From an uncultured Bacteroidia bacterium (GTDB taxonomy: Bacteria; Bacteroidota; Bacteroidia; Bacteroidales; UBA932): a DNA stretch of 46,891 bases. Location: the NCBI GenBank assembly GCA_902789445.1, contig CADAOB010000011.1, positions 1 through 46,891 on the forward strand, given 5' to 3'. The notes under the pieces were generated by a model. That model had not been told where the DNA came from. It saw only the letters and a list, made by a program, of their open reading frames with translations, and searched no databases. Both the position numbers and the translations under genes were made by a program. Below are positions 1 through 46,891 of this stretch, one piece after another. The first letter of the stretch is position 1. The number at the start of each line of letters is the position of its first letter.

Positions 1-875
1 TCATAGGCCGCCTGCCAGGCCGCCTCGATGGTCTCGCCCACCGCTGCCCCGCAGGGGTTCATGTGTTTGAGGGCCACGCAGAAAGGCTGGTCGGCAAAGT
101 CACGGACAATGTTCAGGGCCGCGTTGGCGTCCTGGATGTTGTTGTACGACATCTCCTTGCCCTGGATCTGCCGGGCGAAAGCCAGGGAATAGGGCTCGGG
201 CTGCGTCGCTGCGAAGAAACGGGCGTCCTGATGGGGATTCTCGCCGTAGCGCAGCGGCTGCTTCAGGTCATATTCCAGGAAAAGCTTTTCGGGCAGGCCG
301 GCCTGGGCACGCATGTAGCGGGCGATCATCGTATCGTATTGGGCCGTATGGGTATAGGCTTTGGCGGAAAGCGTCAGCCGCGTCTGCGGCGAGGTATTGC
401 CGTCCTTCGTGATCTCATCGATGATACGGCCGTAGTCGGCCGGGTCGCAGACCACCGTCACGTCGCGCCAGTTCTTGGCCGCGCTGCGCAGCATCGACGG
501 ACCGCCGATATCGATGTTTTCGACCGCGTCTTCCATCGTCACGCCTTCCTTGGCGATGGTCGCCGCAAAAGGATAGAGATTGACGCAGACCAGGTCGATG
601 AATTCAATGCCGTTTTCCCGGAGGGCTTCCAGATGGGACGGCAGGTCGCGGCGGGCCAGCAGGCCGCCGTGCACCTTCGGGTGCAGGGTCTTGACGCGGC
701 CGTCGCAGATTTCGGGAAAGCCGGTTACTTCACTGATGCCGATGGTTTTGACGCCTTCCTGTTCGAGCAGGCGCTGCGTGCCGCCCGTGGCGATGATTTC
801 CCAGCCGAGCCGGGCAAGGGCGGCGGCGAACGCCGCTACGCCGGTCTTGTCGCTGACACTGATTAGAGCTCTCAT
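1..875 (-). CDS. purH: Bifunctional AICAR transformylase / IMP cyclohydrolase (N-terminal part; cut by window edge)
   Basis: PurH does the last two steps of IMP synthesis: formylation of AICAR, then ring closure. The visible 291 codons begin [13 protein letters not shown], the classic start of the MGS-like IMP cyclohydrolase domain, and include the stretches [15 protein letters not shown] and [16 protein letters not shown]. The AICARFT domain starts with LRYGENPHQ and KEMSYNN and runs off the left edge. The ATG (complement of 873-875) overlaps the purN stop in an ATGA arrangement, which fixes the start and indicates translational coupling. It is the last visible gene of the pur operon. Identity is very secure; the C-terminal half is outside the window. 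Confidence 0.97.
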
Positions 876-1432
876 TGTATAAGTTTCTGGATGGTTTCGA
901 TATAAAGACGATGTTCGATTTTCTGTCCGATGCGGTGCACTTCATCCGGGTCGGAGCCTTCATACGGAAAGGCTTCCTGGGCGATGATCCTGCCACCGTC
1001 GAGCGTGGCGTCAACCCAGTGGATGGTGATGCCATAGACTTTCACGCCGTAAGCCACGGCGTCTTCCACGGCATGCGCGCCCTTGAAGGCCGGAAGCAGC
1101 GAAGGATGGATGTTGATGATGCGTCCGCCGTAGCGTTCGAGCAGCACCGGCCCGATGAGCCGCATATAGCCTGCCAGACACACCAGGTCGATGCCCAGTT
1201 CATCCATCCGGCCGGCGATCTCCCGCTCGAAATCAGCCTTGCTGGCATAGGATTTCGGCCGGAAGCAGAACGTCTCGATGCCGAACCGTGCCCCGCGTTC
1301 CAGCACCTTGGCGCCGGGGACGTCGCAGACCAGCAGCGCCACGCGCGCATTCAGGCGCCCGTCGGCACAGGCCTGGGCGATCGCCTCGAAGTTGGTGCCG
1401 GACCCGCTGGCGAAAACGGCAAGCTGCTTCAT
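872..1432 (-). CDS. purN: Phosphoribosylglycinamide formyltransferase 1
   Basis: PurN transfers a formyl group from 10-formyl-THF to GAR, the third step of purine synthesis. The 186-residue product matches the usual length. It starts [18 protein letters not shown] (phosphate-binding loop) and has [13 protein letters not shown], which contains the conserved Asn/His pair of the active site, and [19 protein letters not shown] with the catalytic Asp region. The ATG at 1432 overlaps the purM TGA by four bases, and its own TGA overlaps the purH start by four bases. A longer in-frame reading upstream to 1747 lies wholly inside purM and is not used. Confidence 0.96.
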
Positions 1433-2460
1433 TGCAGGATGATATTTACGCCCGGACGGTCCGTGACGCAGCCGATGACCGAAGCCTTGCGGCCTGCGGC
1501 CGAAAGGATGGAGACAGCAGCTTCCGCTTCGGACGCATCGAGCGCGAGGACCATGCCGACACCCATGTTGAAGATGTTGAACATTTCCCGGTGCGGGATC
1601 TGTCCCCATTTCTCCAACGCCCGGAAAACGGGCAGGATTTCCCAGCTGCCTTCGCGGACCTCGATACCCTGGCCGTCGCGGAGGATGCGCGGGATATTCT
1701 CGTCGAAGCCGCCGCCGGTGATGTGGGCCACCCCGTGGACATCGCACCTGCGGATGACTTCCAGGACCTCCTTCACGTAGATGTTCGTCGGGGTCAGCAG
1801 GACCTCGCCCAGGACGGCATCGCCGAGCTCGGGGCAGCGCTGCGAGAGCGAAAGGCCCGCATCGGCCACGATCTTGCGCACCAGGCTGAAGCCGTTGGAG
1901 TGGACGCCGCTGGAGGCGATGCCCACCAGGACGTCGCCGACCTTCACTTTCGTGCCGTCGATCAGCTTGCTTTTCTCGACTACGCCGGTGGTGTAACCTG
2001 CGATGTCGTACTCACCGTCGGCATACATGCCGGGCATCTCCGCCGTCTCGCCGCCGATCAGGGCACAGCCGGCCTGGCGGCAGCCTTCCGCCACGCCCGC
2101 GACGATGGCTTCCACTTTCTCGGGAATATTGTGGCCCAGCGCCACATAGTCGAGGAAGAACAGCGGCTCGGCACCCTGCGCCAGCACGTCGTTGACGCAC
2201 ATGGCCACGGCATCGATGCCGATCGTGTCGTGCTTGTCCATCGCGAAGGCGATCTTGAGTTTGGTGCCCACGCCGTCGGTCCCGCTCACCAGCACCGGCT
2301 CCTTGTAGCCGAGCGAAGAGAGGTCGAACATGCCGCCGAACGAGCCGATCCCGCCCATCACGCCGGGACGGTTGGTGGATGCTACGTGCTGTTTGATGCG
2401 CCGGACCACCTCGTAGCCGGCCTCCAGGCTGACGCCTGCTTTTTCGTAATCAATTGCCAT
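1429..2460 (-). CDS. purM: Phosphoribosylformylglycinamidine cyclo-ligase (AIR synthetase)
   Basis: PurM closes the imidazole ring of AIR from FGAM using ATP. The 343-residue protein has typical family segments: [11 protein letters not shown] at the N-terminus, [15 protein letters not shown] (the glycine-rich ATP-site motif), [31 protein letters not shown], and [15 protein letters not shown] near the C-terminal domain. It lies between purL and purN, overlapping purL by 11 bases and purN by 4, so the three are surely one transcript. Nothing is unusual in sequence or length. Confidence 0.97.
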
Positions 2461-5400
2461 ATACTTTTCTGAAATAATTCACTGCATTGCGGAAAATCGA
2501 CTCGCCCACCGGCGTAGGGATGTTCCGGTAAAGGTCTTTCCCGGCCCGCTCGCTGTGGCCCATCTTGCCGAGGATCAGGCCGTCGGGGCTGATGATGCCC
2601 TCGATGGCAAAGGAGGAGCCGTTGGGATTGCAGGGCGATTCGAGCGTCGGCTTGCCGCTGACCGGGTCGGCATAGCGGAATGCGACCTGTCCGGCCGCAA
2701 AGAGCTGTTCCGCCTGGACGGGGCTGACCACGAACTTGCCTTCCCCGTGGCTGACGGCCACCGTGTGCAGCTCACCGGCCTTGAAACCGGAGAGCCAGGG
2801 TGAACGGGTCGAGGAGACGACGGTCGTCACCAGCTGCGAGATGTGGCGGTTGATGTCGTTGCGGAAAAGGGTCGGGTCGCCTTCCCGGACGCCCAGTTTT
2901 CCACCCGGCAGCAGGCCGCTCTTGACCAGCGCCTGGAAGCCGTTGCAGATGCCCAGGATCAGGCCCTTGCGCGCGAGAAGCGCCTCCACGCAGGCGGCCA
3001 CCTTCGGATTGCCCAGGACATTGGCGATGAATTTGCCGCTGCCGTCGGGCTCGTCGCCCGAGGAGAAGCCGCCCGAAAGGGCGAGGATCTGACAATCGTC
3101 CAGATCCCGGCAAAGCCGGTCGATCGAGTCGAGCACATCTTGCTCGGTCAGATTGCGGAACACGCAGAAACGGGTACGGGCACCGGCGCGGCGGAAGGCC
3201 GCAGCCGTATCATAGTCGCAGTTGGTGCCGGGGAAGACCGGCAGCACGACCAGCGGCTCGGCGACAGCGGGACCCGGATAGACGGGCGCCGCCTGTGCGC
3301 AGCATACCTCGGCGAAATCGGGTTCCACCTTTCCCTGAAGCGGCGTCACAGCCGGATAGATTTCCGCAAAGTGGCCGTCACAGGCCCGTTTGAGCGCCTC
3401 AAGCGGCATCTGCTGGGCATTGATGACGACAGAACCGTCGGTCACGCAGCCCAACTGTTCTGCGAACGCGGCCTCCAGCGCATCCGTCGCTTCCACGACC
3501 AGGGAGCCATAGCCCAGTGAGAAAAGATCCTGTTCCGAAAGCTGGACATCGAAACCGAGCCGGTTGCCGAAAGCCATCTTGGAGAGAGCCTCCCCTACGC
3601 CGCCGAAGCCGAGCGACCAGGCCGACACGATCCGGCCGGCCGCAATCTGCGCATGGACAAAATCCCAGATCTGCCGGAGGGCGTCGGTATCGGGCATCCC
3701 GTCGGCCAGCGGCTTGTGACGCAGCAGGAAAATCGGGTGCCCCACCTGCTTGAATTCGGGTGAAATGACCTTCGAAGCCCGCACCGGCGTGATGCCGAAG
3801 GCAATCAGCGTCGGCGGCACGTGGATATGCTCGAAGGTGCCGCTCATCGAATCTTTGCCGCCGATGGACGGCAGGCCGAGCGCCAGCTGCATCCGCAGCG
3901 CGCCGAGCAGGGCTGAGAGCGGTTTGCCCCAGGTGTGGGGGTCGCTTGTCATCCGCTCGAAATATTCCTGATAGGAGAAGCGCATCCGCGACCAGTCGCC
4001 GCCCGCGGCCACCACCTTCGTGCAGGCCTCAACCACGGCATAGGCAGCCCCGTGATACGGGCTCCAGGAAGCCAGGTCGGGATTGTAGCCGAAGGCCATC
4101 ATGCTGGCCGTATCCGTCTCTCCCGGGACAGGCAGTTTCTGGACGGAAACCTGCGTTTCCGTATCCTGCCAGCGGCCGCCGAAAGGCATCAGCACCGTAC
4201 TGCTGCCGATGGTGGAGTCGAACATCTCGATCAGGCCCTTCTGGGAGGTCACATTGGGCGAAGCCAGCAGGGCCTCCAACCGCTCCTGCAGCGAAGCACC
4301 CGCATAGCAGCGGGCGAAGGGGTCGGACGCTTCCACCGGCTGGATCGCCGCAGCGGCGTAATGGCGCGCACCGGCGCTGTCGATGAAACTGCGCGGCAGG
4401 TCGGCCACCAGGTCTGTCCCATTGTATATCTGCATCCGCCCGGAGTCCGTGACATCGGCCACATGCGTGACCTCGATGTTTTCCTGGGCGCAATAAGCTT
4501 CAAATGCCGGCTGGTCGGCAGCGGCGATCACCACGGCCATCCGCTCCTGCGACTCGCTGATGGAGAGTTCCATCGCATTGAGCCCGCTGTATTTGACCGG
4601 GACCCGGTCGAGATGGATCTCCAGGCCGTCGGCCAGCTCACCGATGGCCACGCTTACGCCGCCGGCGCCGAAGTCGTTGGATTTCTTGATCAGGCGCGAG
4701 ACTTCCGGACGGCGGAACAGGCGCTGGAGCTTGCGCTCTTCCGGGGCGTTGCCTTTCTGCACCTCACTGCCGCAGGTGGTCAGCGAAGCGTCCGTATGGC
4801 CCTTCGAGGAGCCGGTGGCCCCGCCGATGCCGTCACGGCCGGTCCGGCCGCCCAGCATCAGGATCACGTCGCCGGGCTGCGGCCGCTCCCGCGTAACCTG
4901 CGCTAGCGGCACGGCACCAACAACGGCGCCGACTTCCATCCGTTTGGCCGTATAGCCCGGATGGAAAATCTCACGGACGTGGGTCGTGGCCAGGCCGATC
5001 TGGTTGCCGTAGCTCGAATAGCCCGCGGCCGCCTTGCGGGAGATCATCCGCTGCGGCAGCTTGCCGTGCATCGTTTCGCTGACCGGTTTCCAGATGTCGC
5101 CCGCACCCGTCACGCGCATCGCCTGATAGACATAGGCACGGCCCGAGAGCGGGTCGCGGATGGCACCGCCCAGGCAGGTGGCCGCGCCGCCGAAGGGCTC
5201 GATTTCCGTCGGGTGGTTGTGGGTCTCGTTTTTGAACTGCAGCAGCCATTTCTCCGTTTTTCCGTCAACATCCACGTCGATGACGATGCTGCAGGCATTG
5301 TTCTCTTCACTCTCCTCCTGGTTGTCGAGCACGCCTTTATGTTTGAGATAGCGGGCGCCGATGGTGGCCAGCTCCATGAGGCAGAGCGGCTTGTTCTCCC

Positions 5401-6175
5401 GGCCCAGTTCCCGGCGGACAGCCTCGAGCTGCCGCAGGTCCGCCTCCAGGGCTGGACGGATGAAAGAATCCTCCACGCGGATGTCCGTCAGCTGCGTGGT
5501 AAAGGTCGTGTGGCGGCAGTGGTCGCTCCAGTAGGTGTCCAGGATGCGGAGCTCCGTCTCGGTGGGATTGCGTCCTTCCTTGCGGAAATGCAGCACCACT
5601 TCCCGCAGGTCGTCGCTGTTCATCGCCAGGCCCCAGTCGCGGCAGAATCCCGCAAAATCCTTTTCGTCCATATCGGTGAAACCGTCGAGCGAGGCCAGCG
5701 GCCGGACCGCCGCCGCTTCGACGCCGGCGATGACCGAAAGGTCCTTCTCGCGGCTTTCCACGGCATTGATGAAATAACGGCGGACGGCATCGAGCCCTTC
5801 CGCGGAGAAATCATCGTCGAAGATCAGCAGGCGGCCGCTGCGGATATCCACCTGGGCGGAAGGATCGACCAGGTGCACGCAGTCCAGCGCCGAGGCGGCA
5901 CGTTGGTCGAACTGGCCCGGCAGATACTCTACGGCCAGGTAGCGGCGGCCCGTCAGGTCCAGGGCATCACTGACCGTATCGGACACCCGTTCGCCGAAGA
6001 CCGTATAACGGCATTTATCCAGCAATTCGTCGCTGAAGCCGGTCAGGTCGTAGAGATTGACCAGCCGGAGCTGCTTCAGGCCGACGGAGAGGTTTTCATT
6101 GAATTCGTTCAGCAGGCTCTCGGCCTCAACCCGGAAGGCGGGTTTCTTCTCGACAAAGATGCGGCGGCTTCCCAT
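2450..6175 (-). CDS. purL: Phosphoribosylformylglycinamidine synthase, large single-chain form
   Basis: FGAM synthase converts FGAR and glutamine to FGAM. This is the large type of about 1241 residues with the glutaminase fused at the C-terminus, so no separate purQ or purS is needed. Visible marks are [17 protein letters not shown] in the linker and catalytic domain, [36 protein letters not shown], and the glutaminase elements [26 protein letters not shown] and [10 protein letters not shown] (nucleophile Cys) in the last 280 residues. The chosen ATG is at 6175 ([11 protein letters not shown]). The frame stays open to 6382, but that extra 69-residue part is inside purE and looks like shadow sequence. 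The gap to purE is 10 bases. Confidence 0.96.
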
Positions 6176-6185
6176 CGTTCCCTCC

Positions 6186-6653
6186 CTACAGTTCGGTTTG
6201 AAGTACTTTCTCGGCCTGGGCCTTGCGGAAATCAGCCAGTCTGGCGGCCAGGGCCGCATCCTGCAGTGCCAGGATCGAAATGGCGTAGAGCGCCGCATTC
6301 TTGGCGCCGTCGATGGCCATCGTGGCCACCGGGATGCCGGACGGCATCTGCACGATCGACAGCAGGGAATCCATTCCCCCAAGGGCCTTGCTCTTGATCG
6401 GGATGCCGATCACCGGCAGGGTGGTCAGGGCGGCGGCCATGCCCGGCAGATGGGCGGCTCCGCCGGCGCCGGCAATCACGATGCCGACCCCGCGGTCGCG
6501 GGCACCGGCCATGTATTCCATGAAGAACTGCGGCGTCCGGTGTGCGCTGATCACTTTCTTTTCATATTCGACACCAAAGGATTCGAGGGTCTCGCAGGCG
6601 GCGGACATCACGTCCCAGTCGCTCTTCGATCCCATAATGATGCTGACTTTCAT
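6186..6653 (-). CDS. purE: N5-carboxyaminoimidazole ribonucleotide mutase
   Basis: PurE makes CAIR in the middle of the purine pathway. The 155-residue protein begins [16 protein letters not shown], the usual PurE phosphate-binding start, and has the signature ISAHRTPQ and the glycine-rich [14 protein letters not shown]. The SDW form suggests class I (N5-CAIR mutase, partnered with PurK), but no purK is in the window, so the class is inferred. ATG at 6653 is preferred over the in-frame ATG at 6713, because the extra 20 residues are not family-like and a -7 element at 6686-6693 would lie inside them. First gene of the pur operon, divergent from pyr. Confidence 0.95.
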
Positions 6654-6685
6654 AAATCGTTTATCGGTTCGGTTAGACAGAATCA

Positions 6686-6693
6686 CAAATTTA
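6686..6693 (-). promoter_or_regulatory. Candidate -7 element of the pur operon promoter
   Basis: The complement reads TAAATTTG, a match to the Bacteroidota -7 consensus TAnnTTTG, about 33 bases before the purE ATG. The -33 position 19-20 bases further up (complement TTCC) is a poor match to TTTG, so this may need an activator or may be chance in an AT-rich gap. Confidence 0.5.
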
Positions 6694-6738
6694 CAACTAT
6701 AATCAATACGCACGGAAGGAAGCCGACAAAAAAGTTAT

Positions 6739-6750
6739 CAAACCGGTTTG
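6739..6750. promoter_or_regulatory. 12-bp perfect palindrome between the pur and pyr operons, possible operator
   Basis: CAAACCGGTTTG is a perfect palindrome lying 24 bases before the pyr -33 element and 45 bases upstream of the pur -7 element. The AAACCGGTTT core resembles operators of the LacI/GalR family. No regulator gene of that family is in the window. The position fits shared control of both operons, but binding is inference only. Confidence 0.4.
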
Positions 6751-6774
6751 TTGAAAAAAGACTTCGATTATTTC

Positions 6775-6804
6775 TTGCAATTCTCCCGAAACGGCGTATA
6801 TTTG
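6775..6804 (+). promoter_or_regulatory. Promoter of the pyr operon (Bacteroidota type)
   Basis: TTG at 6775-6777 is followed after 19 bases by TATATTTG at 6797-6804, matching the -33 TTTG / -7 TAnnTTTG layout of the primary sigma factor in this phylum. Transcription would begin around 6808-6811 in the sequence AAATTTC, roughly ten bases ahead of the leader ORF. Confidence 0.75.
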
Positions 6805-6817
6805 CAGAAATTTCTGC
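6804..6817. promoter_or_regulatory. 14-bp perfect palindrome at the predicted pyr transcription start
   Basis: GCAGAAATTTCTGC is a perfect 14-bp palindrome directly after (and sharing one base with) the pyr -7 element. It covers the expected start site. It could be an operator. Alternatively its AAATTT centre could be the initially transcribed region for UTP-dependent slippage. Both readings are inference. Confidence 0.4.
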
Positions 6818-6818
6818 C

Positions 6819-6875
6819 ATGAAACGGAAAGAGAACGAAAACACCCTGGTTCAAGATATCGAGACAGCTCGTTGA
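6819..6875 (+). CDS. pyr operon leader peptide (18 residues)
   Basis: ATG at 6819 opens an 18-codon ORF, MKRKENENTLVQDIETAR, ending with TGA at 6873-6875. It begins about ten bases after the predicted transcription start. Its stop codon sits in the loop and first 3'-arm bases of the terminator hairpin at 6863-6881. A ribosome reaching the end would cover the 5' arm and stop the hairpin forming, as in leader-peptide attenuation of E. coli pyrBI. There is no Shine-Dalgarno, which is normal here. It has no run of one amino acid; Arg is the last codon. Expression is not proven. Confidence 0.55.
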   Translation: MKRKENENTLVQDIETAR

Positions 6876-6889
6876 GCTGTCTTTTTTTT
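6863..6889 (+). terminator. Intrinsic terminator/attenuator in the pyr leader
   Basis: GACAGCTC (6863-6870), loop GTT, GAGCTGTC (6874-6881), then eight T (6882-6889). It is a perfect 8-bp stem with an ideal U-tract, 15 bases before the pyrC ATG and downstream of the only good promoter. Since it stands between promoter and operon it must be read through conditionally, so it is best explained as an attenuator. Confidence 0.85.
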
Positions 6890-6904
6890 GTCCTGACGCT
6901 GAAG

Positions 6905-8185
6905 ATGAAAGAGATGCTGCTACTGAAAAATGCGCTTGCCGACAGCGGGAACGGCCTGACCCCGGGACAGGATGTCCTGCTTGCGGACGGCCGGATCCGG
7001 GCCGTCGGCACGGCACTCCCCTGCCCGGCCGGGGCAACGGTCATCGACCTGGCCGGCAAACTGCTTTCCTACGGCTTTGCCGACCTGCACGTCCATTTCC
7101 GGGAGCCCGGCGCCCCGCAGAAGGAAACCATCCGGACCGGCTCGCTGGCCGCTGCCCGGGGCGGCTACACCACGGTCTGCGCGATGCCGAACCTCGATCC
7201 GGCACCCGACGCCCCGGAGACGATTGCCGTGGAGCAGGCCCTCATCGACCGGGACGCCTGCATCCAGGTACTTCCCTACGCCACCATCACCCGGGGCCGG
7301 CGAGGAGAAGAAGTGGTGGACATGGAGGCGCTCAAGGGACGCTGCGTCGCCTTCTCCGACGACGGCAGCGGGGTTCAGCGGGAAACGGTGATGCTGGAGG
7401 CGATGCGGCGGGCCGCCGCGCTGGACTGCATCCTGGCCGCCCACTGCGAAGACAATACGCTCCTGCGCGGCGGGTACATCCACGACGGCCGCTGGTGTGC
7501 AGCCCACGGTCACCGCGGCATCTGCTCCGAAAGTGAATGGGGACAGATCGCCCGCGACCTGGAACTGGCGGCCAGGACCGGCTGCCGCTACCACGTCTGC
7601 CACGTATCCACGAAAGAAAGCGTGGAACTCATCCGCCAGGCCAAACGCAGCGGCGTAGCCGTTACCTGCGAGACCGGGCCGCACTACCTGGTTCTCTGCG
7701 AAGACGACCTGCAGGAAGACGGCCGTTTCAAGATGAATCCGCCCCTGCGCGGCAGCGACGACCGCGCCGCCCTGCTGGAAGGCGTAGCGGACGGCACCAT
7801 CGACGCCATCGCCACGGACCACGCCCCGCATACGGCCGAAGAGAAAAGCCGGGGGCTGGCGGGCAGCGCCATGGGCATCGTCGGCCTGGAAACGGCCTTC
7901 CCCGTCCTCTACACAAAGCTGGTCCGGACCGGACAGCTGCCGCTGGCGCGCCTGCTCGACGCACTCTGCGCCACGCCGCGCCGCATCTTCCGGCTCGGCG
8001 GCGCGCTCCGCGAAGGCGAGCGGGCCGACCTCACGGTCCTGGACCTTGATGCGGAATACACCATTGACAGCCGCCTTTTCCTGTCCAAGGGGCACGCGAC
8101 GCCTTTCGACGGATGGGATGTCTGCGGCGCCGTGCGGGCCACCTGGTCCGGCGGCAATCTTGTATGGAATGATAATCTTGTCTGA
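6905..8185 (+). CDS. pyrC: Dihydroorotase
   Basis: Dihydroorotase cyclises carbamoyl-aspartate to dihydroorotate. The 426-residue protein is of the class I, amidohydrolase type: GFADLHVHFREPG holds the HxH zinc ligands and the substrate Arg, AHCEDN and HVCHVS carry further His ligands, and AIATDHAPHT contains the catalytic Asp. The ATG at 6905 is chosen because the in-frame ATG at 6872 would put the start inside the terminator hairpin. First structural gene of the operon; its TGA shares one base with the pyrK ATG. Confidence 0.95.
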   Translation: MKEMLLLKNALADSGNGLTPGQDVLLADGRIRAVGTALPCPAGATVIDLAGKLLSYGFADLHVHFREPGAPQKETIRTGSLAAARGGYTTVCAMPNLDPAPDAPETIAVEQALIDRDACIQVLPYATITRGRRGEEVVDMEALKGRCVAFSDDGSGVQRETVMLEAMRRAAALDCILAAHCEDNTLLRGGYIHDGRWCAAHGHRGICSESEWGQIARDLELAARTGCRYHVCHVSTKESVELIRQAKRSGVAVTCETGPHYLVLCEDDLQEDGRFKMNPPLRGSDDRAALLEGVADGTIDAIATDHAPHTAEEKSRGLAGSAMGIVGLETAFPVLYTKLVRTGQLPLARLLDALCATPRRIFRLGGALREGERADLTVLDLDAEYTIDSRLFLSKGHATPFDGWDVCGAVRATWSGGNLVWNDNLV

Positions 8186-8922
8186 TGGAAAAGAGAATCT
8201 GCACGATAGAGCGCAATAGCCCGGTCGCCCCAGGCTGCCTGCGGATGAGCCTGACAGCGGAAGAAAGCCTGCTTCACCGCTGCGGCCAGTTCGTGGAAGT
8301 GGCCGTCCCGGGCCAGTATCTGCGCCGGCCCATCTCCGTTTCCTTATCGGAGGAAGGACGGCTTACCCTGCTGTATAAGGTGGTCGGGAAAGGCACGGCC
8401 GCACTCGCGGCCCTGAAGCCCGGCGACAAGCTGGACCTGCTCACCGGCCTGGGCAACGGTTTCGACAGCAGCGCCTGCCGCGGGAAAGCGTTGCTGGTCG
8501 GCGGCGGCATCGGCGTCGCGCCGCTCCTGCAGCTCTGCCGCGACCTGCGGGCCGCCGGCCGCGAAGTGTCGGCCATCCTGGGCTTCAACACCGCTGCGGA
8601 AATCCTGCTTCGGGAAGAGCTGGAAGCCCTGGGTGCCCGGGTCACGGTCGCCACGATGGACGGCTCGGCCGGTATCCGGGGACTGGTGACCGACGCCCTG
8701 CAAGAGGCCGGGGCCGACTACGACCAGGCCTATGTCTGCGGCCCGATGCCGATGATGCGGGCCCTGTATCCGCTGCTGCCCGACGCGAGCGAATTCTCCC
8801 TGGAAGAGCGGATGGGCTGCGGCACCGGCCTGTGCTTCGGCTGCACGGTCCAAACCACGGAAGGTCCGCGCCGCATCTGCCACGACGGCCCGGTTTTCAA
8901 AAAGACGCAATTGCCATGGTAA
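8185..8922 (+). CDS. pyrK: Dihydroorotate dehydrogenase B, electron-transfer subunit
   Basis: PyrK passes electrons from PyrD to NAD+ through FAD and a [2Fe-2S] cluster. In this 245-residue protein RRPISVSL (about residues 47-54) is the FAD-binding motif, LLVGGGIGVAPLLQL (103-117) the NAD-binding start, and C212, C217, C220 and C232 give the cluster pattern Cx4Cx2C...C. It overlaps pyrC by one base and pyrD by seven, as expected for a PyrDK complex made from one message. Confidence 0.94.
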   Translation: MEKRICTIERNSPVAPGCLRMSLTAEESLLHRCGQFVEVAVPGQYLRRPISVSLSEEGRLTLLYKVVGKGTAALAALKPGDKLDLLTGLGNGFDSSACRGKALLVGGGIGVAPLLQLCRDLRAAGREVSAILGFNTAAEILLREELEALGARVTVATMDGSAGIRGLVTDALQEAGADYDQAYVCGPMPMMRALYPLLPDASEFSLEERMGCGTGLCFGCTVQTTEGPRRICHDGPVFKKTQLPW

Positions 8923-9827
8923 AAGATATTTCAGTCACCCTCGCGGGCATCTGCCTCAAGAATCCGGTCATTCCGGCCAGCGGCACATTCGGGCTCGGCT
9001 ATGAAATGGCGGAAGTTTTCGCGCTGGACCGGCTGGGCGCCATCGCGCTCAAAGGTACGACCCTGGAGCCCCGCTTCGGCAATCCCACCCCCCGCATCGC
9101 GGAATGCACCGGGGGCCTGCTCAACGCCGTCGGGCTGCAGAATCCCGGCATCGACGCGCTGGTCGGCGACGTGGCGCCCAAGCTGCGCAGCCTGTGCAGC
9201 ACGCCCCTGATCGCCAACATCAGCGGTTTTTCGGTCGATGAATTCGGCATCTGCTGCGAAAAGGCCGACGCCTGTGCGGCCATCGACATCGTGGAAGTCA
9301 ATGTCTCCTGTCCCAATGTCCACAAGGGCGGCATGGCTTTCGGGACCGACCCGGCGGCCGCGGCCGAGGTTACGCGCCGGGCACGGAAAGCCACGCGCAA
9401 GCCCCTTTTCATCAAGCTCAGTCCCAACGTGACGGACATCACGGCCATCGCCCGCGCCTGTGAGGACGAAGGGGCCGACGGCCTGACGCTCATCAATACG
9501 CTGCTCGGCATGCGGATCGACATCCGCCGCCGCAAACCCGTGCTGGCCAACCGGACCGGCGGTTTCTCCGGCCCGGCGGTCTTTCCCGTAGCCATCCGCT
9601 GCGTGAACCAGGTGGCCAAAGCCTGCCGCATCCCCATCATCGGCTGCGGCGGCGTCTCCTCCGCCGAAGACCTCATCGAAATGATGATGGCCGGCGCCAC
9701 GGCCGTGCAGGTGGGCTCCGCCAACCTCCGCGACCCCCTCGCCTGCCCCGCCATCATCGACGCCCTCCCCGCCGTCATGGAACAGCTCGGCATCGAAAAA
9801 CTGCAAGACATCATCGGAATCGTATAA
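8916..9827 (+). CDS. pyrD: Dihydroorotate dehydrogenase B (NAD+), catalytic subunit
   Basis: Oxidises dihydroorotate to orotate with FMN. The 303-residue protein has the class 1B features NPVIPASGTFG near the start, NAVGLQNPG, VNVSCPNV with the catalytic Cys of class 1 enzymes, and IIGCGGVSSAEDLIEM in the C-terminal phosphate-binding half of the barrel. The start at 8916 (MVKDISV) was chosen over an upstream in-frame ATG at 8832 that lies within pyrK. Next to pyrK, its obligate partner in this class. Confidence 0.95.
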   Translation: MVKDISVTLAGICLKNPVIPASGTFGLGYEMAEVFALDRLGAIALKGTTLEPRFGNPTPRIAECTGGLLNAVGLQNPGIDALVGDVAPKLRSLCSTPLIANISGFSVDEFGICCEKADACAAIDIVEVNVSCPNVHKGGMAFGTDPAAAAEVTRRARKATRKPLFIKLSPNVTDITAIARACEDEGADGLTLINTLLGMRIDIRRRKPVLANRTGGFSGPAVFPVAIRCVNQVAKACRIPIIGCGGVSSAEDLIEMMMAGATAVQVGSANLRDPLACPAIIDALPAVMEQLGIEKLQDIIGIV

Positions 9828-9829
9828 TC

Positions 9830-10543
9830 ATGAATAAAGACGTTATCATCGCCTGCGATTTCAGCAGTGCCGCTGAAACCTTCGCTTTCCTCGACCGTTT
9901 TGCCGCAGAAAGCCGCAAACCCTTCCTGAAAATCGGAATGGAGCTCTACTATGCCGAAGGCCCGCAGATGGTCCGCGAACTCAAACGGCGCGGACATCCC
10001 ATCTTCCTCGACCTCAAGCTCCACGACATTCCCAACACCGTCCGCAAGACGATGCGGGTCCTTTCGTCCCCGGACATCGACCTGTGCAATGTCCACGCCG
10101 CCGGCACCATCGAGATGATGCAGGCCGCCCGCGAAGGGCTGACCCGTCCCGACGGCTCCCGTCCCCTGCTGATCGCCGTCACGCAGCTGACCTCCACCAG
10201 CCAGGATCGGATGCAGAAAGAATTGCTCATCGGCAAGGCCATCGACGAGACCATCATCCATTACGCCCGCAATGCCCGCGAAGCGGGGCTGGACGGCGTG
10301 GTGTGTTCCCCGCTGGAAGCCGGCATGGTCAAGGAAGCCTGCGGTGCGGACTTCCTCACCGTCACGCCCGGCATCCGCTTCGCCGATGCCGCCGCGGACG
10401 ACCAGGTCCGCATCACCACGCCCGCCCGTGCGCGTGAGATCGGATCCGACTTCATCGTCGTTGGCCGTCCCATCACGGCCGCTGCCGACCCGGTCGCCGC
10501 CTGGCGGCGCTGCCTGACCGACTTTTGCCCGGAAACCTTGTAA
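9830..10543 (+). CDS. pyrF: Orotidine 5'-phosphate decarboxylase
   Basis: PyrF decarboxylates OMP to UMP. In 237 residues it shows the catalytic motif FLDLKLHDIPNTV (the DxKxxD set), VHAAGTIEMMQAA, and the phosphate-binding stretches VTPGIRF and IVVGRPIT near the end. Length and motifs are those of the short bacterial type 1 enzyme. It starts two bases after the pyrD stop. Confidence 0.95.
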   Translation: MNKDVIIACDFSSAAETFAFLDRFAAESRKPFLKIGMELYYAEGPQMVRELKRRGHPIFLDLKLHDIPNTVRKTMRVLSSPDIDLCNVHAAGTIEMMQAAREGLTRPDGSRPLLIAVTQLTSTSQDRMQKELLIGKAIDETIIHYARNAREAGLDGVVCSPLEAGMVKEACGADFLTVTPGIRFADAAADDQVRITTPARAREIGSDFIVVGRPITAAADPVAAWRRCLTDFCPETL

Positions 10544-10556
10544 AACCCCTATCATC

Positions 10557-11207
10557 ATGTCAGATATTCTAGCAAAAAGCATAGCCCGCGACCTGCTCTC
10601 CATCGGCGCCGTCTTTCTCCGGCCGGAGCAGCCTTTTACCTGGGCCAGTGGCATCCAAAGCCCCATCTACTGCGACAACCGTCTCATCCTCAGCGCACCG
10701 GAAGTACGCGACCGCGTCGAATCCGGGCTGGCGGAAACCATCCGCAAGTATTATCCCAGCTGCCAGACCCTGATGGGAACCTCCACGGCCGGCATCGCCC
10801 ATGCCGCCCTGGCCGCACAGATCCTGAATCTGCCGATGGGCTATGTCCGGGGCGAAAACAAGAGCCACGGCCGGACCAACCGCATCGAAGGCCGGCTCGA
10901 ACCCGGTACGAAGACCGTCGTGGTGGAAGACCTTATCTCCACCGCCGGCAGCGCCGTCGAGACGGTGGAAGCCCTGCGCGAGGCCGGCGCCGACGTGCTG
11001 GGCATCGTGAGCATCTTCACCTACGGCATGCAGCGCGGCCTCGAACGCCTCGCAGCCGCCGGGACCACGAACCACTCGCTGAGCAATCTCGACGCCCTGC
11101 TCGAAGTCGCCGTCGAGCAGAACTACATCGCGCCACAGTGGAAGGACCGCATCCTCGCCTTCCGCGACAATCCTTCCGACGAATCCTGGATGAAAGCAAA
11201 CAAATAA
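10557..11207 (+). CDS. pyrE: Orotate phosphoribosyltransferase
   Basis: PyrE joins orotate and PRPP to form OMP. The 216-residue protein carries the PRPP-binding motif VVVEDLISTAGSAVETVEAL (about residues 121-140), an orotate-site start with SGIQSPIYCDNR, and the flexible-loop segment YVRGENKSHGRTN. ATG at 10557 follows pyrF after 13 bases. Nothing is unusual. Confidence 0.94.
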   Translation: MSDILAKSIARDLLSIGAVFLRPEQPFTWASGIQSPIYCDNRLILSAPEVRDRVESGLAETIRKYYPSCQTLMGTSTAGIAHAALAAQILNLPMGYVRGENKSHGRTNRIEGRLEPGTKTVVVEDLISTAGSAVETVEALREAGADVLGIVSIFTYGMQRGLERLAAAGTTNHSLSNLDALLEVAVEQNYIAPQWKDRILAFRDNPSDESWMKANK

Positions 11208-11225
11208 TCAAATCCCATAAGCAAC

Positions 11226-12302
11226 ATGAAACACCTGATTGAACCTACCGACCTGACCCGCGCCGAGATCAGCGAGATCATCGCCCTGGCCGACCGCATC
11301 ATCGAACATCCCGAGGAGTACTATGAGGCGATGGCCCACAAGAAACTCGCCACCCTCTTCTATGAGCCCAGCACCCGTACGCGCCTGAGCTTCACCGCCG
11401 CTATGAAGGAACTCGGCGGACAGGTCCTCGGTTTCTCCGACGCCGCCAAATCGTCCGTCGCCAAGGGCGAGACCGTGCAGGACACCGTCCGCGTCCTGTC
11501 GTGCTTCGCCGACATCATCGCCATGCGCCACCCCATCGAGGGCGCCCCGCTGGCCGCTTCCGAAGTCTCGCCCGTGCCCATCATCAACGCCGGTGACGGC
11601 AGCCACAGCCACCCGACCCAGACCCTGACCGACCTGCTGACCATCCACCGCGAACTCGGCCACATCGACAACATCACCATCGGTTTCTGCGGCGACCTGC
11701 GCTTCGGCCGTACCGTCCACTCCCTGATCAAGGCCCTCTCGGCCTACGACGGCATCAAGGTGTACCTCATCGCCCCCGACGCCCTGCGCCTGCCGGAATA
11801 CATCCGCCACGACGTGTGCGACCGCAAGGGCATCCCTTATGAGGAAGTCGATTCGATCGAAGAGGCCATGCCGAACCTCGACATCCTCTATATGACGCGC
11901 GTCCAGAAAGAGCGCTTCCTCGACCAGGACGAGTTCGACCGCCTGAAGGACAACTTCATCCTCAACGCCGAGAAGATGAAACTCGCCAAGAAGAACATGG
12001 CCGTGCTGCACCCGCTGCCGCGCGTCAACGAGATCCTGACCGAGGTGGACGCCGATCCGCGCGCCGCTTATTTCCGCCAGGTCTCCTGCGGCAAATTCGT
12101 CCGTATGGCCCTGATCAAGTCGCTGATCGACTGGAAGGACGATCCGAAGCATCCGATGCCGGAGAAGAAAGACATTTTCCAGGACAGCTCGCTGCGCTGC
12201 ACCAACCCCAAGTGCATGTGCAACCACGAGGCCGTCACGCCCTACTTCAAACGCACCGACGAAGGCATCATCCGCTGCGCCTACTGCGAGTCGAAGATCT
12301 AG
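11226..12302 (+). CDS. pyrB: Aspartate carbamoyltransferase catalytic chain with fused PyrI-type zinc domain
   Basis: ATCase joins carbamoyl phosphate and aspartate. Residues 1 to about 308 are a normal catalytic chain: EPSTRTRLSF (carbamoyl-phosphate loop, from about residue 47), HPTQTLTDLLTI, and HPLPRVNEI at about 260. The remaining 45 or so residues are extra. They contain C325-x4-C330 and C351-x2-C354 in the spacing of the zinc domain of the PyrI regulatory chain (CTNPKC...CAYC). The allosteric nucleotide-binding part of PyrI is missing and no separate pyrI lies nearby. In E. coli this zinc domain forms the contact between regulatory and catalytic chains, so here it may serve assembly or stability. 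Last gene of the operon; a terminator follows. Confidence 0.93.
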   Translation: MKHLIEPTDLTRAEISEIIALADRIIEHPEEYYEAMAHKKLATLFYEPSTRTRLSFTAAMKELGGQVLGFSDAAKSSVAKGETVQDTVRVLSCFADIIAMRHPIEGAPLAASEVSPVPIINAGDGSHSHPTQTLTDLLTIHRELGHIDNITIGFCGDLRFGRTVHSLIKALSAYDGIKVYLIAPDALRLPEYIRHDVCDRKGIPYEEVDSIEEAMPNLDILYMTRVQKERFLDQDEFDRLKDNFILNAEKMKLAKKNMAVLHPLPRVNEILTEVDADPRAAYFRQVSCGKFVRMALIKSLIDWKDDPKHPMPEKKDIFQDSSLRCTNPKCMCNHEAVTPYFKRTDEGIIRCAYCESKI

Positions 12303-12320
12303 TATCCCCTGCCATACATG

Positions 12321-12349
12321 AAAAAAGGGCGGCCGCAGCCGCCCTTTTT
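12321..12349. terminator. Bidirectional intrinsic terminator between pyrB and the permease operon
   Basis: Six A (12321-12326), GGGCGGC (12327-12333), loop CGCA, GCCGCCC (12338-12344), then five T. The 7-bp GC stem flanked by A and T tracts can stop both the rightward pyr transcript and the leftward permease transcript. Confidence 0.9.
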
Positions 12350-12363
12350 ATGTGCTGATCGTT

Positions 12364-13686
12364 TTATATGAATATATAACGCAGGATAAACAAAACCGCC
12401 AGGACCCACATCGTGGGCGTGATCTGTTTGGCCTTTCCGGTGAGGGCGTACAGGACCACATAGGAGATGACGCCGATCAGGATACCGTCGGAGATGCTGT
12501 AGGCCAGCGGCATGAGGATGACCGTCAGGAAGGCGGGGATGCTCTCGCGATAGTTGGTCCAGTCGATCTCGCGGACCGGGTTCATCATCATCATACCGAC
12601 GATGATCAGGGCCGGTGCGGTCGCGGCGCCCGGGATGGCGAGGAAGACCGGCGAAAAGAAAAGGGCCAGGGCAAAGCAGGCCGCCGCGGCGAAGGCCGTC
12701 AGGCCTGTACGGCCGCCGGAACCGACACCGGCCGAGCTTTCGACATAGGTCGTGGTGGTGGAAGTACCCAGGCAGGCACCGGCGATGGTACCGATGGCGT
12801 CGGCCATGAAGACCTTCTCGGCATCCTGGATATTGCCTTTCTCATCCACGAAACCGGCTTTCTGCGAGACGCCGATCACCGTACCCATCGTATCGAACAT
12901 ATCGATGAACAGGAAGGTGAAGACAACGGCCAGCATATCCCAGGTGAAGATCTCGCCCCACTGGAACTTGAACGCGATCGGTGCCACGCTGTCGGGAATC
13001 GAGACGACACCATTGAAGTGCGTGATGGCTTGTCCTGTTGCAGGATCCTTGATCACCAGGCCGAGGATGGCCGTGGCCAGGATACCCCAGAGAATGCCGC
13101 CGCGGACATGCAGCATCACCAGGACGCAGGAAATCACCAGGCCGATGACGGCCAGCAGGCCCGTGCCGTGGGTGATGTCGCCGAGGGTCACCAGCGTCGC
13201 ATCGCTATTGACGATCAGGCCGGCGTTCTGCAGGCCGATGAACGCAATGAACAGGCCGATACCGGCGCCGATGGCGTGCTTGAGGCTGAGCGGAATCGCT
13301 TTCAGGATCCAGGTCCGGACCTTGGTGAGCGTCAGGATGACGAAGATGACGCCTTCGATGAGGACGGCGGTCAGGGCGAACTGCCAGCTGTGGCCCATCG
13401 TCAGGCAGACGGTGAACACGAAGAAGGCATTGAGGCCCATACCGGGCGCCAGGGCAAACGGCTTCTTCGCCCAGAAAGCCATCACCAGCGTGGCGATGAT
13501 GGCAGCGAGGGCCGTCGCCGTAAAGACGGAACCGGAAGGCATCCCGGGCAGCGCGCTGAAGATGCTGGGGTTGACGGCCAGGATGTAGGCCATCGTCAGG
13601 AAGGTCGTCAATCCGGCAATCAGCTCCGTCCGGACCGTATGCTTGGCCGGATCGAAGCCGAAGGCTTTGGTAAGGAAATTACTCAT
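12364..13686 (-). CDS. NCS2 family purine permease (AzgA/PbuG-like)
   Basis: Inner-membrane importer of purine bases. The 440-residue protein starts with FGFDPAKHTVRTELIAGLTT, typical of the AzgA branch (PbuG, GhxP, AdeP), and continues with TMAYILAVNPSI, ALAPGMGLNAFF in the substrate region, GAGIGLFIAFIGLQNAG, and DMFDTMGTVIG, with 12 or more hydrophobic segments. Which base it takes (hypoxanthine/guanine or adenine) cannot be told from the sequence alone. Third gene in an operon with a UraA-like permease and a DUF5020 outer-membrane protein, all directed leftward. Confidence 0.9.
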   Translation of the reverse strand: MSNFLTKAFGFDPAKHTVRTELIAGLTTFLTMAYILAVNPSIFSALPGMPSGSVFTATALAAIIATLVMAFWAKKPFALAPGMGLNAFFVFTVCLTMGHSWQFALTAVLIEGVIFVILTLTKVRTWILKAIPLSLKHAIGAGIGLFIAFIGLQNAGLIVNSDATLVTLGDITHGTGLLAVIGLVISCVLVMLHVRGGILWGILATAILGLVIKDPATGQAITHFNGVVSIPDSVAPIAFKFQWGEIFTWDMLAVVFTFLFIDMFDTMGTVIGVSQKAGFVDEKGNIQDAEKVFMADAIGTIAGACLGTSTTTTYVESSAGVGSGGRTGLTAFAAAACFALALFFSPVFLAIPGAATAPALIIVGMMMMNPVREIDWTNYRESIPAFLTVILMPLAYSISDGILIGVISYVVLYALTGKAKQITPTMWVLAVLFILRYIFI

Positions 13687-13718
13687 AGTATAGTTGTTTG
13701 TGATGGTTCAGGCAGGGA

Positions 13719-14411
13719 TCAGAAAACCCATTTCATACCGAGGCAGGGAAGCACATGGAATCCCGACATGCCGGCAAAGTTGTAGCTGAATTCCACCTCG
13801 CCGCCCAGGTTGAAATGCTCGGTGCCGAAGTTGTACCAGAGCTGGGGCTCGGAAAGCACGACGGCGTGGCTGCCTTCGCACCAGACATCGAGGAAGCCCG
13901 AGAAACGCAGGCCCGGCGCACCGAAGAGGTCCTGGCAGCCCCAGACCGTGGTGAACTGGAACGGGACCTGACTGGCAAGGTGCACGAATTGTTTGAACAG
14001 CAGCTTGAGATTCAGCGTGTTCTTGAAGTCGCCGCTATGGATGAACCAGTCGGCTCCGACAAGGAAGGCACTGTTGACCGGGAACGTGAACAGCATATCG
14101 CTGGCCGTTCCGAAACCGCCGTTGTACTCCAGCTGGAGACTGAGCGGGGCCAGGGCGGAATTCTGCCAGAAATTGAAGCAGCGGGCGATCTCGAAATACG
14201 TATTGTTGGGCGAGACCACGGTGCCGCCTTCCCGGTAGTTGTAGTCATAGTCGATGAAGAAGAAGGTGTTTCCCCAGTTGTCGGTATGGAAGCCCTCAAG
14301 CGTCGTGGTGAAATGCTTGCGGCCGAAATCGTAGAAGGTCTGGAAATTGGTCTGGCCGAAAGCGGTCAGGGCGCCCAGCAGCAGCGCTGCGGAAAGGAGG
14401 ATTTTTTTCAT
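13719..14411 (-). CDS. DUF5020 family outer-membrane protein, probable nucleobase/nucleoside channel
   Basis: A 230-residue exported protein with a clear signal peptide (first 19-20 residues, ending AFGQ). The mature part begins TNFQTFYDFGRKHFTTTLEGF, as in DUF5020 proteins of Bacteroidales. It has many short alternating aromatic strands (FFFIDYDYNY, LQLEYNGGFG, FSYNFAGMSGF) and ends in an aromatic residue, as outer-membrane barrels do. The family resembles the Tsx nucleoside-channel group, which is a recollection of fold similarity and not tested here. Lying between two nucleobase permeases, it is probably the outer-membrane pore for the same substrates; that role is inference. Confidence 0.75.
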   Translation of the reverse strand: MKKILLSAALLLGALTAFGQTNFQTFYDFGRKHFTTTLEGFHTDNWGNTFFFIDYDYNYREGGTVVSPNNTYFEIARCFNFWQNSALAPLSLQLEYNGGFGTASDMLFTFPVNSAFLVGADWFIHSGDFKNTLNLKLLFKQFVHLASQVPFQFTTVWGCQDLFGAPGLRFSGFLDVWCEGSHAVVLSEPQLWYNFGTEHFNLGGEVEFSYNFAGMSGFHVLPCLGMKWVF

Positions 14412-14448
14412 AAGGTACAGGTTATGTTTAGATTAATAAGGACAAGCA

Positions 14449-15837
14449 TTACAGTTTTGCCTGGTCGGGGTGCTCCTCCCGCCAGTTGGGGTTGCGGGTG
14501 GAACCGCCCAGGTTGACGGAGATGTCGCCGCGAAGGCTGGAGCCGAATTCATAGTCCTTGCCCGGCAGGATGGCGTTCAGGAGGATGCCCACCAGGGCTG
14601 CGACGGCCAGGCCGCTGAGCGAGGTGAAGCCGATGTTGATGGCATCGTTCGCCCCGTACTTGATGCCGATGGCCAGCACCAGGATGAGCGCCGCGATGAT
14701 GAGGTTGCGGGAGATGGTCAGGTCAACTTTGTTCTCCACCAGGTTGCGGACACCGACAGCGGAGATCATACCGTAGAGGACAAGGCTCACGCCGCCGATG
14801 GTGGAGGCGGGCATGGCGCTGATCAAGGCCGCGAACTTGGGGCAGAAACTCAGGATGATGGCAAAGCAGGCCGCAAGGCGGATCACCCGCGGGTCGAAGA
14901 CCTTGGTGATGTTGAGCACGCCGGTATTCTCGCCGTAGGTCGTATTGGCGGGAGCGCCGAAAAGGGATGCCAGGATGGTGGCCAGGCCGTCGCCCATCAG
15001 GGTGCGGTGCAGGCCGGGATCTTCCAGGTAGTTCTCCCCGGTCGTGGAAGAGATGGCGCACATGTCACCGATGTGCTCGACCATCGTGGCCAGGGAAATG
15101 GGCAGGATGGCGATGATGGCTGCCACGACAAGGCCCCAGTTGGGATTGCGCAGCACCGCAAAGGCGGTATCCTGCATCTTGAAGGGGACGCCCAGCCAGG
15201 CGGCGTCTTTCACGCCGCTGAAATCGCAGAGGCCGAAGCAGGCAGCCACGATATAGGAGCCGAGCACACCCATCAGGATGGGGACGATCCGGATCATTTT
15301 CTTGCCCCAGATGTTGCAGACAATGATGATGGCGATGGCCAGCAGCGCGATCCACCAGTTGGTGCTGCAATTGGCGATGGCCGATCCCGAGAGGGTCAGG
15401 CCGATGGCGATGATGATCGGTCCGGTCACCACGGGCGGGAAGAAACGCATCACCTTCTTGGTCCCGAAGGCGGCAAACAGCCCGGCGAGGATGAAGTACA
15501 TCAGGCCGGCGAAGATGACGCCGATGCAGGCATAAGGAAGAGATTCGGCAAGGCTGAGCCCCTTTTCGGCCCCCATCTGCGTGACGGCGGCATATCCGCC
15601 CAGAAATGCGAAGGAAGAACCGAGGAAGGCCGGAACCTTCAGCTTGGTCAGGAAATGGAACAGCAGGGTTCCCAGACCGGCAAAAAGAAGGGTCGCCGAT
15701 ACCGACAACCCCGTAATGACTGGAACCAGGACAGTGGCCCCGAACATGGCAAAAAGATGCTGTAATCCGAGAAGGGCCATCCTGGGCTTTCCGAGCGTAC
15801 GCGCATCGAAAATCGCTTGGGTTTTGGTCGTAGTCAT
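14449..15837 (-). CDS. uraA: UraA-like uracil permease (NCS2)
   Basis: A 462-residue inner-membrane transporter. The N-terminal LLGLQHLFAMFGATVLVPVITGL and FLGSSFAFLGG are NCS2 hallmarks. TTYGENTGVLNITKVFDPRV and TIGGVSLVLYGMISAVGVRNL closely follow the E. coli UraA substrate and gating segments, which points to uracil over xanthine. It is some 30 residues longer than UraA, mostly in a hydrophilic tail after the last membrane segment. First gene of the uptake operon. Confidence 0.88.
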   Translation of the reverse strand: MTTTKTQAIFDARTLGKPRMALLGLQHLFAMFGATVLVPVITGLSVSATLLFAGLGTLLFHFLTKLKVPAFLGSSFAFLGGYAAVTQMGAEKGLSLAESLPYACIGVIFAGLMYFILAGLFAAFGTKKVMRFFPPVVTGPIIIAIGLTLSGSAIANCSTNWWIALLAIAIIIVCNIWGKKMIRIVPILMGVLGSYIVAACFGLCDFSGVKDAAWLGVPFKMQDTAFAVLRNPNWGLVVAAIIAILPISLATMVEHIGDMCAISSTTGENYLEDPGLHRTLMGDGLATILASLFGAPANTTYGENTGVLNITKVFDPRVIRLAACFAIILSFCPKFAALISAMPASTIGGVSLVLYGMISAVGVRNLVENKVDLTISRNLIIAALILVLAIGIKYGANDAINIGFTSLSGLAVAALVGILLNAILPGKDYEFGSSLRGDISVNLGGSTRNPNWREEHPDQAKL

Positions 15838-15858
15838 AGCTGTAGCTTAGATTTTATA

Positions 15859-15866
15859 CAAAGATA
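15859..15866 (-). promoter_or_regulatory. -7 element of the uraA operon promoter
   Basis: The complement reads TATCTTTG, an excellent TAnnTTTG match, 22 bases before the uraA ATG, in the short gap after the signalling operon. The -33 region is weak. The 98-base gap shows no clear terminator for the operon to the right, so some read-through is possible. Confidence 0.6.
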
Positions 15867-15935
15867 CAGCTTGAAAGACAGTTTGGAACCCGCCGCCGGA
15901 AAGACTTTTCAAGAAGTTATCAACAGACGACGGCC

Positions 15936-17189
15936 TCAGGGCTCGATTTCGACCCGGTCGACTACCGTTCCCTGACGGTCGAGCAGCGTGACGGTCATCT
16001 TCTTCGGCGTGACGGACAAGTGCAGCGCGCCGACGGTCTTCGGCCCTTCGTTCCAGCGGAAATCGATCCGGTCGGCATTGTCGGCCAGTGGTCCGTACAG
16101 CGCCTGTCCCCGTTCGTTGTCGCTCGAAGGCGTCTGGACGTACACGACGCCCTTGTCGTGCGCCCGGACATAAATATGGTTGTTGCCCGCCAGGGCCAGG
16201 TTTACGCCGTATTTCTCGAAGATCTCGTGCCAGCGTCCAAACTGCGAAGTGCGGCCGTCCGTGCCGAAAAACCACTGGTAGTGCTCACAGACCAGTTTGT
16301 AGCGGGCATCGGCATTGTCCTGCAGGACTTTCTCCACCCAGGCGGAAGCCGCGGCGAATCCCGTGCTGTCGCGCATCGTCTCGTTGTTGAGCATGATGAA
16401 CAGGGCGTCGCCGTAGCGGAACCAGTAGCTGACCCCCTCTTCGCCCGGATAACCGTTGCGGGGATTGGCCGTCGCGTTGCGGAAGAAATCGTTCGACAGC
16501 TGGTAGCGGCGGGTCATGTGGTCGTGGTTTCCGTTGAGCGAGGCCCACATATAGTCGCGGAAAGGCTGTTCCTGGTACATCTGCACCCAGAACGAATAGC
16601 TGCCGCCCCAGGCGCAGACATCGCCCAGGTTGAGCACCCAGTCATACTTGTCGTACGAACGGACGGCATCCATCATCTTCATAGCCGCTTCGAGCCGGCC
16701 CGGGAGCGGCGGATAGCTGTGGAAGTCGGAGATGATGCAGGCATTCCACTTCCTGTCGCCCGCCGTCCGGAAACGATAGACCTGGCTTCTGGCCTCGCGG
16801 CCGTCCGTCCCCTGGTACGTGACGTAATAGCAGTAGTCCGTCCTGGGCTTGAGGCTGTCCAGCGCCAGGTCGTATTTCAGGAAACGGGCGTCCTCGTTGA
16901 AATTCTCGCCATTGGCCCTTTTCGACCAGATGGTGTCGTAAACGGCGCAGTAGCGGCCTTCCGCCTGCAAGGTACGGGCCTTTTTCCAGCGCCGGTCACG
17001 GGCTTCCGTCAGCGTGACGCTGCAGGAAGTGGCCAGGGTATCGCTCCCCCAGCTGAGCCGCATCTGGGTCGAGGCATCCTCCCCGGGGCAGGTCGTGATG
17101 CTGAAAATGTCGAGACTGTCCAGCCCCTGCGCAAAGAGTCCGCCCGCGCACAAAAGCGTCAGGGCGAGCGTCAGAAGCAGCCTGCGCAT
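15936..17189 (-). CDS. Secreted calcineurin-like / purple-acid-phosphatase-like metallophosphoesterase
   Basis: A 417-residue exported protein with a signal peptide (MRRLLLTLAL...GGLFAQ). Residues 35-142 form a fibronectin-like domain of the PAP N-terminal kind. The catalytic domain shows D155 and H157 (SDFHS), D190 (NLGDV), N221/H222/D223 (GNHD) and H303 (CEHYQ). The last metal motif is GNNH (residues 335-338) where GHxH is usual, so one His ligand is replaced by Asn. It starts one base after the STAS gene stop and so belongs to the signalling operon. Substrate unknown; a role in periplasmic phosphate-ester cleavage is inferred. Confidence 0.8.
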   Translation of the reverse strand: MRRLLLTLALTLLCAGGLFAQGLDSLDIFSITTCPGEDASTQMRLSWGSDTLATSCSVTLTEARDRRWKKARTLQAEGRYCAVYDTIWSKRANGENFNEDARFLKYDLALDSLKPRTDYCYYVTYQGTDGREARSQVYRFRTAGDRKWNACIISDFHSYPPLPGRLEAAMKMMDAVRSYDKYDWVLNLGDVCAWGGSYSFWVQMYQEQPFRDYMWASLNGNHDHMTRRYQLSNDFFRNATANPRNGYPGEEGVSYWFRYGDALFIMLNNETMRDSTGFAAASAWVEKVLQDNADARYKLVCEHYQWFFGTDGRTSQFGRWHEIFEKYGVNLALAGNNHIYVRAHDKGVVYVQTPSSDNERGQALYGPLADNADRIDFRWNEGPKTVGALHLSVTPKKMTVTLLDRQGTVVDRVEIEP

Positions 17190-17190
17190 G

Positions 17191-17493
17191 CTACAGGATC
17201 GTGATGATGTGCGAGAACCCCGTGATATCGAACACTTCCTTCACGTGCGGCTTCATGTTGCGCAGCACCAGCTTCGCGCCGCGGGCAGACACGTTTTTCT
17301 GGAGCATCAGGAACATCCGGAGCCCCTGGCTGCTGGTGTATTCCATGTCGGTGCAGTCCATGTCGATTTCCGTATGGTTGCCGTCCATCAGCGGCGTGAT
17401 GTCCTTCATAAACTGATCGGCGTTGGTGGTGTCCAGGCGGCCTTCAAGTCTGACAGACGCCCGGCTGCCTTCTTCGTTGATTGTTACGTTCAT
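17191..17493 (-). CDS. STAS-domain anti-sigma-factor antagonist (RsbV/SpoIIAA-like)
   Basis: A 100-residue single STAS domain. It begins MNVTINEEGSRASVRLEGRLD, and EIDMDCTDMEYTSSQGLRMF carries the Ser-Ser pair (54-55) at the place phosphorylated by RsbW-type kinases. In partner switching, the unphosphorylated form binds the kinase and frees its target; the PP2C phosphatase regenerates it. Both the phosphatase (17513-19423) and a kinase-like domain (in 19431-20735) are adjacent. The final target is not visible: no sigma factor is in the window. Confidence 0.9.
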   Translation of the reverse strand: MNVTINEEGSRASVRLEGRLDTTNADQFMKDITPLMDGNHTEIDMDCTDMEYTSSQGLRMFLMLQKNVSARGAKLVLRNMKPHVKEVFDITGFSHIITIL

Positions 17494-17512
17494 GTTTGTC
17501 TATGGTTTTATT

Positions 17513-19423
17513 TTATTTCTTGTCAAAAAGGATTGTCATAATGGTAATGTCGTCATTCTGGTCCGCACCCCGGGTAAAGTTCTTCACCCGGGAATACAGG
17601 TCGATCGTCGCACTGCCGGACGAGACGGCAGGATTCAGGCCGGCGGCCCATTCTTTCAGCCGGGCTTCTCCGAACTGGGAGTGGTCGCTCTGTTCCGCTT
17701 CGGTCACGCCGTCGGTGTAGAGAACAAGCCGCGTGCCAGGGGCCAGAAGCAGTTCCTCGCCCTGGTAGGGGAAGTCCGGGAAGAGGCCGGCGGCCAGATT
17801 GGGCCGGGCGTGCAGGAAATAAGCCTCCCCGCCGGCGGGAACGACCAGGATCGGATTGTGGCCGGCATTGCAATACGTCATCAGGCCCGTCTTCAGGTCC
17901 AGGCGTCCGGCGAAAATCGTGACGAACATTTCATTCTTGTTGCCGTCGCAGAGGCAATTGTTCACGCGGGACATCACTTCGGCCATCGACAGGCCGAGCG
18001 GGCCGATGAAACGGAAGGCCGCCCGTGCGATGGCCATGAAGAGGGCTGCAGGCACCCCCTTCCCCGAGACATCGCCCACCATGAAGTAGAGGGCGTCGCC
18101 CGCAACCAGGAAATCGTAGAGGTCGCCGCCCACTTCCTTGGCGGGCTGGACCATGGCATTCAGGGAACATTGGTCCAGCTGGGGGAAATTCCGCGGGAGC
18201 ATGCCCATCTGGATGCCGCGGGCGATATTCAGTTCACTTTCGTAGCGCTCGTTCGAGGCCGTGGTCGTCTTGAGCTCGGCGATATATTCGTTGATGGACT
18301 TCTGCATATAGACCAGCGAATCGTGCAGGGTCAGCAGTTCGTCCTTGGACTTGACCGGCGGGATCGTGGCCTTGAAATTGCCTTTGGCGATGGTCATCGC
18401 CGCCTGGCTGAATTCGACCAGCGGCATCGTCTGCCGGCGGATGACCCGGCGGCAGCCCAGGTACATTCCGATCAGGCCCAGCACGATGAAAAGGGCCAGA
18501 AACAGGTTGAACAGATACAGATAGATGAAAGCGGAAGCATAAGACCGCACCAACAGGACGGACCAGCCGTTGCTCAACGGGCCATAGGCGGCATAGGAAT
18601 CATCGCTCGACCCGCCGTTGAAACGGCCGGAACCCCGTTTTCCGCCGACCATGTCGCGCGCCATCGCCAGAGCCGTCGAGTCGCCCATCGCGGCGGTCAC
18701 GTCGAATACCGTCTGGCTGAGCACCTTGGTGCTGTCCGGATGGGCGATATACGTGCCGTTTGCGCTGACCAGCACGGCATAGGAAGTCCCGTCCGGGGCA
18801 ATGTCCCGGATCCGGCCGGCCAGCCATTCCAGGGAAATGTCGGAGGTAATCATTCCGAAAAAGCGGCCCGTCGTATCCCGAAGCGGCTTGGAATAAGTCG
18901 CCATCCGCTGGGAGCCGGCGCCTTCGTCGAAATACGGCTCGCTCCACATCGGCTTGTCGTGCAGGCGGGGAACCCGGTACCAGTCGAGCTGCGGATAGTC
19001 GTAGTCGGGATTTCCCATCGGGATGGTTTTCAGCTCCTTCGTTTCGGCATCGATGTAGGTGTAGACGGCGGACCAGCGTTTCCGCGGAAAATAATACGGC
19101 TCGTAGGCGACGGCGCTGCCGATGATGTTCGGGTTGGCCGATACCAGTTCCCGCGTGGCTTCGGTCATGAACGACTGCCGGCTGCTGTTGCGTTCCACGA
19201 ACCAGTCCACATTGTCCACGGCGCGTTCCACCTCGGTGATGACCTTTTCAACCTCACTGACAGCCAGTTCCAGGTCCTTAGCGGCCACCGCCTCCGAGAC
19301 GCGCTCGATGATCCGGCGCGTCAGGAAGCCCAGCAGCAACGTGACCACGACGAACAGGCCCGCCGAGATCAGGAGGACATAGCGGCTGAGCCGGTTGGAA
19401 ATCGATTTCCTGCCGTAAGCCAT
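17513..19423 (-). CDS. Membrane-bound Cache-HAMP-SpoIIE (PP2C) serine phosphatase
   Basis: A 636-residue sensor phosphatase. Layout: membrane helix at about 14-36, periplasmic Cache-type sensor domain at about 40-293, second helix at about 297-322, HAMP at about 323-385, a short coiled coil, then SpoIIE/PP2C domain at about 420-634. Metal-site motifs are EVGGDLYD (430-437), GDVSGKGVPAAL (450-461), YTDGVTE (569-575) and DQNDDITIM (621-629), all intact. By analogy with RsbU it should dephosphorylate the STAS protein encoded 19 bases downstream in response to an outside signal. The ligand is unknown. It starts 7 bases after the lipid-kinase/ATPase fusion. Confidence 0.92.
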   Translation of the reverse strand: MAYGRKSISNRLSRYVLLISAGLFVVVTLLLGFLTRRIIERVSEAVAAKDLELAVSEVEKVITEVERAVDNVDWFVERNSSRQSFMTEATRELVSANPNIIGSAVAYEPYYFPRKRWSAVYTYIDAETKELKTIPMGNPDYDYPQLDWYRVPRLHDKPMWSEPYFDEGAGSQRMATYSKPLRDTTGRFFGMITSDISLEWLAGRIRDIAPDGTSYAVLVSANGTYIAHPDSTKVLSQTVFDVTAAMGDSTALAMARDMVGGKRGSGRFNGGSSDDSYAAYGPLSNGWSVLLVRSYASAFIYLYLFNLFLALFIVLGLIGMYLGCRRVIRRQTMPLVEFSQAAMTIAKGNFKATIPPVKSKDELLTLHDSLVYMQKSINEYIAELKTTTASNERYESELNIARGIQMGMLPRNFPQLDQCSLNAMVQPAKEVGGDLYDFLVAGDALYFMVGDVSGKGVPAALFMAIARAAFRFIGPLGLSMAEVMSRVNNCLCDGNKNEMFVTIFAGRLDLKTGLMTYCNAGHNPILVVPAGGEAYFLHARPNLAAGLFPDFPYQGEELLLAPGTRLVLYTDGVTEAEQSDHSQFGEARLKEWAAGLNPAVSSGSATIDLYSRVKNFTRGADQNDDITIMTILFDKK

Positions 19424-19430
19424 GGCTTTC

Positions 19431-20735
19431 TCAGGCGACTTTCTTTTTCATCAGGAGGATGTTGCAGCCATCCTCGTATTTGTACTCGATATGGTCCATC
19501 AGCTGCTTGCAAAGGTAGATGCCCAGACCGCCGACCTGGCGTTCCTCAAGCGGAAGCGTGACGTCGGGATCCGCCTTTTCGAGCGGATTGAAGGGAACGC
19601 CGGCATCCCGCAGGAGGATGGTCAGCATCACCCCGTCCGGATCAAGTTCCGTACCGACTTCGATCCAGCCAAGACCGCCGTCGTAGGCATAACGGACTAC
19701 ATTCTCGACCGCCTCCTCGATGGAGAGCCGGATTTTGAACTGGAGGGCCTCATCTTTCGGAATATCGGGCGAAGACATCAGGTAGTCGATGATCTCGCCG
19801 CACTTGTCGATGATGGGTTCAAATCTCTTTTTCATAGTAACGATGGAAGGTAGGATAAATTGGATTTCTCCGGGAAGGACATCGATCTTGAAATCGTGTC
19901 CGGAAACGATTTCTCCGTCGAGGGAAAGGTCGATCAGGTCGCGGGAATGGACCTCGACATGTTGGGCCTGACGGTAATTGAAATGGTGCTGCACGGCGCG
20001 CAGGTCCAGGTGCTCGCCGCGGCGATAGATCGGCAGGATGCCCAGGAAGGAAATCAGCAGCATCGGCCGGATGAGGCATACTTCCGCCAGATTGTCAGAC
20101 ACATCCGCACGCGGAGCGCAGTGGAACTCGCCCCCGCAATAGCCGCCGTTTGACACGGTGCACAGCAACATCCGGCTCAGGTTCATCCGCTTGCCGTCCG
20201 CCACGACGCGGATCCGGTTAAACCGGGCTGTCAGCAGGGCCCGGAAGATCCCGAAGCGGTACGCCTGTTTGGGGTGTCCCATCTCGATCATCCGGTTGGC
20301 TGCCGAAGCCACCACCGCATCGAAGCCGATGTTGATTACGTTGATGGCATAGCTGTCGTTTACCCGCAGCAGGTCGAGCTGGCGGGGCGTACCCGTCAGG
20401 ATGCGCTGCAGGGAGGTGAAATCCCGGTCCGGGAAGTTTTTGGTAAAGTCGTTGGTCGTCCCGAACGCCAGCAGAGCCAGGGATTTCCCCTTGAAACCCG
20501 CCAGGCCGGAAGCCACTTCGTTCAAGGTGCCGGTACCGCCGCAGGCGACGAAACAGACTTTGGCGTTGGGATGCAGGTCGCAGTAAATCCGCGTAAAGCG
20601 GGTCGCATCGCCGACGCCGGAGGTCGTATAGATCTCATAATCAAGGCCGGAACCGGCCTGGCGGATCTGACGGTCCACCTCGTCGGCAATCCAGCGCTTG
20701 TCCTCCCGGCCGTTGATGACGAAGATATAGTGCAT
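19431..20735 (-). CDS. Fusion of diacylglycerol-kinase-like domain with RsbW-type HATPase domain
   Basis: A 434-residue protein with two unrelated parts in one frame. Residues 1-300 are a DAGK/YegS-type lipid kinase: CGGTGTLNEVASGL (65-78), AFGTTNDF (90-97) and SLDGE (271-275). The normally conserved Asp of GGDGT is Thr68. Residues 301-434 are an anti-sigma-kinase-like HATPase: N-box EEAVENVVRYAY (340-351), DAGVPF (377-382) and GGLGIYL (402-408). The junction falls exactly at Met301 (ATG at 19833-19835) with no linker, so the ATPase may also be made from its own internal start, or the fusion arose by loss of a stop. Neighbours SpoIIE and STAS supply the rest of a partner switch. Coupling lipid phosphorylation to it is inference. 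Confidence 0.85.
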   Translation of the reverse strand: MHYIFVINGREDKRWIADEVDRQIRQAGSGLDYEIYTTSGVGDATRFTRIYCDLHPNAKVCFVACGGTGTLNEVASGLAGFKGKSLALLAFGTTNDFTKNFPDRDFTSLQRILTGTPRQLDLLRVNDSYAINVINIGFDAVVASAANRMIEMGHPKQAYRFGIFRALLTARFNRIRVVADGKRMNLSRMLLCTVSNGGYCGGEFHCAPRADVSDNLAEVCLIRPMLLISFLGILPIYRRGEHLDLRAVQHHFNYRQAQHVEVHSRDLIDLSLDGEIVSGHDFKIDVLPGEIQFILPSIVTMKKRFEPIIDKCGEIIDYLMSSPDIPKDEALQFKIRLSIEEAVENVVRYAYDGGLGWIEVGTELDPDGVMLTILLRDAGVPFNPLEKADPDVTLPLEERQVGGLGIYLCKQLMDHIEYKYEDGCNILLMKKKVA

Positions 20736-22147
20736 TATCCGAGCAGATACTTGTCAATGTGTTCCCGCCAGTGCGGAAGCATGGCTTCCCGGTTGGCGAA
20801 ATGGATCATGTGGAGCGAAGCGAACGGTGCGATGTCGCGCCGGACCGCCTCCGGATCGGCCTCCGGGCCGTAATACGTGCGGACAAACACATCCCAGACC
20901 TGCACCATCTGCGCATGGCTGATATGGAAGAGCTTCTGCGCCAGTTCATCGCTCTCGTTGCCGATGCACACGAAGTAGAGCATGCCCAGGTCGAAGCGCG
21001 GGTCGCCGTAGCGGAAATCCGCCAGGTCGATCCACCAGGACCGGCCGTCCGCCATGATGAGGTTGCCGATGTGCATATCGCCGTGCAGACAGGTATGCGC
21101 GTCCGGCACGCTGTCCACAAAGGCTTCCATCCGCGCCTTCTGCGCCGCGTCGAAATCCCTGGAAGCGGCGATCACCGCCTTGAAATGATCCTTGGCAGCG
21201 GTAAAGACCCGTGTGTTGCAAGGAATTGCGTGCAGAGCCCTGCACTGACGGGCGAATTCGGCCGCGAATGTTTCCAGTTTCTCCGGCTCCTGGGAAATGG
21301 CACGCGCATAGGAGCGCTTGTCGCGGATCCGTTCGAACTCCACGCCCACACGCTTGCCGTCGGTCACCATCCGGTATGCCTTGGGAATCCGGATGCCCAG
21401 GTCCATGATGGCCCAGGCCATCCGCAGTTCACGCTCCGGCTCGGAAATCGGCATGTACGCGGCATAGAGCTTCATCATCCGCCTGCCATCCTTATGGTTG
21501 TAGCTGGTGGCGGTGTATCCGTCGCCGCTCTCTTCATAGTCATTGATGTCAATCCATTCCGGACGCGGCTTGCCGAACACGTGTTCGATGTGCCAGGCGA
21601 ACTCCGTGAAGGCATGGGTGCCGGCCAGGTCGCTCAGCGACTCGGCCAGGCCGCGGTAATGCCATTCGTGGTCCGCACGTCCGCCCGGCGCGTGGAAGCG
21701 TTCCCACAGCTTGTCGCCCAGCGCGTCGTAATCGCGGGAAATGGCCCGCATGTTCGAGAGTTTGTCGCCCATCGCCACGACCTTTGCGTCATACGGCGCG
21801 GCGGCCAGGCGGTCGATGGCGGCCTGCTTGCGCTCGCGCCAACTGGCAGATTCGGGACGGCCCTCGACGAACTTGTCGCTCTCTGTCTCGACGATCTTCG
21901 CGATCCGACCGCCGAATTCCGCCCGGATGGTCTCGAGCGGCGTGTCGGTATCCTCCACTACATCGTGGAGGGCGGCGGCGGCCAGGAGTTCCTGGTCCGC
22001 CGTGAGGGTGGCGACGATCGCCACGGCTTCGAGCGGATGGACGATATAGGGGAACCCCTTCCCCCGGCGCTCCGTATTGTGATGCGCCCGGACGGCAAAG
22101 CAGATGGCCTTGTCGAGCAAGGTGCTGTCTATAAACTCGTTCGCCAT
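20735..22147 (-). CDS. Fusion of SpoT/MESH1-type HD hydrolase with APH-family kinase domain
   Basis: A 470-residue two-domain protein. Residues 1 to about 195 are an HD domain of the (p)ppGpp hydrolase type: GFPYIVHPLEAV (31-42), the metal pair HD at 61-62 within HDVVEDT, and GDKLSNMRAI (127-136), equivalent to the DRLHNMR motif of SpoT. Residues about 215-465 are an aminoglycoside-phosphotransferase-like kinase: catalytic loop CLHGDMHIGN (353-362) and metal-binding WWIDLADFRYGDPRFD (371-386), similar to the TIGR02172 group. It starts on the last base of the alarmone-synthetase stop codon. Likely role: removal of (p)ppGpp made by its neighbour, with the kinase part acting on an unknown small molecule. 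Drug resistance is unlikely. Confidence 0.85.
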   Translation of the reverse strand: MANEFIDSTLLDKAICFAVRAHHNTERRGKGFPYIVHPLEAVAIVATLTADQELLAAAALHDVVEDTDTPLETIRAEFGGRIAKIVETESDKFVEGRPESASWRERKQAAIDRLAAAPYDAKVVAMGDKLSNMRAISRDYDALGDKLWERFHAPGGRADHEWHYRGLAESLSDLAGTHAFTEFAWHIEHVFGKPRPEWIDINDYEESGDGYTATSYNHKDGRRMMKLYAAYMPISEPERELRMAWAIMDLGIRIPKAYRMVTDGKRVGVEFERIRDKRSYARAISQEPEKLETFAAEFARQCRALHAIPCNTRVFTAAKDHFKAVIAASRDFDAAQKARMEAFVDSVPDAHTCLHGDMHIGNLIMADGRSWWIDLADFRYGDPRFDLGMLYFVCIGNESDELAQKLFHISHAQMVQVWDVFVRTYYGPEADPEAVRRDIAPFASLHMIHFANREAMLPHWREHIDKYLLG

Positions 22148-23244
22148 TACATATCGTGTATTTTGATCAGTCTTTCAAAAATGCGCTGTGCCGTATCGGC
22201 ATTGTACTTGGACGTGCCGTTGAGGCAGTCGAGGAAGCGTTCGATCCCCTTGACGCCGTCCTGCTGCGCCGCGTAAACGATGCAGACGTTCTGCAGGCCC
22301 AGTGTCGAGGCGATGATGTCCAGGTCGGTGCCGCTGATCTGGTGGAGCGCCAGCTGGAAGGCCTTCTCGGAGCAGTGCTTGCGCATGTTCTCCACGTCGC
22401 CCAGGGTCTTGAGCCCCAGCTTGCGCATCGGTTCCAGGTACGGCATGCCGCTCAGGGGCTGGATCTCCGCCTGGTTGATGGAGGCGATCTTCGCGTTGAG
22501 CTGGGCGAAGGGATCGAGGGCCAGGTAGCTGCGCAGGGTGTCGGCGTTGAGCGAGACCGCTTCGAAACTGCCGTCCTTGACCAGCTCCTCCACCTTGCGG
22601 CGGTAGTCGGTCAGTTCCTTGCGGATGCGGCTGAATTCATCGTCCGCCAGTTCCAGGATACCGGCCAGGCGGCTCAGGGTCCGGATGTATTCGGGCGGTA
22701 CTTCGAAGCCGCTCTTGTAGCCCGTGTCGTGATTCATGTTGGCCCAGACATGCTGCAGGGCCGTCCGCATCTGGATCTCGAACCAGCAGTCGTTCAGGCC
22801 GGGGAATTCTTCGTCGGTATAGAGCGACTTGGGGATCCGGCAGATATAGTGGAGCGACATATAGCCGAACGTGTCGATCGCCAGCAGCTTGCGCTTGTCC
22901 ACCGAGTTGTCCCAGTCCACTTCGAACAGGCTGTCCACCAGGGCGGAAATCTTATCGACCTCATCGTTGTAGAACGTGATGATGCGCGCGCCCACAATGT
23001 CGGTGATATCGTCGATCGTCTTGTATTTCTGTCCTTTCAGCTCCAGCTTGCCGGCCAGGCTTTCTTCCTGCTTGACGCGGGCTTCCAGGCCGGATACGAC
23101 CAGATGGCTCCGTTTCAGGCAGCCTTCGAGCTGCTTGAGCACGATCTGCCGGAGCCGGTTGTACATCGGCAGGTTCTCCCGGTATTCCTGCAGGATCATC
23201 GAGCAGTGCAGGTCCAGGCCGTATTCGTGGATTTCCTTAGCCAT
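22147..23244 (-). CDS. (p)ppGpp synthetase (RelA/SpoT synthetase domain, hydrolase-less)
   Basis: A 365-residue GTP pyrophosphokinase. ESLAGKLELKG (61-71) is the ATP-site helix, DDITDIVGARII (78-89) the metal-site motif, GYMSLHY (127-133) the GTP-stacking Tyr motif, and FEIQMRTALQHVWANMNHD (155-173) the catalytic Glu and His set. All look active. There is no HD domain and no TGS or ACT regulatory region; the C-terminal 150 residues are helical and not recognised. It differs from short SAS proteins by this tail. It overlaps the amidohydrolase gene by 8 bases and the HD-kinase gene by one, so synthetase and hydrolase are separate but co-translated proteins. Confidence 0.9.
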   Translation of the reverse strand: MAKEIHEYGLDLHCSMILQEYRENLPMYNRLRQIVLKQLEGCLKRSHLVVSGLEARVKQEESLAGKLELKGQKYKTIDDITDIVGARIITFYNDEVDKISALVDSLFEVDWDNSVDKRKLLAIDTFGYMSLHYICRIPKSLYTDEEFPGLNDCWFEIQMRTALQHVWANMNHDTGYKSGFEVPPEYIRTLSRLAGILELADDEFSRIRKELTDYRRKVEELVKDGSFEAVSLNADTLRSYLALDPFAQLNAKIASINQAEIQPLSGMPYLEPMRKLGLKTLGDVENMRKHCSEKAFQLALHQISGTDLDIIASTLGLQNVCIVYAAQQDGVKGIERFLDCLNGTSKYNADTAQRIFERLIKIHDM

Positions 23245-24421
23245 TGCGTTTCATAACGATTTTTCCGTTGCAGATGACGCAGTCGATGCAGCTGCTGCCG
23301 GCCGCATAGACCCAGTTGGAAATCAGGTTGTGGCAGGGCTGCATTCGCGGGTCGTCGAGCCGGACCAGCAAGGCGTCGGCCAGCGCCCCTTCGCGGATGA
23401 CGCCGGCGTCCAGGCCGAAGGCCTCGGCGCCACTACGGGTAGCCATTTCGAGGGCCTCCGCCGCGGGAAGCACTTCGGGGTCACCGCTGCTGACCTTGGC
23501 CAGCAGGGCTGCGAATTTCATTTCCTCGCGCATGTCGAGGTTGTTGTTCGACGAGTCGCCGTCGGTGCCCAAGGTGATGCGGCAGCCCGCCTCGTGCAAC
23601 AGTTTGTACGGGAAGATGCCCGAGGCCAGCTTCATGTTCGAGCACGGACAGTGCGCGATGGTCACGCCGCGACCGGCCAGGATCGCGGCTTCCTGCTCAT
23701 CGACATGGACCACGTGGGCGGCGATGACATCCGGGCCGAGGAAACCCAGGCTGTCCAGGTAACGGACCGGCGTCGTGCCGTGCGCGCGGAGGCAGTCTTC
23801 CACTTCCTGGCGGGTCTCCGACAGGTGGATGTGCAGTTTCAGGCCCAGGGAACGGGCCGTGTCGGCACACTTGACCAGCAGGTCGGGACTCACGGTATAG
23901 ATGGCGTGGGGCGCAACGGTTAGCGTGATCAGTCCGCCGCTGGGATCCACCCAATTGCGGAGCATATCCAGCTTGTCGGCCTGCTGCGACTTGCTGTGCG
24001 AATCCACGAAAGTCACGCCGATGGCAGCGCGGATGCCGAATTCCTGCACCACGGCGATGGTCTGGTCGATCTCGAAATACATGTCCGAGAAAAAGACGGT
24101 GCCGGTCCGGATCATCTCCCGGACCGCCAGGCGGGAACCTTCCCGGATGTCCTGCGCGGTCATCTTGTTCTCATAGGGCCAGATGTAATCCTGAAGCCAC
24201 TTCTGCAGCGGCATGTCGTCGGCGTAGCCGCGCAGCAGGCTCATCGCGGCGTGGGTATGCGTGTTGTAGAAAGGCGGCAGGATGGCCGTCCCTTCCGCGT
24301 CGAGCGTCTCGTCAGCGCGCGTTCCTTCCGGCGCGCAGAGCGACTTGAAACGGCCGTCCGCAACCAGGATGTCCGTCTTCCTGTCCTTCAGCAGGACGTT
24401 CTTGATCAGCAGCGTCTTCAT
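23237..24421 (-). CDS. Amidohydrolase, SAH/MTA deaminase-like
   Basis: A 394-residue metal-dependent hydrolase of the cytosine-deaminase/TrzN group. It has NTHTHAAMSLLRGYADDMPLQKWL (His55 and His57 as metal ligands), HIHLSETRQEVEDCL, AAHVVHVDEQE, AHCPCSNMKLASG and TLGTDGDSSNNNLDM with the catalytic Asp. These are the family marks of 5'-methylthioadenosine/S-adenosylhomocysteine deaminase (MtaD). Related deaminases of this group act on adenosine-type substrates, so the exact substrate is open. It follows deoC by 12 bases and overlaps the alarmone synthetase gene by 8. Confidence 0.85.
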   Translation of the reverse strand: MKTLLIKNVLLKDRKTDILVADGRFKSLCAPEGTRADETLDAEGTAILPPFYNTHTHAAMSLLRGYADDMPLQKWLQDYIWPYENKMTAQDIREGSRLAVREMIRTGTVFFSDMYFEIDQTIAVVQEFGIRAAIGVTFVDSHSKSQQADKLDMLRNWVDPSGGLITLTVAPHAIYTVSPDLLVKCADTARSLGLKLHIHLSETRQEVEDCLRAHGTTPVRYLDSLGFLGPDVIAAHVVHVDEQEAAILAGRGVTIAHCPCSNMKLASGIFPYKLLHEAGCRITLGTDGDSSNNNLDMREEMKFAALLAKVSSGDPEVLPAAEALEMATRSGAEAFGLDAGVIREGALADALLVRLDDPRMQPCHNLISNWVYAAGSSCIDCVICNGKIVMKRNG

Positions 24422-24433
24422 CAGATCTTTCTG

Positions 24434-25225
24434 TTAATAGTACTTTACCGGGCGGTCTTCCAGCGCCGAGAGGAGGTTGTTGGCCATCCGGCTGGCGCCG
24501 AAGCGGAAATAGCGCTTGTCCAGCCAGGCTTTGCCCAGGGTATTCGAGACGATCTTCCAGTATGTGAGCGCGTCTTCGGGGGTGGAAATGCCGCCGGCCG
24601 GCTTGAAGCCGACCATCCGGCCGGTCTTGGCGTGATAGGTCCAGATGCAGTCGCACATGATCTGGGCGGCTTCCGGCGTGGCGGCCGGCTGCATCTTGCC
24701 GGTGGAGGTCTTGATGAAATCGGCACCCGCCTCCATCGCCAGGTAGGAGGCGTCCTCGATCAGCGCTTTCTCCTGCAGCGCACCCGTCTCCAGGATCACT
24801 TTCAGCAGGACGGCGGGGTTGACGGCCCGGATGGCGGAGCCGATTTCCACGATCTCGCGCCGGGCCGACTCATAGTCCTTTTCCAGGAAAGAATTGAGGG
24901 CCAAAACGATATCAACTTCGTCCGCACCGTCGGACACCGCTGCCGTACATTCCGCGATTTTAACGGGAAGCGTACTTTGGGATGCCGGGAAGCATCCGCC
25001 GACCACGGTCACGTGCACATCAGGGGTTTCCCGGGCGACGGCTACCGTCTTCGCGAAATTCGGGTAAACGCAGATCGAAGCCGGCAGCGGGTATTCCGGG
25101 AAACTGTCGTGGAAATGATTGACTTTCCCGGTCATCGCCGTGATTTTCGAAGGGGTGTCCGTACTGTTGAGGGATGTCAGGTCGATCATCCCCAGGACTG
25201 CTTTATAAATTTCCTTGTTATCCAT
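24434..25225 (-). CDS. deoC: Deoxyribose-phosphate aldolase
   Basis: DeoC splits 2-deoxyribose 5-phosphate to glyceraldehyde 3-phosphate and acetaldehyde during deoxynucleoside breakdown. The 263-residue protein has GADEVDIVLAL (catalytic Asp), FIKTSTGK with the Schiff-base Lys172, and GFKPAGGI with the second active-site Lys. Length is like E. coli DeoC (259). No other deo genes are nearby; the neighbours are dtd and an SAH/MTA-deaminase-like gene. Confidence 0.95.
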   Translation of the reverse strand: MDNKEIYKAVLGMIDLTSLNSTDTPSKITAMTGKVNHFHDSFPEYPLPASICVYPNFAKTVAVARETPDVHVTVVGGCFPASQSTLPVKIAECTAAVSDGADEVDIVLALNSFLEKDYESARREIVEIGSAIRAVNPAVLLKVILETGALQEKALIEDASYLAMEAGADFIKTSTGKMQPAATPEAAQIMCDCIWTYHAKTGRMVGFKPAGGISTPEDALTYWKIVSNTLGKAWLDKRYFRFGASRMANNLLSALEDRPVKYY

Positions 25226-25240
25226 ATTCTTCTTGTCTCG

Positions 25241-25693
25241 TCAGATTCTGTTCTTGCTGTCCATGCAGATCGTCACGGGGCCGTCGTTGACCAGGGCCAC
25301 CTGCATGTCGGCGCCGAAGACACCGCTGGCGACCGGCCTGCCGGTCAAGGCGGCCAGGCTTGCCTTGAACTGCTCATAGAGCGGGATGGCCGTCTCGGGG
25401 CGCGCCGCTTTCACATAAGAAGGCCGGTTTCCTTTCTTCGTGGAGGCCATCAGGGTGAACTGGCTTACGGCCAGGATGTCCTGCCCTACCTCCACGACCG
25501 AACGGTTCATCACGCCCGCCTCGTCGTCGAAAATGCGCAGGGCGGCAATCTTGCGCGCCGTCCAGTCCAGGTCTTCCGTCCCGTCAGCCTCTTCGAAACC
25601 GCAAAGTACCATCATGCCGGGGCCGATGGCCGCGACACGCTCTCCGCCGATCGAGACCGAAGCCTCGCGGACACGCTGGATTACGACACGCAT
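25241..25693 (-). CDS. dtd: D-aminoacyl-tRNA deacylase
   Basis: Dtd hydrolyses D-amino acids mischarged on tRNA (and Gly-tRNA-Ala). The 150-residue protein begins MRVVIQRVREASVSI. It carries AVSQFTLMAS (the SQFT motif) and LVNDGPVTICMDS (the NxGP(V/F)T motif), the two active-site signatures. Its ATG directly follows the DUF4296 stop codon. Confidence 0.96.
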   Translation of the reverse strand: MRVVIQRVREASVSIGGERVAAIGPGMMVLCGFEEADGTEDLDWTARKIAALRIFDDEAGVMNRSVVEVGQDILAVSQFTLMASTKKGNRPSYVKAARPETAIPLYEQFKASLAALTGRPVASGVFGADMQVALVNDGPVTICMDSKNRI

Positions 25694-26317
25694 CTATTTC
25701 TTGAGCTCCTCCTCGAGCCGTTTCAAATCGTCTTTGGACATCCGTTTCCGCTTGCTTTCCTTTCGCTGGGGCCTGGGCTCCGGCTTGGGAGCGGGTTTCT
25801 TTTCCTCCACCCGGTCGGCCTTTTCGATCTTTTCAGGCTTTTGGGCCGGCCGTACGTCGCCGGGCTCTTTCTCGATAGCCGGTTCGGAACCTTCGTGGAG
25901 TTCCACTTCTTCCTCCGTCACTTCCTCTTCTTCGGAGATGACCCCATCGGCCGCATCGTCGCCAAAACGGTCGAGCGGCTGGTCGGCGGCTTTCTCAAGC
26001 CGTATGCGGACCCGCTTGAAGATGGCCGACAGGTCTTTCGGGTGGTGGAGGTAATAGCTCATCGACTGCTGGAAAGCCGTATCCGTATAGCCGTATTTTT
26101 CGAGGATCGGCCGATAGACGTGCAGCGAATCCGGATTCAGGTATGTTTCCGCATGGGAATCGTTGGCCGATTCGATGCAGGCGTCGGCCAAGTAAAATTC
26201 GGCGAAAAGGGTTTCCATGTCCCGCGAAGGGATAATCTCCGACTGCCGGCAGCCGGCCGACAGCAGCAGGAGGGCCGTCAATCCCGCCAAAAAGCACTTT
26301 TTTACACTTGAATTCAT
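25694..26317 (-). CDS. DUF4296 lipoprotein with long charged tail
   Basis: A 207-residue predicted lipoprotein. Lipobox LLSAGC puts the modified Cys at residue 23. The next 100 residues (METLFAEFYLADACIES ... YGYTDTAFQQSMSYYLHHP) match the DUF4296 family of Bacteroidota. After about residue 120 comes a Glu-rich then Lys/Arg-rich low-complexity tail (EEEEVTEEEVE; KRKRMSKDDLKRLEEELKK). ATG at 26317 gives the best signal peptide; the frame is open to 26341. First gene of the minus-strand run. Function unknown. Confidence 0.8.
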   Translation of the reverse strand: MNSSVKKCFLAGLTALLLLSAGCRQSEIIPSRDMETLFAEFYLADACIESANDSHAETYLNPDSLHVYRPILEKYGYTDTAFQQSMSYYLHHPKDLSAIFKRVRIRLEKAADQPLDRFGDDAADGVISEEEEVTEEEVELHEGSEPAIEKEPGDVRPAQKPEKIEKADRVEEKKPAPKPEPRPQRKESKRKRMSKDDLKRLEEELKK

Positions 26318-26329
26318 TTTACTTCGGTT

Positions 26330-26337
26330 CAAAGATA
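26330..26337 (-). promoter_or_regulatory. -7 element for the DUF4296-dtd-deoC-alarmone operon
   Basis: The complement is TATCTTTG, a perfect TAnnTTTG, 13 bases before the ATG. It would give a nearly leaderless message. The -33 region is poor. It is the best promoter candidate ahead of the ten-gene run ending at 15936. Confidence 0.55.
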
Positions 26338-26358
26338 GCAACTTTTTGTGTATTTATC

Positions 26359-26366
26359 TAACTTTG
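26359..26366 (+). promoter_or_regulatory. -7 element for the divergent membrane-protein gene
   Basis: TAACTTTG fits TAnnTTTG and lies 7 bases before the ATG at 26374, so the message would start at or very near the start codon. No good -33 is seen. The two divergent -7 elements are only 21 bases apart. Confidence 0.45.
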
Positions 26367-26373
26367 TACCGAA

Positions 26374-27309
26374 ATGAACCGGACGATTTCAGCACTCGTA
26401 AGCCTGGCCGTCACCATCCTGCTGCTGGCAGCCTGGTGTGCCAGCGGCTGGCTGGCTGCCGACGTGCAGCCGGAAAGGGCGTTCGTGTCCGGCCTGCTGG
26501 CCGGTCTGGTGATCCTGCTGAATGCCGTCCTGCTTTTCCTGGTGAACGACCGCGTCATGGCCGACTCCGGTCTCGTCACGCCCGTCGCCTATGTCGTCCT
26601 GGCTACGGCCAACCCCGCTGCACTCTGGTACACGCCCCTGCATGCCGCCAGCCTGCTGATGGCGCTAAGTATCGTGTTCCTGCTGGGTTTCTGTGCATTA
26701 CGGCCGAGTATGGGCCGGTTGGCCGGGTGCTGGGCCGCACTGGGATCGGCCGGACTGATCTTCCCGCCGTTGCTGTGGCTGGCACCGCTGTATGCCGTCC
26801 TGACCGTCGGCAAGGCGGAGGACAAGCTGAAATTCTGGACGGCGTCTCTGCTGACGCTCTGCCTGCCGGCCGCCATCGCGCTCGCCTTCAACAGCCTGGG
26901 CGGAACGCGGACGGCCACGGCGTTTTTCTCCGATATCTGGGCGCAGATGAGCACCCTTCCCCACCGGCCGCTGCATCTTTCAGCCGCCATGCTCTGCCGG
27001 ATCGTCCTCACGGCGCTGGCCGTCCTGCTGGCGATCATCCGGGCGCTGGGCCGGATCGACCGCTACAAGATCTCCCGTTCGGCCGCCGTCATCCGGATCA
27101 TCTTCCTGACCCTGGCCATCTGTGTGCTGACCGCGCTTTTCTGCCGCGACGGGCAAGCGGCCGCCGGGCTGGTCACATACCTGCCCGTCGCCCTGATCCT
27201 CAACGAATACTTCGGCTCGTCCGACCGGCAGCACACCGCCGGCGCCCGGACGCTGGCCATCATCCTGATGCTCGTACTCCTGGTCGAGCGCATCACCTGT
27301 TTTGTCTAA
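26374..27309 (+). CDS. Polytopic membrane protein of unknown function
   Basis: A 311-residue protein with about eight or nine hydrophobic helices separated by very short loops (for example LAVTILLLAAWCASGWLA, GLLAGLVILLNAVLLFLV, AVILR-type basic loops, and TLAIILMLVLLVERITCF at the end). I do not recognise a family. The overall look (short loops, no charged residues within helices) resembles small conserved Bacteroidales membrane proteins found beside envelope genes. It is followed after 18 bases by the next gene, probably co-transcribed. Confidence 0.7.
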   Translation: MNRTISALVSLAVTILLLAAWCASGWLAADVQPERAFVSGLLAGLVILLNAVLLFLVNDRVMADSGLVTPVAYVVLATANPAALWYTPLHAASLLMALSIVFLLGFCALRPSMGRLAGCWAALGSAGLIFPPLLWLAPLYAVLTVGKAEDKLKFWTASLLTLCLPAAIALAFNSLGGTRTATAFFSDIWAQMSTLPHRPLHLSAAMLCRIVLTALAVLLAIIRALGRIDRYKISRSAAVIRIIFLTLAICVLTALFCRDGQAAAGLVTYLPVALILNEYFGSSDRQHTAGARTLAIILMLVLLVERITCFV

Positions 27310-27327
27310 TCCAAGAAAATCACTGAT

Positions 27328-27786
27328 ATGAAGAAATTCACCGGTATCCTGATTGCCATCCTCGTCCTGGGGCTCGCGGCTTTCATCTACTTCCGCTTCT
27401 ACTTCGTCTTCGGCGAAGGCGTCCGCAGCGGCGAACTCAACTACGTCGTCTATAAAGGCGTCGTCTGGAAAACCTATGAAGGCAAACTCATCCAGACGGG
27501 TATCAAGGCCCAGACCAGCGGCGTACAGTCCAACACCTTCGACTTCTCGATTGCCGACAAGGAAATCGCGGAACGCCTGATGACCGAAAGCGGCAAGGTG
27601 ATGGATCTCCACTACAAGGAGTATTTCGGACGTCTCCCCTGGCGCGGCCACACCCGCTACATCGTCGATGACATCCTCTCCATCAAGGAGAAGAGCACCA
27701 CCATCGACGAGCAGAACGAAGAAGTCCTGAGCACCATCGCCCCCGGCACCGAAGGTGCCGGCACTGTCGTCCCCGGGCTTTATTGA
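27328..27786 (+). CDS. Conserved Bacteroidota membrane-anchored protein of unknown function
   Basis: A 152-residue protein with one N-terminal membrane anchor (about residues 5-24), then a compact domain with RSGELNYVVYKGVVWKTYEG, QTSGVQSNTFDFSIAD and LHYKEYFGRLPWRG. From memory, this pattern is found in many Bacteroidales. Homologues are often mislabelled 6-phosphogluconate dehydrogenase in databases, which this small protein cannot be. The last 15 codons contain a perfect 8-bp hairpin (27743-27750 with 27754-27761) but no T-run follows. Confidence 0.75.
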   Translation: MKKFTGILIAILVLGLAAFIYFRFYFVFGEGVRSGELNYVVYKGVVWKTYEGKLIQTGIKAQTSGVQSNTFDFSIADKEIAERLMTESGKVMDLHYKEYFGRLPWRGHTRYIVDDILSIKEKSTTIDEQNEEVLSTIAPGTEGAGTVVPGLY

Positions 27787-27806
27787 TCGGGTCCTTCCGG
27801 TATCCG

Positions 27807-27915
27807 GCTTCCGGTTCCGCTTTCCGGTTCCGCTTTCCGGTTCCGCTTTCCGGTTTCCGGTTCCGTTTTCCGGTTTCCGGTTCCGTTTTCCGGCTTCCGG
27901 TTCCGTTTTCCGGCT
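27807..27915. repeat. Tandem repeat of 13-bp and 20-bp TTCCGG-rich units
   Basis: Two exact 13-bp units (CTTTCCGGTTCCG at 27820-27832 and 27833-27845), preceded by a near copy, are followed by three 20-bp units (27846-27865, 27866-27885, 27886-27905) that are the same motif with an inserted GGTTTCC and differ at one or two bases. It lies 20 bases after the stop of the 152-residue gene. The units are contiguous, with no spacers. The repeat keeps reading frames open on both strands but codes for nothing recognisable. Confidence 0.9.
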
Positions 27916-27956
27916 GCCCGATTCCCGTTCGGCCACGCGCCTGACTTTTGCCGTCA

Positions 27957-27999
27957 GGACACAGAATGCGTTTTGAGCCTTCTCCGCACATTCTGTGTC
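27957..27999. repeat. Inverted repeat A with ACACAGAATG arms
   Basis: GACACAGAATG (27958-27968) is matched by CATTCTGTGTC (27989-27999), an 11-bp perfect stem around a 20-base loop. The left arm and flank (GGACACAGAATGCG at 27957-27970) recur exactly at 28029. No T-run follows on either strand, so it is not a standard terminator. Confidence 0.85.
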
Positions 28000-28028
28000 T
28001 ACCAATCTGGCCAAATCCCCCATTTCCT

Positions 28029-28072
28029 GGACACAGAATGCGTCCCGCCAGCGAAATACGCATTCTGTGTCC
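28029..28072. repeat. Inverted repeat B, 14-bp perfect arms, same motif as A
   Basis: GGACACAGAATGCG (28029-28042) and CGCATTCTGTGTCC (28059-28072) form a 14-bp perfect stem with a 16-base loop. With repeat A, the same 14-bp word occurs twice in direct orientation, each time with an inverted partner. It could be a paired protein-binding site or a REP-like element. Confidence 0.9.
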
Positions 28073-28110
28073 CGCCACTATGCGCCTCTTGTAGGTGACA
28101 ACTCTATATG

Positions 28111-28329
28111 CCTTACGCCGAGCCGAAGCAGCTGCCGCTCCTCATGGTTCGGGGCAGAGGCGGCTTTCGCGCCAGACCCTTGACGGCGAACAGCTCCTTT
28201 TTAGCCGGCACAAGTGCCGTCTAACAGTCGCAGAACCTGCGCCGTCACGAGACGGGACTTCCGCTCGGCCGCCTATTTCCTGCCCCTTGCAACAAATCGT
28301 CGCGGCAGCTGCTTCGGCTTGGCGTAAGG
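28111..28329. repeat. Inverted repeat C, 28-bp arms enclosing 163 bp
   Basis: The arms 28111-28138 and 28302-28329 are complementary over 28 bases with one mismatch (G28120 against T28320, a G-U pair in RNA). The centre contains a smaller hairpin CGGCAC-AA-GTGCCG (28206-28219). No ORF inside looks like a protein gene. It abuts inverted repeat D with one base between. It could be a MITE-like element or a structured RNA read from the pheT transcript. Confidence 0.85.
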
Positions 28330-28330
28330 C

Positions 28331-28455
28331 CCCGCGAAGGGTATCGGTTTTGAAACCTTAGCCACCCTCGGCTATTAGAGGGAGGGGCCCGCCGCAAAGC
28401 GGTGGGAGGGGTCGCGCAAAGCGCGACGGTTTTCAAAACCGATACCCTTCGCGGG
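28331..28455. repeat. Inverted repeat D, 25-bp perfect arms, downstream of pheT
   Basis: Arms 28331-28355 and 28431-28455 are perfectly complementary over 25 bases. The 75-base interior folds further: CCCTC/GAGGG (28365-28369 with 28378-28382), CCGC-AAA-GCGG (28392-28402) and GTCGCGC-AAA-GCGCGAC (28411-28427). The structure begins 26 bases beyond the pheT stop, so the pheT message would end in a multibranched fold. There is no T-run; transcription stop by this hairpin is possible but not typical. Confidence 0.88.
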
Positions 28456-28481
28456 TAACTTGCTTCAATCGTCCGGAACGG

Positions 28482-30941
28482 CTAGCGCAGGCTGGCGCCG
28501 AACTTGTGTTCGAAGGTCTTGAGCAGCTTGTTCATCGTCGCCTCGACGGCTTCGTCGGTGAGGGTCTTCTCTTCGTCCTGGAGGATGAAGCTGATGGCGT
28601 ACTGCTTCTTGTCGGTGAGGATCTTCGGTCCGCGATAGACATCGAAGAGGTTCACCTGGCGAAGGATGCCCTTGACCGTCTGAAAAGCCGTCTTGCGGAT
28701 GTCGGCGAACGAAACGCTCTCGTCGAGCAGCAGCGCCAGGTCGCGTCGAACTTCGGGGAAGCGCGGCAGTTCCTTGTATTTGATCTTGTCACGGCGGACC
28801 AGTTCGAAGAAGACCGGCCAGTCGATTTCAGCGACGAAGACCGGCTGCTTGATGTCAAACTGCTTGAGCAGCGCTTTGGCAACGGTTCCCATCACGGCCA
28901 GGCGCTTGCCGCCCAACTTGTAGGTCAGGCCTTCGGCGAAGAGGTCGGCCGGTGCCGCCTCCGACTCCAGGTCATAGAGGTTGGCCTTGAAACGCTGGAG
29001 CAGCAGTTCCAGGTAGCCCTTCAGCAGGAAATAGTGGCCAGCCCCGGTCTCATTGCGCCAGGCCTTCTGGCCCGGGCCGGTGACGGCCATGCAGAGGCGG
29101 AGTTCCTCCTGATAGCTTTTGAGCTCGGCTTTCGGATTGTCCGCGCCCTCGCGGGGTTCAAAGCCGTAGCAATTCCCGATCTCATAGAGCTTCAGGCTGT
29201 TGTTCTGGTGGTTGATATTGCGGGCGACCACTTCGAGGGCATTGAAGATCAAGGTCTGCCGCATCACGTCGAGGTCGCTGCTGAGCGGGTTGACAATATG
29301 GACCAGGCGCTCAGGCGGATAGGTCTTGCATTTGTCGTAGTAGGCGCTGCGGGTCAGCGAGTTGTTCATGATCTCCACGAATCCGCGGTCGGAGAGCAGG
29401 TCAGAGACCGTCTTGCGGACCTTCTCCGGATCGGGATGGGCCGTCGGATTGACCGAGGCCTTCATGCTGACCGGCAGCTCGATGTTGTTGTATCCGTAGA
29501 TGCGGAGCACTTCCTCCACCACGTCACATTCGCGCAGGACATCCACCCGGTAGGCCGGTACGGCGACACGGCAGCCGCTGGCGGACTCCGACAGGATTTC
29601 GAACTCAAGGTCGCGCAGGATCGACTTGTAGGTATCCGCGCCGAGCGACTTGCCGATCAGCGCATCCATCCGGCCATAGTCGAGGTCGATGGCCGTCTTC
29701 TCGAAAGGCTGGGCGCAAACCTCCTGCGGGCAGCCGACGACCGTCGCGCCGGCGAGTTCCTGGATGAGCAGGGCGGCCCGGCGGGCTGCCGTCATCGTGG
29801 CGAGCGGGTCGATGCCGCGTTCATAGCGGAACGAAGCGTCGGTCTTGAGGCCCTGGCGTTTGGATGTCTTGCGGATGGAGACCGGATTGAAATAGGCAGC
29901 CTCGAGGAAGACTTCCGTCGTCGATTCGGTGACACCGGAATCCTCGCCGCCGAAGACACCGGCGATGCACATCGGCCGTTCGGTATCGCAGATGACCAGG
30001 TCATCCGCGCAGAGGGTACGTTCCACCCCGTCGAGCGTCGTGAACTTGCAGTCCGGCGTACTGCGGCGCACCACGACCTTGCGGCCGCGGATCTTCGCCG
30101 CGTCAAAAGCGTGGAGCGGATGGCCCATCTCGTTGAGCACGAAGTTGGTGATATCCACAATGTTGTTGATCGGACGCTGGCCGATGGCCATCAGGCGTTC
30201 CTTGAGCCAGTCCGGCGAAGGACCGACCTTGACATCACGCAGCGTGATGCCGATATAGCGCGGCGCCAGATCCGGTGCCTGCACCTCGACGGGAATCGCC
30301 TCCCCTTCCCCGCAACGGAATGCGGAGACATCGGGCAGGGTCCATTCGACGGGCACGCCGTTGCGGCGGCACCAGGCATATAGGTCGCGCGCTACGCCGA
30401 TGTGGCTGGCACCGTCCACCCGGTTGGGCGTCAGGCCGATTTCGAAAAGCGTATCTTCTTTGAGCCGGAGCTGTTCGCGGGCCGGCGTGCCGACCACGGC
30501 GGAAGGATCCAGCACCATGATGCCGGAATGGTCGTTTCCGATGCCCAGTTCATCTTCCGCGCAGATCATGCCGAAGCTGTCCACGCCGCGGATGCGGGAT
30601 TTCTTGATCTTGAATTTGCTGCCGTCGTCGGTCGGGAGCTCCGTACCGACGGTGGCCAGCAGGACTTTCTGGCCCTGCGCCACGTTGGGCGCGCCGCAGA
30701 CCACCTGCAGCAGTTCAGGCGCACCGGTATTGAGCCGGGTGATGTGGAGATGGTCGGAATCGGGATGTTCAGTACATTCGACGACTTCCGCCACGATGAC
30801 GCCGGCGAGGCCGCCCGGAATCTGTTCCACTGTCTCCATGTGCTCCACTTCCAGACCGGTGGAGGTAAGGGCGGCAGAAACCTGCTCCGCCGTCAGGTCA
30901 AACTTCAGGTAATCCTTCAGCCAATTAAACGAGATATTCAT
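28482..30941 (-). CDS. pheT: Phenylalanine--tRNA ligase beta subunit
   Basis: The beta chain of PheRS, 819 residues, usual for Bacteroidota. Domains in order: MNISFNWLKDYLKFDL start, EMAP/tRNA-binding domain (about 40-150), B3/B4 editing domain (about 210-400), B5, catalytic-like core (about 480-700), and C-terminal anticodon-binding FDX-ACB domain with FPEVRRDLALLLDE (about 725-819). No pheS is in the window. It is the last gene of an operon with ftsY 12 bases upstream; the large inverted repeats follow it. Confidence 0.97.
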   Translation of the reverse strand: MNISFNWLKDYLKFDLTAEQVSAALTSTGLEVEHMETVEQIPGGLAGVIVAEVVECTEHPDSDHLHITRLNTGAPELLQVVCGAPNVAQGQKVLLATVGTELPTDDGSKFKIKKSRIRGVDSFGMICAEDELGIGNDHSGIMVLDPSAVVGTPAREQLRLKEDTLFEIGLTPNRVDGASHIGVARDLYAWCRRNGVPVEWTLPDVSAFRCGEGEAIPVEVQAPDLAPRYIGITLRDVKVGPSPDWLKERLMAIGQRPINNIVDITNFVLNEMGHPLHAFDAAKIRGRKVVVRRSTPDCKFTTLDGVERTLCADDLVICDTERPMCIAGVFGGEDSGVTESTTEVFLEAAYFNPVSIRKTSKRQGLKTDASFRYERGIDPLATMTAARRAALLIQELAGATVVGCPQEVCAQPFEKTAIDLDYGRMDALIGKSLGADTYKSILRDLEFEILSESASGCRVAVPAYRVDVLRECDVVEEVLRIYGYNNIELPVSMKASVNPTAHPDPEKVRKTVSDLLSDRGFVEIMNNSLTRSAYYDKCKTYPPERLVHIVNPLSSDLDVMRQTLIFNALEVVARNINHQNNSLKLYEIGNCYGFEPREGADNPKAELKSYQEELRLCMAVTGPGQKAWRNETGAGHYFLLKGYLELLLQRFKANLYDLESEAAPADLFAEGLTYKLGGKRLAVMGTVAKALLKQFDIKQPVFVAEIDWPVFFELVRRDKIKYKELPRFPEVRRDLALLLDESVSFADIRKTAFQTVKGILRQVNLFDVYRGPKILTDKKQYAISFILQDEEKTLTDEAVEATMNKLLKTFEHKFGASLR

Positions 30942-30953
30942 ATTGCTAACGTA

Positions 30954-31913
<960 letters not shown>

Positions 31914-31914
31914 A

Positions 31915-32622
31915 TCACAAAGGTTTATAAAGTTCTCGGATACATCCGTCCGCCAGGGCTTCCAGCGAGGAGATGCCCATCTCCGGCGGAAGGCCGGTCT
32001 GCTGGTAGGCCACGGGCAGTTCCGTGCAGGCGCCTACCACGGGGAGTTTCTCAATCTCCCAGAGCTGCTCGATGGCGGCGCGGTAGCGGATCCCGGCTTC
32101 GCGCTGCTTCCCGGCTTTGACCATGTCGGTAATGTCGTGGATTTCCACGCGCATGGCCTCGTCGGGAATCAGGAAGCGGTAGCCGGTCGAAGCGGCGTGG
32201 CGCTGGTAGATGCCGGTATTCATCGTGCCGAGGGTCGCCGTGAGCCAGGCGCCCTGCGGGCTGCGCTCCTGGCAGGTGCGGATCGTCTCGTCGATGATAT
32301 GGATCACCGGCACGCTGAGCAGCCCCTGCGCGATGAATTTATCGACGAAATGATGGGCGGTGTTGCAGGTAACCACCAGCCGGTCGGCGCCCCAGCGGAT
32401 GAGGGTCTGCAGGCCGTCGAGCAGATAGGGTTCCGGATCCGGACCCTTGCCCAGCAGGAAGGTGGTCCGGTCGGGGGTGACCGTATGTGAATAAACGATC
32501 ATACGCGGATGCTCCTGGTCGCAGTCGGCCGGAGCCTTGACGGCCAGCAGACGCTGGAATTCCGCCGTGGCAGCCGGGCCCATGCCGCCCAGCACACCCA
32601 AAGTCAATCCATTATGCTTCAT
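31915..32622 (-). CDS. Aspartate/glutamate racemase family protein
   Basis: A 235-residue cofactor-independent racemase of the Asp/Glu/hydantoin superfamily. LGVLGGMGPAATAEFQRLL is the phosphate/carboxylate loop, VTCNTAHHF holds the first catalytic Cys and GACTELP the second. These suit aspartate racemase (RacX/YgeA group) better than MurI. It overlaps the EamA gene by 11 bases. Whether it makes D-aspartate or another D-amino acid is not decided by the sequence. Confidence 0.88.
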   Translation of the reverse strand: MKHNGLTLGVLGGMGPAATAEFQRLLAVKAPADCDQEHPRMIVYSHTVTPDRTTFLLGKGPDPEPYLLDGLQTLIRWGADRLVVTCNTAHHFVDKFIAQGLLSVPVIHIIDETIRTCQERSPQGAWLTATLGTMNTGIYQRHAASTGYRFLIPDEAMRVEIHDITDMVKAGKQREAGIRYRAAIEQLWEIEKLPVVGACTELPVAYQQTGLPPEMGISSLEALADGCIRELYKPL

Positions 32623-33535
32623 TGTCTTTCTCTTTTTTAAAACTAGCCTGTGCCATCACCACGCCAAGCATAGCCACGGCAATTCCCACAAACTGCAGCG
32701 GCTCGAGCGTATCCTGTCCCAGCAGGGATGCGGCCACGGCCGAAACGATGGCCACCAGCGGCAGGAACACCGTGGTACGGGTCATTCCGATCCGGTCCAC
32801 GCAGGCGGCGTAGATAACGAAGGCCACGCCGGAACAGAGTACGGCCAGGGCGATGATCGGCCGCAGCACCGGCCAGGACAGGTAGGCCGGCGTCCACGAG
32901 GAAGCGTCCCAGATCAGGAACGGGACCAGGAAGTAGCCGATGGCCAGAATGAACTGCCAGGTGACGATGGCGAAGGGGTTGTATCCTTTATTAGCCAATT
33001 TCTTGCAGATGGCCGTATAGCCGGTCGAGCCGATGGCTGCCAGGAAAAGGATGGCGATGCCATAGAGATATTTCGCGTGCAGGCTGCCGCCGATCAGCAC
33101 GAAAAGGATCACGCCCGCCACGGCCACGAAGATGCCGGCCCGGTTGAGCGTGGAGAGTTTCTCCCGGAATAGGATCCAGCCCACGACCAGGCTGAAAACC
33201 GGAATCGTGGCGATGATCACCGAACACAGCGTCGGCGAATCGGTGAACTGCAGGCCGAAGGTCTCGCCCAGGAAATAGAGGAAGGGCTCGAAGGCCGTCA
33301 TCGCCGCAAACCATTTGAAGTCACCTTTGCGGATGCGCTGGAAGTGGCCCGTCAGCAGGCTGAAGAGCGACAGGGCGGCCGCCGCGATGATCATCCGGGT
33401 AAAGATGAAGGTAAATACAGGCACCTGCCGGTCCAGGACGCGGTCGCTCCAGAGGAACGACATGCCCCACAGGAAGACGGTCAGCAGGATCAGCAGATAC
33501 CAGACCAGGTTCAGGCCTTTTCCTTTCTCACTCAT
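32612..33535 (-). CDS. EamA/DMT family transporter
   Basis: A 307-residue inner-membrane protein with ten predicted helices in two EamA repeats (for example AMTAFEPFLYFLGETFGLQFTDSP and VFLPLVAIVSAVAASLLGQDTLEPLQFVG). Drug/metabolite-type exporters of this kind move amino acids or other small metabolites; substrate unknown. It shares its first four bases with the end of the glycosyltransferase gene. A second EamA gene at 43458-44384 is a distant paralogue. Confidence 0.88.
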   Translation of the reverse strand: MSEKGKGLNLVWYLLILLTVFLWGMSFLWSDRVLDRQVPVFTFIFTRMIIAAAALSLFSLLTGHFQRIRKGDFKWFAAMTAFEPFLYFLGETFGLQFTDSPTLCSVIIATIPVFSLVVGWILFREKLSTLNRAGIFVAVAGVILFVLIGGSLHAKYLYGIAILFLAAIGSTGYTAICKKLANKGYNPFAIVTWQFILAIGYFLVPFLIWDASSWTPAYLSWPVLRPIIALAVLCSGVAFVIYAACVDRIGMTRTTVFLPLVAIVSAVAASLLGQDTLEPLQFVGIAVAMLGVVMAQASFKKEKDNEA

Positions 33536-34257
33536 CGGCGCGGAAGAATTTTGCGGAAACGCAGTTTGAGTACACCCCAGAAGGCCTCGCCGAAAATACT
33601 GGAACTCATCTTGGACGTCCCTTCCTTGCGGTCCTCGAAGATGATCGGGACCTCGACGATCTTGAAGCCCAGCTTGTAGGCATTGTATTTCATCTCGATC
33701 TGGAAGCCGTAGCCCCGCATCTTGATGCGGTCGAAATCAATCGCTTCCAGCACCTTACGCGAATAGCACTTGAATCCGGCCGTGGTGTCGTACACCTTCA
33801 TCCGAAGGATCGTGCGGACATAGGCGGAGGCATAGTAGGACATGATGACGCGGCCGATCGGCCAGTTGATCACGCTGATGCCGTTGCAGTAACGCGAACC
33901 GATGGCCAGGTCGGCGCCGCCGTCGGCACAGGCCGCATATAGGCGCGGAACATCGGCCGGTTTATGGGAAAAGTCGGCATCCATCTCGAAGATATAGTCG
34001 TACCCCCGTTCGAGCGCCCAGCGGAACCCGGTCAGGTAGGCCGTACCCAGCCCCTGCTTCCCGGCCCGTTCGATCAGGTGCAGCTGCGCCGGAAATTCCG
34101 CCTGCAAGGTTTTCACGATGCCGGCGGTCCCGTCCGGCGAGCCGTCGTCGATGATCAGGATGTGATAATCACCGTCCAGCGCCCGGAGGGCGCGGATCAT
34201 CTTTTCGATGTTCTCCTTCTCGTTGTAGGTCGGAATGATGATGACTTTCTTGTCCAT
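33532..34257 (-). CDS. Glycosyltransferase family 2, polyprenol-phosphate mannosyltransferase-like
   Basis: A 241-residue GT2 enzyme of the DPM1 type. IIIPTYNEKENIEKMI, LIIDDGSPDGTAGIV (sugar-nucleotide site), KQGLGTAYLTGFRWAL and FEMDADFSHKP (metal-binding DAD) are the DPM1 hallmarks, and VYDTTAGFKCYSRKVL follows. There is no membrane segment at the C-terminus, so it is the soluble DPM1-like form. It should charge undecaprenyl or dolichyl-type phosphate with mannose or glucose. First gene of the operon running to pheT. Confidence 0.9.
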   Translation of the reverse strand: MDKKVIIIPTYNEKENIEKMIRALRALDGDYHILIIDDGSPDGTAGIVKTLQAEFPAQLHLIERAGKQGLGTAYLTGFRWALERGYDYIFEMDADFSHKPADVPRLYAACADGGADLAIGSRYCNGISVINWPIGRVIMSYYASAYVRTILRMKVYDTTAGFKCYSRKVLEAIDFDRIKMRGYGFQIEMKYNAYKLGFKIVEVPIIFEDRKEGTSKMSSSIFGEAFWGVLKLRFRKILPRR

Positions 34258-34283
34258 AATGCCCGCATTTTAATGCTATCCTG

Positions 34284-34291
34284 CAAATGTA
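34284..34291 (-). promoter_or_regulatory. -7 element of the glycosyltransferase-ftsY-pheT operon
   Basis: The complement reads TACATTTG (TAnnTTTG), 26 bases before the ATG at 34257, in the 45-base gap after the DUF4249 gene. The -33 is not obvious. Confidence 0.5.
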
Positions 34292-34302
34292 GCAATTATT
34301 TT

Positions 34303-35220
34303 CTACCATTCGACACGCTGCCAGGACGGAGCGATGGAACAAAGGATCCCGTACCCCCCGTGTACATTGGAATAAAGGGATACCGCTTCCGAAAACAGGC
34401 CGCCGAAACTCCAGCGGAGCTGCGTATAGGAGGTATCGTACCAGTACAGGTTTTCGTCGGCCGCAGCCAGCTTCAGGCCGAAGAGCGAGACCACGTCCGG
34501 ACTGGGGACGAGCTGGACCGTAATCTTGAACACATGGCGTTTGCCCTTGATCTGGGCATCGGAAAAGAAATTGGTTCTGCCGGCCTGCCCGAAGAGGATG
34601 TCATCGCTGGTGAAAGTCAGCGGCGTCAGGATGGTGTCACGCCCGTCCCACCAGGGCATGCTGCTCTGGTAGCTGACCAGCGGCTGGAGGAAATAATACT
34701 TGTCGTAGGATCCGTCATCCGTGACGGCAAGGGTCAGTTCGGCTTCGTAGTATTCCTGCGACGCAGGCAGGTCCATCCGGCGCCGTTCCACCGAAAGGAG
34801 TTCGAAATGTGGAAGTTTCGGGACCGTAACCGCTGCCTGGACGGGGTCGAAGCCCGGGAATTCCGCTTCCAGGCGGATATGGTCGCCCGGAGCCGGTACA
34901 TAATCCGAGGCATAACAGAGACTCGCACCGCTCTCCCCGCTCTGCAACCGCATCTCCCGCCCCGAAGGCTCATCGTTGACAAAACAGCGGACCCGGCCCC
35001 GAAGGGTGTCAAGTCCCTCAGTGAAAGCCTTCCCCTGCGGGTCCTGTTCCAGGAAAAAGATGGAGGAAGCCACATAGGCGGAGAAAGTTTCGCCCACCGT
35101 CGCCTGCGCAGACAGGGTCAGGCGGGGTTCCATGATTTCGCCCTTGAATTCAATGTCTTTCTCGCAGGCCGGCAAAAGCAGCAAGGACAGGGCGCACAGT
35201 GTGAACAATATCTTTTTCAT
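34303..35220 (-). CDS. DUF4249 lipoprotein, partner of TonB receptor
   Basis: A 305-residue surface or periplasmic lipoprotein. Signal peptide with lipobox LLLLPAC puts the lipid on Cys19, followed by EKDIEFKGE. The rest is beta-rich: LTLSAQATVGETFSAYVASS, ADYVPAPGDHIRLEAEFPGFDPVQAAVTVPK and a closing domain with SFGGLFSEAVSLYSNVHGGYGIL, the DUF4249 pattern. Such proteins typically follow a TonB-dependent receptor, as here (12 bases). Cargo is unknown. Confidence 0.85.
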   Translation of the reverse strand: MKKILFTLCALSLLLLPACEKDIEFKGEIMEPRLTLSAQATVGETFSAYVASSIFFLEQDPQGKAFTEGLDTLRGRVRCFVNDEPSGREMRLQSGESGASLCYASDYVPAPGDHIRLEAEFPGFDPVQAAVTVPKLPHFELLSVERRRMDLPASQEYYEAELTLAVTDDGSYDKYYFLQPLVSYQSSMPWWDGRDTILTPLTFTSDDILFGQAGRTNFFSDAQIKGKRHVFKITVQLVPSPDVVSLFGLKLAAADENLYWYDTSYTQLRWSFGGLFSEAVSLYSNVHGGYGILCSIAPSWQRVEW

Positions 35221-35232
35221 CGGGAATTCCTC

Positions 35233-37659
35233 CTAAAACTCATAGGTGTAAGAAAGGGACGGCATGACCGGGAAAATCGACAGCTGCTTGAAACGGTTGC
35301 CGGAGCGGTACACCAGGAAAGGATTGTTGCGGTTGTACGCGTTGTACACGCTCAGGGCGATCGTCCTGTGATGGCCGTTGCGGAAAGTCCGCTTGAAATT
35401 GACGCCCAGGTCGAGCCGCTGGTAAGAGGGCAGCCGGTAGTTGTTGCGTCCTTCCAGGTAATCCACCGGTACGGTGGGGGCAAACTGGCTTTGGAAAGCG
35501 CTGCTGTAGGACGGAATCACGCTGATGGTCTGCGTGGCGAGCGAACCGCAGATACCGGTCCCGAAAATGAATGTGGCCGCCAGGTCGATTTTCTCCGTCA
35601 GTTCATAGGCGGCCGTGACACTCAGGTCATGGCGACGGTCGTATTTGGCAGGAAAAGGCTTTCCGCTGTTGATCACATGGCCCTCGCGGTCGAACTGGCG
35701 CATGGTCTTCGACCAGGTGTAGCCGATCCAGCCGGTCAGCCTGCCGGTCTTTTTCTGGACCAGGAACTCTGCACCGTACGCCCAGCCGCGTCCCATCGCC
35801 ACCTTGTCCTCCCAGCCGGAAGTAGAGCCGAAGAAAGAAGCACCTTCCCGGTACTCGATCACATTGTCCATCGTCTTCCAGTAGCCTTCCAGGGATAAGT
35901 CCACCGTGCCCAGGCTGTAGAAGATACCCGCTGCCGCCTGGTTCGAACGCATGGGCCGGATCCGGCTGGTAACCGGGACCCACAGGTCGGTAGGAAGAGA
36001 GATATTGCTGTTGCTGAGCATGTGGACCGACTGGCTCATCCGTGACCAGGAAGCCTTCAGCGAAAGGTCGCCGGTGATCAGCGCACGGAGGCTGATGCGG
36101 GGCTCCAGGGAGTGGTAGAAGATGCCGTCGGTATCGTACATCGCATAGCGCAGGCCCAGGTTGACCTTGAGCCAGCGGGTGAGCGACCAGTTGTCTTCGA
36201 AATACGCCGCCGCTTCCCCGGTGAAGAGGTTCTTGTCGCCGAAGGTCGTATCGACGGCGGCCTGCGGATCCGCGGCACCGTCCTGCGGCGTTGATGCATC
36301 CGGAAGACCGCCGAGCCGGATCGTCGTGATCGACGGCTTGAAAGCGTGCCGGATATATGTCGCGCCGAAACGGATGTCGTGGTCGGGCGAAGGGGTGTAT
36401 TCAAAGTCGGCCGCAGCGGATATGTCGTTGATCAGCGAATGATATTCCAGCGAGATGTCCGAACTGGACGTGCCGCCGATCAGCGATTCCTTCCCATTGA
36501 TATTCAGGCTGTGGCGGTATTGCGTATAATTGAGCGTCGTATTGACGAAAAGACGCGGCCCGAACACGTGGTTCCAGCGGGCCGAAGCCACAATATTGCC
36601 CCAGTTCCAGCCCAGACGCAGCTGGTTCGAGAAGGTATCGTCGCTGGTCTTGATCCGGGCATAGACCCGGTCGTCGCCCATATAGTAACTCACATAAAGC
36701 TTGTCGTGGTTGGAGAACCTGTGGGTCAGCTTGGCATTGACGTCGTAGAAATAATAGCCCCCGGTGGCCCGCTCGCCATCCCCCCAGTGCCGCTGGTAGA
36801 AGGCGATCAGGGGCTGGGAAAGGATGTCATAGTAGGTCCGGCGGGCCGACAGGTTGAAAGTGGTCTTTCCCTTGATGACAGGACCTTCGACATTGAACTT
36901 GGCCGAGAGCAGGCCCAGCGATGCGCTGCCGTGGTACTCCTGGTCATTGCCGTCCTTCATCCGGATGTCGAGGATGCTGGAAATCCGGCTGCCGAAGCGA
37001 GCCGGAAAACTGCCTTTGTAGAGTGTCACGTTCTTGATGGCATCGGCGTTGAACACCGAGAAGAAGCCCATCATATGGTTGACGTTGTAGATTGGCACGC
37101 CGTCGAGTAGCAGCAGGTTCTCGTCGGGGCCGCCGCCGCGGACGTAAAGGCCCGCCGAACCCTCGGTACCCGACTGGACGCCCGGCAGGAGCTGGATCGC
37201 CTTGACCACATCGACCTCGCCGGCCAGGGCCGGGACATGCTTGATCTGGTGGACCGGGATCTCGATGGCGCTCATCTGCGTGCCGCGCACGCCGATTTCG
37301 GAACGGGAGGCCGTCACGGAAGCGCCCTGGAGAAACTCAGCCGAAGGCTTGAGTGCTATGTGGATCACGGTATCGCGGACCAGCCGCAGCGACATCGTGA
37401 CACTTTCATAGCCGATATAGGAATACTCCAGCGACACGTCCCCGGCGGGAAGTGTCAGCGTGTAATAGCCATAGTTGTTGCTCACGGCGCCCAGGCCGCT
37501 CGTGCGCTCCACCAGGGCGGCGCTGATCAGCGATTCGCCCGACCCGGCGTCGGTCAGGTAGCCGCTGACCGTGCATTTCTGCGCGGCAGCCTGGGCTGCC
37601 GACAAGAAGAGCAACGCCGCGATCTCCGCGGCGAAGCATCTGAAAAATCTACCTTTCAT
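35233..37659 (-). CDS. TonB-dependent receptor with carboxypeptidase-like regulatory domain
   Basis: An 808-residue outer-membrane importer. Layout: signal peptide (1-26), CarboxypepD_reg-like domain (about 28-108), plug domain (about 125-235, with VRGGGPDENLLLLDGVPIYN), then a 22-strand type barrel ending in an aromatic residue (SYTYEF). The plug motif GGGPDENL...VNHMMGFFSVFN is typical of receptors paired with DUF4249 and not with SusD. Substrate unknown; no SusD, glycosidase or haem/cobalamin gene is near. It overlaps the tex stop by 4 bases. Confidence 0.93.
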   Translation of the reverse strand: MKGRFFRCFAAEIAALLFLSAAQAAAQKCTVSGYLTDAGSGESLISAALVERTSGLGAVSNNYGYYTLTLPAGDVSLEYSYIGYESVTMSLRLVRDTVIHIALKPSAEFLQGASVTASRSEIGVRGTQMSAIEIPVHQIKHVPALAGEVDVVKAIQLLPGVQSGTEGSAGLYVRGGGPDENLLLLDGVPIYNVNHMMGFFSVFNADAIKNVTLYKGSFPARFGSRISSILDIRMKDGNDQEYHGSASLGLLSAKFNVEGPVIKGKTTFNLSARRTYYDILSQPLIAFYQRHWGDGERATGGYYFYDVNAKLTHRFSNHDKLYVSYYMGDDRVYARIKTSDDTFSNQLRLGWNWGNIVASARWNHVFGPRLFVNTTLNYTQYRHSLNINGKESLIGGTSSSDISLEYHSLINDISAAADFEYTPSPDHDIRFGATYIRHAFKPSITTIRLGGLPDASTPQDGAADPQAAVDTTFGDKNLFTGEAAAYFEDNWSLTRWLKVNLGLRYAMYDTDGIFYHSLEPRISLRALITGDLSLKASWSRMSQSVHMLSNSNISLPTDLWVPVTSRIRPMRSNQAAAGIFYSLGTVDLSLEGYWKTMDNVIEYREGASFFGSTSGWEDKVAMGRGWAYGAEFLVQKKTGRLTGWIGYTWSKTMRQFDREGHVINSGKPFPAKYDRRHDLSVTAAYELTEKIDLAATFIFGTGICGSLATQTISVIPSYSSAFQSQFAPTVPVDYLEGRNNYRLPSYQRLDLGVNFKRTFRNGHHRTIALSVYNAYNRNNPFLVYRSGNRFKQLSIFPVMPSLSYTYEF

Positions 37660-39773
37660 CTTTTCAAACCTTTGAGCGAAAGTCCGATCCGGCGCCGGTC
37701 GAGATCGACGCTGATCACGCGCGCCTCCAACTGCTGGTGCACCTTGAGCACCTTCGACGGATCGGAAACATATTTGTCTCCCATCTGGGAGACGTGGATC
37801 AGGCCGTGCTCATGGATGCCGATGTCCACGAAGGCACCGAAGGCCGTCACATTGGTCACGATACAGGGCAGGACCATCCCCACCTGCACGTCTTCGATCG
37901 ACTGGATTTCCTGCGAGAACTCGAACACGCGGATGGCGCCGCGCGGGTCACGGCCCGGCTTGGCCAGCTCCGTCATGATGTCAGTCAGCGTGGGCATGCC
38001 CGCATCGCCGGCGACATAGCGTTTCAGATCGACCTTTTCGCGCAGGGAGGCATCCGCGATGAACGTGCTGACCGCGACGCCGGCATCGGCGGCCATCCGT
38101 TCCACCAGGGCATAGCGCTCCGGATGGACGGCGGTGTTGTCGAGCGGATTGGCCGCTCCCGGAATCCGCAGGAAACCGGCGCACTGCTCATAGACCTTGG
38201 GGCCGAGCCGCTTGACTTTCAGCAGCGTATCGCGGGAGGCGAAAGGGCCGTTTTCCGTACGGTAGTCCACGATGCTCCGGGCCAGGACCGGGCCGATGCC
38301 CGAGACATAGCGCAGCAGCCAGCTGCTGGCCGTGTTCAGGTTGACGCCCACCCGGTTGACGCAGCTCTCGACCGTCTCGTCGAGCCGTTCCTTGAGCAGC
38401 GTCTGGTCCACATCGTGCTGGTACTGCCCCACCCCGATGCTCTTGGGATCGATCTTGACCAGCTCGGCGAGCGGATCCATGAGCCTGCGGCCGATGGAGA
38501 CCGCCCCGCGTACCGTCACGTCGTAGCCCGGGAACTCTTCCCGTGCCACTTCCGAAGCCGAATAGACCGACGCGCCGTCTTCGCTCACCGAATAGACACG
38601 GACGCCTTCCGGCAGCGCGATTTTCTGGATGAAGGCTTCCGTCTCCCGGCCGGCCGTGCCGTTGCCGATGGCGATCACCTCGATCTTGTAGGCTTCGACC
38701 ATCGCCGAAATCTTCTTCATCGCGGCGATTTTCTCGTTCACCGGCGGATGCGGATAGATGGTGTCGTTGTGGAGCAGCGTCCCCTGCGCATCGAGGCAGA
38801 CCACCTTGCAGCCGGTACGGAACCCCGGGTCGATGGCCAGGGTCCGCTTCTGGCCTACCGGCGGGGCGAGCAGCAGTTCCCGCAGATTCTCCCCGAAAAC
38901 CCGGATGGCCTCGACGTCGGCCTTTTCCTTGGCCTGGGCAATCACTTCGTTTTCGATGGAAGGATGCAGGAGGCGCTTGTAGGCGTCCTCCACGGCTGCA
39001 TCGACCTGCGCACGGCAGGCCGGCGTAGGCCGGCGTTTCTTTTCATAGACCTTGCGGTCGATGCGTTCCAGGGCGTGGTCCGGATTGACGTCCACCTTGA
39101 CCGAGACGAATCCCTGCGCGCGGGCCCGGAGCATCGCCAGCAGGCGGTGCGAGGGAATCCGGTCGAGCCGCTGGGAGAAGTCGAAGTAATTCTGGTAGTT
39201 CTGGGCATCGGCATCGTCCGCCTTGCCGCGGACGACATGCGAAGTGATGCTTCCCCAGCGCGTATAGAGGTCGCGCAGCTGGGCTCGCACGGGCTGGCTC
39301 TCGGCCACCATCTCGGCGATGATGTCGCGGGCGCCGGCAAGGGCTTCCTCGCTTTCGCGCTCCGGATGGTCGAGTTCCATGTTCCAGAGCTTGAGGGCCA
39401 GGGGCTCATAGCCTTTTTCACGGGCCACGGAAGCCCGCGTACGGCGTTTGGGCCGGTACGGGAGATAGAGGTCTTCCACGGTCTGGGCATCGACCTCATT
39501 TTCAATGGCCCTGCGCAGGTCATCCGTCAGCTTGCCCTGTTCCTCGATGCTGGAGAGGATGGCCGCCTTGCGCTTCTCCAGTTCCGTGAAGCGGAGCCAG
39601 TAGTGCCGGACGGCCGCCACCTGCATCTCGTCCAGGGCGCCGGTGCGCTCCTTGCGGTAGCGGCTGATGAAGGGAACGGTCGCCCCTTCCTCGAAGAGTT
39701 CGATGCAATGTTCTACCTGCCAGGCAGCCACTTCGAGCTGACCGGCAATATGGTCCGTGTACAGTTTATTCAT
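37656..39773 (-). CDS. tex: Tex family transcription accessory / RNA-binding protein
   Basis: A 705-residue cytoplasmic nucleic-acid-binding protein. Order: helical N-terminus (AAWQVEHCIELFEEGATVPFISRYRKE, hallmark of Tex), YqgF/RuvC-like domain with LAIDPGFRTGCKVVCLD at about 328, helix-hairpin-helix region (SGIGPVLARSIVDYR), and a C-terminal S1 domain (about 625-700, VTNVTAFGAFVDIGIHEHGLIH). The ATG at 39773 (MNKLYTDH) was preferred, since upstream in-frame ATG 39851 lies in the ClC gene. It overlaps ClC by 8 bases. Confidence 0.95.
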   Translation of the reverse strand: MNKLYTDHIAGQLEVAAWQVEHCIELFEEGATVPFISRYRKERTGALDEMQVAAVRHYWLRFTELEKRKAAILSSIEEQGKLTDDLRRAIENEVDAQTVEDLYLPYRPKRRTRASVAREKGYEPLALKLWNMELDHPERESEEALAGARDIIAEMVAESQPVRAQLRDLYTRWGSITSHVVRGKADDADAQNYQNYFDFSQRLDRIPSHRLLAMLRARAQGFVSVKVDVNPDHALERIDRKVYEKKRRPTPACRAQVDAAVEDAYKRLLHPSIENEVIAQAKEKADVEAIRVFGENLRELLLAPPVGQKRTLAIDPGFRTGCKVVCLDAQGTLLHNDTIYPHPPVNEKIAAMKKISAMVEAYKIEVIAIGNGTAGRETEAFIQKIALPEGVRVYSVSEDGASVYSASEVAREEFPGYDVTVRGAVSIGRRLMDPLAELVKIDPKSIGVGQYQHDVDQTLLKERLDETVESCVNRVGVNLNTASSWLLRYVSGIGPVLARSIVDYRTENGPFASRDTLLKVKRLGPKVYEQCAGFLRIPGAANPLDNTAVHPERYALVERMAADAGVAVSTFIADASLREKVDLKRYVAGDAGMPTLTDIMTELAKPGRDPRGAIRVFEFSQEIQSIEDVQVGMVLPCIVTNVTAFGAFVDIGIHEHGLIHVSQMGDKYVSDPSKVLKVHQQLEARVISVDLDRRRIGLSLKGLKR

Positions 39774-41514
39774 TGGATACGGCTTTGAGCTGGTCGCGGT
39801 AGGAAGAGAAAATCTTGCTCTTCGACACGAAACCCAGGTATTTGTTTTCATCGTCCAGAACCGGAAGGTTCCAGGCCTGCGTCGATTCGAATTTGTCCAT
39901 CACACTCTCCATCCGTTCGTCCTGATAGACGAAAGCGGGCGCGCTCTTCATGATGGTATAGATCCGCACGCTGTCGTAGCGGCTGCGGTCGAACATCATT
40001 TCCCGGACATCGTCGAGCGTCACCACGCCCTGGAAACGGCCTTCCGCATCCAGCACCGGGAAGAGGTTGCGGCGCGAGCGGGAGATGGCCTCCACCATGT
40101 CGCCCAGGGTACCGTCGTACGGGACCGGGGTGAAATCGTTCTCCACCAGGTCCTCGGTCTTGAGCAGCGTCAGGACGGCCTGGTCGCTGTCGTGGGTAAG
40201 CAGCTCGCCTTGGGCGGCGATGCGCTTGGTATAGATGGAATAGCGTTCAAACATGCGGATGGTTCCATAGCTGACGGAAGCCGTGACGATCAGCGGAATC
40301 AGCAGCTCGTAGCCGCCGGTGATCTCGGCAATCAGGAAGATGGCCGTCATCGGGGCCTGCATCACGCCGGCCATCAGGCCGCCCATCCCCACCAGCACGA
40401 AATTGGCCTCCGGCACCAGGGCGATGCCCGAGAGGTTGATCAGGCGGGCCACCACGAATCCGGCCAGGCCGCCGCTGACCAGCGTCGGGCCGAAAGTGCC
40501 GCCCACGCCGCCGCCGGCATTGGTGAACGCCGTGGCAAAGACCTTGAACAGGAGGATCGCCGCGAAATAGAGCAGGAAGATCCACTGGTTCGACAGCAGT
40601 TTGTCGCCGAAGACCGCCCGCGACACCGCGCCCGGATTGTTGTTGAGCATCAGCGAGAGCGAATGGTATCCTTCACCGTAGAGCGGCGGGAAGAGGAAAA
40701 TCAGCACGCCCAGCAGCAAGGCACAGATCGCCCAGCGCCAGAGCGGATTGCGGAAACGGCGCATCCGGTCTTCCACCTTCAGGGTGACGCGGATGAAGTA
40801 GAGCGACATGAAGCCGCAGAAGATGCCCAGCAGCAGATAGAAGGGAATGTTGCCCAGGCGGAAGGCCTCGATCGAGCCGGCGAACTGGACGTCGTTCCCC
40901 ATGAAGATATAGGTCACCACCGTCGCCGTCACCGAAGAAAGCAGCAGCGGCAGGATGGCGTTCATCGACATGTTGAAGAGCAGGATCTCGAGCGTGAAGA
41001 GCACGCCCGCCAGCGGCGCCTTGAAGATGCCGGCGATGGCGGCGGCGGCTCCACAGCCCAGGAGCATCGTCATGTCTTTGTAGGAGAGGCCCGCCCAGCG
41101 CGCCACCGTGGACCCGATGGCGGCACCGGAATAGACGATCGGGGCCTCCGCCCCGACGCTGCCGCCGAAACCGATGGTCACGGCGCTGGCCGCCACCGAC
41201 GACCAGGTATTGTGGGCCTTGATGTTCGATTCGTTCTTGGATACCGCCTGCAGGACTTTCGTCACGCCGTGGCTGATGTCGTCTTTGAGAATGTAGCGGA
41301 CAAACAGCATCGAAAGCAGCATACCCACGCCGGGATATACCAGCAACAGCAGTCCGTCGGCCGGATTGCGGAACCAGGAAGTCAGCCCGGTCTGGATCCA
41401 GTGGATCAGGGTCTTGAGCAGGATTGCCGCACAGCCGCACAACAAACCGACCAAGACCGCAAGCAGCAGCAGTTTGGTTTTGTCGGAAAGAAACCCGGTC
41501 CGCCTAGTCGTCAC
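39766..41514 (-). CDS. ClC family chloride channel/antiporter with CBS pair
   Basis: A membrane anion channel or Cl-/H+ antiporter of about 582 residues. Transport domain motifs are GFGGSVGAEAPIVYSGAAIG (contains the gating Glu), KAPLAGVLFTLEI, and GGGVGGTFGPTLVSGGLAG. The C-terminal 150 residues hold two CBS domains (VENDFTPVPYDGTLGDM ... and IMKSAPAFVYQDERMESVMDKF). The GTG at 41514 is proposed as start: it overlaps the upstream TAG by 11 bases. The frame is open further to ATGs at 41550 and 41640, but those leaders look like shadow of the upstream gene. Start choice is moderately sure; identity is secure. Confidence 0.9.
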   Translation of the reverse strand: MTTRRTGFLSDKTKLLLLAVLVGLLCGCAAILLKTLIHWIQTGLTSWFRNPADGLLLLVYPGVGMLLSMLFVRYILKDDISHGVTKVLQAVSKNESNIKAHNTWSSVAASAVTIGFGGSVGAEAPIVYSGAAIGSTVARWAGLSYKDMTMLLGCGAAAAIAGIFKAPLAGVLFTLEILLFNMSMNAILPLLLSSVTATVVTYIFMGNDVQFAGSIEAFRLGNIPFYLLLGIFCGFMSLYFIRVTLKVEDRMRRFRNPLWRWAICALLLGVLIFLFPPLYGEGYHSLSLMLNNNPGAVSRAVFGDKLLSNQWIFLLYFAAILLFKVFATAFTNAGGGVGGTFGPTLVSGGLAGFVVARLINLSGIALVPEANFVLVGMGGLMAGVMQAPMTAIFLIAEITGGYELLIPLIVTASVSYGTIRMFERYSIYTKRIAAQGELLTHDSDQAVLTLLKTEDLVENDFTPVPYDGTLGDMVEAISRSRRNLFPVLDAEGRFQGVVTLDDVREMMFDRSRYDSVRIYTIMKSAPAFVYQDERMESVMDKFESTQAWNLPVLDDENKYLGFVSKSKIFSSYRDQLKAVSNE

Positions 41515-41857
41515 CTTCTTCCGAGGCAGCCTCGGCCGCGGCGATATCATCGTCCGATGCCGGGAAGCTTCCGCCTTCTCCATCGTCTCCATCCTCACCA
41601 TCCTCGTTCTTGAAGACCTCTTCGGCATCTTCGTAGTCATCCACCTTCACCTTGATCTTGACCAGGTAAAGGGCATCCGGAATTTCCAGCGTGACGGCAT
41701 AGAAAGAAGTGCCGTCCGGTTTGTCCACTTTGAATATATCGCCCATATAGTCGGCATAGCCGTGCGGATACTTCTCGCGGAAAGCGTCCATCAACTCGTC
41801 CGACATGTTCTCGTAGCTGATCACAGCCCGTTTCTTGGGGATGTTTTGTCCTGCCAT
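41504..41857 (-). CDS. Small acidic conserved protein of unknown function
   Basis: A 117-residue protein: a basic start (MAGQNIPKKRAVISYENM), then a domain MSDELMDAFREKYPHGYADYM...KPDGTSFYAVTLEIPDALYLVKIKVKVDD, and an acidic tail of about 40 residues rich in Asp and Glu (EDGEDGDDGEGG). From memory this is conserved in Bacteroidales, function unknown. A strong promoter lies directly upstream, so it is the first gene of the ClC-tex-TonB operon. ATG at 41857 is chosen because the promoter at 41880-41910 lies beyond it. Confidence 0.8.
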   Translation of the reverse strand: MAGQNIPKKRAVISYENMSDELMDAFREKYPHGYADYMGDIFKVDKPDGTSFYAVTLEIPDALYLVKIKVKVDDYEDAEEVFKNEDGEDGDDGEGGSFPASDDDIAAAEAASEEGDD

Positions 41858-41879
41858 AGTCCGTATAAATTTGGTTGTG

Positions 41880-41910
41880 CAAGTATAGGAGATTTTTTTG
41901 TACCGACAAA
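41880..41910 (-). promoter_or_regulatory. Strong Bacteroidota promoter ahead of the acidic-protein/ClC/tex operon
   Basis: On the complement TTTG (41907-41910) is followed after exactly 19 bases by TATACTTG (41880-41887), both near-consensus. The start site should fall near 41873-41876, about 17 bases before the ATG. It lies just past the end of the ygiQ gene. Confidence 0.8.
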
Positions 41911-41915
41911 AAAAA

Positions 41916-43442
41916 TCAGCGTTTCTTGAAGAAAAAAGACTTCTGGCGCTGCTTTTTCGCAATATCGCGCTCCACGAAGATACGTTTGCCCGTGCGCGGG
42001 TCCCGGCCCGTATGGAACATTTCGGTCGAGACGGTCATCGGCGTCGGCGTGAAGTCCTGCACCTGCTCGGTACGGACACCCCGCAGGGCGGGATGCTTCG
42101 ACAAGGCCTCCATCTCTTTCATCGTGCAGCCCGGATGGGCCGAGATGAAATACGGGACAATCTCATACTTGAGCCCCTCCCGGCGGATCAGGCGCCGGAA
42201 TTCCTCTTCCAGCCGGACAAAGAGCTTGAAGGAGGGCTTGCCCATAGCCTGGAGCACGACGTCTTCCGTATGCTCCGGCGCCACCTTGAGCCGGCCGCTG
42301 GTGTGCCGCGTGACCAGTTGCTCGAAATAGCGGCGCCCGTCTTCCGAGAGGAAGCCGTTCTCGTCGAGGAACAGGTCGTAGCGGATGCCGCTGCTGACGA
42401 ACACGTGCTTGACGCCCGGAACCTTGAGCACCTTTTCATAGAGCTGCAGCAGCGGCGTATGGTCGTGGTTCAGGTTGCGGCAGCGGTTCGGGAAAAGGCA
42501 GGCGGGGCGCTTGCATTTGGCACAGAGGGACTTGTCGATTCCGCCCATCCGGTACATATTGGCGGAAGGGGCGCCCAGGTCGGTGATGGTACCCTTGAAC
42601 TCGGGATGATGCGTGAGCGCTTCCACCTCGCGCAGGATCGAGGCTTCGCTGCGCGACTGGATCTCCTTGCCCTGATGGGCCGTGATCGCACAGAAATTGC
42701 AGCCGCCGAAACAGCCCCGGTGCGTGGTGATCGAAAACTTGATCATATCGTACGCCGGGATGCGCTTCCCCTTGTAGCGGGGATGCGGCAGGCGCGTGAA
42801 CGGCAGGTCATAGACCCAGTCGAGTTCTTCCGTCGTCAGCGGCGGCCCCATCAGGATGCGCGGCAGGCTGGCGGCCGTACCGTTTTCATAGGCCTCCGCC
42901 ACCTGGATGATGGGCTTCTCCCCCATCCCGGCGATCAGGATATCTGCGCCGCTCTCGTCCAGGATCGAGGGCTTCATGCAGTCATCCCAGTAATCGTAAT
43001 GGCGCTCGCGGCGCAGCGAAGCCTCGATGCCGCCGATGACCACCGGCACATCGGGCCAGAGTTGCTTCAGGATGCGGGTATAGACGAGCGTAGCCCGGTC
43101 GGGACGGGCACCGGGGCGACCTTCCGGCGTATAGGCGTCGTTGCTGCGCAGGCGCTTGGCGGCCGTGTAGTGGTTGACCATCGAGTCCATCGCGCCCGCC
43201 CCGACGCCGAAGAACAGGCGCGGACGGCCCAGCTTCCGGAAGTCGCGCAGGTCATCGCGCCAGTTGGGCTGCGGCACCACGGCCACTTTGTAGCCCTTGG
43301 CTTCCAGCACGCGGGCAATCACCGACACACCGAAAGAGGGATGATCCACATAGGCATCCCCCATGAAAAGGATGACGTCGAGCTGGTCCCAGCCCAGCGC
43401 ATCCACTTCTTTCTTCGAGGTCGGCAGAAACAGACTGGACAT
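41916..43442 (-). CDS. YgiQ-family (UPF0313) radical SAM protein
   Basis: A 508-residue radical SAM enzyme. The N-terminal 180 residues are the YgiQ domain (SFGVSVIARVLEAKGYKVAVVPQPNW, GAGAMDSMVNHY, IGGIEASLRRERHYDYWDD). The cluster motif is CFGGCNFC (C244, C248, C251), followed by GKEIQSRS and EVEALTHHPEFKGTITDLG. Shorter than E. coli YgiQ, which has a longer basic tail. The reaction is not known for the family. It follows an EamA transporter gene by 15 bases. Confidence 0.9.
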   Translation of the reverse strand: MSSLFLPTSKKEVDALGWDQLDVILFMGDAYVDHPSFGVSVIARVLEAKGYKVAVVPQPNWRDDLRDFRKLGRPRLFFGVGAGAMDSMVNHYTAAKRLRSNDAYTPEGRPGARPDRATLVYTRILKQLWPDVPVVIGGIEASLRRERHYDYWDDCMKPSILDESGADILIAGMGEKPIIQVAEAYENGTAASLPRILMGPPLTTEELDWVYDLPFTRLPHPRYKGKRIPAYDMIKFSITTHRGCFGGCNFCAITAHQGKEIQSRSEASILREVEALTHHPEFKGTITDLGAPSANMYRMGGIDKSLCAKCKRPACLFPNRCRNLNHDHTPLLQLYEKVLKVPGVKHVFVSSGIRYDLFLDENGFLSEDGRRYFEQLVTRHTSGRLKVAPEHTEDVVLQAMGKPSFKLFVRLEEEFRRLIRREGLKYEIVPYFISAHPGCTMKEMEALSKHPALRGVRTEQVQDFTPTPMTVSTEMFHTGRDPRTGKRIFVERDIAKKQRQKSFFFKKR

Positions 43443-43457
43443 ACGCGGCTGAGGATA

Positions 43458-44384
43458 CTATTTCCGGATTGATTCGCTGGCAGGCTGCACCGCGGCGCGG
43501 GAGCGGATGACGAGGAAGACGCCGGCGAAGACCAGCAGGATCGCGAGGCCCTTCTGCCAGGAGATCACATCCAGTCCGGATACGATGCTGATGATGACCG
43601 CGATGATCGGCTGCAGGTAGGTGTACATGCTCACCAGCGTGGGGCGGATGCGCTTCTGTCCGTAGGGGATCAGGAAGTACGCCACAAACGTAGCCATCAC
43701 GACGACATAGAGGATCTCCCAGACGGTCTTGGCAGGGAGGGCGGCATAGTCCGTCGTAATGATATCCTCGTAAGCGAACGGGATGCACAGAATCAGGGAA
43801 AAGAGGAAGCTCCACTTCATGAAAGTCACCACACTGTAACGGGAGATCACAACCCTGAACGCGCCCAGGTAGGTCGCGAAACTGATGCTGTTGAGAAACA
43901 GCAGCACAAAGCCCAGCGGGGCGGTCTTGGCGACGGCGCCGACATTGTGCGTGGAGTTGAAAATAAGCAGCAGGATTCCGAAAAGGCTCACCGCCACACC
44001 CAGCACTTTCTTCCAGGTGATGGGTTCGCCCAGGAAGATGAAGGCGAAGAACATCGTGAAAACCGGCGAGAGCGTAGCCACGATCGACGTGTCGATCGAG
44101 GTGCTTATAGGGATTGCCAGCAGGAAAGACACCTGGGTAATGAACAGTCCGGTCACGGAGGCCAGGGCGATCGGCACGAAATCCTTCTTCGCCACCGGCT
44201 CCTTCGGCATAAAGAGCGAGAGAAGCCAGAACAGCGCTGTCGCACCTGCCGCCCGCAGGAAGAACATCATCATCGGCGAGACGATGCCGACATTGGCGAT
44301 GTCTTTGTTGAATACGATGTTCAGCCCGAAGATCGTATAGGCGCCCGCCACGGCAAGGTGCCCGGCCAGTTGTTCATTTTTCAT
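43458..44384 (-). CDS. EamA/DMT family transporter
   Basis: A 308-residue inner-membrane protein with ten helices in two EamA halves (LAVAGAYTIFGLNIVFNKDI at the start; YLQPIIAVIISIVSGLDVISWQKGLAILLVFAGVF near the end). Substrate unknown. It is the last gene before the mobile-element boundary and has its own TATCTTTG -7 element at 44393-44400. Confidence 0.88.
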   Translation of the reverse strand: MKNEQLAGHLAVAGAYTIFGLNIVFNKDIANVGIVSPMMMFFLRAAGATALFWLLSLFMPKEPVAKKDFVPIALASVTGLFITQVSFLLAIPISTSIDTSIVATLSPVFTMFFAFIFLGEPITWKKVLGVAVSLFGILLLIFNSTHNVGAVAKTAPLGFVLLFLNSISFATYLGAFRVVISRYSVVTFMKWSFLFSLILCIPFAYEDIITTDYAALPAKTVWEILYVVVMATFVAYFLIPYGQKRIRPTLVSMYTYLQPIIAVIISIVSGLDVISWQKGLAILLVFAGVFLVIRSRAAVQPASESIRK

Positions 44385-44392
44385 AACGCTCG

Positions 44393-44400
44393 CAAAGATA
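44393..44400 (-). promoter_or_regulatory. -7 element of the EamA-ygiQ operon
   Basis: Complement TATCTTTG, a perfect TAnnTTTG, 9 bases before the ATG at 44384. -33 unclear. It marks the last chromosome-like signal before the AT-rich gap. Confidence 0.55.
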
Positions 44401-44427
44401 GGAAAATTTCTTGTAGCGCTGAAAACA

Positions 44428-44634
44428 ATCGGAAACGATAGGTTAAGTGGATGATGTAATCATAGAAGCATCAACGCTTTAGCTGAGTATCACCGTGTTT
44501 CCTTTGATTGCATCAATATCGGATGTTTTCATTCATTTTTTGCTGTTTCTGTCTCGTTTTTGTCCCGTTTCAGTTATATTTGCAAAAGCGTTGTAATTAG
44601 TTGATACACAATATATTAACATCGGAAACAATAG
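44428..44634. repeat. Pair of 14-base direct repeats in the gap before the integrases
   Basis: ATCGGAAACGATAG (44428-44441) and ATCGGAAACAATAG (44621-44634) differ at one base. They lie 179 bases apart, the second ending 18 bases before the integrase ATG. They could be arm-type integrase sites or attachment-related repeats. Confidence 0.45.
44575..44582 (+). promoter_or_regulatory. -7 element ahead of the integrase genes
   Basis: TATATTTG, a perfect TAnnTTTG, 70 bases before the integrase ATG. TTTG at 44559-44562 is too close (12 bases) to be a normal -33. Confidence 0.5.
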
Positions 44635-44652
44635 TAAAACAAAACTAAGGAA

Positions 44653-45846
44653 ATGGCTAAAAAGAAAAAAGAAATCAAGGTGAAGGAACCGGTCCGCATC
44701 CGGGAGAAGGTTCTCGAAGACGGAACAATCAGTCTCTATCTCGACATGTACCACAAGGGAAACCGGAAGAAGGAGGGGCTCAAACTCTACATTATCCCGG
44801 AGACGACTCCGGCAGCGAAGCTACAGAACAAGAACACCCGACGGCTCGCCGAGCAGGTCAAGGCCCAGCGGATCCTCGACATCCAGAAGGACGGCCTCGT
44901 GGACTGGGAGAAACTGAAAAAGTCGAGGATAACGCTCGTATCTTGGCTGGAAGACTTTGTGACCTGCGAAGCGCAGTTGTCACCGTCAGGTGTGATCAGC
45001 AAGCGGAACGCGAAGGTGCGGGTCGAGGAATACCTGGCTTCCATCGGGAAGCCGGATCTGCGCCTTTCGGAGGTGGACCGAGAGTTCTGCCGGGGTTTCG
45101 TCGCGTTCCTTAGGACCTGCAAGTCCCACAGGGGAAAGGAAACGATAAGCGAAACCACTGCCCGGTTGTTGATGTCCCGTGTCGCCGCGGCCATGAACAA
45201 AGCCGTCGTGGAGGGCTTGATCCCGAGTAATCCATTCAAGGCCCTGGAATCCAAGGAGAAGCCAAAGATTACGGCCTCCAGACGGGAGTTCCTAACAGTC
45301 GAGGAACTGAAAGTCCTGATCAATACTCCATGCTGCTGCGACATCGTGAAGAAGGCTTTCCTTTTCTCCTGCTTCACCGGCTTGCGCTACAGCGACATGA
45401 AGTCCCTCCTCTGGAGTGAGGTCCATACCGCTGCCGATGGGAAGACTCTCTACATTGAGCACCGGCAGGTCAAAACAAAGAAGACGGTGACGATACCGCT
45501 GTCCGAGGAAGCGCTCCGTTGGATGCCGCGCCAAAAGGAAGGAGTCGATCATGTGTTTCATGAACTGACGGTTTCAACCAAAACGGTTGAGGATGTCCTG
45601 AAAGACTGGATGAAGGACTGCGGAATTGACAAGCATATCACCTATCATTGCAGCCGCCATACGGCGGCGACAACGCTTCTCACCTTAGGTGCCAACCTCT
45701 ACGTGGTCAGCAAACTGATGGGGCACAGCAGCATCCAGATGACCGAGGTGTACGCAAAGATCGTAGACCAGAAGAAGGTCGAGACTATGAATCTCGTGAA
45801 CAACCTTTTCAGCAATCACGCAGTAAAAACCGCAAACGCAATCTAA
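44653..45846 (+). CDS. Tyrosine-type site-specific integrase 1
   Basis: A 397-residue phage-type integrase. The basic start (MAKKKKEIKVKEP) leads into the Bacteroidota Arm DNA-binding domain (about 15-50), the SAM-like core-binding domain (about 95-200) and the catalytic domain (about 210-385). Catalytic residues are R245 (TGLRYSD), H332 and R335 (YHCSRHTAAT), H358 (MGHSSIQ) and Y367 (EVYAKI); a Lys at about 274 fits the beta-hairpin Lys. All are present, so it should be active. The second integrase starts two bases after its stop. Confidence 0.95.
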   Translation: MAKKKKEIKVKEPVRIREKVLEDGTISLYLDMYHKGNRKKEGLKLYIIPETTPAAKLQNKNTRRLAEQVKAQRILDIQKDGLVDWEKLKKSRITLVSWLEDFVTCEAQLSPSGVISKRNAKVRVEEYLASIGKPDLRLSEVDREFCRGFVAFLRTCKSHRGKETISETTARLLMSRVAAAMNKAVVEGLIPSNPFKALESKEKPKITASRREFLTVEELKVLINTPCCCDIVKKAFLFSCFTGLRYSDMKSLLWSEVHTAADGKTLYIEHRQVKTKKTVTIPLSEEALRWMPRQKEGVDHVFHELTVSTKTVEDVLKDWMKDCGIDKHITYHCSRHTAATTLLTLGANLYVVSKLMGHSSIQMTEVYAKIVDQKKVETMNLVNNLFSNHAVKTANAI

Positions 45847-45848
45847 CC

Positions 45849-46891
45849 ATGAAAGTCGAAATCAAGGAAAGGGCATTGAAAGGAGGGAACCGGGGCCTTT
45901 ATCTGGAATACTACGAGAAAGGTTTCCGCAAGAGGGAGAACCTGCATCTGTATCTGATACCGGAGGATGCTCCCAACGCCAAGAACATCAACAAGAGGAC
46001 CTATCTCAAGGCTATGGCGGTCCGATCCGACAGGCTCCTCAATCCTCCGGAGTTCGATAAGAAGCCTGAGCCGGAGGACGGAATCGACAGGACGACGACC
46101 TGGCTGGAATGGTGTGATGAATATATCCGGTACTCCGCAAGTTGCGGCAACGGCGAATCGGCGATGCGGCATAAGTTGACTGTCCGCAAGCGTATCGAAG
46201 AGTATCTTGACCGTATCGACAGGACGGACATCCTCTTGAAGGACGTGAACCCGGAAATCATCAGCGGCCTGTATGACTATATGCGGAACGACTACAGGAA
46301 TCCCGGCCAGATCAAGGAGCGGGAGGGAAGGCTGGCCGATTTCTCCCTGCTGCTGTTCGGGGAGACGGTCAATGCCATCTTCAACAAGGCTCTCCGGGAT
46401 GGTCGGATTAGTTACAACCCTCTCAGGGGGTTGAATAACCTGGAACGTTTCCATGCTCCGGACAAGCACCGCGAGTATCTGACTTCTGAAGAACTGATGC
46501 GGTTCCTGTCCGTGGAGCCGGCAACGGAGACTGAGCGCCAGGTTCAGATAGCCTTCGGCTTTTCCTGTATGACGGGACTCCGGCTGGGTGATGTCCGGCG
46601 GCTCAGGTGGGGCGACATCAAGCCGATGGGAGACGGATTGGCAGTATCCATCGTCCAGCAGAAGACGGGCAGTCCGGTGACGGTTCCCCTGAACGGTTTA
46701 GCTCTCTCACTGCTGCCGCCGCGCCCGGAAAATGATGACGAGAACGTATTCCGCCTGCCGGGGAAATCAGGGAAGGTGACGAAGTATGTCCGCAGCATCC
46801 GCGACAAGGCTGGCATCACAGGAAAGGATCTGACCTTCCATTGCAGCCGCCACACGGCTGCGACATTGGTCATCTCTGCCGGTGCGGAGCT
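45849..46891 (+). CDS. Tyrosine-type site-specific integrase 2 (cut by window edge)
   Basis: The first 347 codons of a second integrase. It has the same layout as its neighbour: Arm domain (GNRGLYLEYYEKGFRKRENLHLYLIPE), core-binding domain (about 90-200) and catalytic domain with Arg in TGLRLGD and HxxR in FHCSRHTAAT. The second His and the Tyr lie beyond the right edge. The two proteins look like diverged paralogues, not copies. The ATG two bases after the first stop implies one transcript. Confidence 0.93.
   Translation, partial: MKVEIKERALKGGNRGLYLEYYEKGFRKRENLHLYLIPEDAPNAKNINKRTYLKAMAVRSDRLLNPPEFDKKPEPEDGIDRTTTWLEWCDEYIRYSASCGNGESAMRHKLTVRKRIEEYLDRIDRTDILLKDVNPEIISGLYDYMRNDYRNPGQIKEREGRLADFSLLLFGETVNAIFNKALRDGRISYNPLRGLNNLERFHAPDKHREYLTSEELMRFLSVEPATETERQVQIAFGFSCMTGLRLGDVRRLRWGDIKPMGDGLAVSIVQQKTGSPVTVPLNGLALSLLPPRPENDDENVFRLPGKSGKVTKYVRSIRDKAGITGKDLTFHCSRHTAATLVISAGAE

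Follow-up and report, generated by a model that had tools for sequence, protein, structure and literature searches.

In some gut and rumen Bacteroidales, genes that make and destroy alarmones adjoin genes for a phosphorylation switch driven by a membrane sensor. We analysed one such cluster in an uncultured Bacteroidia bacterium (Bacteroidales, UBA932; assembly GCA_902789445.1, contig CADAOB010000011.1), the window being the whole stretch of DNA examined, positions 1 to 46,891. We consider the cluster a variant, a known partner switch joined to alarmone enzymes, and, in line with the earlier note on this DNA, we found no description of the combination in the open literature searched. By analogy with the control of SiaD by SiaA, SiaB and SiaC, we lean towards the view that a Cache sensor drives a SpoIIE/RsbW/STAS partner switch, which in turn controls the pair of alarmone synthetase and hydrolase. 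Somewhat more tentatively, at a little under even chances, the pair may be the direct target of the switch, reached through SYN_C, the C-terminal domain of the synthetase SYN, such that outside ligands would set alarmone level in many gut and rumen Bacteroidales.

Control of (p)ppGpp is known mostly from ribosome and metabolite sensing by long Rel/SpoT proteins and from small binding proteins. The cluster suggests that outside signals set the level of an alarm nucleotide directly. If this is true, an outside-facing sensor and phospho-switch acting on a dedicated synthetase/hydrolase pair would offer Bacteroidales a programmable path by which the environment reaches growth control, and partner switching would serve a second nucleotide messenger besides c-di-GMP.

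Gene organization

The earlier note had described six minus-strand genes at 15936-23244. All six lie at that place and on that strand, the recomputed intergenic gaps are the same (-1, -1, 7, 19 and 1 bases), and each domain named is backed by Pfam. The features are as follows.

26330-26337, minus strand: TATCTTTG, possible -7 box for the unit as a whole, by consensus, without a -33 match
24434-26341, minus strand: DeoC, D-Tyr-tRNA deacylase (DTD) and a 215-residue ORF (PF01791, PF02580)
23237-24421, minus strand: amidohydrolase, deaminase-like (PF01979, 239 bits)
22147-23244, minus strand: SYN, RelA_SpoT-type alarmone synthetase with a helical C-terminal domain (PF04607, 62 bits)
20735-22147, minus strand: HD_4 alarmone hydrolase fused to an APH-type kinase (PF13328, 68 bits; PF01636, 47 bits)
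19431-20735, minus strand: YegS/DAGK-like domain (DGK) fused to an RsbW-like GHKL kinase (PF19279, PF00781; PF13581, 72 bits)
17513-19423, minus strand: Cache-HAMP-SpoIIE (PP2C) phosphatase, probable sensor (PF07228, 154 bits; PF22673, 92; PF02743, 52; PF00672, 27)
17191-17493, minus strand: STAS antagonist-type protein (PF01740, 61 bits)
15936-17189, minus strand: metallophosphatase, last gene, incidental (PF00149)
15859-15866, minus strand: TATCTTTG, possible -7 box ahead of the downstream NCS2 permease, by consensus, without a -33 match

The cluster parts are small soluble proteins and one receptor.

The six-gene boundary stood as to the genes present and was incomplete upstream, where the amidohydrolase gene overlaps the start of SYN by 8 bases and is itself preceded by DeoC, DTD and the ORF at 25694-26341, with gaps of 12, 15 and 0 bases. 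Because the gaps upstream of SYN are also small or overlapping, the sequence points to a transcription unit that likely comprises ten genes and begins upstream of SYN. The sole match of the 215-residue ORF is a weak NCBIfam one. The amidohydrolase is a neighbour of SYN in its own genus group and lies on the same strand, at most 8 kb away, in 16 of 54 SYN loci. As the earlier note had stated, no sigma factor is recognised in the cluster, including a cognate one of the SigB/SigF type, among the ten proteins of our Pfam scan, which took in the permease together with nine proteins of the ten-gene unit.

The metallophosphatase, probably exported as judged by eye from its N-terminus, had been counted as part of the operon. 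It occurs in 2 of 17 close clusters, window included, L053 being the only one of the relatives read that has it, and in 1 of 54 synteny loci; we rejected it as a core part on the count in close clusters.

The -7 box of Bacteroidetes-type promoters has the consensus TAnnTTTG, which the stretch from 13 to 27.5 kb holds three times on its minus strand. The occurrence at 26330-26337 is near the first gene and overlaps the mechanical TTG start of the ORF at 25694-26341; that at 15859-15866 precedes the permease, following a 98-base gap, and possibly marks the end of the transcription unit; the third, at 19510-19517, is inside the DGK-RsbW gene. The pattern used found no -33 partner for any of the three, a first promoter pattern gave no matches, and a fuller one gave a single match, on the opposite strand at 6775. 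A sigma-70 scan returned 2 sites against 3.8 expected, one of them at 17539-17510, just before the STAS gene; with this site listed, transcript continuity across the unit is given as a prediction.

Partner-switch proteins

The phosphatase, probably the sensor, has the metal-binding acids of a PP2C enzyme, with GDVSGKG and TDG each in 58 of 59 sequences and DDxT in all 59. The RsbW-like domain (residues 299-434 of the DGK-RsbW protein) is a GHKL kinase carrying the N, G1 and G2 boxes, in which E42, E43, N47, D79, G81, G105 and G107 are invariant across 64 sequences. Its fusion to DGK, described in the earlier note, is a local one; elsewhere among the 54 loci RsbW is free-standing or fused to SpoIIE. 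The STAS protein also matches PF13466 and, above cut-off, TIGR00377 (72 bits). It has a phosphorylatable residue, Ser55, in 61 of 61 sequences, which by analogy would be its phosphorylation site.

Mirror-tree partial correlations were 0.57 for RsbW-STAS, 0.42 for SpoIIE-STAS and 0.49 for SYN_C-SpoIIE. For SYN_C-STAS the value was only 0.08, no signal of coupling in this distance test, and the mirror tree was therefore set aside as proof of contact between STAS and SYN_C.

Conservation across genomes

SYN and SpoIIE occur together in 153 of 398 sampled genomes of the same family, SYN without SpoIIE in none of those 153 with SYN, SpoIIE without SYN in 54 of 398 and neither in 191, counts that ignore kinship (SYN is found in 5 of 25 genera, SpoIIE in 10). 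SpoIIE is scarce, with 1-3 copies per genome in 14 genomes and as many as 6 across the family list, so its neighbourhood with SYN is unlikely to be due to chance. SYN as query brought in 36 loci, of which 31 have one or more of RsbW, SpoIIE and STAS and 34 have the HD hydrolase; after dropping eight loci whose genomes had given RsbW matches beforehand, partner-switch genes remain in 23 of 28. Five of the 36 have no such gene nearby (L104, L083, L085, L074 and L075). L104 is a 4.2-kb contig, and a check of other contigs, which covered L083, L085 and L074, found SpoIIE and HATPase_c_2 elsewhere in the three genomes (G666, G679 and G381). The four loci in which no SYN_C was recognised on the synthetase have no partner-switch gene by the same profiles.

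The 54 loci fall into 22 gene arrangements, of which 19 include partner-switch genes, and span five family groups plus two MAGs without family assignment. The tightly packed alarmone and partner-switching cluster that the earlier note had proposed is thus kept across relatives rather than scattered in all of them, and the keeping of the set in other genomes makes the grouping more than chance.

The strongest alternative, which we nonetheless consider unlikely, is that the two halves have separate outputs, the switch acting on a sigma factor or transporter elsewhere while the alarmone genes are merely co-expressed in one stress unit. SYN-less switches adjoin importer genes or DGK in some loci, with SBP_bac_3/permease genes in L037, L043 and L067, which, together with the genomes that have SpoIIE without SYN, indicates that the switch has other uses. 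The missing SYN_C-STAS coupling would also fit separate outputs, as would genome G000, where two further SpoIIE proteins accompany one HATPase_c_2 match. Against this, SpoIIE is present in each of the 153 SYN genomes, the adjacency outlasts many rearrangements, beyond the usual need of co-expression, and the proteins scanned include no sigma factor.

Alarmone enzymes

SYN has 365 residues, a synthetase domain (1-215) followed by the helical, 150-residue SYN_C (216-365). Its RelA_SpoT active site is conserved, with R56, K58, K66, D82, R87, Y128, S130, H132, E156, Q158, R160 and H172 present in all 59 SYN sequences. The best PDB matches of the catalytic domain are RelP/RelQ (best Foldseek match of SYN 5ded_A, E 1.7e-8), and with the SYN profile RelP/RelQ structures come up at E values of about 1e-12 to 1e-14, CapRel only at about 0.01. 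SYN is not a single-domain RelP/RelQ enzyme of about 210-240 residues, as SYN_C folds separately in models and is itself modelled with confidence (pLDDT 94, pTM 0.89).

SYN_C has no PDB match at E ≤ 0.001; the best E in the fold search was 0.97, with nothing usable among the best 50 of 102 matches. In the tree, SYN_C-bearing synthetases form a single clade (support 100/100). The C-termini of viral-contig synthetases, in a profile built from L106 and 12 of the 16 viral loci, are remotely related to SYN_C (hhalign, 95%); a search with the SYN_C model reached none of these synthetases at E 0.01. The idea that SYN_C is unique to this system was tempered in view of these relatives, which imply an origin of the domain not tied to the partner switch alone. 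Of the 15 records from a plasmid search with SYN, none reached 80% coverage of the protein, and identity was at most 41% among the 10 matches listed.

In the hydrolase-kinase, residues 1-185 form the HD_4 hydrolase and about 190-470 the APH-type kinase (TIGR02172, 237 bits, above the cut-off of 228). The hydrolase has the HD, ED and DxxxN motifs of small alarmone hydrolases: LHD(V/T)xEDT and DKxSN occur in 51 of 51 HD sequences, with H37, H61, D62, E65, D66, D128 and N132 invariant. HGDxxxxN occurs in 44 of 44 APH sequences.

Genes on viral contigs are among the nearest relatives of SYN beyond the operon group, and SYN matches the PADLOC candidate family PDC-S33 in its catalytic part (E 3.7e-13, 48 bits). 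Both observations would suit a regulated toxin-antitoxin or defence unit in which SYN would be a synthetase that is toxic or directed at tRNA or adenosine, with HD as the hydrolase that neutralises it, as does the small alarmone hydrolase antitoxin that flanks FaRel (PMC11782079). We judge this toxSAS reading improbable: the SYN profile is far closer to RelP/RelQ than to CapRel, which is suggestive only, and a mobile toxin pair would not be expected to stay conserved beside a sensor and switch in many genomes.

Lipid-kinase-like domain

The DGK domain (residues 1-298 of the DGK-RsbW protein) lacks the Asp of GGDGT in 22 of 22 sequences, L069 having Glu there, and keeps the DGE acids of its C-terminal half in all 22. 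As a control, GGDGT is intact in five of six further lipid kinases from the family, the sixth falling outside the pattern used. DGK occurs in 15 of 54 loci, all from the scan with DGK itself as query, and in none of the 36 fetched with SYN. Lipid phosphorylation as a main output, with RsbW tying DGK to the switch, a version of the link inferred in the earlier note, therefore seems very improbable and was downgraded given the missing Asp and the absence from SYN-fetched loci, even though the kept DGE acids would still allow activity and DGK is fused to RsbW in its own group and stands as a separate gene beside partner-switch genes in L062-L065, L067 and L069.

Proposed mechanism

For control of the alarmone pair by the switch, we envisage the following steps. 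First, an outside ligand would act on the Cache-HAMP part of SpoIIE, brought, perhaps, by an NMT1/THI5-like solute-binding protein in many close relatives; AI-2 was considered as a candidate ligand of the Cache domain (PMC9540692). Second, SpoIIE would dephosphorylate Ser55 of STAS and the RsbW-like kinase would phosphorylate it, as the conserved motifs and established partner-switching biochemistry suggest. Third, on the SiaC/SiaD analogy, STAS in one phosphorylation state may bind the synthetase, most likely at SYN_C, or HD(-APH), and so shift (p)ppGpp synthesis versus hydrolysis. APH and DGK would be accessory. Co-occurrence, clustering, kept active-site residues, the single SYN_C clade and the absence of a sigma factor among the ten proteins scanned argue for this reading; the low SYN_C-STAS correlation, the SpoIIE-only genomes, the five switch-less SYN loci, the viral-contig relatives of SYN_C and the kinship uncorrected in the counts argue against it.

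Comparison with known systems

According to PMC8457831 and PMC7647112, the cyclase SiaD is activated by unphosphorylated SiaC, whose phosphorylation is set by SiaA and SiaB. As described there, SiaABCD of Pseudomonas aeruginosa resembles the cluster in having a HAMP-PP2C membrane phosphatase, a kinase, a phosphorylatable partner and a nucleotide-messenger synthetase, with no sigma factor. The output enzyme is a GGDEF cyclase there and a RelA_SpoT synthetase here, with no GGDEF domain among the cluster proteins scanned with Pfam, and with the SiaA model, whose cut-off is 700, the window's SpoIIE reaches 56 bits. SiaC belongs to the DUF1987 family, whereas the window's STAS protein matches PF01740 and PF13466 only. 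We know of no hydrolase in the sia operon.

The role proposed for STAS is also like that of the SpoT/RelA regulators YtfK, YmgB and NirD of E. coli, proteins reported to alter the activity of an alarmone enzyme by binding it. To our knowledge, none of the three is a STAS protein that is controlled by phosphorylation and driven by a membrane phosphatase. RelP and RelQ share the catalytic fold and residues of SYN, which differs in its extra 150-residue C-terminal domain without a PDB match and in the phospho-switch in its cluster. Finally, the partner switches SpoIIE/SpoIIAA/SpoIIAB and RsbU/RsbV/RsbW are built from the three protein families found here, whose motifs are conserved. In the cluster, alarmone enzymes stand in place of a recognised sigma factor, and RsbW is fused to a lipid-kinase-like protein or, in other loci, to SpoIIE.

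Results

The six minus-strand open reading frames reported in the earlier note, with gaps of -1, -1, 7, 19 and 1 bases, are as it described them, and Pfam and NCBIfam back its domain assignments:

22147-23244, minus strand: SYN, an alarmone synthetase (RelA_SpoT); its C-terminal domain, residues 216-365, is SYN_C
20735-22147, minus strand: HD-APH, an HD_4 hydrolase fused to an APH kinase (TIGR02172, exceeding the cut-off)
19431-20735, minus strand: DGK-RsbW, a lipid-kinase-like part (DAGK_cat/YegS_C) fused to an RsbW-type kinase (HATPase_c_2)
17513-19423, minus strand: SpoIIE, a sensor phosphatase with Cache, HAMP and SpoIIE domains
17191-17493, minus strand: STAS
15936-17189, minus strand: metallophosphatase

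The proposed six-gene operon was right in its genes and spacing but not in its extent, as the unit continues upstream through an amidohydrolase gene, which overlaps the SYN start by 8 bases, and three additional genes (gaps 12, 15 and 0). Downstream, a permease gene is separated by 98 bases and carries its own possible -7 box. A single continuous transcript probably spans the whole unit, although two promoter-like sites occur inside it: a -7 box within the DGK-RsbW gene and a sigma-70-like site ahead of STAS.

The DGK-RsbW protein, used as a query against named genome contigs, yielded 23 loci, all titled Bacteroidales, Bacteroidia or Bacteroidetes MAGs or bins, or Candidatus Colimorpha, with about 15 titles indicating ruminant origin. 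The ordered gene set sought in Bacteroidota genomes was found: 17 distinct clusters, the window included, share the order amidohydrolase - SYN - HD(-APH) - DGK.RsbW - SpoIIE - STAS - permease, where a dot marks fusion in one protein (genomes present in two collections were entered once, and some clusters end at a contig edge). The metallophosphatase, present in 2 of the 17, drops out of the operon as first proposed. A few clusters miss other parts (L058 lacks APH, L061 lacks APH and STAS, and L066 lacks HD and DGK). Because the HD hydrolase stops without an APH kinase in L061 (9386-9985) and likewise in L058, the HD-APH fusion is modular. The full DGK-RsbW fusion occurred in 4 of 7 own-genus genomes in a first sample. 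One cluster, L053, places a Na+/H+ exchanger with TrkA_C domains (5885-7501) between amidohydrolase and SYN.

Eleven of the 17 clusters carry an extra gene, coding for about 316 residues, after RsbW and directly before SpoIIE. The four such genes scanned, in L048, L058 and, outside the 17, L039 and L041, encode NMT1/THI5-like solute-binding proteins; a profile started from the L048 gene recognises the others.

L048, 1977-2927: NMT1/THI5-like gene, Pfam-checked
L058, 11248-12192: NMT1/THI5-like gene, Pfam-checked

SpoIIE sensor halves are 48-54% identical to that of the window in clusters with the solute-binding gene and 58-65% in those without, a split that fits two sensor versions, one cooperating with the binding protein.

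Across 76 loci (three duplicates), with genes called by profiles made in this analysis, the fair sample with respect to circularity is the 36 SYN_C-bearing loci retrieved by the synthetase query. These contain HD in 34, APH in 27, STAS in 31, RsbW in 30 and SpoIIE in 27; at least one of the three partner-switch genes (RsbW, SpoIIE, STAS) is present in 31 and all three in 27. DGK, originally counted in the set, is found in none of the 36. Dropping eight loci from genomes with earlier RsbW-type matches leaves 23 of 28 with a partner-switch gene. Five of the 36 have none nearby (L074, L075, L083, L085 and L104); L104 is a contig of 4.2 kb, and switch proteins are located on other contigs in the genomes of L074, L083 and L085 (G381, G666 and G679). 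With duplicates removed, there are 54 SYN_C loci in all; they fall into 22 arrangements, partial sets among them, of which 19 (49 loci) include partner-switch genes. That the linkage persists through so many gene orders is strong evidence for a function common to the alarmone and partner-switch genes. The same profiles detected no partner-switch genes in the four loci whose synthetase has no recognisable SYN_C.

Selected arrangements around SYN (hyphen, successive genes; dot, fusion)
SYN-HD-APH-SpoIIE.RsbW-STAS: 17 loci
RsbW-SpoIIE-STAS-SYN-HD.APH: 3 loci
SpoIIE-RsbW-STAS-SYN-HD.APH: 1 locus
SpoIIE-RsbW-STAS-DGK-SYN-HD: 1 locus
STAS-RsbW / SYN-HD.APH-SpoIIE, divergent: 2 loci

A 13-row profile (A1, E<=1e-30, a threshold that does not demand SYN_C) found SYN in 10 of 393 order genomes (including the match from the window itself and a weak one), 153 of 398 family genomes and 4 of 395 phylum genomes (the match from the window itself plus three weaker ones). 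SpoIIE (E<=1e-20) occurs in 207 of the same 398 family genomes: 153 have both, none has SYN without SpoIIE, 54 have SpoIIE alone and 191 neither (Fisher p 4e-64, kinship ignored; SYN in 5 and SpoIIE in 10 of 25 genera). In 14 genomes picked for holding SYN, SpoIIE numbers 1-3 per genome and every genome has a HATPase_c_2 match, some possibly more than one; the maximum in the family list is six SpoIIE. The window's own genome encodes two more SpoIIE (C18, 51419-51994; C25, 3651-4208, the weaker) but has one HATPase_c_2 match (MAG 84% complete), so its fused RsbW may be shared by several phosphatases.

AlphaFold2 modelled the full synthetase with pLDDT 85, and SYN_C by itself (45 sequences) with pLDDT 94 and pTM 0.89. 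Foldseek matched the catalytic part to small alarmone synthetases and gave no significant match for SYN_C (best E 0.97). Profile comparison relates SYN_C remotely to the C-terminal part of viral-contig synthetases (95%, E 3.6e-8, 15% identity; the viral-side profile comprises L106 and 12 of the 16 viral loci). Where they match SYN, synthetases of these 16 loci (L111-L126) share 35-43% identity with it, and 15 have open frames of 352-385 amino acids. When 69 catalytic domains were placed in a tree, the 54 loci and the window formed a single SYN_C-bearing clade (100/100), on a long branch that adjoins the viral-contig relatives; the tree program issued a long-branch warning. The clade intermingles genera, so transfer or lineage sorting has taken place.

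Motif residues of the synthetase, hydrolase, APH kinase, RsbW, SpoIIE and STAS are conserved (44-64 sequences). SYN also conserves a DKRK stretch (residues 116-119), close to the RxKD loop position of Rel proteins. In DGK, GGDGT is altered in 22 of 22 sequences (GGSGT in 10, GGTGT in 6, other in 6; Glu replaces Asp in L069), the DGE acids are still present, and GGDGT is intact in five of six paralogous lipid kinases from the family. Judged from these residues, lipid kinase activity is doubtful.

Discussion

The partner switch can serve outputs other than alarmones, since modules without SYN occur and some adjoin SBP_bac_3/permease importer genes or a DGK gene. SBP_bac_3-permease genes adjoin partner-switch modules in L037, L043 and L067, and SYN in L085; L037, L067 and L085 also have an ABC ATPase gene. 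L062-L065 are RsbW - SpoIIE - STAS - DGK clusters, without SYN within the stretch covered, and perhaps represent a second type of output for the same switch. A PrsW-like protease precedes the cluster in L062 and L063, and none was seen in L065. That SYN is a toxSAS appears the weaker reading, because RelP/RelQ profiles fit SYN far better than CapRel, although its catalytic part also matches a PADLOC candidate family.

For an alarmone-directed switch, distance correlation on the window plus 42 loci (43 rows) yielded the expected partial correlations for RsbW-STAS (0.57) and SpoIIE-STAS (0.42), 0.49 for SYN_C-SpoIIE, and no support for a STAS-SYN_C contact (0.08), which may nonetheless exist. 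In L041, a 6-kb contig without SYN, a 393-amino-acid protein (1473-2654) adjoining a SpoIIE.RsbW fusion joins STAS and APH domains, which hints at the APH kinase as a possible target of STAS.

We found no description of the alarmone and partner-switch combination in the open-access papers searched. For the 8 genomes of Bacteroidia in Atkinson 2011 (PMC3153485), Rel and RshB are named and one more column, unlabelled in the passage, is marked, so this synthetase was probably absent from that set. Our model takes established partner switching and SiaABCD as templates. In SiaABCD, as described in the accessible parts of PMC8457831 and PMC7647112, a membrane phosphatase and a kinase together control whether a small protein is phosphorylated, and one form of that protein activates a nucleotide synthetase. 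By analogy, SpoIIE and RsbW would set the phosphorylation of STAS, and the receiver would likely be SYN, through SYN_C, or HD-APH. Partner switching itself is known; here it probably targets an alarmone pair.
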